Assembly: GCA_907164885.2 (NCBI GenBank)
Contig: OU015497.1
Location: forward strand, 68,269,214-68,333,213
From: Dolomedes plantarius
Lineage: Eukaryota; Arthropoda; Arachnida; Araneae; Dolomedidae
Direction of reading: 5' to 3'
Length of the DNA stretch: 64,000 nucleotides
Part shown: positions 1-64,000 of the stretch, in pieces
Numbering within the stretch: the stretch's first letter is position 1
Layout: each line of letters opens with the position of its first letter
The notes under the pieces: model-generated
The model's database searches: none
The model's input: only the letters and a program-made list of their open reading frames with translations
Told to the model about the DNA's origin: nothing
Made by a program: the position numbers and the translations under genes

Positions 1-1056
1 TATATATATATAATTTGTATGTATGTTCGTCTATGTGTGTGTGTCTGTGTGTGTATTTGAGATTATTCTACAGAGAGTATTTTGTTCCTCTTATATATTT
101 AGAGAATAAGTCAAGGTTTTATGTATAGAAAATCCCTAAGTGAACTTACATCTTTGGAAGGGGCCACAATGACGTGAAGGCAGAAGAAAGCAATAATAGA
201 AGAACGTGTGTGGAGTGGCAACTTTTGTTTATAAGCTCGCCAACGCTCCAATTTATTTTCAACAACGGAAATGATTTAAACGTTAATTGTATGAGGCTTG
301 TGTTCATTTTTCTGTTATTTAAATATTGCCTTTATTGTATTATAGTTCATTATTTCTTATTTTTTATTGTGTGTAGTATAGACATAAAAGAATAAATGAA
401 AAAAAAACCTCTTAATTAATGACTATTATTAAATTTGATTTCTACAATTAAGATATTATGAATGAAAAATATGGTTGTCCAAAATAAAATAAGTTGAAAG
501 ATGATTAGACATAATATAAATGAGAATTAAGATTTTTGTCTGTTCAAATTTCGAAATAGATGCTTTCGCTAAAAAATACTATTATTCATCTATTTTAATG
601 AGTGTTAAAAAATTATAAATTGCTGAGTTTTTTTGTTTATAAAAGTTAAGTGATTCATATATATCTCGTTAAAAATCATGAAGCAAAAATTGTTTTATTG
701 AGAAACCCAGCTGATCAAAATGAAATCTTGACAACAGCGTGGGGAAATTGTACGATTACTGTCTATAAACAGTTGATAAAAAATTCTTCATTTTATACAA
801 AATTTAGTTTTATGTAGAAGCAATAGTTTCCAATATCCCACTGATAGTCAAATCTTTGTGCCCAGCACTAAATAATCAAAGATATACTGTATGATTTGTT
901 AAAAAAACCAACGAATCATTAAAATAGTATCGTAATATTAAATGCAAAATAGGAGGATTAACATACAACCTGCAAATAATAAGGTATAGTTATATATATT
1001 CATGATTTTTTCCTTGTTTTTAGTTTTAACCAAATTTTACCCAGACATTTTTTCAG
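1..1056. other. AT-rich non-coding DNA, probable intron
   Basis: No recognisable gene or repeat family. The first bases are the end of a TA/TG-rich microsatellite. The rest is AT-rich with frequent stops in all frames. It lies directly upstream of a small exon-like block and ends in a pyrimidine-rich tract and AG, as expected for intronic sequence. Short open frames here look like chance. Confidence 0.4.
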
Positions 1057-1129
1057 ACAGGAATACTTTAAATACTTCAGCAATGCCTAATAATCCCCTA
1101 TATGTCGAAAGGAGAAACAGGACAAAGTT
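1057..1129 (+). CDS. Candidate small internal exon, copy 1 of a duplicated pair
   Basis: A 73-nt block is preceded by a T-rich acceptor ending TTTCAG (1051-1056) and followed by a donor GTAAGT (1130). Read with two leading bases it encodes an open peptide of about 24 residues beginning RNTLNT and containing LYVERRNR. A second block at 2408 has the same reading phase and an alignable peptide (12 of 24 residues identical by my count, including LY-x-ER-x-NR-x-x-L), and the flanking intron is similar too. This suggests a duplicated, possibly mutually exclusive, exon of a host gene whose other exons lie outside the window. I do not recognise the protein. An alternative donor at 1134 would put a stop codon in this frame. 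Confidence 0.45.
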
Positions 1130-1435
1130 GTAAGTAAATAAAAAAAACAGTTTGTTGAGCAGGACATTTATGATATTTCAGTTCAATTAAAATAATGCAT
1201 TGCAATAAAACTTATTACTCAAGAAATGTACACACCTTGACTTCTAAAAAATTATCCATCAAATGCATATTCTACCGTAACTTTTGTAACTTGCCGTACG
1301 TGTTATTCCGATAAGCATAACCAAAAGAAAAATATAAGAAGACAACTTCAAAATTAATTTCTACTTCAATTTCTCTCAGTAGACATTTCATTTAGATCCT
1401 GGGTTACGAAATGGCGAATTTACTAGCCAGGAGGG
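1130..1435. other. Intron-like DNA, nothing recognised
   Basis: Unremarkable AT-rich sequence between exon-like copy 1 and the fold-back element. The first ~35 bases resemble the intron start after exon copy 2, so the duplicated segment extends past the exon. Confidence 0.4.
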
Positions 1436-1684
1436 GTAAGGTAAATGCACCTATAATGGACCATGTCCCAATAATGGGCCGCCGTTTAGAAACGTCGAGA
1501 AATTAACGGTCTATCGTTGCCTAAGGCAGTAGAAGGGGTGAGGATCACCCCTTTATCTACCCCTATCTACTAGTAGCCTCACCCGTTCTACTTCCATAGG
1601 TAACGATAGACCCTTAATTTCTCCTCGTTTCTAAAGGGCGGCCCATTATAGGGCCATGACCCATTATAGGTGCATTTACCTTAC
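1436..1684. mobile_element. Fold-back MITE, almost entirely one inverted repeat
   Basis: The left end begins GTAAGGTAAATGCACC and the right end finishes GGTGCATTTACCTTAC. The arms stay complementary for nearly the whole 249 bp, including GGGCCGCC...TTTAGAAACG and the GTCTATCGTT block, with only a short centre near 1545-1560. The transcript or single strand would form one long hairpin. No coding capacity and no clear target duplication were seen. It may be a non-autonomous DNA transposon of unknown superfamily. It sits immediately upstream of a LINE fragment. Confidence 0.8.
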
Positions 1685-2075
1685 AGCAATTACCCAAACT
1701 TCATGTAAAGCTATTTCTTTTCACTCGTTGAAATTGATGGTTTGTGACCTTTTCCGGGACAATCTAAAGGAGAGGCTTCGAGAAAGCAACCTATCTAAAA
1801 GATGTTATAACATTATCCTCAATATCCCTGATCAGCCCAGGACCAAAGTGGTGGCATTTTTCACGCTTTTGACAGGACATGACTGTCTAGCCAAACATCT
1901 TTTCCGATTAGGAATAATTGAAAGTCCCAAATGCAAGCTCTGCAATCTGGGGGAAGACATGGACTTATCTCACCATCTCAACTGTCCTGCGCTCGTTTCG
2001 TCTGGCGTGCATGGGTCCTTACGGGCTAAACATATTTATTCTTTTTCTTCTGTTGGATTTCTTATGTTTATGTAG
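1685..2075 (+). pseudogene. 5'-truncated jockey-like LINE fragment (C-terminal end of ORF2)
   Basis: The open frame reads through DLFRDNLKERLRES, then VVAFFTLLTGHDCLAKHLFR, then a zinc-knuckle-like CKLCNLGEDMDLSHHLNCP. This layout (basic stretch, LLTGHDCLAxHL, CxxC...H...C) is what I know from the extreme C-terminus of arthropod jockey-like non-LTR retrotransposon proteins after the reverse transcriptase and RNase H domains. Only about 120 residues remain. The apparent ATG at 1656 lies in the adjacent fold-back element and is not a real start. The frame then runs into unrelated sequence. It is a dead fragment, consistent with 5' truncation. Confidence 0.7.
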
Positions 2076-2407
2076 TCCACCATTGAGAATTAAAAAAAAT
2101 CATTTAGAATTTAGAAATCCCAAAAACAAGAGAGAAACATAAAAGAAAAAACGCAAATATCATATTACTATCATCAGTATTACTTTCAAAATTATGCATG
2201 CTCAATAGACTTCCAGTAATCATTTCATGTTCTAAAGATTAGCCTCAATAAAAATTAAAGAGGTGTTTACAGTGTTTGACACTTGCAGCTATTTACAACA
2301 ACAGTCTTTGAGGCTGAGATGAATAGTCAAGTTGGAAATTAAATAGATTTATGAATTAATTCCTTGTTTTTTGCTTCAACAATTTTTGCTCAAACTTTTC
2401 TTTTCAG
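2076..2407. other. Intron-like DNA, nothing recognised
   Basis: AT-rich sequence. The last ~50 bases (T-rich, ending TTTTCAG) align with the acceptor region upstream of exon-like copy 1. Confidence 0.4.
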
Positions 2408-2484
2408 GCAGAAATGTTGAGAAATCTTCAGCTAGGTCTAATACACAACTATATATCGAAAGGAAAAACAGAAGACAGTTGTCG
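2408..2484 (+). CDS. Candidate small internal exon, copy 2 of a duplicated pair
   Basis: This block is homologous to 1057-1129. The acceptor TTTTCAG ends at 2407 and a donor GTAAAT starts at 2485; an alternative GTCGGT at 2481 would give exactly the 73-nt length of copy 1. With two leading bases the peptide begins RNVEKSSARS and contains LYIERKNRRQL, aligning without gaps to copy 1. Splice signals, phase and conservative substitutions (V/I, R/K) have survived while the intron has diverged, which argues for selection on a coding exon. Gene identity is unknown. Confidence 0.45.
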
Positions 2485-3569
2485 GTAAATTAAAGAATTA
2501 GTTTGCTGTGTAAGACAGTTTTCGAGTACGAGCTGAATATTCATCCTCTACACCTGGAAAGTGAGATAATCTGTAACCGCTGCTTAGAGGAACACGAACA
2601 AAATCTTGCTGGAGAAGAATTAGTTTTGTACTATATGACTACTTTGATTTTATGCTTAAGCTGTTTTTTTTTTGCTAGATAAAATATAGACAGCATTTTT
2701 TATTCCGAAAATCAGTTATTTTATGCAATATTGTAAATCGCATAATTTGCATTATATTTGCTTTGTATATAACCCGTCCATTTTCCCCATCGTTTGACGA
2801 CTCTTTCATTTTCCTAAACACGATTACGCGTTCGAATTGCGTATTGCATATTGCATACTGTATACTGATGTTTCTGTTATTACTTGTCGATGTATTGTTA
2901 ATGTTAATAAACGTTATTGGTTTCTATACAACCTTCTGAGTCTATTCATGTGTCAACAGTTCCGGGAGCTTAGAAAAGACTTACCAGTGGACGTAGAGAC
3001 ATGGTCGAAAAGTAGATTCTTCGGGGATTTTTACTGTAGGCGTTTCGTAAAAAAAGTAGTTAGTATCCTTATGGATGTCCATATTCCTTATTTTCACACT
3101 GACTAGGTTGTGTCAGTGTTTATTTTGTTCTCAACTTTCGTTTCATTTTGTACTTTGTAACAAATATTTATATGCAAGTAATGTATTAGTGATGTCTGTG
3201 AAAGTAAACTTAAAATTTAAATTGCATTTGAGTGTATAGCGTGTAAATAATGAAAGTCAATAATCAAAGTAATTAATGTTAACAATCAAAGTAATAGTGT
3301 TAGTTTGTGTTACACAATATAGAATTGTAAAATTTTTAAGTATTGAGAAATGTGTTAATACAAAAAGTAAGTATGTTAATTTTAAAATGGTGGTGTTCAA
3401 ATATTGACAGAGCAATTGTTAATTGAAATGCAATGCAATGTGTTAAATTATTGTGAAATGTAATAACAGAGTAAATTGTTAATTATAAACTAAGAGTAAT
3501 TGTAATTGCAAAGCAATCAATGCGTTAGAGTTACTAAGAAATGTGATATTCGTGTAGTAAGGTGATAAT
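2485..3569. other. AT-rich DNA hosting the Tc1 insertion; no gene recognised
   Basis: It contains a short open frame at 2837-3106 (FRELRKDLPVDVETWSKS) with no family I know, an AATAAA at about 2910, and GTAAT/GTTAA-rich low-complexity sequence from 3170 onward that resumes after the Tc1 element at 4793. It could be UTR or repeat sequence. Confidence 0.3.
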
Positions 3570-3571
3570 TA

Positions 3572-3600
3572 CACTCAAGAGCCAAAACATTATGACCACC
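3572..3600 (+). repeat. Left terminal inverted repeat of the Tc1 element
   Basis: 29 bp, CACTCAAGAG...GACCACC, the exact reverse complement of 4762-4790. Confidence 0.95.
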
Positions 3601-3766
3601 CCTACATTTTGCAATGAATTCGCCTGGATGACGTGGAAGGCACGTGATCAGATGGAAGTGGTATTTAACTGCTGCTGGAGAGTCTGAAGAATCATTCTTT
3701 CACTTACTTCTGTGTGTGATGTGAAAGGCTGCGGAACTAAGCGACTTTGATAGAGGGCAGATTGTA

Positions 3767-4759
3767 ATGGCTCGAAGGCTCGGAACAAGTATTTCCGAAA
3801 CTGCACGACTCGTGGGTTGTTCGCGACCTACAGTTGTTAGTACTTATGCAAAGTGGATGAATGACGGTGAAACCAGCAGTAGACGACATGGTGTTGGACG
3901 TCCACACGCTATCAAAGAAAAAGGTCGTCGGAGACTGTCTCGCATGGTGAAGCAAAACCGGAGCCAGACAGTGGCTCAGCTGACAGCCCAGTACAATACA
4001 GGGCCAAGTAGAATAGTATCGCAGCACACTGTTCAGTGGACACTGTTGGATATGGGGCTACGCAGCAAACGTCCCACTCGTGTGCCTTTGCTGACCAAGC
4101 GTCATCGCCAACTGCGCCTGCGCTGGGCCCGGGAACATCGCGACTTGTCCATGGATCAGTGGGAGAGAGTTGCCTGGTCAGATGAATCACGGTTTGTCAT
4201 TCATCACGCCGGTGGCCGTGCCAGGGTACGCCGTCATCAAGGCGAACTGTTGCTCCCTCAATGTACAGGAGGTCATACACAGACCGGTGGTGGCGGTATT
4301 ATGCTTTGGGGGACGTTCTCTTGGGCGTCTCTGGGACCCGTGGTTGTGGTAGAGCAGACCATGAATGCTACAGGGTATCTGAACATCATTGCGGACCAGT
4401 TGCACCCTTACATGGCCTCTGTTTTTTCAGCTGGAAATGAAATGTTCCAACAGGACAACGCCCCGTGTCACAAGGCTAAAATTGTGTTGGAGTGGTTCCA
4501 GGAACATGATGTTGAATTCCAGTTAATGTCCTGGCCGCCTAACTCACCGGATCTGAATCTGATAGAACACATTTGGTATGTCATGGGACGGCAGCTCAGA
4601 GTTCAAAGACCACCAATTCGCAATATCTCGGATTTACGCGACCGCTGCTTAAACATCTGGTACAATCTGTCTCCGGCCATCTACCAAGGACTTGTGGCAT
4701 CCATGCCAAGGCGGGTTGAAGCTGTGTTGAGCGCCAAAGGTGGGCCAACTCGTTATTGA
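3767..4759 (+). CDS. Tc1/mariner transposase (DD36E), start region damaged
   Basis: DDE transposase for cut-and-paste transposition into TA sites. 330 residues from the ATG at 3767. An N-terminal helix-turn-helix (ISETARLVGCSRPTV, residues ~8-22) is followed by a second DNA-binding region with GRP (~46). Catalytic residues visible: D139 (WSDESRF), D230 (QQDNAPCH) and E267 (LNLIEHIW), i.e. 36 residues between D2 and E. An upstream in-frame ATG at 3719 is followed at once by TGA (3722-3724), and the 14 codons after it (AELSDFDRGQIV...) are open. Related proteins as I remember them start at that upstream ATG, so this copy probably lost its normal start by a CGA-to-TGA change. Translation from 3767 would lack part of the first DNA-binding helix. 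The downstream frame is unbroken. Confidence 0.93.
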   Translation: MARRLGTSISETARLVGCSRPTVVSTYAKWMNDGETSSRRHGVGRPHAIKEKGRRRLSRMVKQNRSQTVAQLTAQYNTGPSRIVSQHTVQWTLLDMGLRSKRPTRVPLLTKRHRQLRLRWAREHRDLSMDQWERVAWSDESRFVIHHAGGRARVRRHQGELLLPQCTGGHTQTGGGGIMLWGTFSWASLGPVVVVEQTMNATGYLNIIADQLHPYMASVFSAGNEMFQQDNAPCHKAKIVLEWFQEHDVEFQLMSWPPNSPDLNLIEHIWYVMGRQLRVQRPPIRNISDLRDRCLNIWYNLSPAIYQGLVASMPRRVEAVLSAKGGPTRY

Positions 4760-4761
4760 CA

Positions 4762-4790
4762 GGTGGTCATAATGTTTTGGCTCTTGAGTG
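4762..4790 (-). repeat. Right terminal inverted repeat of the Tc1 element
   Basis: 29 bp, GGTGGTCATAATG...TTGAGTG, perfectly complementary to the left end and followed by TA. Confidence 0.95.
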
Positions 4791-4792
4791 TA

Positions 4793-5674
4793 TAAAATAA
4801 GCTGTTAATGAGTTAATAGTAAAGAAATATATCAACAGTAAAGAAATGTAAGGTGCTAATTTTTAGTGTAAGTAAAAAGAAAATAATTCTATTTAAAGTT
4901 ATTACACTCACCAAATATAATGTATATGGTGTATTATATATTATACCTAAAGGCAGTGTTCATTATGTATTATTATGTATTAGATGTTTTTGTATTGTTA
5001 TGTTTTGATTATTATACATTGTTTAGTTTATACCGATTTTGTTTAATGGTGCGGTTTAATTTGGCCCACCTAAATGTAGCTAATTTTTTTTTTTGTTGTA
5101 CGGTTTGCTACGCGAGCACTCCTTGTGTTAAAATTTGATGAATAAGAAATGTATAATCGAACTTAAATAAGATATAATAAGGTAAAATTTATGAGTCCAG
5201 ATGGAACACGGTAAAATAGAAATTAGGTTTGAAGCTTTCGATTGTATTGACGATTTAAAAAATTTAAGAATTTTTTATGTTTTAGCACCTAATTAATAAA
5301 TTAATTAACAAATTAAAGAATTATAATTGTTGCCACTGAAATAGATTTAAAAAAAAAGATTTGATATTAAGAATTAAAATTTTTAAGATAGAGGTCGTCG
5401 CTTTTTGAGCGGAGGATGCTTTTATATAAACGCCATTTAAGCTCATTCTGTGGTCGGCAGAACATCTCGAATACAACCTTCTGATTGCTAAGTCTTGTTG
5501 GGGAAGGTATCTTCTTTCCTTTACATCCCAGTTCACGTATTTACGTTAAAACATATTTGACTGACATTTTTATAGTAACATCTTTAATTTATATATAAAT
5601 AAACTTGTCGTCATTTCATTTCAGTCTCTATTTGACTCTTACCACAGGAATCTTAGATTAAATGCTGGTGATAT
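4793..5674. other. AT-rich DNA; TATA-like motif, no gene recognised
   Basis: It resumes the low-complexity sequence interrupted by Tc1. On the minus strand near 5425 there is TATATAAAAG within a less AT-rich block (5390-5540). A short minus open frame there (DVKERRYLPQQDLAIRRLYS) has no family I recognise. The block might be an LTR or promoter remnant, but no second copy or boundary is visible. Confidence 0.3.
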
Positions 5675-5713
5675 TAATTCTGTGCTCAGATGGCAAAAGT
5701 TATAAGAAAATTT
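5675..5713 (+). repeat. Inverted duplicate, arm 1 (encodes NSVLRWQ)
   Basis: About 39 bp matching the reverse complement of 5891-5930 with a few substitutions. In the shared frame both arms encode NSVLRWQ, preceded by LR eight or nine residues earlier, so the similarity is at the protein level too. Confidence 0.6.
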
Positions 5714-5751
5714 TCTTAAAAAAATTGAGTTTTCACATTCCGGATTCTCGT

Positions 5752-6048
5752 TCACCGATATTTTCTATTTACTGTAACTACTGTAAATAATAGCCAGATT
5801 ATTTTTCTCCAACAATGGTACCACGTTTGCTCAGGTAAAACAAATTCCTGATTTTTCATGACATCTTGAATCTTTGAATTGCTGTCACGTAAATTTCTTT
5901 TAACATTTTGCCATCTGAGTACAGAATTTTTGAGATAAAACTTTATTCTACGCAAAGCACATCTTTTTGATGAATATAATTTCTCTTTAGCACCGGGTAT
6001 GTTTCTATCATATACTGTTTTTAACATTCCTGATACTTTATTATACAT
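5752..6048 (-). CDS. Unknown short open frame containing arm 2 of the inverted duplicate
   Basis: 98 residues, basic and helix-prone (ALRRIKFYLKNSVLRWQNV, then RNLRDSNSKIQDVMKNQ). I do not recognise the family. It could be an exon or a fragment of a DNA-binding or transposase protein. The only support is that NSVLRWQ and its surroundings recur in opposite orientation at 5675-5713, implying a formerly coding sequence that was duplicated and inverted. It may be entirely non-coding now. Confidence 0.2.
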   Translation of the reverse strand: MYNKVSGMLKTVYDRNIPGAKEKLYSSKRCALRRIKFYLKNSVLRWQNVKRNLRDSNSKIQDVMKNQEFVLPEQTWYHCWRKIIWLLFTVVTVNRKYR

Positions 6049-7704
6049 TTTCTGTTACAGCTTTCAATCAATGTCTGTCTCAAAATACCGATACAAGCAT
6101 TATCCTTGTCTAGAGCCGATGTTGCTAACATTGTCTATCAATAAATACCTACTTTCACATAAAACTGTTCAACATTTTTTTTTGCTGTAATATTTTATGT
6201 TTTACTTTTTTGTTGGTAATAACCTACGTTGGACAATATATGTTTTCAAAGAGATGAAATTTCATAAAAAGGATTTTATATAAAACGTTTCTTTTATATA
6301 AATTTCATTATCTTACTTTACTGATTTATGTGTTTTTCAGATATTTCTAAAAGGGTTATATGTTAGTAAATATGTATCATTAATTTTATATCTATGTCAT
6401 TACTAGTACAGATGCAAAAATATTTTTAATATCTTCCTTCATGTGATAGGTTTTTTAATTTTCCACTTGCACAGACCGTAGCATGAAGAACGATTTTCAA
6501 AGGACCTTATGTTAAACTGAATTTGCACTACGCTTAAAATAAAAAAATAAACAAAATCTGCTGCTGTGCCCCTTACAGTAGAACAAGCTTGTCGGAGAAT
6601 TAGCTTCTAGGAATAAAACCACTTGGTAGTTGTAAGGAAACGGGTTTTAAATGATCTCCAATTCAAATAATGTAACAACTAACAATATAACAATCTAACA
6701 ATATAGCAATCTGATGCGCAAATAACATGGAATATCCATATGAGAATAATTTCGCTAGGGAAAATACGAAGACCAAGGAAGGCTACAGCTGAATAAATTA
6801 TTGGAACTATCAATATCTGGCTATTGCATAGCCATATTAATAAAATTACATAGTTAATCCGTATACTTGTAAACGCATAGTATACTTTACTATTTTTAAA
6901 TCGATATACAAATAAGTGCGTGTATGTGTATATGTATGTATGTAGTATCATATGCCTTGAGGTTCTAAACTTAATGCTATTATTTTTTTGAGGAATAAAT
7001 AATATTTATTTCGATATTTTACTTATAGAACAGACGATCCGCCTCACTGTCTAAACCTTAAATGCCCCTTATATCTGCTTGAAAAATCTACAGTAAAGGA
7101 ATTTCAAACGCAAAGTCATAAAACAGAATCGTGCTTCGTGTATCAAGTGCACTTAAACTGACTAAAAGACACATGATAGCGAGGTGTGTTTGACTTTTTT
7201 TTATTATTTGTTAATATTTTAGATTTTTGGACAGTTTTCGACTATTTTGCACTCTTTTTAGGTCTCGCTAAGTTTCTTAGTGAAATATTTAAAATGTAAG
7301 AGTTACGCAAGACAATCTCTGTGATTTGGAAACATGTCGTGCTTTTTTTCTAACTTAGCTGTGTATGAAAATAAATTACATGGAAAATATTACTTCCTGT
7401 TACATAAAAATATACAAAAAAATATGATTAAAAGTCATTTTTCACATGGGAACAGACTTTAAGGACATCTGAAAACTGTTTAGGCAAATAAATGTCAAAA
7501 AAAGTAAACGTATCTGCTTTGAAATCACACACATCTGCTGGTCTGCATAACTTCTTTACTCGAAGTCTGTTATAAGGTTTGATGAATATTATCAAAGTAA
7601 CTACACTAGAGAAAAAGCATAAACTTTAATTCCCTTTAAATAAAATATAATTCATATGTCAATAGTTATCTCAGATAAGAAAGCCTTACACACACACACG
7701 CGCG
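6049..7704. other. AT-rich DNA, nothing recognised
   Basis: No family, repeat or convincing gene. Short GTAT/TATG simple repeats lie at about 6905-6950 and a CA/CG dinucleotide run at 7690-7704. Confidence 0.4.
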
Positions 7705-8517
7705 ATCTATCAGCAGAAGTTCCACCAAAATTGACAGAGGGGATAAGGACGACATGGGAAAGAGTTTCCATTTAAAAAAAAGTTCCAAAAGTTGCCTATA
7801 GGGGAAGATATGGCGCTGTTATTGTCGAGAGTTTGCATAAAATACAAGTAAAACATCAAAATACACATTCACGACTATGCAGTCGACAGCATCGTCAGTA
7901 TTTCGGGCTATATAGATAAGGGATGAATGCCGAAAAAGTTGTAAGCAGAAAAATGATTAATAAAGACATTTCCCGTAACACCACTTTAAGTGGAAAATTC
8001 ATTTCTCCCTCCTTCAATGTGACCACAGTCCTGGTGGACGACACTTTGTATCCTGAACAGTACGTTCTCAACGGCCAAACGAAAAATGTCACCAGGAATG
8101 TTCATTAAAGTCCGGGATATGTTGTCCTTTAAAGCCGCCATGTTTGAGACTCCACCAAGATACACCTTAGACTTTAAATAACCCCACAGAAAGATGTCAC
8201 ACGGATTACGTCCGGGAAGCGAGGTGGCCATGCTAGTGGAAAAAAACGACTGCTGGCCCTTTCTTTTGTAAAGAGAAGGCGTAACAAATTTCGCACCTAT
8301 CTTTATATCCGAAAATTCTGGCGCTGTCGTCGACTACGTAGTCATGAAATTTTATATTTATGTTTTACTTGCCTTTTATGCAAATTCTGGTGAGCACCGA
8401 AAACAACAGAGCAATTTCTTCCCCTATCGGTGACTTTTGGAACTTTTTTTCACGTAAACTCTTTTCCATGTCGTCCTTAGTCCCTCGTCAATTTTGGTGG
8501 AATTCCGGCTGATAGAT
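7705..8517 (-). mobile_element. Mariner-like element with long (~215 bp) inverted repeats, deleted inside
   Basis: The left end ATCTATCAGC at 7705 pairs with GCTGATAGAT ending at 8517. Complementarity continues inward through TTCCACCAAAATTGAC, GGACGACATGG, GTTCCAAAAGT, AGTAAAACAT and the TAGTCGAC region, giving arms of about 215 bp (7705-7920 and 8300-8517) at roughly 75-85% identity. The interior is only about 380 bp and holds the 3' end of a minus-strand transposase. It is therefore an internally deleted copy of a long-TIR Tc1/mariner-superfamily transposon. Confidence 0.8.
7986..8231 (-). pseudogene. C-terminal fragment of a Tc1/mariner-superfamily transposase
   Basis: The minus frame reads NPCDIFLWGYLKSKVYLGG, then ALKDNISRTLMNIPGDIFR, AVENVLFRIQSVV and GHIE. 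The catalytic-site tail (PCDxxLWGYLK) followed by a helical C-terminus and an HIE ending is the layout I know from insect and spider mariner-like transposases with WPPRSPDLxPCDFFLWGYLK. The N-terminal two-thirds and the first two catalytic aspartates are absent, so it cannot be active. It lies between the long inverted repeats of its element. Confidence 0.75.
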
Positions 8518-9191
8518 TGTGCTAGAGATGACTCTGAGTAGTTTCAGTTTAAAATAAAATCATCCGGTACATATATACAGGGCTCTATTTGAGGCGAAAC
8601 ACGACGAAACGCGCTCCGGTACCTCTCTTCAGAAAAAAAGAGTGTTCCCAGAATGTCTCACCCCGTTGAATCAGTCAATATATTTGATAGCCATATCGTA
8701 GAGTGAATGTGAATGAGATTTGTCATAGATAAACCTCATTATCCCGCCAATGAGATAATCACTGAATATTGCACCATCAGTTTCTGGCATATTGTTTGTA
8801 AAGATCAATGGACCTCCTCTTCGGTTCTTTAACCCACCTAAGCTTGTTGACGCTTGGCTTATACCTGGACACCATTCAGCATTAGCCGCCAAAAGTAAGG
8901 AGATGTCAAGAGACAAGAAGTATGAGGAAAACATGTTGAAGTTTTGGGCAATCTTTTAGGAGGGGCATACAACTTAAACAATCATGAAACTGCTATTTTA
9001 CTGATTTTGTTACTTTACTACATCACATCTTTTTTACTTGTTTTTCAAAATAAAATTTGGAATTAAATAAAAGGTTCAAGTTTTTGTGTAACCAAAGATT
9101 TCCTTTTTTTTCAGGCCAAAAATTTTTTAATAACCCACCCCCACCCCCCGGAAGGTTACATTTCCGGTACTTTATTTCTAGAAATCGAGCA

Positions 9192-9194
<3 letters not shown>
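8518..9194. other. No recognised feature
   Basis: Mixed-composition DNA with a moderately open minus frame at 8671-8934 that matches nothing I know, and a C-rich patch at 9135-9160. Confidence 0.35.

Positions 9195-9256
<62 letters not shown>
9195..9256. repeat. Compound (TA)n(TG)n microsatellite
   Basis: About 16 TA units followed by about 14 TG units. Open frames reading YIYI/VCVC across it are simple-repeat artefacts. Confidence 0.95.
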
Positions 9257-9258
<2 letters not shown>

Positions 9259-9601
9259 TTTAATTACTTATTCAACGTTACATTTAAATTCCAGATATCA
9301 CTACACTTTCCATTAGTTTCATCTAGCTTTTTGTGTGACTATATAATTAATCTCTCTTTTAATCATCCCAAGTTGAAACACTACACTGTAGGATTTGTTT
9401 CTATGCGGGAACTTTGAAATGAGCTCTGATTACAAGCCCTTAATTTCCCTATTCAAACTGCATGTCAAATAGCAGATCAAAACAGATCACATCCCATTTT
9501 GATATCAGAGACCCCCAAATTAGAGGAAAATGAAGGTTTAAAGAAAATTATTCTGGCAGTTCTAAATATTAGGATTCTTAATTTCTTTCACTCTGAGTAT
9601 A
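9257..9601. other. No recognised feature
   Basis: AT-rich sequence between a microsatellite and the first copy of a 115-bp direct repeat. Confidence 0.35.
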
Positions 9602-9716
9602 CGGACAATTTACAGACAAAAACACTAATCTAGGATTTTAAACGCAGCATAAGAGACAGCTTGTATTAAATTGTATAAAAATTGAATTGTATTATTGCTT
9701 GTATTAATAGCATTTA
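9602..9716 (+). repeat. Direct repeat copy 1 (~115 bp)
   Basis: Matches 10221-10333 at about 90%, including CAGACAAAAACACTAAT and AACGCAGCATAAGAGACAGC. It probably belongs to a dispersed repeat family. No coding content. Confidence 0.8.
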
Positions 9717-10172
9717 TCGATTGTATATGATATATTGAAGTGTCTTCGTTAAAAGTAATCAACCATCTCAAATTAAACACAACGTATGTCTCATTAAAAC
9801 AGTGAATATATATACAAGAAAAGGTGTTTAAAGTAAGTTTACTATTTTATACTGTCTTCGTGTCGGACAATAAACTAAATCCTATAAAACAATTGACTTT
9901 TCAACAGGTTTTATAGAAATTCTAAGGAAAGTTTGTGTAACGCATGGAAGTATACCCACACAAATTACTTTACAGAGCGTTCTGACAAGACCCAAGAAGT
10001 TCCAACTAAGGAAGTTTCTTCAGAAAATCAGTGGGAGTTATAAAACGCAATGAGGTAATTACATTAAAAAAAAGTAACCTTTAAAAGATTTCAACATTAT
10101 TTTACGCCTGTTTAAAGTCTACAGAGGATTAATTCAGACACTAAATATTAAAAAAAAGAATTTTAATGCTTG

Positions 10173-10174
<2 letters not shown>
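9717..10174. other. No recognised feature
   Basis: AT-rich spacer between the two 115-bp direct repeats. Confidence 0.35.
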
Positions 10175-10222
<48 letters not shown>

Positions 10223-10344
10223 ACAACGTACAGACAAAAACACTAATATAGTACTTTAAACGCAGCATAAGAGACAGCTTGCATTAAATTGTATAAAAAT
10301 TTAATTGTATTATTGCTTGTATTAATAACTTTTATATATATATA

Positions 10345-10400
<56 letters not shown>
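10175..10400. repeat. (TA)n microsatellite interrupted by direct repeat copy 2
   Basis: TA runs at 10175-10220 and 10332-10400 flank the second copy of the 115-bp repeat (10221-10333). The repeat family therefore either inserted into, or carries, TA dinucleotide tails. Confidence 0.85.
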
Positions 10401-10402
<2 letters not shown>

Positions 10403-10556
10403 CAGAGGGCCCAAGAATGTGTTCTTTCATCCAAATGAGATAAAATTTGAACTACAGATAATTCAAATGTTACACTGGATATTAATTTTAAAAACAAAAT
10501 TCTAGCGAAAGGTGGCGCTGTACCCTTGCATCCTGAAAAAAAAGTGACAGTAAGGT

Positions 10557-10848
10557 GTGGTTTTAAGACTACTCTTATGCTTGGACGGCATTTTTTTTAA
10601 AGAAATAACTGCAAATGGAATCCAAACCTTTCCCGTAACAGGAAAACGGTACAGAGATATGCTGAGAGATTTTGTAATCCCACAATTTCAACAGCGTGGA
10701 TGCCTTCCAGAAATCCCTTTCATGCAAAATGGCGCACCTCCTTACATTGATCATCATGTAAAGCAATTGCGAAGACAGCATTTCACATATGCAGGGGCTG
10801 AGTCGTCATTTCCCTACAGCATGGTCTCCTCGTTCGCCGGATACCCCG
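10557..10848 (+). pseudogene. Mariner-like transposase, middle part, split by BEL A
   Basis: The frame reads IFFKEITANGIQTF, VTGKRYRDMLRDFVIPQF, QQRGCLPEIPFMQNGAPPYI and HHVKQLRRQHF. In relatives I recall, the second catalytic aspartate is in MQDGAPPHI; here it reads MQNGAPPYI, so the catalytic D is replaced by N. The frame stops exactly where BEL A is inserted, and the rest resumes at 16971. Dead before or after the insertion. Confidence 0.75.
10844..10848. repeat. Target-site duplication of BEL A (CCCCG), left
   Basis: The five bases CCCCG directly before the 5' LTR are repeated directly after the 3' LTR (16971-16975). Confidence 0.9.
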
Positions 10849-11095
10849 TGTAAAGATTTGTTTATAGAGGGCGCTGCGTCGCCCGATAGATTAGAAAAAG
10901 GAATTGCTTTAAAATGTAATGGCGTCTGTTTAGACGAATTCTGAAATCCAAACTTCGTAGATTATTAAATGTTGTTTTTTTGTGTTTAAAATGTGCTTCA
11001 TTTTGTGTGTCGAATTGATGATTTCTCACCGAGAATAAAGACCAGGACCTGATCAAAGAATACTCAAGGAATTTGAGTACCAGAATAATTTAACA
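10849..11095 (+). repeat. 5' LTR of BEL A
   Basis: 247 bp, starts TGTAAAGATTTG, ends AATAATTTAACA, with a polyadenylation-type AATAAA at 11034-11039. Identical to the 3' LTR. Confidence 0.95.
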
Positions 11096-11113
11096 TGGCG
11101 CAACAACGTGGGC
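11096..11113 (+). other. Putative primer-binding site of BEL A
   Basis: TGGCGCAACAACGTGGGC follows the LTR without a gap. TGG at the start matches the CCA end of a tRNA. The tRNA type was not determined. Confidence 0.6.
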
Positions 11114-11185
11114 CACGATCGGGTAAATTCGAAAGTTAAGATTTAAATAAGGTGAGTGAGAAATTATTAATCTGCATGCATTACT

Positions 11186-13357
11186 ATGGCTGAGTTAGAT
11201 AAAATCCGCAAGAAAAGAAGCACAGTTAGAGCTTTAACTACGAAGTTGATTTCAAAAATTGAACTTGTTTTCTATGATGAAAAAATTGAAACTAATATTA
11301 AACTAGAAGAATTGAAGGATTTAAATGAGCAATTGTTAGAAAAGTGTGATCAGTTAAAAGCTCTAGATGCTCAGATAGAGAATTTAATTGGTTCTAATGA
11401 AATCGAAAATGAAATAATTGGTATTGAAGAATATTCGGAGAAAATAATTAAATGGAAAGGTAAAATAACTAGGCTAATAAAAGAGCACGTAAAAAGTGTA
11501 TCAGATGTTTCAGTCGATTTATCGCCAAATTCTCGCCAAGAATTATCACATAATAATGAGTTAAAAAGAAAAGTTATAAGTTTACCTAAACTTACAATTC
11601 CAAAATTTAATGGAGATCCAAGTTCTTGGATTGAATTTTGGCAGAAATTTAAAAATGCGATTCATGAAAATGATAACTTAAGTAAGACAGAGAAATTCTC
11701 ATATTTAAAAATGTTATTAGAAGGAGTTGCGTTAAACGCTATAAAAGGTTTTTCGCTTACAGAAGAAAATTACATTAAGAGCATCAATTTACTAACTGAC
11801 CGATTTGGTCGCGATTTTATCGTTATAAATAGTCACATGACAAACTTGTTAAATTTACATCCTGTAAAAAGCTCGACCAATATTAAAGCATTCAGACGGC
11901 TATTTCATGATTTAGAAATAAATGTGAGATCACTTGAAAGTTTAAACGTAGCCGCAGGAACATATGGCCAGTTATTATGTCCAATTTTGCTCAAACTGAT
12001 TCCAGATGATATAAGTTTAGAATACAACAGACAAAGGAAATCTAATACAGAATTTGATGTTCTTGAATTAATGCAATTTTTAAAACGAGAAATTGAGTGT
12101 AGAGAGTCGTCTATCTTATTAACCCAAACCGAAAGACAACCAAAACAAGTAATTTCGAGTAAATTTGACAAGGGTCCTAATTATAAATACTTCAATCCTA
12201 AAAATAATCCAACTGTTGCGTTTGCCTCTAATGTGAAACAAAATTGTGTATTTTGTTACCAAAATCATGAATCATTGAATTGCAACACTGTCCCTTCAGA
12301 AGAGAAACGAAACAAATTAAGAAAAGAAGGACGATGCTTCAAATGTTTTAAACGTTCACATTTGAGTATTCATTGTAGAAGTAGAATTAAAGATTGCTCG
12401 ATTTGCAAAGGTAAAAATCATCACGAAATCATTTGTTTTAAAACTCAAAAACCATATGATGAAATACCTAATTCAGCGCCGGAATGTCAAACAGTAATAT
12501 CTAGTATCGCGAATTCTGAGGGAAAATGTAGTGATTCCATAATTTTGCCTACATGTGCTGTTGAAGTTCAAGGCCCATCAAAATCAAAGATAACCGCAGT
12601 GTTATTTGACAGCGCTTCTTCAAAATCATTTATAACGAAGACATGTGCGCGAGAATTAAAGCTCCCTATTTTAAGAGTAGAGCATTTATTAGTTTACACT
12701 TTCGGTTCTCGTGAACCCATAAACAAGACATACCACGTAACAGAAATTGAGTTGAATCACTTGAATAATCCTGAAAGAAAAATAAAACTTGAAGTGTATG
12801 TAACGGACACAATTTCTCATGTGTCTATGGTGACGTCAGCCAGTGCGGTTGAACATTTGCTAAAAGAGTTCAAAATTCCTCTCCAACAGTTTAAACAAGC
12901 AAAAGGGCGGAGAGTTGAAATACTGATTGGAGCCGATGTGTTCTGGAAATTGCAGACTGGACACATAAGGAAAATATCAAAAGGATTGTTTTGCATTGAA
13001 ACGTTATTAGGATTCATTATATCGGGTGTACGAGAAAATGGTAAACAAACCAGATCATTCGTGAATTTATGCCTGACAGAAGGGGAAACACTGAGTAATG
13101 TTGTAAACAATCCAGATTCTTTTGGTGATGATTTAAACACTCAATTAAAAAGATTTTGGGAATTAGAGTCGTTAGGTATTAATTCCAACGGTAATGACAA
13201 TAATCATACTTCAGCTGATGTTGAAACTTTAAAGGGATTTGAGCAAAATATTAAAGTCATAGTAAACGGAAAATATGAAGTTAAACTGCCATTCAAAGAC
13301 AAAATAGACTTATCGGACAATTTTTCGCATTCCAAAGAAGGTTATCAAAATTGTTAA
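11186..13357 (+). CDS. gag: BEL A gag and protease (first part of Gag-Pol)
   Basis: 723 residues from the ATG at 11186. A basic, coiled N-terminus is followed by a DUF1759-type capsid region (KLTIPKFNGDPSSWIEFWQK, ~residue 135). Three CCHC-like knuckles follow (CVFCYQNHESLNC ~354, then CFKCFKRSHLSIHC and CSICKGKNHHEIIC). A DUF1758-type aspartic protease has DSAS (VLFDSASSKSFI, ~475) and ILIGADVFW. In the BEL family gag and pol form one frame. Here the frame ends at 13357 because it slips in a five-T run at about 13321. The pol frame overlaps and is open from at least 13321. One missing base (real or an assembly error in a homopolymer) explains it. Confidence 0.92.
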   Translation: MAELDKIRKKRSTVRALTTKLISKIELVFYDEKIETNIKLEELKDLNEQLLEKCDQLKALDAQIENLIGSNEIENEIIGIEEYSEKIIKWKGKITRLIKEHVKSVSDVSVDLSPNSRQELSHNNELKRKVISLPKLTIPKFNGDPSSWIEFWQKFKNAIHENDNLSKTEKFSYLKMLLEGVALNAIKGFSLTEENYIKSINLLTDRFGRDFIVINSHMTNLLNLHPVKSSTNIKAFRRLFHDLEINVRSLESLNVAAGTYGQLLCPILLKLIPDDISLEYNRQRKSNTEFDVLELMQFLKREIECRESSILLTQTERQPKQVISSKFDKGPNYKYFNPKNNPTVAFASNVKQNCVFCYQNHESLNCNTVPSEEKRNKLRKEGRCFKCFKRSHLSIHCRSRIKDCSICKGKNHHEIICFKTQKPYDEIPNSAPECQTVISSIANSEGKCSDSIILPTCAVEVQGPSKSKITAVLFDSASSKSFITKTCARELKLPILRVEHLLVYTFGSREPINKTYHVTEIELNHLNNPERKIKLEVYVTDTISHVSMVTSASAVEHLLKEFKIPLQQFKQAKGRRVEILIGADVFWKLQTGHIRKISKGLFCIETLLGFIISGVRENGKQTRSFVNLCLTEGETLSNVVNNPDSFGDDLNTQLKRFWELESLGINSNGNDNNHTSADVETLKGFEQNIKVIVNGKYEVKLPFKDKIDLSDNFSHSKEGYQNC

Positions 13358-16281
13358 CTCGTTTGGACAATGAACCATCATTATATGAAGAGTACAAATT
13401 AGTTTTTGCAGATCAAATTAATTCTGATGTTATCGAACCTGTAAATGAGAACTTTGAACAGTCATCCAATCTTGTATATTACATGCCTCATCATACTGTT
13501 ATTAGACGTGATAAAGAGACCACAAAATTTCGTATTGTTTTTGATGCGTCCGCGAAGGATAGAAATTGTTTATCTTTAAATGATAATTTGCTTGCAGGCC
13601 CAAACTTGAATCCGAATTTACTAATTCTTCTTTTGAAATTTAGAGAACATAAAATCGGTGTAATAGCCGACATAGAAAAGGCTTTCCTTCAAATTTCTCT
13701 TTCGGCTGAAGACAGGGACTGTCAAAGATTCTTATGGGTCGATAATTTACAAAACAAAGATCTAAAATGTTTTCGTTATAAAACTGTAACATTTGGATTG
13801 AAATCATCAACTTACCTTTTGGCTGCTACCATAAAGCATCATCTTAAAAATTATGAATTCTCTTATCCCACGGCTTTTAAGGCATTAAATGAATCATTGT
13901 ATGTCGATGATTTTATATGTGGCTCGAGAACTGTAAATGAAGCTCTAAGTTTATCGAAGGATGCTAAATTTATTTTAAGCGATGCTAAAATGAATCTTCG
14001 AAAATGGAAGAGTAATTCTAAAGAGCTTTGTAATATTTGGAATGAAACTAAGTTTGAAGAACTTCAAAAGGAACATCTGATCCCTATTAAGGTTTTAGGT
14101 ATAATCTGGAATGTTGAAACTGATGATTTTAAATTAGATTTATCACCATTGTTAGAAGCTCTCAAAGAATCAAAAAATACTAAGAGAAGTGTGTTAAAAT
14201 TGTCTTGCAAATTGTTTGATCCTATTGGGTTTATAACTGCTTTTACTATTCGTATAAAAATTTTGCTGCAAGAAATATGGGAGAGAGGTCAAGACTGGGA
14301 TGAAGAATTACAAGAAGAATTGAGAAATAAATGGAACAAATGGTGCTTAGAAATCCCCATTCTAGAAAAATTATCTGTTCCAAGATGGTATTTCCTCAAA
14401 GAAGACGATGGCGATGTACCAGAATTTCAGGTGCACGTCTTCTGTGACGCGAGCGAAGTTGCGTATGGAGCAGTTTCATACCTTCGATTTAGAAACCAGG
14501 GAGGTAGCTTTGAGGTTACTTTCGTAGCTGCTAAATCTAGAGTAGCTCCAGTAAAGAAATTAAGCCTCCCTAGACTTGAATTGATGGCAACATTAATTGG
14601 AGCCAGATTGTTGCATTTCCTGAAGGAAGTATTTCACATTAGAAGTAATTATACTTTGTGGTCTGATTCCACAATAGCATTACATTGGGTGAAGGGAAAT
14701 GCTAAGCAATGGAAACCCTTTGTATGTAATCGCGTTAGTGAAATTCAAGGTTTGACTGAACCATCAAACTGGAAACACTGCAGCGGAAAGGATAATCCGG
14801 CAGATATGCTCTCAAGAGGATGTTTAGCGGAAGACTTGCTGAATGGGGAAAAATGGTGGAAAGGGCCAAAATGGCTAATCTTCCCAATGGAACAGTGGCC
14901 GAACAATGGAGATAAATTTATTTGTGAAGATAATGTTGAAAAAGAAAAACGATTAAAACAATCAGCCATTTTTAACAGTATAACTTCAGAAGGAAAAGAA
15001 AATCCAGAAAGGATCCTGGATTTGAAGAAATATAGTTCTATTCAAAGGGTATATCGAATAACTGCTTGGGTGAAAAGGTTTACAGAAAATTCAAAATTCA
15101 AAGATAAGGAAATGCGAATGACTTCAGAATTAACCGCAGAAGAAATTTTGGATGCTAAGAGACTGTGGATTAGAAATATTCAAGCGGAATGTTTTCCTGT
15201 GGAATTTAAATGTTTGAAAGAAGGAAATCCCATTCCCAAGAACTCCAGTATTCGTGATTTGAATCCGTGTCTAGATAACACAGGAATAATGGTAGTCGGT
15301 GGGAGACTACAAAATTCTAAATTTGAATTCAGAGAAAGGCATCCATGGTTAATCCCTAGCAACAGTAGACTAACCGAATTGATAGTAATGTCAGCACATA
15401 ATCAAGTAATGCATTTAGGAGTAGCAAGTACATTGTCTAAAGTTAGAGAGACCTTTTGGATACCACGAGGTAGACAAATAGTTAAAACTTTCATAAGCCG
15501 CTGTATGATATGCCGAAAATTTACTGCTAAAGCAGGTCAACAAATTACTGCTCCTCTACCATCTGACAGAGTAACTGAGTCTCCACCCTTTGCTGTGAGC
15601 GGTTTAGATTTCGCAGGTCCCCTTTACATTAAGGTGAAAAATTCTGCAGTGACTTCAAAGTGTTATATTCTACTGTGCACATGTGCAGTAACTCGAGCAG
15701 TGCATCTAGAACTAGTGCAAGACCTGAGTACTGAGTCATTTTTACTAGCCTTTCGACGATTCGTCGCTAGAAGAGGTCTTTGTAGTGTAGTATTCACTGA
15801 CAATGCCCAAACATTCAAGCGAGCTGAGAAAGAACTTGGATTGTTGTGGAATACAATTAGCCATAATGACGTAAAGACATTCTACAGTTCTAAAAGAATA
15901 GAATGGAAATATATTGTTCCAAGAGCTGCCTGGTGGGGCGGCTTTTGGGAGCGAATGGTGAAAACAGTCAAATCATGTCTGCGAAAGGTCCTCGGAAAAT
16001 CATGTTTGACGTCAGATGAGCTAGAAACCATTCTAGTTGAAATCGAAGCTGTAATCAACTGTAGACCCATTAGCTACTTGTACAGTAAGCCTAATGAACC
16101 TTCATGTTTAACACCAGCCCATTTTTTGACTGGAGAACGTGCAACTTCCCTACCACAAAATATTCCTGTTATCCTAGATAAATCGTCATCCAGTGAGCAT
16201 TCAATAAGAAGTATTATAATCGACAAAGACTCCTGGATCATTTTTGGCGAAGGTGGAAAAGGGAGTACATGCTGGACTTAA
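13351..16281 (+). CDS. pol: BEL A pol: reverse transcriptase, RNase H, integrase
   Basis: About 976 residues. Not a separate gene: the in-frame sequence continues upstream and has no ATG, so it is the displaced rest of Gag-Pol. RT: FRIVFDASAKD, then VIADIEKAFLQI, and YVDD intact at residues ~184-187. RNase H: FCDASEVAYGAVSY, SLPRLELMATL, LWSDSTIALHWVKG and DNPADMLSRG. Integrase: an H/C zinc region before CRKF, then D753 (GLDFAGPLY), D817 (FTDNAQTF) and E867 (FWERMVK). All active-site residues I could check are present. The frame drifts out near 16235 and the C-terminus continues in another frame at 16269. Confidence 0.93.
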   Translation: MLTRLDNEPSLYEEYKLVFADQINSDVIEPVNENFEQSSNLVYYMPHHTVIRRDKETTKFRIVFDASAKDRNCLSLNDNLLAGPNLNPNLLILLLKFREHKIGVIADIEKAFLQISLSAEDRDCQRFLWVDNLQNKDLKCFRYKTVTFGLKSSTYLLAATIKHHLKNYEFSYPTAFKALNESLYVDDFICGSRTVNEALSLSKDAKFILSDAKMNLRKWKSNSKELCNIWNETKFEELQKEHLIPIKVLGIIWNVETDDFKLDLSPLLEALKESKNTKRSVLKLSCKLFDPIGFITAFTIRIKILLQEIWERGQDWDEELQEELRNKWNKWCLEIPILEKLSVPRWYFLKEDDGDVPEFQVHVFCDASEVAYGAVSYLRFRNQGGSFEVTFVAAKSRVAPVKKLSLPRLELMATLIGARLLHFLKEVFHIRSNYTLWSDSTIALHWVKGNAKQWKPFVCNRVSEIQGLTEPSNWKHCSGKDNPADMLSRGCLAEDLLNGEKWWKGPKWLIFPMEQWPNNGDKFICEDNVEKEKRLKQSAIFNSITSEGKENPERILDLKKYSSIQRVYRITAWVKRFTENSKFKDKEMRMTSELTAEEILDAKRLWIRNIQAECFPVEFKCLKEGNPIPKNSSIRDLNPCLDNTGIMVVGGRLQNSKFEFRERHPWLIPSNSRLTELIVMSAHNQVMHLGVASTLSKVRETFWIPRGRQIVKTFISRCMICRKFTAKAGQQITAPLPSDRVTESPPFAVSGLDFAGPLYIKVKNSAVTSKCYILLCTCAVTRAVHLELVQDLSTESFLLAFRRFVARRGLCSVVFTDNAQTFKRAEKELGLLWNTISHNDVKTFYSSKRIEWKYIVPRAAWWGGFWERMVKTVKSCLRKVLGKSCLTSDELETILVEIEAVINCRPISYLYSKPNEPSCLTPAHFLTGERATSLPQNIPVILDKSSSSEHSIRSIIIDKDSWIIFGEGGKGSTCWT

Positions 16282-16508
16282 GATCTCTTCATTCTGAGAA
16301 GCGTAAGAGCTGTACCTCAACCTTTAAAGAAAACGACTTGGTTTTAATCCATGATGAGCGTGTTCCAAGAACTGTCTGGAAAATTGGACGTGTAATAAAG
16401 ACGATTCCTGGCAGAGACGGAAAAATAAGATCGTGTAACATCAAAACTTCTAATGGAACACTTAAACGTCCAATCCAACTCTTATATAATTTAGAAATAG
16501 CTGACTAA
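16269..16508 (+). CDS. pol: BEL A pol C-terminus (DUF5641-like), frame-displaced
   Basis: About 79 residues: ENDLVLIHDERVPRTVWKIG, then GRDGKIRSCNIKTSNG and PIQLLYNLEI. This matches the small beta-rich domain that closes BEL/Pao integrases. It overlaps the previous frame by a few codons. The tryptophan-rich lead-in (FWRRW-type) is readable in this frame from about 16238, so a single-base slip lies just upstream. The apparent ATG at 16269 is internal. Confidence 0.85.
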   Translation: MLDLRSLHSEKRKSCTSTFKENDLVLIHDERVPRTVWKIGRVIKTIPGRDGKIRSCNIKTSNGTLKRPIQLLYNLEIAD

Positions 16509-16711
16509 AAACTCTAATTGCATTTTTCTTTTAACAGCTATAAAGTTATTACATCTTTTATTGTTATTATTTTTTTTTTAATTATTGAATTACATTGATA
16601 TTTGATGTTTGCAAAATGTTTTATTTAGTAACTTAAGAAATGTTATTTAGCATTATTATTCTCATTAATGGTAATTGGTATTTTCGTTTAGGAATGAACC
16701 TGTTGTTCATT

Positions 16712-16721
16712 GTGGGGGGAG
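16712..16721 (+). other. Polypurine tract of BEL A
   Basis: GTGGGGGGAG lies two bases before the 3' LTR, the usual plus-strand priming site. Confidence 0.7.
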
Positions 16722-16723
16722 TA

Positions 16724-16970
16724 TGTAAAGATTTGTTTATAGAGGGCGCTGCGTCGCCCGATAGATTAGAAAAAGGAATTGCTTTAAAATGTAATGGCGT
16801 CTGTTTAGACGAATTCTGAAATCCAAACTTCGTAGATTATTAAATGTTGTTTTTTTGTGTTTAAAATGTGCTTCATTTTGTGTGTCGAATTGATGATTTC
16901 TCACCGAGAATAAAGACCAGGACCTGATCAAAGAATACTCAAGGAATTTGAGTACCAGAATAATTTAACA
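16724..16970 (+). repeat. 3' LTR of BEL A
   Basis: 247 bp, identical by eye to 10849-11095. Followed by the target duplication CCCCG. Confidence 0.95.
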
Positions 16971-17126
16971 CCCCGTGTCTTTTGGTGGTGGGTTTTCCTG
17001 AAGGACAATTTAAACAGTAAAATGCGAGCATCTGCGCCATATCTGAAGGACAGCATTCGGTGCCATGTTCTTGATATTCCGGCAGACTCACTTCGGTCAG
17101 CTGTGGAGAATATAGTCTGCGATTAG
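16971..17126 (+). pseudogene. Mariner-like transposase, C-terminal part, continuation after BEL A
   Basis: It resumes the 10557-10848 transposase: FWWWVFLKDNLNSKMRA, then LKDSIRCHVLDIPADSLRSA and VENIVCD before a stop at 17124. A small frame change lies around CCCCGTGTC (16971-16979). Together the two parts are one relic interrupted by BEL A. Confidence 0.7.
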
Positions 17127-19611
<2,485 letters not shown>

Positions 19612-19619
19612 CACTAGAC

Positions 19620-20475
19620 CAGATCTCCGCAACCTTTTATCTTCCACGGCACAACAATATACGGTACAAATTATAATGTTGTACTGCCTGGTTCTGACAT
19701 TTCTGACAAACTTTTTTTATCACTTTCAAAAATGTGATTAAAAACAGTTTCATATAAAGAACCTATTTGGCATTGACTCTCTCTTATTAGTTTTTTAATC
19801 ATAAATAAATAAAAGGATCTAAAATCTAAATATTACGGGGAATAATAAAAAAAAAATCACTTAATTTCAAAAGTTACGTAGATGGTCGCGTGGGGGACTG
19901 GTGTCAACCAGTGAACTTTGACGCGATACAATCGAAAAACAATTAGAGACTAACTAAAGTGAAAAGAGAGGAGACAATGAGGAAGGCTCAATTGAAGGTA
20001 GAAGAAAAAGGGGAGACTTCCAACATTCCGATGACCGCCATTAGGGAAGATGAATGTAGGTGGGTGACATATGTCCCCCACGTGAGTATTGAAGAGTTAA
20101 ACATGATCGCTTGTAATTTTTTATTAGAGCCAGTGTCGAAAAATTTGTTCGCATAATTATGTTGTAGAATAAAGGATCAAAATTGCAGTGGCCTTGTCAG
20201 AAATTTGTGGATATTCTTTCTTAACTGAAATCCAGAAATATGACGCTCGAGCATACATACAATGCATGATAACAACATGTTTTTGTCTTGTGTATAGTCT
20301 CCACCGAAAGAAATTACATATTAGCAAAAAGTTACAGGAATATTTTACTTAGAAAAATTTCTGACTAATGCAGTGGTTAATTTTTTTTTATTATTATCGA
20401 TAAAATCACCGCGGCACAGTCAAGATCACCTCGCGGCACACTAATGTGCCACGGCACAGCGGTTGCGGAGCACTG
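19620..20475. mobile_element. Non-autonomous hAT element (856 bp)
   Basis: The ends CAGATCTCCGCAACC and GGTTGCGGAGCACTG are inverted repeats (one or two mismatches), and both sides carry the 8-bp target duplication CACTAGAC (19612-19619 and 20476-20483). CAG...CTG ends and an 8-bp TSD are diagnostic of hAT. GGCACA-rich subterminal motifs occur at both ends (near 19650 and 20410-20460). No transposase domain is visible, so movement would need a protein supplied in trans. Confidence 0.92.
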
Positions 20476-20483
20476 CACTAGAC

Positions 20484-21658
20484 AATCAACATAATGCATT
20501 ATCACGCTGAATAGCAGGTCTGTCGATCCTTCAACTAGCGATGACCTCCGTTGGTCTATCTCCGAGCACCAGTTCCTCTGTCTGACTTTCGGCACACCAA
20601 AAGATTTCTCTCCTTTGCTAGGATGTGCTCGACCTTTTAAATGAATTTCGAATCTTCTCAAACCATCTATATTTCTTTTTAGAAACTCCAAGAGGTTAAA
20701 AGAAAGACATTCCCACTGTGTTTGATAACATAAGGTGTCCTTAATGATGTTACGGACCAGTACAGCGCTACCGCATCATCCGTCCTTGCTAATGAGATTC
20801 TTCCTTGCTAATGAAAAGTCATTTTAACTAAATTTTACTGCCATTTCCAAGAATCGGCCCGGTGGGGGATTATAGCCCCGTTGCTACAAATCACTCTTAA
20901 GATAAATTTCAGGGGTGAAATTTCAAAAGCAGGTGCAGTAATAATAAGCCGACCTGAAAATTTACATAGAGATGTCACATAGATAAGCCCACTTCATCAA
21001 TTAATATGTTAGCTTTACAACTTACTAGAGTCCAGAAACTAATACGTAAATACTCACGTACTCAGTTTTATAAAGTCTGCCAGTCTTCTAACAATTTTAT
21101 CAGTGAGGGTTTATTCATTTCGAAAAAAAAACATTTTAATACCTTGAAGGTTAGTAGACCTCTTATTGACTTATATCACTTAAAACAGAAAACTTTTTAT
21201 TAACACATATTAACACATGTAACTTCTACTATACAATATACATTTTAATATTAACAATCACACCAAATTTCATTGGATTGAAATAAAAGTCATACGTAGA
21301 TTCATATATCAGAGAACACACACAATTTACTATGCATTTCCATATTATTTCAAAATGAATCGAAAACATAACAATATACCAAAATAATGTATAATATCCT
21401 TTCAACAAACAGAACATTTGCACTACGAAACTTAATAACTTTAAAGAAACTTTAAAGAAAATTCTATACTTCATTTATTAAAAATAATTGGTTTCTTTCC
21501 CTACTCATGCACACACAAATTTAAAGTTTAAATAATAAAAATCATCGCAGTATGTTTACAACATTTAGTTCCTAGGTTACATATTTGCAATCATAACCAA
21601 AATTAATTTCGCATGCATTTGACCTTCAGAAAGTTGCCCGAGAAGAAAGTTGCCTGAG
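20484..21658. other. No recognised feature
   Basis: A minus-strand open frame (20377-20691) spans the hAT end and is not a gene. The rest is AT-rich with no family I recognise. Confidence 0.35.
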
Positions 21659-22105
21659 TCAGGCCAGCTTAAACCTGGACGTATTTTTAGTAAAACACTC
21701 CACTTCTTTTAAAATTTCGCCCAAATAAGATTTTTCCTTGGGTGTCCGAAAAGCCAAAATTTCTTTCATGTTTACACTAGGGGCATTCCACGATTCTTTC
21801 TTTTGCCTATGACCTGGGAAATCCTGCAACTGCGCGGCTAATTGACTTTTATTCATTATGTTGGACAAATCAAATACATTTAAATCCTCATTTGTAGATT
21901 TCTTGTAACATGACCTTAACAATTCAACATTATAAATTCGCGTTTTATCTTTCCAGTCAATCCCTTGTATGATGTTGATTGTTCCAGAGAAATTTTGCGA
22001 GAATATCCCTGACATTATCCGTTGAGGCGAACACCTGTCAGGTTTAGAAATTCTGTCTCTCTTTTTGAAAACTCCCGCAGTTTTTTTTTCTGTAGTTATT
22101 CCCAC
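21659..22105 (-). pseudogene. Probable C-terminal end of a Gypsy pol, minus-strand relic
   Basis: 148 residues. The part INIIQGIDWKDKTRIYNVEL followed by LRSCYKK resembles the stretch after the integrase core in Ty3/Gypsy polyproteins (V-x-Y-x-I...R-x-Y-H-V-x-x-L-K-P-Y-Y), as I recall it from spider elements. No catalytic residues are included. It lies downstream, on the same strand, of a gag relic at 24089-25440, consistent with one element whose RT-integrase core is lost or too decayed to see. Confidence 0.45.
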
Positions 22106-22274
22106 TACTTATTCAGAAATCAAGTATGCTCTTACGAAAGGGGGCCCGTAAAGGCTTCAGTAGTACTACCCATTTCTTTACTACACCTTTATGTGGCCGT
22201 TGACCTCTTATCAACAACTCCTTATCTACCTATATCGTTAATTCTGGAGCCCGGATACTCTTCTCTTTAATTTA

Positions 22275-22482
22275 GGTGTATCCAGTCTCAAACGGATATC
22301 TCCAATCGAAAAAAAAATTCAACTGACACACTTCTAAGACCACACCAAACAAAACCCCTTTGTTGACATAAGATTTTAATTTAGGTGTATCCAGTCTCAA
22401 ACGGATATCTCCAATCGAAAAAAATGTCAACTGACACACTTCTAAGACCACACCAAACAAAACCCCTTTGTTGACATGAACG
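22275..22482. repeat. Two-copy tandem duplication, 108-bp period
   Basis: The unit starting AGGTGTATCCAGTCTCAAAC at 22275 repeats at 22383 nearly perfectly through CAAAACCCCTTTGTTGACAT. The copies differ by one or two bases in the A-run, so the duplication is recent. Confidence 0.92.
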
Positions 22483-22925
22483 TGACTCTTAACTGGTCAG
22501 CGAGCTTTACACTTTCTCCTCCACCATTTTTCCCTAAAGGCTGGTTAACCAGTCCTCCTCCGCGGTTCTCAACATGTTTGTGCAAAACGCACGAAGTGAC
22601 TACACAGATAAGAAATCCCTGTCTTTAAGTTTCTCGAACTGAAGAATGTTGCTCGACCTCAACCGCATCTGTAATCTGTTGTAATTATTTCTCTAAACAT
22701 ATGGTTTCCATTTCTCTCAAACTCCCGATCGGTAAATGTTTTCATGTGACACAGCACATTCTATCCCGATTACCGGTTTCGAAACCGCTTCCCTGAAAGA
22801 TGACCGCAAAGTCAATTTCTTCATTGTCCTGGTATTTGTGGTTTCTAAATGACCCGCCACTTCTTCTAGACACAAAGTAAGAATCCCCCTTCTGTAATCT
22901 AATAGGAACATTGAGGCACCTTTAA
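22483..22925 (-). other. Probable internal Gypsy relic sequence, decayed
   Basis: The minus strand shows short open stretches (SYFVSRRSGGSFRNHKYQ-like) between the gag and pol C-terminus relics. No domain can be named. It ends at the TTAA where the piggyBac relic begins. Confidence 0.25.
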
Positions 22926-23412
22926 CCCGTTCGCGACCAGCGTCCCGTATGCGCGACGCAACGATTCCAAAGTTATCAGACCAGCGTCTCGCATACGCGA
23001 AGAACTCCAATCATCACGGGGAGCCCAGTGTCGCGTATGCGTAATTTGAAAATGGAACGATTTGTTGGAATTTTTTAAATGCTAGTAGATGGCGCTAAAT
23101 GGTAACGGTTTTCACAACGGTCGAGTCATATGGCATTTGACCTTCATGTACGGGCATTAGTTTCTGTTTTTCTGTTCTGTGCTTCTGGATTTGATAGATT
23201 TATTGGTGTAAACAAACTATGAATCACAGCTCTTTAAAGTGCACGTATGTGTTAAAGGGACGCCGGCGTTTTTATTTATTGCTTTGCCTTTTTCGTGAGG
23301 AGAATATGGTGAAGTGCATCTAACTGGCTATTACAGGGTATCAGAGAGAAATATTTCTGGGTGTTTTTTGTAGATGTTTTGGATATTTTTTTTCTTTTTC
23401 TTTTTCTCGAAC

Positions 23413-23448
23413 ACGAAATCACTTTGTCGCTAGACAAAGTGATTTCGT
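23413..23448. repeat. Perfect 16-bp-arm hairpin
   Basis: ACGAAATCACTTTGTC, loop GCTA, then the exact reverse complement. It lies inside the piggyBac relic between the left end and the transposase remnant. Function unknown. Confidence 0.85.
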
Positions 23449-23573
23449 ATATACATCGCCTGTATATACATCATGAGACTGCTGGCCATTAATTTAAGGG
23501 GTGGGGTTATATTCAGTTTCATTCCGTTATCCATGGCTAAAAGACCAAGATACCTAACTAAGAGTGAAATAAT

Positions 23574-24037
23574 ATGTGTTGTAATCAAAATATGGGAGGT
23601 GTTGATACTGGCAATTCTATCATTGATCACTATCCAGCATTTAGAAAAACAGTGAAATGGCATAAAAAGCTGTTTTTTGGTTTGTTAGATATGGCACTTC
23701 TAAATGCAAATGTAATATATTCGAAGGTAAAAGGAGAGAAAATACCCGCTTTGGAATTCAAATCCAGAGTTGTTAATCAGATAATAGAACAGTTCGCAAA
23801 ACCAAGAAACTTAAAATTTTGTCCAAAATCATCGGGCACTCAACCTTTGCGTTTATCTGGAAGACATATTCCGAAAATTTAAATTGATGAAAAAGGTTAT
23901 AAAGGTAGAAGGCGATTTTTTAGTGCGCTAAAAAAAAGGAAAAGCGAAAGAAAACATCGTATTATAAGTGCAAAATATGCAACGTAGGACTGTGTGTCGA
24001 TCCTTGTTTTGAACTATTCCACTCACAACAGAATATT
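23574..24037 (+). pseudogene. piggyBac (PGBD4-like) transposase C-terminus
   Basis: It opens with NQNMGGVDTGNSIIDHYPAF, then RKTVKWHKKLFFGLLDMAL and NANVIYSKVKGEK. After one stop and a frame change it ends with a cysteine-rich zinc domain, CKICNVGLCVDPCFELFH. NMGGVD, RKxxKWxKKLFF and the C-terminal CxxC...CxxPCFxxYH finger are hallmarks of piggyBac/PGBD transposases. The catalytic core upstream is deleted. Confidence 0.85.
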
Positions 24038-24088
24038 TAAATTGGAATTTCATTATCTACAGATAATTATTGCTTAATTTTCTTTTTT

Positions 24089-25440
24089 TTAAATATCGTA
24101 TTTGTAACTTTGGTTTCGTATATACAGTATTTTTGAGAACCGCTGATTTAGAGGTTGACGAACCCTACTGACCTCCCCCATCAGGTCTTCAGTTCTAACC
24201 CAGCTTCTATCACTTTGGCCTATTCCAGCCCCGGTATTTCGCAAGTAATTCTTTGATACCCCATTTATAAATGCTTTTTTTGAACAAGGTTTGAAACAAT
24301 TGCCTAAATTAATTTTGGGTCCCAAATAATTTATGTCCTCTCCCTGCGCTTCACTTTTCAGAAATTCTGGACACTCTAGTTTAAAGTGCACAGAACGAGA
24401 ACAAAAATGGCATAACAGTTGTCAACTTTTCTCGTAAGCCGATTCCTTGCGTCCATTTGCAGTATTCGAGTCCTCCCTTTTATCTCTTATTTTCGAACTT
24501 GTGTTCGTATCATCCCTAACTTTACAGTCGGTTGGTCCACTAATTATGCCCTGAAAAGGCATCATTTCCCACGTTTTCCTTTCTGGTTTCCTGATGTCAT
24601 TCCAAAATCTTTCATAATGATCGCATTTGTCGGTTACAATTGAAGCGATTTTGATTTTGTCCTATTCGTTTATGTATTTTTCCCTAATCTCCACAGCGAC
24701 TCGTTTTTTAATCTCTTCCGTTAATATCAGTTCCTTTAATGAATTAAAATCCCCAACTTCTACAGACTCCAATAAGTTTTCCAAATATCTCCTAAGTTTG
24801 TATGCTAGGTCCGACCACAGCGTTTCTGGTTTCAGTTGATTATCTCTGAATTTGGCTCTTAACGCGACTGCTCCCAGCCTCAATCATTTTAACAATAATT
24901 TTTTATGTATGGTTAATCATCCCCTTTATCACACGGTTCCTTCACGAAAATCCCCATGACATCCGCAGTTAATAATGCAATAAGCTGACTAACAAAATCC
25001 TTTTCAGGAATATTCGATTTTTTTGCCTGCCTTTCAAGAGTCATGACAAATAGCGGGATGTGGATTTGTTTCGGATCGAATGTTAGTACTAGATACCTAA
25101 GTTTAATCCTTGGAATTCTTGTTACCCCAGGAATTAATACATTAGAGTGTATGCTACTAACTTCGCCCGCACTTTGAATCCGCAATTTTTCTAGTTCTAA
25201 CTATATTATCCTATCTGCTTCTTAAAACCGCCTTATTTCCGCTCTCACTAATTCTAGCTGCCCCATTTTTTTGAATTCTAATCTCTCTACTGATTTCTAA
25301 TCTCTCTAATTCTGCTACAATTGCTTCTAAACAAGCTTTCGCAATTTGTCCTTCATAATTCAACGATCCTACAATCTGCTTTATAATGCTATCTTTATGT
25401 CTGACGTCGACCTATTCGTTTCGGATACCGCTGCTAATGC
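24089..25440 (-). pseudogene. Gypsy-type gag relic, minus strand
   Basis: Read right to left, open pieces occur at 25185-24913 (LVLTFDPKQIHIPLFVMTLE), 24883-24662 (ALRAKFRDNQLKPETLWSDL, then LTEEIKKRVAVEIREKYINE) and 24420-24089 (FKLECPEFLKSEA). The order resembles the gag retropeptide (LTxQIKxRxPxEV) and a following zinc knuckle of spider Ty3/Gypsy elements as I recall them. Several frameshifts and stops break it. No LTR was identified. Confidence 0.5.
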
Positions 25441-25988
25441 CAGCAGGAATTTTTGATATGTTTTGGTAAATAATCCTTCATTTTTTCCTTCAAATGTATT
25501 CAGTTTCACAAAATGACCATACAAAAATACACTCAAATATAATATGCTTTGCTCAAAATACTTATGATACACAAATACACTTATAATATACTATAGTATA
25601 TTATATTGTTGGTATAGTAACTATACCAACAACATGAACATATATTAAGTATATTTTACAACATACATACACAATAATTTAATTAGTCATCCAAATTATT
25701 ACATGCAGGTTTAATTTTCCAAACTTAGTATTTTCTAAGAAAACAACGCACTGTGGGATTTACTAATTAAATCACTCACAAGCCTTTTTCTTTGTTTAAT
25801 CCACTAAGCAAGTATGACTAATACAATCTTTGGACATAAAATAAAAAATTAAAATAATTCTAAAACATATTCCTATCTTAAATAATTCGTTTTCCTAGAA
25901 CTTTAATTTTATTTAAATATTGGACTCCAAAGAAAAGGAAAAAAATCAACTTGTATAATCCTCTACAAAATTATTCAAACCTGAAATA
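25441..25988. other. No recognised gene
   Basis: AT-rich. It includes a perfect short palindrome at 25607-25631 and may contain the missing 5' LTR of the Gypsy relic, but nothing proves it. Confidence 0.3.
25607..25631. repeat. Perfect palindrome, 12-bp arms
   Basis: TGTTGGTATAGT, one base, then ACTATACCAACA. Confidence 0.85.
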
Positions 25989-26243
25989 ATTGAGGTGTTG
26001 CCGTTTACAAGAGGGTAAGTGCCAAAATTTCCAAAAAGTATTTTTTCATCGGCACAAGGGTCTTTTCCAAGGCTAATGGCTTGGAAAAGGAGGTAAGTGC
26101 CTAGCACAGAACTAAAACAAACTAGCTAGGAAATTATCTCCCTATTCCACGTTATTAGCTTTTGAAAAAACCATTGTATATGTGAAAAAATACACTTCGA
26201 AAACGTTGGCACTTAACCCTCTTTTCAACGGTAACGCCTCAAT
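25989..26243. mobile_element. MITE with ~60-bp inverted repeats
   Basis: The left end ATTGAGGTGTTGCCGTTTAC pairs with the right end AACGGTAACGCCTCAAT; pairing continues through GAGGGTAAGTGCCAA and GTATTTTTTCA. Total ~255 bp, no coding capacity. An inner hairpin (CTTTTCCAAG...CTTGGAAAAG) sits near 26072-26099. The superfamily is unassigned because no clear TSD is visible. Confidence 0.82.
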
Positions 26244-28044
26244 TTATTTCCCCTGAATTTTTAGACTGATTTACACAGGTCTTATAACCTTACAATCTCT
26301 ACTATCCTAGACAATTCTTACAGACCTCTCTAGAAATTATTACAAGTGGATTTAATTTCAGATGCAGAACTCCAGATGTACTCTCTAGACGTCAGCTATA
26401 CTTCGCTGGTAGGACTCCACTCGTTTCGAGGAATCTGGTATCACTGTTTCCGACGTAGACTGTCAGAACTTTTCACAGTTAACTCCGGACATTCACTTCG
26501 GCTGGTTCCCAGGATATTCTTCACCGTCACCGATTCCTTTCTTTGATGTCCAAGAAACGTAGGTAAGAATGTCTATTCAATTTTAGACATAATATCCAAA
26601 TACGCTGTCACCAAGCTGTGGTGTTGTGACCCCACAGCTAAATTCTCTGACATTTCTGAAATTTTTGAAATGCTATGGCCTGTAATCACTAGTATTTTTT
26701 TTATATTTTAAAATATCGATTAGCTTTTAGTTCATTACACTCAAGACAGTCTACGATATAAATAAATTAATGTTATATGCATAACTTTGTTTTTAGAGCT
26801 AGGGCCGTTAATGTAAAAATTTGCTATATTTCGACCAAATATCCTCAATTTTGTAAAGAGTTGCATTGTTCTGGCCTATTTTTTCCCCACTTTCGTATTT
26901 TGGTGTTATATTCCTTCGAAAGATAAGAGAGAAATTTTCGTAAAAAGAGTTTTTCAAAATTAAAAAAAAAATTCTCTGAACGTATTCGGATACCTTAATT
27001 TCTTTCAACGACAAAATATAAGGTTGGGTGAAAAACATTTGCGAAAATTACTTTATTTAGCTTGGAGAGTTAAAAATCGTATTGGGTGGCTTTTTCCTGA
27101 ACGTAAAATTTGACAGACAAGAATAAGAAAAAGTTTAGTTTCTGTCAACGTATGGTAGAATTGAAATTCAAAACGATACCAACAATTTCTAAGGAAATTG
27201 ATGAACCTGCAATAAAATAACTAAACAGGAAACTTTTGGAAAATGGAAAGAGAAAACTAAAACATACTTTATTTATTGGTAATTTTTTGTATTAAGCAAT
27301 TATTTTGTATGTATCTACAGCCAAAGAATCCCAGTGATGTAGTTTTATAACACACTATTTAAACATTATTAAAGAGACTGACTTTTAAAGCTGAAAAGGT
27401 ATTCTACTCTTCCTTATTTATACATCAAAATGTCGTTTTGATATGGGATATTGTTTTATTCATAACTAGTCTCTCTTCATAAAATTAATGCATGCATAAT
27501 GTAAGTGGTAATTATTTATCATTGATGAAATACTTGTGTATTTAGTTAATGCCTGCCTTGAATAAAGAAAATGATATATGACTTTCGTGTAATATACATT
27601 TATTATACGGAATACAATATAGGTAATATATTTATTACATAATGCATTTATTGATATGAAGTTTTCAGGAACGCAAGGGAAAATTATTTTCATTACTATA
27701 TTAAGGCAGATATAAAAATATAATATCGATTCCTCTAACATCAGATAATTCTTTGTGTTACTTCCGGCCACAAATCAAGCCTTATAAACTGATATAAAGA
27801 TATGCTAAATATTTATATCGAAAATTTGTTATTAGCTTGAGAAAAGCACATGTGATACTGTAATGCTCTCCGATTTTTGGCGCAGAAGGAATAGAGAAAT
27901 GAATGTGAACGGAAATGATGCATCCCAAGAGGACCGAGATAACCTATTATCGATATTAACAGGTACTAAGATTTGAAGTTCTCGTCTTGGCAAAACACGA
28001 TTATCGTGCTTTGCAACACATTTATATTGCAGCATTTAAGAAAT
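26244..28044. other. No recognised feature
   Basis: AT-rich DNA with scattered short open frames (for example 26346-26546 and 27466-27771 minus) that match nothing I know. Probably intergenic or intronic. Confidence 0.35.
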
Positions 28045-28048
28045 TTAA

Positions 28049-28628
28049 CACTAGAAAGACGGCTGTTGTCATTTTGACGGTTTCAAACATACTATTGAAC
28101 GCTATGTCTGTATCTATGTCCTCAGGCTTCTGAAATGTTATGACTTTGTCTATTTTTACCCGAAATATGCACACACATTTACAAAATTAAATTCGATATT
28201 AAAGAGAGGGAAACTGTGTGTTGTATACCTACTAAGAGTAAAGCCTTCAATTTGACGGCAATATACACAACAGGCAACAATCTCTAAAATAATACCGGAA
28301 AAATGTTAGTTACATTTGGTCTCTTCCCCCTTTTGCAAATAACAGAAATGTTGGCTCTTATATTTTGATGTTGTAAAATAAGGACTTCAAAAACCAGGAA
28401 TATTTTTTACGAATAAACCATACCAGGTTATCAGGTCGGCATACCTGCATAAACATATATCTAAATATATACTAATTTATTATATATTGGTATGAAATAG
28501 TTCAAAATTTAAAGTACTTAATCATTTAAAAAAAGTTAAAAATTTTAAATTCTTGATTTTATTTTAAACCGTCAAAATGACGGCGTTCAGTCTTTTTAGT
28601 AAGAAAAAAAATTCCCGTTTTTCTAGTG
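28049..28628. mobile_element. Non-autonomous piggyBac-like element (580 bp) in TTAA
   Basis: Flanked on both sides by TTAA (28045-28048 and 28629-28632). The ends CACTAGAAAGACGG and CCGTTTTTCTAGTG are near-matching inverted repeats. A subterminal motif GTCATTTTGACGGTTT near the left recurs inverted near the right (AAACCGTCAAAATGAC). TTAA plus CxCTAGAAAnACGG ends fit piggyBac. No transposase inside. Confidence 0.88.
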
Positions 28629-28734
28629 TTAAGAGTCCCAATAAAATTGCATCTGGCTAAAATAATGCATAACAATATGTATAATCGCATTTCGTTCTTC
28701 GATATTTGTCGATGATGACTCCAAATAACGGCAA
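28629..28734. other. Short spacer
   Basis: Between the piggyBac-like element and the LTR-like segment. On the minus strand TTATTTGGAGTC (about 28722-28733) could be the start of an internal region after an LTR. Confidence 0.3.
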
Positions 28735-29085
28735 CACAAGTTTATTCGCTTTATCTAGACTTAAACAGATTACAAATATAGCAAACAGTCACTTACGACT
28801 AGAGCGAAATTCAATTAAAGATTAAACACAGGAACGATAACAGGTTTCTCGGTTAAATGAATCGAAAAATAAAACCTCAAGAGCTGGGTTCGGCCATCTT
28901 ATATACCTTTGGAGACATTCTCGATTGTTCTAGGAATAGAAACTTCCAGAACTTGGCAACCACACCATCTAGGTAAAATCTGATTTGTTCGTTGGACAAC
29001 CAAATGTTTTTAAATGTGTCATCAAGTTCGCTAAAATTCTTGAAAATATCACCAAAGGGTCTCATATTGAGGTCTGTAGTCAGCG
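28735..29085 (-). repeat. Candidate solo LTR, minus strand
   Basis: Read on the minus strand, the segment has in order a heat-shock-type element, TATATAAG (28899-28906), about 155 bp of possible R region, then AATAAA (28741-28746) and GTTGCC. That compact promoter-plus-polyA order is what an LTR has. No second copy lies in the window and the ends are not defined, so a host promoter remains possible. A short open frame at 28877-29065 is probably incidental. Confidence 0.4.
28899..28951 (-). promoter_or_regulatory. TATA box with upstream heat-shock element
   Basis: The minus strand has TATATAAG at 28899-28906. About 33 bp upstream lies the perfect three-pentamer array GAAnnTTCnnGAA (28939-28951), preceded by further GAA/TTC units (28928-28936). 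The spacing resembles hsp promoters and predicts binding by heat-shock factor. Confidence 0.55.
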
Positions 29086-30960
29086 TTCTGTAGTGGCCCT
29101 TGATTCTAGATTGTAAGTATTCTAGTATTTAAGAAAACAAACTAATCTGACTGCATCTTGTTTATTTGTTAAAAGATTAAAAACAAAAACAAAAGTTAGA
29201 TTTTAAGTACTCGTTAAAGAAATTATAACATAAAAATTTATGCTGACTGTCTAGAAATGCAGCCAAGAAAACTGCGGGCACTAGTAAGGCGTGAAAAAGA
29301 TGGGAAGTGGCTGAGCTGCTGTGGATTGCGGTTGGTTGTTTATGTTACATTTGAGTGCGTGACGTCGGATTTGTCCAGTGACGTCACCACTAATTTGAAG
29401 GAGTGAATTTCAATAAGCGGCGTTAACTAATTTAGATAAACAGCAAAATCGCAGCGCCACATTTCTAACTCTCAATAACGTTGTAAAAACGTTATTTAAC
29501 ACACACAGACACAAAAAAAACATAAATTAAAGAGAAAATATAATAGTTACAAATGTTTAAAAGTTCTTACAGCTATTTACAACAGAGTAGCAATTATCAG
29601 CTTTTTTTTATCATCGCAAGAAAATATCTCTCTACTAGAGTGTTACTAAGACCCAAGTTTCTAAAACTTCCGATGAAACTTTTATACCCGTAAAAATCCA
29701 TCTATTATGTAAGGGACGCATTGAAAATGTTTTAGAACATTTAGGTTCTTTCTAATCCGAAGTAAATTGTGTGGCACATAAAATCTTCGAGAGAAAGAAA
29801 TTGCTACAAGCGTCGTCGCTCTTATCTTTGATCAGCCTTTTAATGCAGTGATACTACGGAGGATAAAGACGTTGAGATGAATTATGAATGATTTTATTAT
29901 TAGTTTCATGAGAGTGGGGATTAGTCTCTCCGAACACATCTGTCGTTCAGAATAAAGTATTAATAGGGAATTTTTTTTTATAATTTCCTTCTTGTTTCAT
30001 CTTGATTTAGCAAAGGTGCTGTTTGGCAGAACGTGCGTATTTTCCTTTAATATTGCGAAAACTAAAGCTACGAATCAATATATGTTGTAGATTTTAATCA
30101 AAAGTCAGGCGTTGCAAGCCATATGACGGCTTAGTCAGTAGCTTTGGCTATAATTGTACTAAATCCATGTACTGACATGTAGTGAAATGTAAGCTTACGT
30201 AGGAATGAAATAACAAGCAAATTAAACAAAAAATACACGCTTGCCTTATTGTAATAAAGCATAGGGGTAGTTGGAAATGATATTACTATTAAGTTATTAG
30301 GCATAGATATGTATCCCAAAATAACGAAAATAATTAACAAAACAAAATTTTATATTATTGAGAAAATGAAAATCTCAGTTTTCATTAATGAAGTACAAGG
30401 GGAAAAATTTCAAAAATCATTTCAAAAATCATGAAAAATCTCGAAAGAGAACAATAGCCACTGCGAAATGACGTTTGAGGAGAAATTGCCTCTTGTTTCA
30501 GCTGTGAGTATGTAAAAATGTCAGTTATTATAAATGTCGTTAAAAGTTTTATCATTAGCGCACTGCTTTCTCATACTGTAAAAGGTAATATATTTAGGAT
30601 GTGTCTTTAGACGCTTATAAGACACTGCGGCTACAGATACATGTCCGGCTATAGATTACATAACAATTTTATTATTTTCTGAGTTTATCCTTTAAGCTCA
30701 CCAAGGGTATAGGATAGATTGTAACACAGTAAACCGCAAACGTTTCCGCTTACAAGGGGGATAATGACACTCCACCCCGCAGAAAAAGGAAAACAGTAAA
30801 GGAGTAATTTAATTACGAGATATTCAAACCTTATTTCGTGTATTATATGGTACCAGTTAAAACAGAATTTCGTCCATAAGGTGTTCTCTAACATTTTGGT
30901 GAAAATATTGAAATTCGAAACTAAAGAGATTAAGTCTCATTTTGTTCCTTGTGTCTAAAC
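29086..30960. other. Mostly unrecognised; paired CRE motifs
   Basis: 29250-29460 is less AT-rich and contains two CRE half/full sites. The rest is AT-rich with no family or gene I recognise. Confidence 0.3.
29360..29386. promoter_or_regulatory. Two CRE-type motifs 19 bp apart
   Basis: TGACGTCG at 29360-29367 and the consensus palindrome TGACGTCA at 29379-29386, within a locally GC-richer stretch. Possible CREB/ATF sites of a promoter. No transcript is visible to tie them to. Confidence 0.3.
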
Positions 30961-31267
30961 AATTAGATGGGGATATCCCGTTACCAAATTATGTGAAGAA
31001 CATCATTAAATTTTCCCCAGAAAACGTGATAAGAAGATATCATTAGCCGTCATTTTCTTCTACATAGGAACATAAAAAATTGACTCCGAAAGGAAATTCT
31101 CAATTTTTCGTGTTCTCAATAGATTTTATTTAGCAATGGATTTTTTGAATAGATTTCGTTGCGTCCTAATAATTATATGGGGATATCCTGTTGCCAAATA
31201 ATGTGGTGAATGCCATTAAATGTTCGTCAGAAAGCGTGATAAGAAGATATCATTAGCCCGTTATTTT
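30961..31267 (+). repeat. Diverged direct repeat, ~95-bp units 210 bp apart
   Basis: 30961-31054 and 31171-31267 share TATGGGGATATCC-type text, ATGTG, CATTAAAT and GTGATAAGAAGATATCATTAG. Roughly 80-85% similar. Confidence 0.75.
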
Positions 31268-32072
31268 TAATATTTAACAGAGGAAACTTAATAAAATACT
31301 TGAAGGATTTTCAAGTAAATTTCTGAGTGATGGAGTTTCTCAATGAATTTATTTATTCGTATGGTTTATCAAGAAACAATTCATTAATCTATAATGACTG
31401 AGGTAATTAGAATCCTACGTTTGATTCTTAATCCATGAAGAATCACAAAGAATAGTAAATCCCGCAATGTTATATAAATGAGTATATACTTGAATACTAA
31501 ATCTAAAGTATAAATATTAATTGTCCAGTCTTTGTAAAAAAAAAAAAAACCATTAAAAATGAAATTTAGAAATCTTTTTTTCTTTTTCTAGCAGTGGCAC
31601 TTGATATAAAATCATTCGTCTATGAGTACTAACACACAACACGAACCGTGTTTGTGAAAACCATACAAAAAAAATTAAAATATCGCATCTATAACTGTCA
31701 ATGGAGGACAAAGGATACAAAGTAATAAATTTCAAATTATAAAAAGAGTAACACTAAGAGAGTCAACCAGTTATTCCCCGCCAATGCTAGGCATTCTTTG
31801 GCGTGTACAGCAATCCTCACACTGCCTGAATTGCACATGCACAGTGTGGGCTAGAAAAAATTTGATACGGAAAAAATGTATAACCAAGCAGTCATGCTGG
31901 GTTTCTAACCTGAAGGTGACAACAGCATGTCAAATTGTAGAGATTATTATTTTATAATCAAAGCGTCCTTCCTGCTTTTGTCCTTAATTTTTTGAACTGT
32001 CTAATCCCCTAACTATCCTCCACTGATTTTTTAATTTATTTCTATGTAGAAGGAAAAGGATTCTGTGAAGAT

Positions 32073-32077
<5 letters not shown>
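31268..32077. other. No recognised feature
   Basis: AT-rich. Short minus-strand frames are not supported by any motif. Confidence 0.35.
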
Positions 32078-32107
<30 letters not shown>

Positions 32108-32260
32108 GACAAACTTGAAAGGAAAAAACCAGCATAAGCTATATTACACCTTGCAGCCAGAATCAAAAAACATAAAAAGATAAGTATTTAATAGGATTTA
32201 GACAGCATCTCTTCATCAGCGGTGCCAATACTGTCTAAAAACCAGTGGATTGTTTCCCAT
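32078..32260 (-). repeat. Possible Penelope-like element tail plus (TA)n
   Basis: The minus strand reads CTGATGAAGAGATGCTGTCT, then ~110 bp to CAAGTTTGTCC directly followed by (TA)n (32078-32106). A CTGATGAAGA-type block near a 3' end running into a microsatellite is reminiscent of Penelope-like retroelement tails. Only this tail is present and no protein supports it. Confidence 0.25.
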
Positions 32261-32502
32261 AAGTATGATCTAACCAATAAACATACTTAGACACCGAATA
32301 ATCCATGAGAAAGAGAAGAAATGAATTAAAAGTTGCTCAATCAAAGAACACCTAACCTGGCGCTAGACAAAGTTGAAGTTAAGAGTAGGAAACCGCAAGG
32401 AGACTGACGTCACAAACATTGCAACCATGGAGTTAATGGAAACACAGATGCAGACTTACAATGAAGAATTTGTTATAGGACATATAAACCAAAATTAATA
32501 TT
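32261..32502. other. No recognised feature
   Basis: Spacer of mixed composition. Includes GACTGACGTCACAAAC (a CRE-like TGACGTCA near 32405). Confidence 0.3.
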
Positions 32503-32576
32503 GTATTATTATTATTATTATTAATATTTATTATTATTATTATTATTATTAATATTATTATTATTATTATTATTAC
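32503..32576. repeat. (ATT)n microsatellite
   Basis: Interrupted run of ATT trinucleotides. Confidence 0.9.
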
Positions 32577-32799
32577 TTAAGAATATAAATATTATACATA
32601 AATGTTACTTTAGAATAATTATTTTTACAAAATAAAATTATATTATTATTATATTTTATTACTAATTAAGTGCAGCAGAATAAACTAGTCATTAAATCTA
32701 AAACAACCAATTATGTGCTTGGAAATACTATCGGGGTAATGATTACGTTTTAGCACAACTAACAAGCCTATAAAATGCTTATTCTTATTGTCTTTAGAG

Positions 32800-33030
<231 letters not shown>

Positions 33031-33073
33031 AGGTTAGATTAATATTCATGGTCGCTTTATGCGTATAAGAATC

Positions 33074-34120
33074 AGGTCCATGTCGCTGGCCCGGCACTTT
33101 TGGAATTTCGAGTTGAAACTTTCACAAAAATTAGTACCTAATTAGTACCAATTAGTACCAAAATTTTAGAATTCGTACCCATCAGGATCGCGAGTTATAG
33201 CGTGTCCGATTCTACCGGGCCAGAGACATGGTAGCTCGGCACTTTTGGAAATTCGAGTTGAAACTTTCACAAAAATTAGTACCTAATTAGTACCAATTAG
33301 TACCAAAATATTAGAATTAGTACCCATCAGGATCACGAGTTGTAGCGTGTACGATTCTGCCGGGCTACCATGTCGCTGGCCGGGCACTTTTGGAATTTCG
33401 AGTTGAAATTTTCACAAAAATTAGTACCCAATTAGTACCAATTAGTACCAAAATATTAGAATTAGTACCCATTAGGATCACGAGTTATAGCGTATTCGAT
33501 TCTTCCGGGCCAGCGACAATCATGTCGCTTCCGAGCCAGACGTTTTGGAATTTCGAGTTGAAACTTTCACAAAAATTAGTACCTAAGTAGTACTAATTAG
33601 TACCAAAATATTAGAATTAGTACCCATCAGGATCGCGAGTTTTATCGTGTCCGATTCTGCCGGGCCAGCGACATGGTAGCCCGGCACTTTTGGAATTTCG
33701 AGTTGAAACTTTCACAAAAATTTGTACCCAATTAGTACCAATTAGTACCCATCAGAATAACGAGTTATAGCGTATTCGAATGTGCCGGGCCAGTAAAAAT
33801 CATGTCGATCCAAGGCCAGACGCTTCGGAATTTCAAGTTGAAACTTTCACAAAAATTATTACCCAATTTGTACTAATTATTCCCAAAATATTAGAAATAG
33901 TACCCATCAGGATCGCGAGTTATAGCGTGTCCGAACCTGCCGAGTTACCATGTCGCTGGCCCGGCATTTTTGGAATTTCGAGTTGAAATTTTCAAAAAAA
34001 TTAGTACCAAATTAGTACCAATTAGTACCAAAATATTAGAATTAGTACCCGTGAGGATCACGAGTTGTAGCGTATTCGATACTGCCGGGCCAGCTACAAT
34101 CATGTCGCTTCTAAGCCGGA
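33074..34120 (+). repeat. Left tandem array, ~7 x ~145 bp
   Basis: The anchor GGAATTTCGAGTTGAAA recurs at about 33102, 33247, 33392, 33546, 33692, 33827 and 33970. Each unit also contains short ATTAGTACC-type subrepeats, CCCATCAGGATC and GAGTTATAGCGT. Two unit flavours are seen, one with GGCCCGGCACTTTTGG and one with GAGCCAGACGTTTTGG. Unit lengths 135-154 bp. Confidence 0.93.
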
Positions 34121-34124
34121 GGCT

Positions 34125-34235
34125 ACAATTTCGCTTGCTGAGTGTATGCAACTCACAGCAAACGAATGGCGTAATGGAGTCAAAGATCTTTTAAACCTCG
34201 AAGTAGTATTTAACAGTGAAAGACACAAAGACAAG
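34125..34235 (+). CDS. Exon-like open block, unknown gene
   Basis: Open for ~37 codons (ISLAECMQLTANEWRNGVKD, then LLNLEVVFNSERHKDK) and ending at a consensus donor GTAAGT (34236). Its start lies at the inner edge of the left tandem array, with no clean acceptor. Peptide composition looks like real protein, but I do not recognise the family. It could be an exon of a gene carried by the element, or of the host gene it landed in. Confidence 0.3.
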
Positions 34236-35523
34236 GTAAGTTAATTTTATTTCACATTGGTTTTAATGAATGTTTCCTATAGGCATGCCAATTAGATGCG
34301 AGTCACTTTTATAAAACAATTTGTACAAAATTAATCATTATCACACCACTATATATTGATATAACTCGTATATTAATTTTTCAGAAATTTGGGAATAGGG
34401 ATCTAATTTATTAGGAATCGTTTATTAACTTTTTGAAATCGTTAATTAATTTATTTGCTTTCAGATTGAACAGTGAAAAACCGGTGGCGTTGGTGAGCCT
34501 TATCTAGAAAGAGAAATAGCCCTAAAGCCCCAAAATTGTAGGTAAAATGTCTTAGCAGTTTGAACCCCTTTGCAACAAAATTTTAATACTGCAATTGAAA
34601 AATAACTTTTTCATATATTTAATTTAATTCACTTTAATATTAACCTTAAACCGTTTATAATACTGTTTCGCACCGTGGAATTGAATTACTATAAAATAAA
34701 ATCGACTATTTTTATTTTGATAGAGATTTTACAAATAAATTTATTAGAAATCTCTTGATGATTTGTTCATCAACATTATCAGCCTGCCTTGATTACATTT
34801 AATAAAGATTTAAAGCTTGTCTCCAGGTCCTTTACAATAACTGGCGCATAACAGCCCATTAACTTTTAATTCGGATTCTTGCAACTATTTAAAGGTGGAT
34901 TATAATTTCAAAGCTGTATTATTAATTTAATAACAAATTTTTTAAATTGAAGTTTCTGCAACTATGTTTAAGCGACTTTTAACTAGAGATTATTTCTAAA
35001 CATCTGATAACCGAGTTAGCAGGCGTTAGACTATCCTTTCCTCATTTAATTCATAGTAATAATTAGTAATAATAATCGTAAATTTAAAGGTAGTACGATT
35101 GTATTTTCAGTTCTATATCTTACAGGATCAAGGAGAAAAAATTACCCAGACAGCTTCTTGCTGTTATAATAAAAAAAAATAATATTTATATTTTATATTG
35201 ATATTTTTTGAAACATAGAGTGCGTTTTAGATTCAATACATTTTTTAGTTTTTCTGGTGGTGTAATCTTAAAATAACACTACCCACATAAATTTAAACTG
35301 CCCATTGAAAAAGAAATCGTAAATTTCCAATAGATGTTCAGATGAGATGAAAAATGTTGTTTGCACTTGGTAGTACAAAATGCGCAGTTTAGTTCATCCT
35401 TTTATTTACAGCTGTGGAGGGATGAGAGGTATAAATTCCAAACTATTTGGCGACCATTTATGACCCAAGGCGAATTTCCAGATCAGTGTTCTTGTTGTAC
35501 TTATGACGTGAAAGTGGTAAAAG
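34236..35523. other. Intron-like AT-rich DNA
   Basis: No feature beyond the donor at its start and a possible acceptor TTTACAG at about 35404-35410. Confidence 0.35.
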
Positions 35524-35805
35524 ATGAAGCGTGCTGGTAGAAAGAGTAAAGTTTGTCCCGAAGTGCTATTGGAACTGATTTCAGAAAGAAAATCGCGATT
35601 ATTCGTAAAAGATGTTTTAGTTGCGTCCACTGATATTGTTTTCAATTAAATCAGAGAAAAAAATGGTGGAATTTGACTTCAAAAGCGGTTTATTTGTTTA
35701 TTAAGAAAAACAAACTAGCTAGACAAAAGTTGCAAGAATGGGGATTGTTGAAAGAGACTGAAAAGTGTGATGACGTTGAGAATCCTCGTCTATCGCCTGT
35801 ATCAG
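35524..35805 (+). pseudogene. Exon-like fragment of an unknown protein, one frame break
   Basis: From ATG 35524: RAGRKSKVCPEVLLELISER, then KSRLFVKDVLVASTDIVFN and TAA at about 35647. In a shifted frame the sequence continues NLTSKAVYLFIKKNKLARQ, KLQEWGLLKETEKCDDVEN and reaches a donor GTAAG at 35806. The second half has the look of a helical domain (S-x-x-A-L-Y-x-x-x-K-x-N-R) I have seen in arthropod repeat-associated proteins but cannot name. Together with 34125-34235 it suggests a spliced gene in the core, now broken. Confidence 0.3.
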
Positions 35806-36332
35806 GTAAGCTCTTTTATATCTTATAGTAGAAATATTATTAATTTTTTAAAATAGTTTTATTATTTATAACCCATTACTGTTTTTTTATTCTTTCGGAA
35901 ATTTGTCTTAATTTGTTAACGTACGACTGTTCTCTTCTAAATATACGATAGCCAAAACTTTATTATACGTAGCTCGCAAATTGTTTTATAATGCTTATTT
36001 TCTCGAGTCTGCAAATTCGTTCCTCGATCGCTCTCGGTTTATCGAGAAAAAAAATCTCAAAACCTGAAAATTGCATTAATGGAGTAAACGAGAACAGATT
36101 GACTTGAAATGTGAAACACATATATTTAGCGCATCAAATATTTGCTGTTATGTGTTTGACGCTGAAGAGATATTTCAGTAAGTTGTTGATTTACTAAAAC
36201 TCCTCACCCGCAGGATATATATTGGTAAGTGTTTTATAATGTTCAGTATTTCCGTATGCTAAGACAGAAAATCCTTTATTGTTGTTTCTACTGGAAACTA
36301 ATTGGTGAATATATGTTAATTATTTCATTTAC
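35806..36332. other. No recognised feature
   Basis: AT-rich, intron-like sequence after the GTAAG donor. Confidence 0.35.
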
Positions 36333-36360
36333 ATACAGAGCCACAGCTGTGGCTCTGTAT
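36333..36360. repeat. Perfect 28-bp palindrome
   Basis: ATACAGAGCCACAG immediately followed by its reverse complement, no spacer. Confidence 0.9.
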
Positions 36361-36406
36361 AATAAGGCCCTTATATTTTTTTAATTTGAGAATTCATCAT
36401 ATAGGG

Positions 36407-36717
36407 CAGTGGTCCCCAACCCCCGGACCGGTAAAGGTCAGTGGATCAAATAGTACCGGGCCGCCCAAGGAAATTAAATTATTTCCATTTAATTTACTGT
36501 GGTGTATTTCTCTCGGGTTAGTGCGACTTTGTCGGGTTTGTGCTAATTTATACCTTTGTAACAAAAGAAATCTTGTAACTATTTTAAATTAGTTTATTGT
36601 TTATTAAACATTACAAGATTATGAATTAAAATTGCAGTCATAGCCCCCGTCAGCGGGCCGCGGTAAAATTGTCAAACGTTGAACGGTCCGCGGCGATTAA
36701 AAGGTTGGGGATCACTG
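36407..36717. mobile_element. hAT MITE (311 bp) with 8-bp TSD
   Basis: The ends CAGTGGTCCCCAACC and GGTTGGGGATCACTG are inverted repeats, and ATATAGGG duplicates the target on both sides (36399-36406 and 36718-36725). GGGCCGC/GCGGACC-type subterminal motifs flank the inside. The CAGTGGTxCCCAACC end is typical of hAT. No coding capacity. Confidence 0.95.
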
Positions 36718-36725
36718 ATATAGGG

Positions 36726-37103
36726 TATTTCATTTTAAAGTGCATAATATGAATGCGCACAATAGGCGCATTTACTTGTTTATGCATTTACTTCCGTTTT
36801 CGAAATGGAATCCCAACACATTCCATCGCAGTGCGACTCTATGTCTGCTGAGTTTTTTAAAATTTTGTTCTGTTTATTGCGGTTAACTTCAGATTTTCTC
36901 TTTTGATGAATCATTTGCGAAAAATGGCATTAGTTTTTTCTTTGAAACATTGAAATTGGAAAAGAGTAAAAATACGATACTGCAATCATCAGAAATTAAG
37001 ATATAATAAACATAGTCTGAACTTTTTGCAATTTTATATGGTTTTAATTTTGTTACATATGTCGCCGGAGTCAGAATGAATTCTACACTACTCTTTGATG
37101 GGG
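36726..37103. other. No recognised feature
   Basis: AT-rich remainder of the core up to the inner edge of the right array. Confidence 0.35.
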
Positions 37104-38130
37104 CTTGTCGCTGGCCCGGAAGAATCGAACACGCTATAACTCGCGATCCTGATGGATATTAATTCTAATATTTGGGTATTAATTAGTACTAATTAGGTAC
37201 TAATTTTTATGAAAGTTTCATCTCGAAATTCCAAAGCGTCTGGCTCGGAATCCACATGATTGTCGCTGGCCCTGAAGAATCAAATACGCTGATCCTGATG
37301 GGTACTAATTCTAATATTTTGGTACTAATTGGTACTAATTGAGTACAAAGTTTTGTGAAAGTTTCAACTCGAAATTCCAAAAGTGCCGGGCCAGCGACAT
37401 GGTAGCCCGCAGAATCGGACACGCTATAACTCGTGATCCTGATGGGTACTAATTCTAATATATTTGTACTAATTAGTACTAATTAGGTACTAATTTGTGT
37501 GAAAGTTTCAACTCGAAATTCCAAAGCGTCTGGCTCGGAAGCGACATGATTGTCGCTGGCCCTGAAGAATCAAATACGCTATAACTCGTGATCCTGATGG
37601 GTACTAATTCTAATATTTTTGTACTAATTGGTACTAATTAGGTACTAATTTTTGTGAAAGTTTCAACAAGAAATTCCAAAAGTGCCGGGCTACCATGTTG
37701 CTGGCCCGGCAGAATCGGACACGCTATAACTCGTGATCCTGATGGGTACTAATTCTAATATATTTGTACTAATTAGTACTAATTAGGTACTAATTTGTGT
37801 GAAAGTTTCAACTCGAAATTCCAAAGCGTCTGGCTCGGAAGCGACATGATTGTCGCTGGCCCTGAAGAATCAAATACGCTATAACTCGTGATCCTGATGG
37901 GTACTAATTCTAATATTTTTGTACTAATTGGTACTAATTAGGTACTAATTTTTGTGAAAGTTTCATCAAGAAATTCCAAAAGTGCCGGGCTACCATGTTG
38001 CTGGCCCGGCAGAATCGGACACGCTATAACTCGCGATCCTGATGGGTACTAATTAGTACTAATTAGGTACTAATTTTTGTGAAAGTTTCAACTCGAAATT
38101 CCAAAAGTGCCGGGCCAGCGACATGGACCT
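37104..38130 (-). repeat. Right tandem array, inverted, with 300-bp dimer
   Basis: The same ~145-bp repeat in opposite orientation, about 7 copies. The two unit flavours alternate, and 37561-37860 and 37861-38020 match almost perfectly at a 300-bp offset, i.e. a higher-order dimer amplified recently. The right arm is more uniform than the left. Confidence 0.93.
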
Positions 38131-39519
38131 AGAATAATTGCATATGGTGGACATCAACAGAGAGAGTGACAGGAGACGATGACACTTAGCGACGACAGCA
38201 GGAAAACCCAGAACTTTGCACGTAGACAGTTGAGAGATGTCTTCCTTTCAGACATATATGCAAATAGACGTATCCATTTGTTCCAACTGTCTAATACGGT
38301 AATTAATAACCATTTCCTTTTTTTCATTTATCTCTTTCCTGAAGCACAATGTATTGCATTCTGTAAAGAATTTACATAGAACGTATTTTCTTCATACTGG
38401 TGTTTACGTCCTATTCAAAATTTATTCTCTTTCTTCTCATACTCACAAGAGCATATCAATAAATTTTCATTTCAATAGAAAGTGTATATTTGCAAAAAAT
38501 TCATTTCCGCAGATATTTAGAAGAAAGTCATTGAGTGTGAAAACAGGTAACCTATATGTGATACACAAAGAAAAAAACAGATACTCAAATTTCATTTCCA
38601 CATCTTTATTTTCAAGAGAAAACAACTTCATAAAACAAAAGACGAATGTAAAGTAATTAATTAAGATTTTTTTTACGAAAATACCATTTTGTTTCCTCAT
38701 AAAGTTTCTACCTTTCTTTTTTAAACGTCGTAAATCATTCATTTGTTAAACATTTGCTCTGCAGGAATTTTACTATATTTTTCTTTGAGTTTCACTTTGT
38801 CTCGCCATTCCTTTATTTTTCTCGTTTTATTTTGATGAAATACGTTTCCCAACTGATAGGATCTTTATTAATATTGAAGAAGAAAATCCTCTTGAAAAAG
38901 TATTCTTAGAATAACGAAACATAGTGACTCCAAACACGCAACATTACAAATTTGTAGATAAAGCAATTTTTTTCGATGAAAACTATATTTGTATTAGGTT
39001 GCTTCTGAAAAGTAAATATTTTGAAATTTCGAGTAAAAGAAGAAACTACATTTCTTTGGAAATATTCAGAAGAAAGCTGAAAATACATTTTTGAAATGTT
39101 AAAGTACATCTTTCATTTATTGATTTATATTATTTTTAATTCTACCTTGTAATAAACAAATAAGTAATTTTTTATGTGAGAAAAGAAGGAAGCAGAGGTT
39201 TATACTGCAATCGTTAATGCTTGGCAAAATCTGTCGCAATTCCGAAAGGATTTTAGAAAAAAGAAAACTGCGAGAAAGAATTCAGACATCTGTGGCATAA
39301 ATACTTCTCAGAATACATTAAAATAAAATTCTTAAAGGGAATCTGCTTTAGTGACTGACAGTGTGTTAAATTTTAAGAAATTTTGGAAAACATTTTAACA
39401 TGAAATTATTACATTAGGAATTTTATATAATATCATTACATTAGGAAATATTATTACATTAGTAAATTTATATAGTAACAGTCAATTATTTTTTAATAAT
39501 ACATGTCGTATATGAACAT
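38131..39519. other. No recognised feature
   Basis: AT-rich DNA. Short open frames at 38179-38379 and 38354-38742 overlap on both strands and match nothing known. Confidence 0.35.
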
Positions 39520-39525
39520 ACATAC

Positions 39526-39558
<33 letters not shown>

Positions 39559-39560
39559 CA
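39520..39560. repeat. (TA)n microsatellite
   Basis: TATATACA-type simple repeat. Confidence 0.85.
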
Positions 39561-39856
39561 ATAAATAGTACTTTATATATATCACTGACAAACCACTATA
39601 CTTTATAAGGAATTGCCCAATAGAACCTACACCACTCAAGAAGAGAAGGTAATGCCAGGGCACAAGCTGGTGACAGGCTCAGTCTGTTATTATGTAAGAA
39701 TGCTAATAGTCTATGAATGGGAAACCTCTTGAGTTTTCAAGAGAGAAAACGCGATAAAATGCAAATTATGTGTAATGATGAGGGCCAATTGCAAATCCTG
39801 GTGAACTAGGCATTTCATAATAGAATGGATAAATGAATTTTTTGGACGCAGTGAAA

Positions 39857-39857
<1 letters not shown>
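39561..39857. other. No recognised feature
   Basis: Mixed composition; nothing identified. Confidence 0.3.

Positions 39858-39937
<80 letters not shown>
39858..39937. repeat. (TA)n microsatellite
   Basis: About 40 TA units followed by TGTGTGCGTGCGTG. Confidence 0.95.
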
Positions 39938-39940
<3 letters not shown>

Positions 39941-40249
39941 TGTGTGCGTGCGTGTATAGAAAGGAGAATTGCCTGTGATGGCTCTCTTATCAATGAACAA
40001 TGTTCCTGATTACACTCTGGGCTTGAAGGACAACTTGCATGAGAGTTAAATTTCATAACAGTGAAGTTCTTGCCCCCTTATATACAACTCCTCTGCTCCA
40101 GCCTATGAACCAGTAGGTCATCTCAAAATTAAAAGATATTGTATACCAAAGCCCTCTTCCAGAGGTTCTTTCAGGGACTTCGGGTACTGATCGGACACTT
40201 TGAGATTTCTGGAAGAACCACTTCAATATCGTCAACTGTGTCACACTGA

Positions 40250-40690
40250 TTCATAAGGACTAGCATGCAATGTATTGCAAAACGATGAAATCTGCCAGGA
40301 GGAAAATGTGGCCAGAAGCTGTAACTTCGAAAAAATGAAGACTTTCAGTCTGTACCTAGCACAGTAGTAGATGACATTGTCCCTAGGTCTGGAGGTCAGA
40401 GATGAATATATCGAAGAGTCAGTGGAGGAGAACATAGAAGATCTTTTAACTGAGGAGCTGCAGGAGCTTCAGAGTAAGCAGCAACATATATCGGTTGAAG
40501 AATATTCTTCAGGTCAGGAGTAGGGATGGACGGAAGCCCCTACATCATTGATATCAGAAATGTGCTCTAAATGGGTAGATTTACAAAGGTTTGTTTAAAA
40601 GTATCACCCTGACAAAGCTCTAGAAACCCAAAATGTGGCTTCATTTGGAAATGTATTTGAAAGTTTTTTTGTTTGTGAGAAACCCCTATT
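40250..40690 (+). pseudogene. Tigger/pogo-like transposase C-terminus, decayed
   Basis: Readable pieces: KMWPEAVTSKK at ~40303; STVVDD at ~40358; LGLEVRDEYIEESVEENIED then LLTEELQELQSKQQ (40386-40490), an acidic stretch with a stop at 40520; then CSKWVDLQRF and KYHPDKA. The order WPxxV...VVDDIVxLGxxLGLEV...VEELVEEHxxELTTEELQEL...KxHPxK is that of the acidic tail of DDE_1 Tigger/jerky transposases. Several stops and frame changes. No catalytic core present. Confidence 0.6.
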
Positions 40691-40829
40691 ATGTCTCGTA
40701 TAAGATAGAGAAACGTCTACCAGCACATATTGGAATTCGATAGCGACAGGATCGTGGTCTATAGAGAGCGCGTTTTATCGTTCCGCGATATTGCTACTCG
40801 TATTGGTCAGAATCCAACGACTGACAAGC
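40691..40829 (+). pseudogene. Tc1-like transposase N-terminus, split by BEL B
   Basis: Frame: VYQHILEFDSDRIVVYRERV, then LSFRDIATRIGQNPTT. It corresponds to the first helix-turn-helix of Tc1-type transposases (FDRGRIVxYRExGLSxRxIAxRxGRNxTT). It stops at the BEL B insertion and continues after it (52838). Only about 65 residues survive in total. Confidence 0.7.
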
Positions 40830-40830
40830 T

Positions 40831-40942
40831 TGTTGGGAACGAGATTGCATCTAATACTTTTAGTTGCCCAGTTTGGCAACACCTGTTTTTAAATAGAGTT
40901 TTGAGTATATAAAGTAAGATCGATGAGTTTTACGCTATATAA
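40831..40942 (+). repeat. 5' LTR of BEL B
   Basis: About 112 bp, beginning TGTTGGGAACGAG. Ends just before TGGTGCCGAATACTT, the likely primer-binding site at 40943. Differs at several positions from the 3' copy. Confidence 0.75.
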
Positions 40943-41042
40943 TGGTGCCGAATACTTAATTTTGAACTTTTACGCTCCTGTTACTACGAACCAGAAGTAA
41001 GTGAAATCAGAAGTACGCTTATTGTTTTCATACTTGTGTAAC

Positions 41043-42246
41043 ATGTCCAAGGATAACGAAGTAGAAAATATGACGTTCCTTAAACGGAAACGTAAAACCG
41101 TTAGAGGTAACATTACGCGATTTGTTACACAATTGACTGCTATTAATAGTGACTCTTCACATGAAAACGTAGAATATATTTGTGATCGTTTGACTGATTG
41201 TTTGAATGAAATTAAGATACTGGATAATGATATTCACATTTTGCTTTCCGACGATGATTATGAATCAGATATAGTACAATGCGAGGAATATACGGACAGC
41301 GCTAAGCTTGCTATTTTTAAAGCACAAAAAAAAAAAAATACAACGTACAGATTTGGGAACTAGTTCTACTTCTGTTTCCACCATGTCTTCGACTGAGAAT
41401 ACTCCGCCAGTGTCCCATTCTCATACTGTAAACATGCTCTCCATCAAGCTTGGACCTTTTAGAGGAGAAGTGGAACATTGGCAAAGTTTTTGGGAACAAT
41501 TCAAATCGTCCATAGATGATAACCCAAATCTTTCCGTCATCGAAAAACACGTATTTTTAAGAGGATATTTGGAAGATGAACCGAGAAGATTAGTTGATTG
41601 AATAAGCATTACAGCTGACACCTATGATACTACTAAATGTCTTCTACATAACAGATATGGGGATAGAGATAGAATAATTCTGGCGGAATTAGATTTTTTA
41701 GAAAATATTCCACCAATACGTAATCAACACCCACAGACCTGAATGAAGTGTTTATTGAATGTAACAGAAGACTGGAAGCTTTGAGAGCTTTTAGGAGAGA
41801 ACATAAAGGCTTAAGGTCGAGTTCTCGGCAAAATTCTCGGCAAAAATCTCGCCCTTTTGCCCTTTCTGTGAAACCGCCAGACATTGGCCTCAACAATACA
41901 ACTCTGTGACGGACATAAACGCACGCATACAGAAATTGAAGGCTACTAACAGATGTTTCCTGTGCACTAACCGTGGTCACACCCAAAATGACTGTAATCG
42001 TACAGACAAATACAGATGTTCCAAATGCAAGAAAAACATCATGTTTCATATGCAAAGCGTCATTTAATGGTCAGTTAGCAATTACATCTACAAACAAAAT
42101 CGATATACTTTCCGCTAATTATGTCCATTTGCAAACTGCACGAGTTTTCATAACTGGTCCAACTGGGATTACAAAGCTGACACGTTGTCTTTTTTGGACG
42201 CTGGAAGTCAATCTAGTTTCATCCATTCCGATCTTGTGGACACTTT
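41043..42246 (+). pseudogene. gag: BEL B gag remnant and start of protease
   Basis: From ATG 41043: FLKRKRKTVRGNITRFVTQL and a DUF1759-type segment (LGPFRGEVEHWQSFWEQFKS at ~41450, then FLRGYLEDEPRRLVD and a stop at 41599). A frame change lies at a 13-A run (41326-41338). Zinc-knuckle traces occur near 41960-42060. The protease begins FLDAGSQSSFIHSDLVDTLG at ~42196 and is cut by the MITE. The gene is broken by at least three stops and several shifts. Confidence 0.75.
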
Positions 42247-42275
42247 GGGCCTGTTCAGATAGGTGTCCGTTGCGT

Positions 42276-42343
42276 AGCGTTAAGGAAAAGATAACAGATA
42301 GCGTTAAGGAAAAGATAACAGATAGCGTTAAGGAAAAGATAAC
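42276..42343 (+). repeat. 24-bp tandem repeat, 2.8 copies
   Basis: AGCGTTAAGGAAAAGATAAC plus AGAT, at 42276, 42300 and 42324 (last copy 20 bp). The repeated motif is itself the inner end of the MITE's inverted repeat. Confidence 0.95.
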
Positions 42344-42367
42344 TTCCGTCTCAACGTTGAGACGGAA
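42344..42367. repeat. Perfect 24-bp palindrome
   Basis: TTCCGTCTCAAC followed directly by its reverse complement, adjoining the tandem repeat in the MITE. Confidence 0.92.
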
Positions 42368-42492
42368 ATAAACCAATCATAGGTGTTAAAAATTTCATTG
42401 CTAACCGTTTGGAGGCATATGAATTGTTTATTTTCGTTTCAACGTCATCTTTTCCTTAACGCAACGCAACGGACTCCTATGTGAACATGCCC

Positions 42493-43374
42493 TAAAAAAC
42501 TCCAAACCATCGCCATCCGACCTCTGGAAATTCAAGCGTTTGAGTCTCCAGTTACTTTTAGCCAAACGAGAAGACACGTGCAATTTGAGTTATCAAGCAT
42601 CTGGGACAAATCTAAAGTCAAAGTTATTGCATTCGAAAGCTCCAACAAGTATGCGTCACACCCACCTCCACCAAATGACGTTTCACGCTTTGCGAAGAAC
42701 AAGCGACTGAAGCTTGCTAATCCAGATGATACATTGTCGATCTTACCAATTGAGATTTTAATCGGTGCAGATTTCTACTGAAATGTCATGAATTCTGAAG
42801 CTCCAGTCAAGCTCTCGGATTGTCTGGCCTTGGTCACGTCAAATTTTTGGGTGGATACGTAATGGACCTCGATCACACGCAACATTTTCCTTCAGTCTTA
42901 CAGTTCATAATATATTAATGTGGATACTTCAACTCAGGAATTAGACGATGTGGTAGGAAAATTCTGGAACATAGAAAGCATTGGCATACAACCAATGAAA
43001 GAGAAAATAAGCACTCACAACTCTGAACTCTTGACAAACTTTCATCAGTCTTTTGAGATTAGTGATGGTAGACGAGTTTTAAAATTACCATGGAAACCAG
43101 AAGTTCAACTTTCATCGAGCAATTATGAAGTCGCAATTCAACGTTTTAATTCTTTGACAAGAAAACTATATGCAAATACAGATTTAAAACAAAAATATGC
43201 AGAGCACATGCAAGATTACATTGCTAAAAACAAGTTGAAGTCGTCTTAGATAAAGCGCATAATGAAGAATGTTTATTTTTCTTGCCCCTTCACGCAGTAA
43301 AGAAAGTCACAAATAAAGAAACCAAGTGGCGTATAGCTTTTGATGTATCTTCCCATTCTCCATGTTACCCATCT
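42493..43374 (+). pseudogene. pol: BEL B protease end and RT lead-in
   Basis: Frame 42578-42781 ends LPIEILIGADFY then stop (DUF1758-type ILIGADxYW). 42920-43249 reads LDDVVGKFWNIESIGIQ, then GRRVLKLPWKPEVQLSSSNY and TRKLYANTDLKQKYAEHMQD. Further pieces lead into the conserved FDxSSHS region at ~43340. Stops and shifts at 42779, 43247 and 43310 break it. Confidence 0.75.
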
Positions 43375-43378
43375 TTAA

Positions 43379-43611
43379 CCCTTTCAGGGGCAACAACCTC
43401 CCCCGTTTTCACTCTGCAGATTTATTTCCCAATTTTTTTAGCCTAAAGAATCTTGAAATTTTTTTCAATGAAAGGTTTGAATTTTTATTTACTTCTTTAA
43501 ACTGATAACAGATGGCAGTTTTACTGGTCATTTCACTGGAATACATTGAATGCAAGTGGCAAAAGTCTAGGCTTAGGTGTTTGTACAGTGCGAACAATGC
43601 CCCTCAAAGGT
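43379..43611. mobile_element. TTAA MITE (piggyBac-type) inside BEL B RT
   Basis: Flanked by TTAA (43375-43378 and 43612-43615). The ends CCCTTTCAGGGGC and GCCCCTCAAAGG are inverted repeats. 233 bp, no coding capacity. It interrupts the RT between the FDxSSHS and LNDALEFGPNLLPD motifs, which would otherwise be adjacent. Confidence 0.85.
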
Positions 43612-43615
43612 TTAA

Positions 43616-44331
43616 ACGACGCTCTTGAATTTGGACCAAATCTCCTTCCTGATATCTTAGCCACATTATTGAGATTCCGCCTATCCGATATTCCAGTTAC
43701 TAGCGACGAACGCCAAGCATTTCTACAGCTGATACTAGGAGACGAAGATAGAGACGCAACACTATTCCGTTGGTACAAAACATCGTATACTCCTGATGGA
43801 AAACTCTGCTTAGAAGATGAAATTGTAACGTACCGATTCAAGCGTCTTCCCTTTGGACTCGTTTCAAGTCCATTTTTATTACCAGCTACTCTTCGTGAAT
43901 TGGCTACAATGTACAAGCAAACATATCCTTCTGCAACTAAACACATTGAGAACACATACATGGAGGATTTTGTAATGGGAACATCTACAGATACTGACGC
44001 TATAATTCTATATCAAGAAATGAAGCAACTTACATCACATATCAGCCTACCATTAACCAAATGGACTACAAATTCTAAGATTTTGCAAGATGTGTGGAAA
44101 CAAGAAAACGTCCCGTTTAAGGATATTACGCAGGTGTTAGGTGTTAAATGGGATACTGACAGTAACGTTTTTCAAATTGATGGGCAGGAAAAGATTGTAC
44201 AAGCATCTGAAGAACCAGTAACAAAGCGTTTGCTACTGAAGTTGATGTCAAAGTTTTACGATCCTCTTGGCCTATTCGCTACAGTTACAGTAGTTGCGAA
44301 GATTCTATTCCAAGATACGTGGCTTAGTGGG
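43616..44331 (+). pseudogene. pol: BEL B reverse transcriptase core, catalytic motif damaged
   Basis: An open frame of about 240 residues: LNDALEFGPNLLPDILATLL, VTSDERQAFLQLILGDEDRD, FKRLPFGLVSSPFLLPATL, YMEDFVMGT and VLGVKWDTDSNVF, ending KFYDPLGLFATVTVV. The A motif lacks the usual TADI, and the YVDD box reads YMED (43957-43968) with the first aspartate changed to glutamate. The frame is then cut by BEL C. Open for so long despite losing its active site, so the decay is fairly recent or by chance. Confidence 0.85.
44327..44331. repeat. Target-site duplication of BEL C (GTGGG), left
   Basis: GTGGG precedes the 5' LTR of C and follows its 3' LTR (50574-50578). Confidence 0.9.
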
Positions 44332-44624
44332 TGTTCCGACTAGAACTATTTGAACTCTCCTTCGGAATCATGTCACGTGTGATGCGAAGCTGTTCAGCGC
44401 GCATGCGCTAGTCATGTAGCTTTTTCTTTCTCTTTTTATGTGTGGCAGATTAGATCTAGATTTAGATGAGATAACATGCGCTTTAACCTTTTATTAAATT
44501 TTTTCTCAAATTTTTGCATAGATTTCTTTTTACTGTATTCTTATTGATTTAGATTATAGATAAACTGACAGATTTAGAAAGGGATTTAGATTGACTTTTA
44601 GAAATCTACCACTGAAGCCATTCA
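44332..44624 (+). repeat. 5' LTR of BEL C
   Basis: 293 bp. A TGGTGCTATACGGCCGCG primer-site candidate begins at 44628, sharing TGGTGC with element B. Confidence 0.92.
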
Positions 44625-44835
44625 TATTGGTGCTATACGGCCGCGAAAAGATTCGGATTACAAATGGCCGTTGAGAACATTTTTATGTGATTGATTTGGA
44701 ATACAATTTCACCTTGACTCAACTCCTTAGATCAAGGTAAGGATTTCTGATTTATTAGTATAAACTATTAGTTGAACTTGAACAACATTGACTACTGAAT
44801 AAATATTTAGTGATAATTCATTTAGAGTTATAAAA

Positions 44836-46509
44836 ATGGATAAGCTATCTAAGCTTAAAAAGAATAGAGCTGTTAGACGTTCTGTTGTTACACAGTTCAT
44901 TAATAAACTAGAAAGTGAATTTGACACATATGATATTAATTCATTGCAAGAACATTCAAATTATTTAGAAGAGCTCTACAAAGAGCTAAAGGATTTTGAT
45001 AATAAAGTTCAGAATATTATTGATAATGAAAAAGATTTCGATTTAGAAGTAGAATCATCATTTGAATATTCTCAGAAAATCATGTTGTGGAATTAAAAAA
45101 TTTCCGCTCAGTTAAAAGCTCAAAACGAAACCAGAAATTCCAAGTCAAATTTCACCCAACAGAATATTTCTGCACAAACCTCTCAGGTTATGTTAGATCA
45201 CGATAACTCATTGGATAACTCGAATTCTGGAAATAGAAATATTAATTACTCAAAGTCGATTAAATTACCTAAGTTAGCTATCGACAAATATTACGGATAT
45301 CCATGCACCTGGCTGGAATTCTGGAACCAATTCCAAAACTCTATTAATCAAAATAATGCTTTGACGGAAATAGATAAATTCTCATATTTAAAATCATTAC
45401 TTGGAGGTGCGGCGACCAATGTTGTTTGCGGCTTCTCACTTTCAGATGAGAATTATGAAAAAGTGAAAACGCTATTAAAGAACAGATTCGCGAAGTCAAA
45501 TCTTTTAATATCAGCACATATATCTAGATTATTAAACCTTAATCCTGTGAAGGACTCTAACAATGTAACCGGACAGAGAAAATTGTACGATACTTGTGAG
45601 GTACAGATCAGAAGTCTAGAATCGCTAAATGTTACTTCTGGTATGTACGGACATTTATTACAACCCATACTTTTAAAATTGATACCTGAGGATCTTGATT
45701 TATATTTTAATAGAAGATGTTTAGATAAATCAGAAGACGGCGAATCCAACGTGTCAGAATTATTGAAATTCTTAAAAATTAAAACTGAGTGTCGCGAATC
45801 ATCGATAATGCTTCGTAGTTCGAAAGGAGAAGAGGGGAGAGTGTCAAACCACAGCCAGACAAACTCGGGAAGTGCTGGCGTCAGGTCGAAGCAGTTTTCG
45901 AGAGATAGTCAAAACAATTTACGCGATAAACAACATGATCGCTACCGAACGTCAGCGATAAATAGTTCTAAGGTACACGAATATATGTTGCCAATTAGTC
46001 AAACTTGCATTTACTGCAATGCGAAACATGATTCAGAACGCTGTGAAAGTTTGAGTGTGAATGAAAAGAAAGATGTTTTGAGAAGACAGGTGGGTTGTTT
46101 TTTATGCCTGAAAGCACAACATAGAATTAAAGAGTGCAAAAAAAGAGAATTGTGCGATCTTTGTAATAGAAAACATAACAGATCCATTTGTTATCAACTC
46201 GAAAACAAATCAAATAGTAATGCTGAAAATAAGGTTGTTACGGCAATTTCTCACTACAAAAATGAATCGGAAAATACCAAACTAAACGGACATTCTCAGT
46301 GCAGTGTATTGCTTCAAACATGCACAGCAATGATAAGGGAAACCCTGAACGATGATAAAATCGAACATGTTCGCCTGTTGTTGGATAATGGCTCGATGAG
46401 AAGTTTTATCGCTCAAGATATTTCTCAGAAGTTGAAACTACGAGTTATTAGACAAGAAACTTTATCTGTGTACTCATTCGGGACCAACAAACCAACTGAA
46501 AAAACATAA
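44836..46509 (+). pseudogene. gag: BEL C gag-protease, interrupted
   Basis: ATG 44836: a coiled N-terminus (KLSKLKKNRAVRRSVVTQFI...) stops at TAA 45094 and continues in the same frame from 45100. DUF1759 region at ~45265 (IKLPKLAIDKYYGYPCTWLE). Three knuckles: CIYCNAKHDSERC, CFLCLKAQHRIKEC, CDLCNRKHNRSIC. The protease has LLLDNGSMRSFI, with DNG where DSG/DTG is usual. The frame is lost at a six-A run at about 46497-46503 and picked up one frame over. Otherwise well preserved. Confidence 0.88.
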
Positions 46510-49500
46510 TGTAGTCAAATTAAAACTTGAAAACAGAGAAGAACCTTCCTTATATATCGAAATAGAAGTGCTAGAAACGGAGCAAATATCCGCAACTAAT
46601 ATTCCTGCTCCAGAGATTAATTTGTATAGAGCTAAAAAACAGATGAGGGGATTACAGCTTGTAGACTGCTATAATTACGGGAATAAGAAAATTGAGATTT
46701 TAATCGGTGCTGATTATTATTTTGATGTAGTATCAGGAAGACTCAAACGTTTAGGTGATAAGATTGTAGCCACAGAAATAATTTTCGGATGGTGTCTTCA
46801 AGGTCGGATTGAATCAACTAACGAGTTACTGAGTATGAAGGTGGTTGTGGAAGAGAAACTTATCTCAGGTCAGCTAAGACAGTTTTGGGAACTGGAGAAT
46901 CTAGGCGTCGAAGCTGAAGACAAAGATAGTAGTAATTTCGACGAACAAATTATGAAAGACTTTGAGGCAGGTATATCCTACAATAACAAGAGATATAAGG
47001 TGCGACTTCCTTGGAAACCTGAGATGAAGCAATTATTAGAAGATAATCGAGAAGTTGCTAATAAAAGATTTTCAAGACTACGATGTACTTTCCAGAATGA
47101 TCCAATATTATTCACAGAATACAAGGCTGTTTTAGAAGACTACTTAAGTGAAAATATCATAGAGCCTGTTCCTGTTTTAGATGAAGCCAGAGAAGCCCCA
47201 ACCTTCTACTTCCCACACAGGGCAGTGATTCGAACAGACAAAACCACAAGTAGATTAAGAGTGGTGTTTGACGCTTCTTCACATGGCAAAGGACAGGTAT
47301 CCTTAAATGACTGTCTGCATACTGGAAACAATTTGTTACCCGATCTTTTCCTTCTTTTAATTCGATTTAGACAACACCCTGTTGCGCTGACTGCGGACAT
47401 TAAGCAGGCGTTCATGCAAATAGAGATAGATGAAGAAGATCGCGACGTGGCCCGATTCCTTTGGGACGATAACCCTACTAAACCTAACTCAGTTCCAGAG
47501 CTCAAGGAGTTCAGACTCTGTAGAGTCTTGTTTGGGGTGAGTCCACCACCATTCCTCCTGGCTGCAACCATTAAGTATCACCTAAAGAGGTATGTAGAAA
47601 GCTGTCCTGAAATTTATAAAATTGTAAATTCATCTTTGTATGTATACGACTTGATCACTGGTGGAGAAAATGTAGAACAAGCCTATAATACGAGTATACA
47701 GAGTACTAAAATATTTGAGGATGCAAGCATGGTTCTACTTAAATGGCAGACCAATTCGTTAGAGTTACGTGAACTGTGGAAGAAAGTAGGGATAGATGTA
47801 AATGAATCCGTTGAGCCTAACACTCAAGCTCTGTTACCTCAAAGGGTGCTAGGAGTGGCTTGGAATGCCAACGATGACTTGTTTTATTTCGAAACAAAAA
47901 TTTTTGAGAAATTCCTTTCAGAGCGAGTAAGCACCAAACGATACCTTCTACAAGAAATAGGTCGCATTTTTGATCCCGTGGGATTCCTCGGACCTTATAT
48001 AGTTAGAATTAAGTGTCTAATTCAAGAGATTTGGTGTTTGGGACTGGATTGGGATGATTATCTCCCTAAGAATATAACCGTTATTTGGGATGAATGATGT
48101 AATGAAATCGAAAAGCTGAGGGATATCAGTCTTCTTCGGTATTGTTTCGCTAATGCCCTTCCTAAGGAAATAAATGATATACAAGTACATTGTTTTTCAG
48201 ACGCTTCGAAGAAAGCTTAAAGCGTCGTCGTTTATCTACATATAACACGCAGTGATGGAAGTATTTTTACTAGTTTTGTGGCGTCGAAGAGCAGAGTTGC
48301 TCCACTAAAAGCAATTTCGCTACCCCGTCTTGAATTAATGGGTGCTCTTCTTTCTGCTAGGTTATGTTATAAAATTGCAAAGGGCTTAGAATATTCATTT
48401 GAGCGTTATTTTTGGACAGATTCGTCTATAGCTTACTTTTGGATAAAGAATGCGTCCGACAGGTTTAAACCATTTGTAAAAAACAGGGTACAAGAGATTC
48501 AGCAATATACCAATCCTAGTGAATAGTTCCACTGTCCTGGAAAGGACAACCCGTCAGATTTGATATCTAGAGGATTAACTGTCGCTGAATTAAAAGATAA
48601 TAAATTATGGTGGAACGGACATGAATGGTTGGTTCACGATAATGAGAAATGGCCCAGATTTGAAGGATCAAAAAAGGGATTAGACACCGAAAAACTTGAA
48701 ATTCGAAAAGGAGCTTTAATGAATGCAACAGTAGTAGATAGTGTAACGACAAATGATTTAATTAACAAATACTCTTCATTCAGCAAATTAGTTAGAGTCA
48801 CCGTTTGGTGCTTAAGATTTTCTAAAAATTGTAGACTTGAACCTGAGTTAAGAAACAAAGCCTTTTTGAGTACTTCCGAAATTCAAAATTCAACCAAGAT
48901 ATTGGTTAAATATGTTCAACGTTCCGAATTTCATTCCGAAATTAAATATTTACAATCAAATCGCCAAATCCCAAACAATAGTAAAATTCTCTCATTAAAC
49001 GTATTCCTAGACAAATAAGGACATTTGCGAGTTGGTGGACGATTAAGCAATTCAAAACTTTCAGAATTCTGGAAATACCAATTACTTTTACCCAAAGCTC
49101 ACCACTTTACTGAATTATTGATAGATTACTACCACAAAAAATCTCTTCATTCGGGTACTCAAACAACCCTGTACCTTATTAGACAAATGTATTGGATACC
49201 TTCTGGACAGGATAGAATCAAACGAGTTATTAGTAAATGTATGACTTGTTTCCGAACAAGAAATCAAACCATGAAGCAAATGATGGGTAACCTACCAAGA
49301 GATAGAGTTATACCGTCTCGACCATTTGAAAAGATAGGACTGGATTTCGCTGGCCCAATACTTACTAAAGCTAATTTGAGACGATCTAAAGTGACTATGA
49401 AATCATATATCGCAATATTTATTTGTTTCAGTACGAAAGCTGTTCATTTTGAAATCGTATCCGATTTAAGCACTGAAGCCTTTCTTGCAAGTCTTAGGCG

Positions 49501-50302
49501 ATTTATCGCAAGACGATCAAGACCAACTACCATCTGGAGTGACAATGCTACAAATTTCAAGGGCGCTAAAGACATCTTAGATTCCTGGTTTAAAATATGC
49601 AAATCGGAATCTGTACAAAAATTCAGTGCCGAAGAAAGCATAGAGTGGAACTTTATACCACCTGCATCGCCACATTTTGGTGGATTATGGGAAGCTAATA
49701 TAAAATCAATGAAGAAACACTTGGTGAAGACTGCGAAAACAAAGATTCTAAATTTTGAAGAGTTGTACACGCTCGTAACTCAAATAGAAGCCTGCCTAAA
49801 TTCCCGCCCATTATCTCCTCTTACTGCAGATCCAACAGATCTTCAAGCCTTGACTCCAGGACATTTCCTGATAGGTGCCTCCCTATTACAGTTACCAGAA
49901 ACTAATCATACTTCAGATAATCTGTCTTTATCTTCCAGATGGACCCTAATACAAGACCTAAGATCTACATTTTGGAACAGATGGACAAACGAATATCTTA
50001 ATCGTTTGAACGAATATCTTAATCACCTGCAATCTCGAGCCAAATGGGCTACACAAGAACCCAACCATAAGGTAGGACAGTTAGTTTTAATGAAAGACCC
50101 AAGCAAAATTCCAATGGAATGGAATCTAGCACGCATCGAGCAAACGTTTACTGGTCAAGATGGACTAGTTAGAGTGGTGGACCTGAGAACGAGAAACGGG
50201 GTTTACCGCCGTGCCATCAACAGGGTCGTCCCACTCCCCTTTCCAGATGATGTTGGACCACCGTCCAACGGGGGCCGGGATGTTCCGACTAGAACTATTT
50301 GA
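46510..50302 (+). pseudogene. pol: BEL C pol: RT, RNase H, integrase, five breaks
   Basis: One frame throughout with stops at 48095, 48218, 48524 and 49016. ILIGADYYF (~46700) closes the protease. RT: LRVVFDASSHG, LTADIKQAFMQIEIDEEDRD; the YVDD box reads YVYD because the first catalytic aspartate is TAC (47645-47647). RNase H: FSDASKKA-stop, SLPRLELMGALLSARL, WTDSSIAYFWIK. Integrase (49025 on): a zinc region with CMTCFRTRN, GLDFAGPIL, WSDNATNFKGA, FGGLWEANIK (D, D, E intact). C-terminal DUF5641-like VGQLVLMKDPSKIPMEWNLA. The frame runs into the 3' LTR. Confidence 0.9.
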
Positions 50303-50573
50303 ACTCTCCTTCGGAATCACGTCACTTGTGACGCGAAGCTGTTCAGCGCGCATGCGCTAATCATGTAACTTGTTCTTTCTCTTTTTATGTGTGGCAGATT
50401 AGATCTAGATTTAGATGAGATAACATGTGCTTTAACCTTTTATTAAATTTTTTCTCAAATTTTTGCATAGATTTCTTTTTACTGTATTCTTATTGATTTA
50501 GATTATAGATAAACTGACAGATTTAGAAAGGGATTTAGATTGACTTTTAGAAATCTACCACTGAAGCCGTTCA
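50281..50573 (+). repeat. 3' LTR of BEL C
   Basis: 293 bp, preceded by the purine-rich GGGGGCCGGGA. About 8 differences from the 5' copy. Confidence 0.93.
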
Positions 50574-50578
50574 GTGGG

Positions 50579-52712
50579 AGTAATTATTACCGTCAGCTGT
50601 AGCACAACAGTGGCACAAGTGGATTAATGAATTACAGTGTCTGAATGATATACGCATTCCAAGATGGATTGGTTTTTCTGCAAATTCCGACGTTACATAC
50701 ATGTGTTTTACGACGCCTCCGAACGAGCGTACGGTGCCTGATTGTACGCCCGTCACACAGTTGGCATTCTACAGGGGTCAATCTCCTTTGTAGTCTAAAT
50801 AAATTTGGCCCAGTCGAAAAAGTCACTCTTCCGCGAGTTGAATTATTAGGTGCACTACTATGAGCTCGCCTACTTCAATACTTTTGCAGAGAAACGAACA
50901 TGAACTCTCACACAGCCATACTATGGAGCGATTCTACTGTAGCTTTAAGATGGATAAAGGGAAATCCCTACCGTTGGAAAACATTTGTTTGCAACAGAAC
51001 AACAGAAATTCTTCAATACACTACTCCAGAACAATGGCACCACTGCCCTGGTACAGAAAACCCTGCGGATCATCTTACTCGTGGTACTTTTCAATCACAG
51101 CTATCGTCTTTGGAATATTGGTGGCACGGCCCGAAATGGCTGAAACATGATCCAGAAATTTGGCCTACCAAAGATTTGGCATCTCATACACAGCCGTTAG
51201 TCGAAGTTGAATCACGGAAAACCGAGTCGCAATCATTCTACGTTGCAACTGCAGAACCCATCATAGATATATCTCGTTACAATTCTTACTCAAGACTTCT
51301 TCGTGTGACTGCCTGGATTCTAAGTTTTGTGCACAACTGTGGGTCTCAGCCAAGTAATACTCATGAACTGAATTGTAACGAAATAGAGAAGGCTAAAGAC
51401 TATTGGATCCAAACTGTACAGCTTCGTAGCAGAAATAGAGGCCTTAAAAGGGGGACGCCCTTTGTCAAAACAATCCAAAATTTACTGTTTCAATCCTTTT
51501 CTCAAAGATGATTACTTGCACCTTCGAAGTTTGCAATTTTCTGACATTCCTTCTGAGACTCAACACCCCTTGTATCTGGATGGAAACCACTCTTTTGTCC
51601 ATCTTTTGATCCAGCATACCCACATACGTTTCCATCATCTAGATGTACGTATAGTCCTCTCTGAGTTACGGTCTACCTTCTGGATTTTAAGACGACGTCA
51701 AACTATAAAGCAAGTTCTTCACATATGCCTACCTTGCAATCTGTCCAGAGTGAAATGTGGAAGAAAAATCGAAGCTCCTCTACCTTCTGAAAGAGTTGTG
51801 CCGTCTGCTCCACTTACTACCACAGGAATTGATTTTGCTGGTTCTGCGAATATCCGCTCTTTGAAACCAAGAGACACAGACTACATAGCACTATTTACTT
51901 GTGCAACAACACGTGCATTGCACATTGAACTCGTGTCGGATCTTACCACCGACAAATTTCTCTTGTAACTACAGCGATTTGTTGGCCGCAGAGGACTGAC
52001 AAGCACAATCTACACGGACAATGCTACCACCTTTCATGCAGAAAATAAGGAACTGATCCAGTTATGACAATCTCTGTCATCAGCTAAAACTCAACAATAT
52101 TATGCCCAAAACGGTATAACTTGGAAATTTATCGCCCCACGAGCGGCTTGGTGGGGAGGCTGATGGGAACGCCTAATAGGAATTATCAAACAATGTCTGC
52201 GAAAGGTACTCGGACGGGCACTTCTAGACGAGGAAAGTCTGTCCACTGTCCTCATAGGAATAGAAGCCGCTCTGAACAGCCGACCATTAGTCTACGAAGA
52301 GGGAAAAAACGACCGTTCCGCAGCCTTAACACCAGCTCATTTCTTGACGGTGTTATCTTGACGGGACGAAAACTAACGACCATTCCTTCCAGCCCGAATA
52401 ATGACACAAGTCTATAGAAAATCTACAAGCAGCAGCAGGACTTACTTGACTGTTTTTGGAAAAAAATGGACAAAGGAATATCAACTACTATGATCTTTCC
52501 ATAAAGTTCGAAACCAAGACAGTCCCCTTAACATCCGAGTTGGCGATATAGTACTCCTGCAAGAAGACGTCCAACCACGACACATGTGGGAAAAGGCCAG
52601 AGTGATGAACCTACATCAGGGACTCTACGGGAAGATAAGATCCTGAGAGCTGAGAGTTAATGGTCGAAATGCAACCCGCCCGGTATCTCTGGTCATCCAC
52701 CTCGAGGTTGAT
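50579..52712 (+). pseudogene. pol: BEL B RNase H and integrase, degenerate
   Basis: It continues B's pol after BEL C. RNase H: a frame-broken FxDASERAYG region (~50700), TLPRVELLGALL, LWSDSTVALRWIKGNPYRWK (50900-51511 frame), HHCPGTENPADHLTRG. Integrase: FWILRRRQTIKQVLHICLPC, TTTGIDFAGSANI, then stop at 51966; IYTDNATTF at ~52010; RAAWWGG then TGA before WERL; AALNSRPLVYEE; ends with a DUF5641-like segment (~52530-52690). Catalytic D, D and E positions are recognisable, but stops separate them. Confidence 0.85.
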
Positions 52713-52726
52713 TAGGGTGGGGAGGA

Positions 52727-52837
52727 TGTTGGGAACGAGATTACATCTAATACTTTTAGTTGCCCAGTTTTGCAACACCTGTTTTTAAATAGAGTTTTGA
52801 GTAAATAGACTAAGATCGATGAGTTTTACGCTAATAA
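52727..52837 (+). repeat. 3' LTR of BEL B
   Basis: About 111 bp, preceded by the purine tract AGGGTGGGGAGGA. Shares TGTTGGGAACGAGATT and following text with 40831. Confidence 0.8.
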
Positions 52838-52893
52838 AGCGAATATGGAATTGATACGTTCAGGGTGGTCACAACGCCCGAGAGGACGTATAT
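52838..52893 (+). pseudogene. Tc1-like transposase remnant, right of BEL B
   Basis: CGAATATGGAATTGATACGT encodes RIWN-stop-YV, continuing the helix-turn-helix left of BEL B (…GQNPTT); QGGHNARED follows, then TA repeats and the Gypsy F LTR. Confidence 0.6.
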
Positions 52894-52915
52894 ATATATA
52901 TATATTGATATATAT

Positions 52916-53523
52916 TGTACCAAATCCGAGCGCAGGGTAGATATTTTAAAAAGTTAATTTCAAACACAGAAATAAATATGCCAGTTACGGCAATTGAATA
53001 ACAGAAATTTATATGACATTAAATCTTCAATTCACTTTTTAACAACTTGCAGAAGCGTTGACAAAATTAAAATGTTGAATCTTCGATGGAAGCTAGCAAT
53101 TCCAGCATCTAAGAGCTTTCCGTAACATAGAGGAATTCAGAGACAATAATTAATTACAATATAACAGTTATTTATAAGTTGCATACGACCTTTAACTTCC
53201 TTCCTTCTAAGGACCTCGTCTTATACCAGTCGAGAATAAAACTTTTTACAAGAATATCACCTGTTCAAAAACCTCAACCGGTCGCATCTAAACCAACTTT
53301 AGAACTGAACTTTTTATTTCAGACTCTTATTCACCCAGGAAACAAAACCCGTGTTGCCACACCGCTCAACCAAACAATTTTCCAACAATAGACCCAAGAG
53401 CAGGATATATTACTTAGTCCATGGTAGACGCGTGAACGTCCTAAACCATTTTTTTATTTATCGTGGACTCCAAAACATAACATGCTGGCGATAACACGCC
53501 AAGTTGACCCCTAACTCCTAACA
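52916..53523 (-). repeat. 3' LTR of Gypsy F
   Basis: About 608 bp. On the coding strand it begins TGTTAGGAGTTAGGGGTC and ends GGATTTGGTACA. Alignable with 60901-61513 over its whole length. Confidence 0.9.
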
Positions 53524-53767
53524 TTGCCCCCCCCCTCCTCTAAAAGACGGAACGTCCTGGACAGTCCTTACACTAACAACTACGGTCCTAAAATGCTACT
53601 ACTATATACAACTTTACATAAATAAACATAAAACATATATCATTATAAAGTAAATAAATAAACATATAAGAATAACAATTGCAACATTAATAAAAAAATA
53701 AAAATGGGTTGCCTTGATCTACTTGACAACAGCCTACGAGCCGTGGCCCGGGTATCCTCAATTATTT
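53524..53767 (-). other. Gypsy F 3' untranslated part with polypurine tract
   Basis: Non-coding, between integrase and 3' LTR. The CCCCCCCCCTCCTCT run (53526-53540) is the tract. Confidence 0.6.
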
Positions 53768-54879
53768 CAGGACCCACTCACGTCCCATGGTAACGAGCGA
53801 GCCGGTCGTAATGCACGACCTTTGCTTTTCTATTCGCAGATTTGCGAATTCGCACAACGATGTCGTTGTTTCTTTTGACGGCGACGAAAGGACTGATCCA
53901 GTGATACTGTAGCTTGGGAGATAAACCTTTCCACCGAACGGTGCTCCACAGCCAAACTGTGGTTCCTTCCTGGAACTGATGATCCGTCGATATCGCGTCG
54001 TACCGCCTCTTCATTCTGTCGCTGGCCACGTTGATCCGTTCCCGGGCGAGGTGGTGGATTCCTTCCAGTCTGTCCTGGACATCGAGGACATACTCCTCCG
54101 GTGAAGAGGAGGGAGCAGAGAGCAGCCAAAAAGGAGTTTGCACGGCAGACGCGGATTCTATCCAAACAGTATTTCAGTGGGAGTGTGTCCTGTTGTTTCG
54201 GGGACGGTGTGCGATATGCCAATAAAAATTAAGGCAGGTGGTGGTCCTAGTCCTTCTGGTGCCTAGAAATTAATAAGGAAATGTGATTAAGAATGGATCG
54301 ATTAAAGCGTTCGACCATGCATCCGACTGGGGGTGTAGAGGAGTTGTTCTGGTTTTCTTGATCCCCAATAGTCGGCACATTTCGGTGAAGATTGCTGACG
54401 TGAAATTAGTCCCCTGATCAGAGTAAATCTGCATGTGAGCTCCGAATCTGGAGACCCAATTCGGAACTAAAGTTTCAGCTACGTTGACTGTCTCTTAATC
54501 AGCTATGGGGTAAACTTCCGGCCGCTTAGTAAAATAGTCCATGTACTTGTTGCCATCAGGGTGAACGTGGAAGAGGTCCCAGGATGTCAATAGCAACGCA
54601 CTCGAAGGGGGCAGCTACATTGTAACGTTGCAACTTCCTTCGGCTACGTCTTTTTGGTCCTTTGCGAGCTGTGTAGGCGTCGCAGGCTCGGCACCACTTC
54701 TCGACATCGTCCCTGGCTTTTCCCCAGAAGAATCACTCCCGCACCTTGTTCAGGGTCTTCATCACCCCAAAATGCCCTTCCGCGGGTCTACTGTGGAGTA
54801 GTTCTAAAATTGCTGGAATTTTTGAGCGAGGAACCACGAGCTGCCATATTGTTGTTTTTCCATCGTCTGACACCCACTT
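53768..54879 (-). pseudogene. pol: Gypsy F integrase, degenerate
   Basis: Right to left: an H2C2 zinc region (AILELLHSRPAEGHFGVMKT, then CRACDAYTARKGP), VAIDILGPLP with the first D, IYSDQGTNF with the second D, a frame change just before the expected E region (near 54325), then FANLRIEKQRSC-like and VVHYDRLARYHG sequence close to the C-terminus. At least four stops. It fits a Ty3/Gypsy integrase in order and motifs but is inactive. Confidence 0.8.
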
Positions 54880-56471
54880 TCAGTATAGGACACCGTTTCG
54901 TAAGTGCAGGGAGTTCCAGAGGGCCCTGTAGTATTTGGTATTCGTGATGAAGGTCGATATTTGTTGCCAGCCTGGTTTGGTGCTGGGCAACCCCATGGGT
55001 TCTACTATGGGTTTTATGTCTGGGTCTTCATTTTGTTGTTTTCGAAGCTGCTCATCACTCCACGGGTCCGGAGACAGGGTGACTGCAGTGACTTGCCGAA
55101 CAGTGGGGATTTCAAAGCCATACTTCTTCTCGGCCTTGGCGCAATATCGGCAACTTTCAGGGCACGGCCTTCTGGATAGTGCGTCAAAATTACCGTGCGA
55201 AGAACCCTTACGGTGTTTCAGGTCGATAGTGTATTCCTGTAACCTCTGTATCCATCTGGCCACTTGGCCTTCAGGATATTTAAAGTTCAAGAGCAATATC
55301 AGAGAGGCGTGGTCAGTCCGCAGCACAAATTTCCGACCGTATAAGTAATGATGGAAATGTTCTACGGCTTTTAGCATGGCTAGCAATTCTTTTATTGTAA
55401 CGCAGTAGTTCTGTTCACTTTTGGAAAGGCACTTTATCCAGTAGGCGATAACTCTTTCTTCTCCGTCAATTTCATGTGACAGGACTGCACCGACGCATCC
55501 AAAGCTTGCGTCCGTGTCTAGGATAAATTCATTATCAGAATCCGGATAGGGGTAGGCCAGGATGAGTGTAGACGTTAGGGTTTTCTTAAGTTCGTTGAAT
55601 GCGTCTTCACACTCATCAGTCCAGACGAACTTCTGGTTTGCTTCTGTCAATCTGTGAAGGGGTCGAGCGAAATTAGAGAACCCTTTAACAAACTGCCTGT
55701 AGTAAGAGCAGAAATCTAAAAAGCTCCGTAACTTATGTACGGCTTCAGGTCGGCACCAGTCTTTGACTGCCGACGCTTTGTTAGGGTCAGTCTGGACCCC
55801 TCTGTCGGAGATGATGTGACCGAGGTACGTCACTTGGTGACGAAACAAGTTGCATTTCTTTGAATTCAGCTTCAAACTCCGTAGCATTTGTAGTACCTTT
55901 CTGAGATTTCTTAGGTGGTCTTCGAAATCGCGCCCCACAACGATTTTATCGTCTAAATAACCAGACAGGCTTCGTAGGAGAGTCCTCGCAAACCTGTCTC
56001 CATTAGGCGCTCGAAAGTCACGGGCGCATTGCCTAGTCCAAATGTCAAAACTTTCAACTGCCATAGCCCTTGTTCTGGCCCAGTAGTAAACGCTGTCTTC
56101 TCTTTATCTTCGGGTCTGATTTCAACCTGCCAGAACCCGCTTTTCAGGTCGAGAGTGGAAAACCACTTGTGTCCGATGAGGGTGTGCAGGGTGTCATCAA
56201 TTCTAGTGAGCGGGTAGATGTCCTTCTTAGTTATGTCATTTAACCGACGGTAATCTACGCAAAACCTGGTAGATCCATCCTTCTTCTGGACTAGGACGAT
56301 AGGAGAAGCCCACGGACTGGCGGAGGGCTTCATAACATCATCATTCAGCATCGCTTGCACAAGTTCGCCAACTTCCTCTTGTTTCGCCAAAGGGAGTCTT
56401 CTGGGATTTTGCTTGATCGGTGGGTAGTTTCCTGTGTCAATTAGGTGTCGCGTCAAGTTCGTACGGCCCAA
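54880..56471 (-). pseudogene. pol: Gypsy F reverse transcriptase and RNase H
   Basis: RT: SPWASPIVLVQKKDGSTRFC, VDYRRLNDITKKDIYPLTRI, FSTLDLKSGFWQVEI, AFTTGPEQGLWQL, then a one-base frame change at about 55962 and YLDD (55949-55960). The thumb region (VTYLGHIIS) and RNase H follow: FILDTDASFGCVGAVLS, EQNYCVTIKELLAML, FVLRTDHASLILLLNF, GNFDALSRRP. DLKSG, YLDD and RNase H DxDAS residues are kept, so only the single frame change breaks this 500-residue stretch. Confidence 0.9.
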
Positions 56472-56536
56472 TTCTGAAGCACGGGCGAATACATATAATT
56501 GAACTCATCAATGAATTTTTCCGGATCCATCCTCTG

Positions 56537-57232
56537 TTAATCAGTCAATTCCACACTCTTTAATAAATCTGTTGTCAAATTAGAGCACTCCACGACTGAC
56601 AAGTCACACTTTCTGATTATTCCGGTGATCGGGATACAAGTTGCCAGCATTTCATTCCTCCGGATTCCCTTAGCTTTATCGCTGACATTGTCAATCCTGA
56701 CATGAACCGCCCCTTTCGACAGGTCCACAAGAGTTGCGGCAACTATTAGACATCGTTTACTATTGTCATTGTTGGGGTATTCGGTGATGGCGTGTGTATA
56801 ATTATTGTTATTCTGAACTAAACCGGTCGTTATTATTTCTGACATGGAAGGTATGCTGATATCTTGGGTGGCTATTATATGGTTGCAGGATATACTGTTG
56901 CTATGAAATATTATAATGTATTCGGTTATGGCAAGGATTTGATTGAGTTTAAATTCTATTATAAAATTATTTCCGGTCCGAAAGTCAAGTCCTAGTATTA
57001 TCGGGTCAAAGATATCGACAACATATGCCTTATGCCGATAACTACTATTCCCGAAACTTATGTTAGGATAAATTTTTCCTCTTACATTTTCCTTGTCCCC
57101 GGTCACGGTCTGTAAAGTTATGTTTGGCGGGGTGAAAAGTAACTTCTCGCCAAATTCTTGAGCTATGTCCCTCCTGACGATGGTCATGTTAGCTCCCGTA
57201 TCGACTAATATGCTACACGGTTGAACATTCAC
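56537..57232 (-). pseudogene. Gypsy F aspartic protease and linker
   Basis: 231 residues open. Retroviral-type protease with LVDTGANMTIVR (~57175-57210) and IILGLDF (~57000), flap region between. The linker after it continues as an unusual ~100-residue extension (IIIFHSNSISCNHIIATQD, then GAVHVRIDNVSDKAKGI) before the RT. The catalytic DTG is intact. Listed as pseudogene because it is separated from gag and RT by stops. Confidence 0.8.
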
Positions 57233-57344
57233 GAACCCTTAAACAAACGGTCCGTTCTCTTCGCGATACGTCGACGACACATGCAGAGTACTGAAAGAGG
57301 CTTCTCTTCGTCCGGCTGCCTTCTCCTCTTAAGGTGGCCGGGAA

Positions 57345-57655
57345 CTAGTTTCCGTGAGCCTTGGCGTCATTTGATTCGTCAGCTTGGCGCTCTAGGTAAT
57401 TCCTTTTTAGAAGCCACTCGCGTCCGCAGGTCCAGCACTGCAATGGATTTTTTCTTGGTGGAATATTTGAATTCATCCCTGCCAAGGCGCCAATTCGTTT
57501 TTCCATTTCTTCAAAACGGGCTTTTATTGGTTCATTTTCGGCGGCAGTCACCCCTCTCACTAGTTGACGGTCACGGCGCGTCACCCTCTTAGTGGCCTCG
57601 TACTTCATTGCGTACACCAATGCCGACTTCAAGTCTTTGATATCCGCCATTCTCA
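57345..57655 (-). pseudogene. gag: Gypsy F gag C-terminal part, left of the piggyBac insertion
   Basis: Continues gag after the insertion: MADIKDLKSALVYAMKYEAT, RRDRQLVRGV, then a knuckle remnant CWTCGREW with the last H/C lost. The N-terminal part is at 59864-60894. Confidence 0.75.
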
Positions 57656-57899
57656 CCCTAGCGTCAATGACCAAACGCTTCCCTTACTTTCAATGATCGG
57701 GTACCGCGGTACCCACATAGAATTTCGAAAGCGTAACGCTGAAATCAGCTTTCTTTCTATCACCCCTTCTATTTAAATGGAATTGTTCTTTACACTCCCG
57801 TCCTCGCGGAATGTATGTATCCTGTTTTTGAAATAAAGATCCATCAGTTTATAACTAAACACCAGCTGATAATATTGTTCGTGAAAGAAGTGGACCACA

Positions 57900-59390
57900 C
57901 AAATCAACACAAAACTTACTCATTCGTGATACAGTCAAGTGTATATTTGCAGATGAAATGGTACATATGATCGTTAGACATTCAAATCAGAAGGCTATAA
58001 CCGTTTACGACAAATATAATTGAGACAATTCAGGAAATAATTAATTAATATGAACGATACTGACAGCTAAAGAATTTGATTCTTTTATTGGAATTCTACT
58101 AACAGCAGGTGCTAATAATACCAACACTGATGATACCATAGAAATGTGAAAACCAACTTCATATCCGATTTACAGAGCGAGTATAAGTAGGTTTTGGAAT
58201 ATCCTTCGATTCATTCGATTTGATAATCAAAGCACACGAACTGCAAGACTCGAAAATGATAAAGATGCTGCAATTCGTGACCTTTGGATCTTACTAAACA
58301 ATAACTTAGCAAAAAAGTATAAACCATCGCAAAATCTGACAATAGATGATCAGCTATTTCCATATCGTGGAAGAACTCGATTCACCCAGTTTGTGCCAAA
58401 TAAGATCGTAAAATACGGAATAAAAGTATGGTGGATATGCTATGTCCTTAATTTTTATCATCTCTCTGGTGAATTGTATACCGGAAAATCCGGAGGACAA
58501 CGTAAAGTCAATCAAGGCGAACTGGTCGTAAAAGATCTGGCTACTCCATACAACCGCTCCGGCAGAAACGCTACTATGGATAATTTTTTTTACGTCACTC
58601 AATTTGGCTCAGCTTTTGTTGGTATGATGTCTAACAATCGTAAGAACTCTAAAAAGAAACAAGAATTATATTCTAACTGAAATGCTACCATGTTAAATAC
58701 GAGAATCGCAAAGTTCTTTATTCGGATTCAATGGCGATGTAACAACATTTTCATATGTTCCTAAGAAGAAAATAGCTGTTATAATTGCTGTCTACTTTAC
58801 ACCATGATAAAAATATCTCTGGGGCCAAGAAAAACCATAAATCATTACTTTTTACAACAAAATAAAATGGTGTTGACACGTTGGATCAGATGCTTCGAAA
58901 ATATACCTCTCAGAGATAAACGAAGAGATGGCCACTTGGTTTTTTACTCAACATTTTGAACATATCTGTCCTAGCTGCTTATATTATTTATAAGACGAAT
59001 GTCGATATGCGCAGCCATAAAAAGAATGACCGCCGTCTATTTTTGCGTCAGTTAGGTGAAAACTTCTGTCTTCATTAATTCAGGATCGGTCAAGAAATAT
59101 TCAAGCCATGAGACATTTTTCAACCAGGTCAGGTGTAGAAAGAATTCTGAATTTCTCAAACAGTGTATCTCTGCCTGCGATGCCGTCCAGATCCAGTACT
59201 ACCACATATTTTCAGGCACGTGATTCAACTGGAAGAAAGCCAGTCTTTGGAGTTTGCCAAATGTGTGTTTCTGCTCCTAAGAAACTTCGGAAAAAAAAGA
59301 GAAAATGATGCAAAACTTGTGGAAAACCAGTTTGTGATGATCAGTCAATCTCAATATGCCAATGTAAAGCATGTAACGTAATTTTTTGTA
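57900..59390 (+). pseudogene. piggyBac transposase, degenerate
   Basis: Readable pieces: FWNILRFIRFDNQSTRTARL and ENDKDAAIRDLWILL (~58195-58300), LTIDDQLFPYRGRTRFTQFV and PNKIVKYGIKVWWICYV (58335-58450), then GRNATMDNFFYVTQFG (~58560). The C-terminal cysteine-rich domain is CQMCVSAPKKLR...CKTCGKPVCDDQ...CQCKACN (59255-59380) with one stop. TIDDQxxPYRGR, KYGIKxWW and GRNxTxDNFF are piggyBac family motifs. Many stops in 57900-58200 and 58680-59040. Confidence 0.88.
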
Positions 59391-59404
59391 TAATTATATT
59401 TGTC

Positions 59405-59580
59405 ATGATGATAATAATAATAATAAATAATATGTAGTGAAATTTAATTTGTTTTCAAGAACTATATTTGTCGAGATTATAATAATAGTACTAAATGTTA
59501 CTAATAATACTAATAAATACTTCTAATAATAATAATAAATAATACTACTCATAATAATAAATAAATATTATTATGTTTGA
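59405..59580. repeat. AAT/ATA-rich microsatellite
   Basis: Imperfect AATAATA runs within the piggyBac 3' part. Confidence 0.8.
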
Positions 59581-59863
59581 TTATATTTGTTGTCATAATA
59601 ATCATGTACTTTTTCTTGTAGACGAGAGACAATAATGGCTACCCGGGTACCTGGATATTGAGTAACGGTTTGAGAAAGTTTAATGCAAAAAAAAAAACCA
59701 ACGATATTTTTTTCCTAGAAGTTTACAATTATATGTCTCGTTCAGATTCATGTAAATAACGAGGATTAAAAGCCATTTTACCAAGGCTTAATTAGAAATG
59801 ATAAAAATTACGATAACAATAGGAAACATTGACCGGGTACTTGGTCATTGACGCTAGGGCTAA

Positions 59864-60894
59864 GAGCCCGTTGACTCTCCGGATCGCGTATGGCGTTGAC
59901 GAAGTACTCCAATGCTAGGTTATCCCACTTCCGTCGGACATTCCGGGAAAGCTAATTGAGCTAAACCCTCGATAGCCGAAACGAGGTCCTGAAGTGTCTC
60001 TGTTGTTTTCTGAAGGCGGCACTTCAGCTATACACTTTACGTAAAGCGGCTATACACTTCACGGCCTTTCTCGCAAAAACGCATTTCGAGAGCACTCGAC
60101 AAGGCCTCAAAATTTAATTGTTTTTCTACTGCGATGGTTTGCAGTACATCGGCAGCTTCGCCACGGAGTGAAGTAACCAATTGACAAGCTTGCACTGCAC
60201 TATCCCAGCCATCCTCAGTCTACGCCATATTAAACAGTGTCTTAAACACCTGCCAAGACGTTTTGCCATCGTAGGTAGACGCTTTTACGGCCGGGCGGGA
60301 TGATTTCGACACTGGGTACGCTTCCTGAATGTTAGCGTTAGAGTAGCAAGGTACAGTAACTAGCGATGACTCTTCCGTGAACTTTTTCTCTAAGCCGTTC
60401 ATTTGCCTGCTAACGGCCTCTCTAATTTTCTGTTCAACAGTCTCAACCGTAGCCTTCAGTTTTGACAGAATAGTGCTGACGCGTTCTTCCATTTCCTTAA
60501 ATTTTTCACCCATGGTTCTTAACTGTTTTTGGCTCTTGCTAATTTCACTAAGACCTGTTTCTAGCTCCTTCTGGCCGTCGCCAATTTTTACTAACTGATT
60601 TTGGCTTTCGCCAATTTTTAATTCTAACTGATTAGCGAGCTGATTCTGGCTTTCACCAATTTCCTCTTTTAATTGACTGGCGAGTAGTTTCTGGCTTTCG
60701 CCAATTTTAAATTCTAATTGATTGGCGATCAAATTCTGGCTTTCGCCAATTTTTGTTTCTAAGTGATTAGCGAGCTGACTCTGGATTTCGTCAACTCTAC
60801 CGAAACCCTTCGCCATCGAGTCTAATATTAGTTTCAGTTGTTCCTCCATTTTTCGGGTATATGGCATTGATTTAAAATACCTCACTTCTGACAC
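59864..60894 (-). pseudogene. gag: Gypsy F gag, N-terminal and capsid part
   Basis: ATG at 60894: MSEVRYFKSM, then a long coiled coil built of a 15-residue repeat (KIGESQNQLANQLEL-type, about 5-6 copies; 45-bp spacing between 60570 and 60790). Further pieces are KELETGLSEISKSQKQLRTM and VEQKIREAVSRQMNGLEKKF, then the capsid lead-in KASTYDGKTSWQVFKTLFNM and a stop at 60220. Capsid continues (GWDSAVQACQLVTSLRGEAA, DVLQTIAVEKQLNFEALSSA) with a frame change and small duplication near 60010-60060, up to AIRDPESQRAL where the piggyBac is inserted. Confidence 0.82.
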
Positions 60895-60900
60895 TAAAAT
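60895..60900 (-). other. Gypsy F leader / primer-site area
   Basis: On the coding strand the LTR end is followed by GATTTTAGTGTCAGAAGTG, which overlaps the gag start region; a GTGTCAGAAGTG-type primer site is known in arthropod Gypsy elements. Confidence 0.4.
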
Positions 60901-61513
60901 CGTACCAAATAACAGCGACGGGTAGATATTCTAAAAAGTGAATTTCAAACACAGAAATGAATATGCCAGTTACCGGAATTGAATAACAGAAATGTATATG
61001 ACATTAAATCTTCAGTACACTTTTTAACAACTTGCAGAAGATTAGACAAAATTAAAACGTTGAATCTTCGATGAAAGCTAACAATTCCAGCACCTAAGAA
61101 CTTTCCTTAACATAGAGGAATTCATAGACAATAATTAATTACAATATAACATTTATTTATAAGTTGCATACAACCTTTAACTTCCTTACTTCTAAGGACC
61201 TCGTCTTATACCAGCCGAGAATAAAAATTTTTACAAAAAGAATATCACCTTGTTGAAAAACCTCAACCGGTCGCATCTAAACCAACTTTAGAACTTAAAT
61301 TTTTATTCCACACTCTTATTCACCTAGGAAACAAATCCCATGTTGCCACACCGCTCAACCAAACAATTTTCCAACATAGACCCATGAGCAGGATTTAAAA
61401 CTTACTCCATGGTAGACGCGTGAACCTGCTGAACCATTGTTTTATATATCGTGGACTCCAAAGCATCGCATGCTGGTTGGATAACATGCCAAGTTGGTCC
61501 CAAACTCGAAACT
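60901..61513 (-). repeat. 5' LTR of Gypsy F
   Basis: About 613 bp, aligned to 52916-53523. The outer end grades into TA repeats (61511-61528). Confidence 0.88.
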
Positions 61514-61528
61514 ATATATATATATATA

Positions 61529-61794
61529 TGTGAGATGCCATCCATACAGCCCCATGCATGCCACTCTCATATGGAGTGCGCCCCTGTAGCCCCGGCGAGC
61601 GCCACCTAGCGGGCGCCGCGAAGAACAGAGGAGAGAGACGATGTTTTGCTTCGGACGAGCGTGCACGTGTGTGTGCCGCGTTGCTTGTTTTTCCCCCTTT
61701 TAGACGTTAGTTCCCCCCTGTAAATAATATCCCTCTTTAAATAAATGTTACCTATGTTAACACTGTTTGTTATTATTCCCCCCAAAACCCCACA
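61529..61794 (+). repeat. Probable 5' LTR of Gypsy D
   Basis: Begins TGTGAGATGCCATCC and ends AACCCCACA, with AAATAAATG (61738-61746) as a likely polyA signal and GCGCCACCTAGCGGGCGC, a near-palindrome. TGGGGGCTCTGG at 61797 could be the primer-binding site. The partner LTR is beyond the window, so the ends are inferred from position and TG/CA only. Confidence 0.6.
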
Positions 61795-61993
61795 GATGGG
61801 GGCTCTGGCCTCCTTTTACCCTTTAATCCCCTAGATCTCCCATGCCTGCCGTATCAACTCTGCATTTGACGTGATAATTTCAAAGACTTTTACAGCTGAT
61901 ATTTACCGACTTTTCCTGAGACGTATAATTTCTTGGATTATTCTGTTTAGAAGTCTGCATTCAGTGAGTACCATTTTTTTTTGTTGTGTCAAT

Positions 61994-63388
61994 ATGTGTT
62001 CAGTTTCACTAAACGATATTGTGCCAATCGCACAAGCACTCAGCTGTGCACCAACTAAAAGTATTCAATTATTGTTTTCGATTTGTTTTGATGATACATT
62101 TGATCGATCATCCCGATCTAAATTACGCAGTTTTCAGAATTTCCCTGTTACTTTCGATAAGAATTCCCGAAAGAAATCCATCCTTAAAACATATTCATTA
62201 AATGATTTTATCTGTGTTGCTAATATTTTGCATATTGATCCCGACGGTTCTAAAGACAAACTATGCGATTCCATTTTTGACGCACTTTCGAATTTAACTT
62301 CCTTTCAACCGAGCGACTTCGGCGATGAGAATGACGAATTGGCGCCAAGTTCTTTCGCGCAGACGCCAGCTGCTATCGCTACAGTCGAAAACGCTTATAC
62401 AAATTCTTTTTCGCCTAAACAACAATCCGAAATTGACACTTCCGTTCCTTATTCTAATTTATGGCTTGTTTTGAGAGATGTTTCCTGTTCTATGCGAAAA
62501 TTTACTGGTAGCAATGCGTATACTATTCAAAGCTTTTTGCGTGACGTAGAGGCTAATTTATCTCTTTTACCAGAATTAACAGATCAGCATAAAGTGATTT
62601 TTGTAAAAACTAATCTTTCTGGATCCGCTAAATTATTTATTCAGAGCCAACGTAATCTAAACACTTTGAGTTCTTTAAAAGAAGCTTTGATTGAGGAGTT
62701 TGGCTCGAAAATTACGAGCGCTGAGTTACATCGACAGTTGCGAAATCGAAAGTTAAAACCAAATGAATCTCTTGCAGAATATTTAATTGCTCTTCGCGAG
62801 TTAGTTTCGCAAGCCCTTGACTTTGCCGTGGACCACGCTAGTATAATTGAGTATTGCATAAATAATATTCCAGACGCTCCGTGTAATAAATTAATTTTGT
62901 ATGGTTGTACTAACTTTACGGAATTCAAACAGAAACTCAAAATTTATGAAAAGATTTTTGACAGAAATAGATGTAAATCCTCAACTAACCATTTCGGTTC
63001 TAACTACATACCTCGTAAACGTGATGACGTGTATCATAAAATTTCAAACCCAAGACGTGAGATGAAACCAGAAGCATTTCTTCCTCATGATCAAAGTAAA
63101 CAAATGATCTATAATTGTTTTAATTTTAACCATATATCTAAATTTTGTCCAGACAAACATCGCGGTCCAAAATGTATTTCTTGTGGAAATTTTGGCCACA
63201 TCGCCGCAAATTGTTCAAAATCAAATGATTTACACACACAAAGAGAAACTAACGTTAATACGCTGAATTCAACTGCTTCAAATTTAATGTACAAGGATGT
63301 TACACTTAACCATGTCTCTTTCAACGCGTTAATCGACACAGGTTTGATGACTACGATTATGTTAAAGCGAGCGTATACTAAAATTTGA
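61994..63388 (+). CDS. gag: Gypsy D gag with SAP-like motif and start of protease
   Basis: The likely start is ATG 61994; an in-frame ATG at 61871 would add 41 residues of doubtful value. An N-terminal SAP-like helix pair (LNDFICVANILHIDPDGSKDK, ~residues 70-90), an acidic linker, capsid region (FTGSNAYTIQSFLRDVEANL, then LRNRKLKPNESLAEYLIALR, typical retropepsin-gag LxxRxQxxxESxxxY), and two knuckles: a damaged CFNFNHISKFC and an intact CISCGNFGHIAANC. Protease starts NALIDTGLMTTIM (DTG kept). TGA at 63386 interrupts what is otherwise one gag-pol frame. Confidence 0.85.
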   Translation: MCSVSLNDIVPIAQALSCAPTKSIQLLFSICFDDTFDRSSRSKLRSFQNFPVTFDKNSRKKSILKTYSLNDFICVANILHIDPDGSKDKLCDSIFDALSNLTSFQPSDFGDENDELAPSSFAQTPAAIATVENAYTNSFSPKQQSEIDTSVPYSNLWLVLRDVSCSMRKFTGSNAYTIQSFLRDVEANLSLLPELTDQHKVIFVKTNLSGSAKLFIQSQRNLNTLSSLKEALIEEFGSKITSAELHRQLRNRKLKPNESLAEYLIALRELVSQALDFAVDHASIIEYCINNIPDAPCNKLILYGCTNFTEFKQKLKIYEKIFDRNRCKSSTNHFGSNYIPRKRDDVYHKISNPRREMKPEAFLPHDQSKQMIYNCFNFNHISKFCPDKHRGPKCISCGNFGHIAANCSKSNDLHTQRETNVNTLNSTASNLMYKDVTLNHVSFNALIDTGLMTTIMLKRAYTKI

Positions 63389-64000
63389 TCTCCTGTTCTT
63401 AATTACTCTAGTACATTGCTTACGGCTTTTGGCAATGGAAAAATTAAGCCACTTGGTTCTTTCAAATCCCAAATTGTTATTGATGGTCAATTGTTTACCG
63501 CTGATATTTGTGTTGTTGACGATAATACTATGCCAGTAGATTTGATAATTGGTATGAATGTACTTGCACAGGCTGAATTCACTATCACTAAAGACGGACT
63601 TTCGATTCATAAACCTTTAGATTTTGACGCTATAGACGAAGACGTTACTCTTATTAGTAATATATTGGTAATAGATGATTCTAGCCCTGATATAGGCCCC
63701 AGTGCTACTAAACAACAGAGAAATGCCATTCAACACCTCGTGACCAATTATAAACCCCATAAAATCAAAACTACTAATATTGAAATGCATATACAAGTTG
63801 ATACTTCGACTCCCATCTGCTACAGACCACGACGTTTACCATTTACTGAGAGAGATATTGTAGATAAACAAGTTAATACTTGGATTCAGGACGGCATAAT
63901 AGAACCCTGTTCATCAGACTACTCGAGTCAGGTTGTTCTTGTTAAAAAGAAAGACGGAACCCCACGACTTTGAATTGACTATAGACAATTAAATAAGCAT
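63389..64000 (+). pseudogene. pol: Gypsy D protease end and start of RT (partial)
   Basis: In frame with gag. LTAFGNGKIKPLGSF and VDLIIGMNVLAQAEF complete the protease fold (IIGMNVL in place of IIGMDFL-type). Then HKIKTTNIEMHIQVDTSTPI, CYRPRRLPFTERDIVDKQVN and GIIEPCSSDYSSQVVLVKKKD of the RT fingers. TGA at 63971 replaces a codon before IDYRQLNK. The window ends before the catalytic motifs, so activity cannot be judged beyond the two nonsense codons. Confidence 0.85.

What the first reader, a model, noticed from the sequence alone, without database searches (positions are those of the whole stretch)
33074..38130. Foldback-like 5-kb unit with arms made of tandem satellite repeats
Two ~1.05-kb arrays of the same ~145-bp repeat face each other in opposite orientation. 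Their outer edges are exact inverses (AGGTCCATGTCGC.. and ..GCGACATGGACCT), and AGAAT lies just outside both. Arms composed of tandem subrepeats are the signature of Foldback-type elements in Drosophila. If this is one mobile element, it is a chelicerate-type Foldback or a new inverted-repeat DNA element with its own core.
Basis: partly seen in the sequence, partly recalled or inferred. Interest (0 to 1): 0.8.

Follow-up and report, generated by a model that had tools for sequence, protein, structure and literature searches.

The report
Foldback transposon with satellite-repeat arms
The two facing repeat arrays are the ends of a jumping-DNA family of the Foldback type, found in many places in this genome, whose repeated arms look like rows of docking sites for the enzyme that moves it; the copy in this window is an old, shortened one.

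Summary
Two arrays of ~145-155-bp units (33074-34124; 37105-38130) face each other; their outer 45 bp are exact inverses. In the same 2.78-Gb genome the 24-bp edge occurs 351 times (reversed control 0). Among 100 listed edges, 26 of 29 neighbours within 60 kb face each other, 0.6-52 kb apart. Of 32 known pairs, 31 were tested for 9-bp target duplications: 23 perfect, 4 at 8/9, 1 at 7/9, 2 at 6/9 (one is this window), 1 at 2/9. Empty sites exist for a 14.7- and an 18.2-kb copy. The arms counted carry TTAGTACC 16-37 times each, always one way; a sister family with different arm units keeps this 8-mer, my candidate transposase-binding site. Large copies hold parts of a DDE-type transposase gene; a MULE/NOF origin is likely, not proven. 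The window copy is an old internal deletion or recombinant: its arms are only 85% alike, and AGAAT is at best the remnant of a decayed 9-bp duplication. One of nine long copies carries a block of Polinton-like capsid genes; whether it moves with them is open. A new family of a known kind.

The parts
33065..33073 (.). left 9-bp flank ATAAGAATC, candidate left target duplication (decayed)
   Evidence: 6 of 9 positions match the right flank (flanks, counted by hand); mispaired flanks reach 6 or more of 9 in 3.5% of 380 comparisons
33074..34124 (+). left arm: tandem array of ~145-155-bp units starting AGGTCCATGTCGC; 20 TTAGTACC sites, all in one direction
34125..34211 (+). arm/core junction conserved with one end of the long family copies (72-82%)
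34212..35633 (.). left part of the core; no convincing match in the family copies fetched (one weak ~68% match near 34899-34999); the big copies have a 1.3-kb end of a sister transposon at the corresponding place
   Evidence: the genome search for this stretch did not complete
35634..37104 (.). family core found in pieces in six long copies (the last 349 bp in four), 93-95% identical except one 86% piece, without the Tc1 (site 36123/36124) and the hAT-type insertion (site 36756-36763) present there
36407..36717 (.). nested hAT-type MITE, CAGTGGTCCCC...GGGATCACTG, 8-bp flanks ATATAGGG; inside a segment shared with the large copies
   Evidence: read; the shared segment covers it; the hAT label is recalled from end motifs
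37105..38130 (-). right arm: inverted tandem array ending GCGACATGGACCT; 16 TTAGTACC sites
   Evidence: 93.4-95.5% to 17 of the 18 arms of the nine long copies, 89.4% to the other, 84.6% to its own left arm
38131..38139 (.). right 9-bp flank AGAATAATT; AGAATA could be a right duplication that lost its first three bases
   Evidence: inference

Best explanation
The unit is a decayed, internally deleted member of a family of Foldback-type DNA transposons. Shown: elements have two inverted arms made of ~145-bp tandem units with a fixed outer edge (AGGTCC...GGACCT); elements of 0.6-31 kb are flanked by 9-bp target duplications; long members carry parts of one transposase gene; arms differ in length and cores differ by large insertions and deletions. 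Inferred: a DDE transposase, acting in trans on defective copies, docks on the many TTAGTACC sites in each arm, pairs the two ends, cuts at AGGTCC and joins with a 9-bp stagger. The repeated sites let the enzyme recognise ends that lie tens of kilobases apart. Copies like the window's arise when the middle of a large element is deleted.
For: Edge count 351 against control 0. Converging order in 26 of 29 listed neighbours within 60 kb, but 4 of 64 beyond 60 kb. 9-bp duplications: 9 of 9 long pairs perfect; of 20 further pairs 14 perfect, 4 at 8/9, 1 at 7/9, 1 at 6/9, while mispaired flanks reach 7 or more in 0.6% of 380 comparisons. Empty sites: a Tc1 paralogue with a single TGATTTAGA for the C1 copy; a nearby duplicate with a single GCAGAAATA for the C9 copy. 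Arm lengths 894-1,628 bp. Transposase: a 695-aa frame in 14-kb copies matches a 919-aa protein over 98% of its length at 35% identity; relatives align with conserved DATG, a second D, DxAH and VESSFN or similar; a separate N-terminal exon in a big copy matches the N-terminus of the sister transposase (39% over 118 aa). TTAGTACC is the only strongly repeated 8-mer shared by the arms of two families (32 and 13 copies; next best 8 and 5), with 0 of its core in reverse orientation.
Against: The window copy has no clean duplication (6 of 9) and its arms are only 84.6% alike, so it may be a recombinant. The C6 0.98-kb pair has 2 of 9 (flanks). Residues 1-240 of the transposase, with the first two catalytic D, were found in none of the loci held; the one locus whose DNA is 96-97% like the family and has that part carries two stops. 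Pfam's MULE model gives only E 0.16 in 1 of 9 members. Structure predictions failed (pLDDT 30 and 40). Binding of TTAGTACC is untested; its sharing by two families may only reflect common descent of the units, and within the window's 14 units it is barely more conserved than the rest (0.913 against 0.865).
Confidence: 0.9

Rival explanations
1. The window unit is a recombinant: its two halves come from two different insertions of the family joined by ectopic exchange or deletion, so it never moved as this 5-kb unit.
For: Own arms 84.6% alike, while nine long copies have 92.9-99.3%; no exact duplication; the left 1.4 kb of the core has no convincing match in the fetched copies while the right part matches at 93-95%.
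Against: 6 of 9 flank positions match, and AGAAT on both sides fits a decayed duplication with a 3-bp loss; six or more matches occur in 3.5% of mispaired flanks.
Confidence: 0.4
2. A simple satellite array split by a segmental inversion, no transposon.
For: The units are satellite-like.
Against: Fixed outer edge in 351 places, converging pairs, 9-bp duplications and empty sites.
Confidence: 0.02
3. A Polinton/Maverick provirus with repetitive ends.
For: AG...CT ends, 13-31 kb size, and capsid, protease and packaging-ATPase genes in one copy.
Against: 9-bp, not 6-bp, duplications in all nine long copies. Judged from the frames listed, 1 of the 9 long copies has such genes (12 kb of the C2 copy were not read). 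In that copy blastn found no inverted ends around the block, and Pfam recognised no polymerase or integrase in 9 of its 15 frames of 110 aa or more (the other six were not scanned).
Confidence: 0.03
4. A P-superfamily Foldback like Galileo rather than a MULE/NOF-type one.
For: Galileo also has arms with tandem repeats holding several transposase sites (PMC3688188, passages).
Against: 9-bp duplications; no THAP or P-type domain in the Pfam scans.
Confidence: 0.05

Closest known systems
Tm1 Mutator/Foldback family of root-knot nematodes (PMC3169594, passages)
   Same: Composite arms with tandem motifs, mostly 9-bp duplications, coding and non-coding copy groups
   Different: Tm1 units are ~14 bp and its transposase has FLYWCH and MULE domains; here units are ~145 bp, tested copies reach 31 kb, and the transposase has a SCAND3-like zinc finger and only a marginal MULE match
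Drosophila FB / FB-NOF (recalled)
   Same: Long arms of tandem subrepeats, variable middles, 9-bp duplication (recalled)
   Different: The NOF protein was not at hand for comparison; not tested
Tetris, Foldback of D. virilis (PMC4079207, passages)
   Same: TIR-220 tandem repeats in the arms, 8-10-bp duplications, source of satellite DNA
   Different: No coding copy of Tetris was found by its authors; here transposase-bearing relatives lie in the same genome
Galileo (PMC3688188, passages)
   Same: Repeated transposase-binding sites inside long arms; the first by footprinting, further ones by sequence
   Different: P-type transposase with THAP domain; no such domain found here

Membership tests
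Foldback elements | long inverted arms built of tandem subrepeats with a fixed outer edge | tested here: met
Foldback elements | constant-length target duplication (9 bp) | tested here: met
   family: 23 of 31 pairs perfect, 28 of 31 at 7/9 or better; the window copy alone has 6/9
Foldback elements | variable arm length and variable middle | tested here: met
   arms 894-1,628 bp; paired edges 0.59-52 kb apart
Mutator/MULE superfamily (Phantom, NOF) | MULE transposase domain (Pfam PF10551) | tested here: inconclusive
   E 0.16 in 1 of 9 members, below the cut-off; none
Mutator/MULE superfamily (Phantom, NOF) | DDE residues plus a His after the second Asp | tested here: inconclusive
   DATG, a second D, DxAH and an E in VESSFN-like context in alignment A4, where the family's own row lacks the first two; no reliable fold
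NOF subgroup | similarity to the Drosophila NOF protein | not tested
   no NOF sequence was at hand
Phantom subgroup | FLYWCH zinc finger | tested here: not met
   no hit, nor in the 829-aa sister frame that includes an N-terminal part; a further upstream exon cannot be excluded
Polinton/Maverick | 6-bp duplication, own polymerase and integrase | tested here: not met
   9-bp duplications; none recognised in the 9 of 15 C9 frames scanned
Galileo / P superfamily | THAP domain | tested here: not met
   no hit; same caveat about upstream exons

The most novel reading that the evidence does not exclude
A Foldback element has swallowed the particle-building half of a Polinton/adintovirus-like virus (double-jelly-roll capsid protein, packaging ATPase, adenovirus-like protease and further open frames) and mobilises it between 9-bp duplications: a Teratorn-like transposon-virus hybrid that uses Foldback ends in place of a viral integrase.
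Probability: 0.15. Interest if true: 0.85.

Novelty: new member of a known kind. Interest (0 to 1): 0.52.

Why it matters
Whether the tandem repeats in Foldback and Phantom arms are transposase docking sites was called untested in 2013 (PMC3688188, passages read). Two families in one genome whose arm units share one strongly repeated, one-directional 8-mer and little else make that directly testable. With transposase genes of both families in the same genome and 351 recognisable ends, the family also allows study of how Foldback arms grow and shrink, how large a load they can carry, and whether they pick up viral genes.

Tried and rejected
Polinton was my first hypothesis, from size and AG...CT ends; the 9-bp duplications in nine of nine long copies removed it. 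AGAAT as the target duplication was rejected; it is kept only as a possible remnant. Structure prediction of the transposase gave pLDDT 30 and 40, so no fold search was made. A protein search with the 474-aa frame found nothing; the 695-aa frame found one relative. In the viral collection the exact outer edge was not found, and no relative of the capsid protein was confirmed (close relatives only, and records near this genome may be left out). NCBIfam gave nothing useful. One known pair (C1, 52 kb) was not tested for duplications. Left open because the genome search did not complete: where else the capsid block occurs, whether its junctions recur, the other end of the sister family, and copies of 34212-35633.
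Full report
OBSERVATION. Tandem arrays lie at 33074-34124 and 37105-38130. Units are ~145-155 bp with a ~300-bp higher order. The arms are inverted; the longest ungapped pair is 434 bp at 92%. Their first 45 bp are identical.

FAMILY. The window lies in a 2.78-Gb genome of 390 contigs; no name is given. A 291-bp edge probe gave 225 matches; 40 of 410 candidates of the first look were scored. The 24-bp edge with up to 2 mismatches occurs 174 times forward and 177 reverse, control 0. The capped list shows 100 edges, all on C1-C7 and all exact. Among these, neighbours within 60 kb have the order +/- in 26, ++ in 2 and -+ in 1; beyond 60 kb +/- is 4 of 64. The distances run from 586 bp to 52 kb.

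INSERTION. Nine pairs of 13-31 kb all have perfect 9-bp duplications, no two alike. Twenty further pairs: 14 perfect, 4 at 8/9, 1 at 7/9, 1 at 6/9. Flanks of different elements, mispaired, reach 8 in 0.3%, 7 in 0.3% and 6 in 2.9% of 380 comparisons. The window pair has 6/9 and the C6 0.98-kb pair 2/9 (flanks, counted by hand). So 31 of 32 known pairs were tested: the 26 plus six of the nine long ones, less the 52-kb pair. Empty sites: the C1 copy sits in a Tc1-like element whose paralogue runs through with a single TGATTTAGA; the C9 copy has a duplicate of its target about 0.7 kb beyond its right end, 97% identical, with a single GCAGAAATA.

ARMS. Arm lengths in the nine long copies are 894-1,628 bp. 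Left and right arms of one copy are 92.9-99.3% alike in these nine and 84.6% in the window (first 880 bp). TTAGTACC occurs 20 and 16 times in the window arms and 28-37 times in the six other arms counted (3 of the 9 long copies), and 13 and 17 times in two arms of a sister family; the core TAGTACC is never reversed there and occurs twice, counting both directions, in the other 59 kb of the window. Within the 14 window units the sites are only a little more conserved than the rest (0.913 against 0.865), which is weak support.

CORES. Of the nine long copies, five were fetched whole in two pieces each, three nearly whole in five pieces each, and C2 without its middle 12 kb. Three 13-14-kb copies (two on C7, one on C3) are 97-99% alike in their shared parts. 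Five copies (C1, two on C8, C12, C2) share another backbone, and C9 shares its outer parts. Pieces of the window core (35634-37104) are found in these six, the last 349 bp in four, at 93-95% except one 86% piece. There they are interrupted by a Tc1-like element at a TA (read in C1) and by an hAT-type insertion with the 8-bp duplication CGCACAAT (read in C2); the window has both sites empty. The window copy thus represents a form without these insertions and lacks everything inward of 37104, including the N-terminal transposase exon (L042:3867-4247).

TRANSPOSASE. A 695-aa frame in two of the three 13-14-kb copies, split by one stop in the third, carries a SCAND3-like zinc finger (E 2e-8) and matches P0024 (919 aa, unnamed source) at 35% over 98%. 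Copies held contain only residues 241-903 of P0024 or parts of them. The exon L042:3867-4247 matches the N-terminus of the sister transposase (39% over 118 aa, E 7e-22). Locus L052 on C9 holds residues 4-278 at 53% with two stops; its DNA is 96-97% like the family. Aligned relatives show DATG, a second D, DxAH and an E in a VESSFN-like context. The Pfam MULE match is marginal. I call it a DDE transposase, probably of the MULE/NOF group (inference).

SISTER FAMILY. Three loci (L049, L050, L051), about 97% alike over 4.7 kb, match P0024 residues 8-603 without stops. In L050 the frame from stop to stop is 829 aa (one search prints 1,082), and its more C-terminal match has a TGA. The gene-side end is again an array of 146-bp units, starting CACGTACATTTCACC. 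Its first 1.2-1.3 kb is embedded beside an arm in the long copies of the window's family. Its arm shares with the C1 arm no strongly repeated 8-mer except TTAGTACC. Its far end and its duplications were not reached.

VIRAL BLOCK. The C9 copy has about 9.1 kb between L036:3485 and L037:3116 where the other backbone copies have the transposase gene and insertions. Frames there match a double-jelly-roll domain (E 6e-14), Pox_A32 ATPase (5e-12), Ulp1 protease (3e-4), adenovirus protease (6e-3, below cut-off), adenovirus protein X (2e-4, below cut-off) and a phage T7 tail-fibre N-terminal domain (3e-12). The capsid protein has 23 relatives, among them Trichonephila clavipes and Araneus ventricosus proteins at 43-58%, and one 98% identical from an unnamed contig. 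Blastn found no inverted ends around the block; its borders look like plain joins. It is in 1 of the 9 long copies. That the block moved with the element is not shown.

VERDICT. I found no report of this family in the library searched: papers holding foldback, transposon, spider and inverted repeat together 0; MULE-NOF with spider 0; adintovirus, Polinton, spider and endogenous 0; foldback, transposon and Polinton 7, none of them on such a hybrid by title and start of abstract. It works like known Foldback elements, with a clear candidate docking site and very large members.

Noticed in passing
L036:3485 to L037:3116 (C9 copy): Block of open virus-like frames (capsid, ATPase, protease, protein-X-like, one with a phage T7 tail-fibre-like match) inside a Foldback copy with a perfect 9-bp duplication.
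   Followed up: partly
L049, L050, L051, L061, L063: Sister transposon family with long transposase frames and its own tandem-repeat end that shares TTAGTACC.
   Followed up: partly
P0001: Capsid protein 98% identical to that of the C9 copy on a 7-kb contig of unnamed origin; source unknown.
   Followed up: no
L028:5604-6655; L032:5132-5578 and 6864-7310: Frames containing FCHSRWLTLANRMLRLYVG without Pfam match, next to a 447-bp inverted duplication in a 14-kb copy.
   Followed up: no
window 36407-36717: hAT-like MITE with 8-bp flanks ATATAGGG nested in the core and shared with large copies.
   Followed up: partly
window 3725-4759: 344-aa frame that looks like a Tc1/mariner transposase (by eye).
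   Followed up: no
window 11171-16508 and 45097-50302: Long frames that look like BEL/Pao-type retroelements (by eye).
   Followed up: no
window 22266-22477: Two copies of a 108-bp unit, 97% matches.
   Followed up: no
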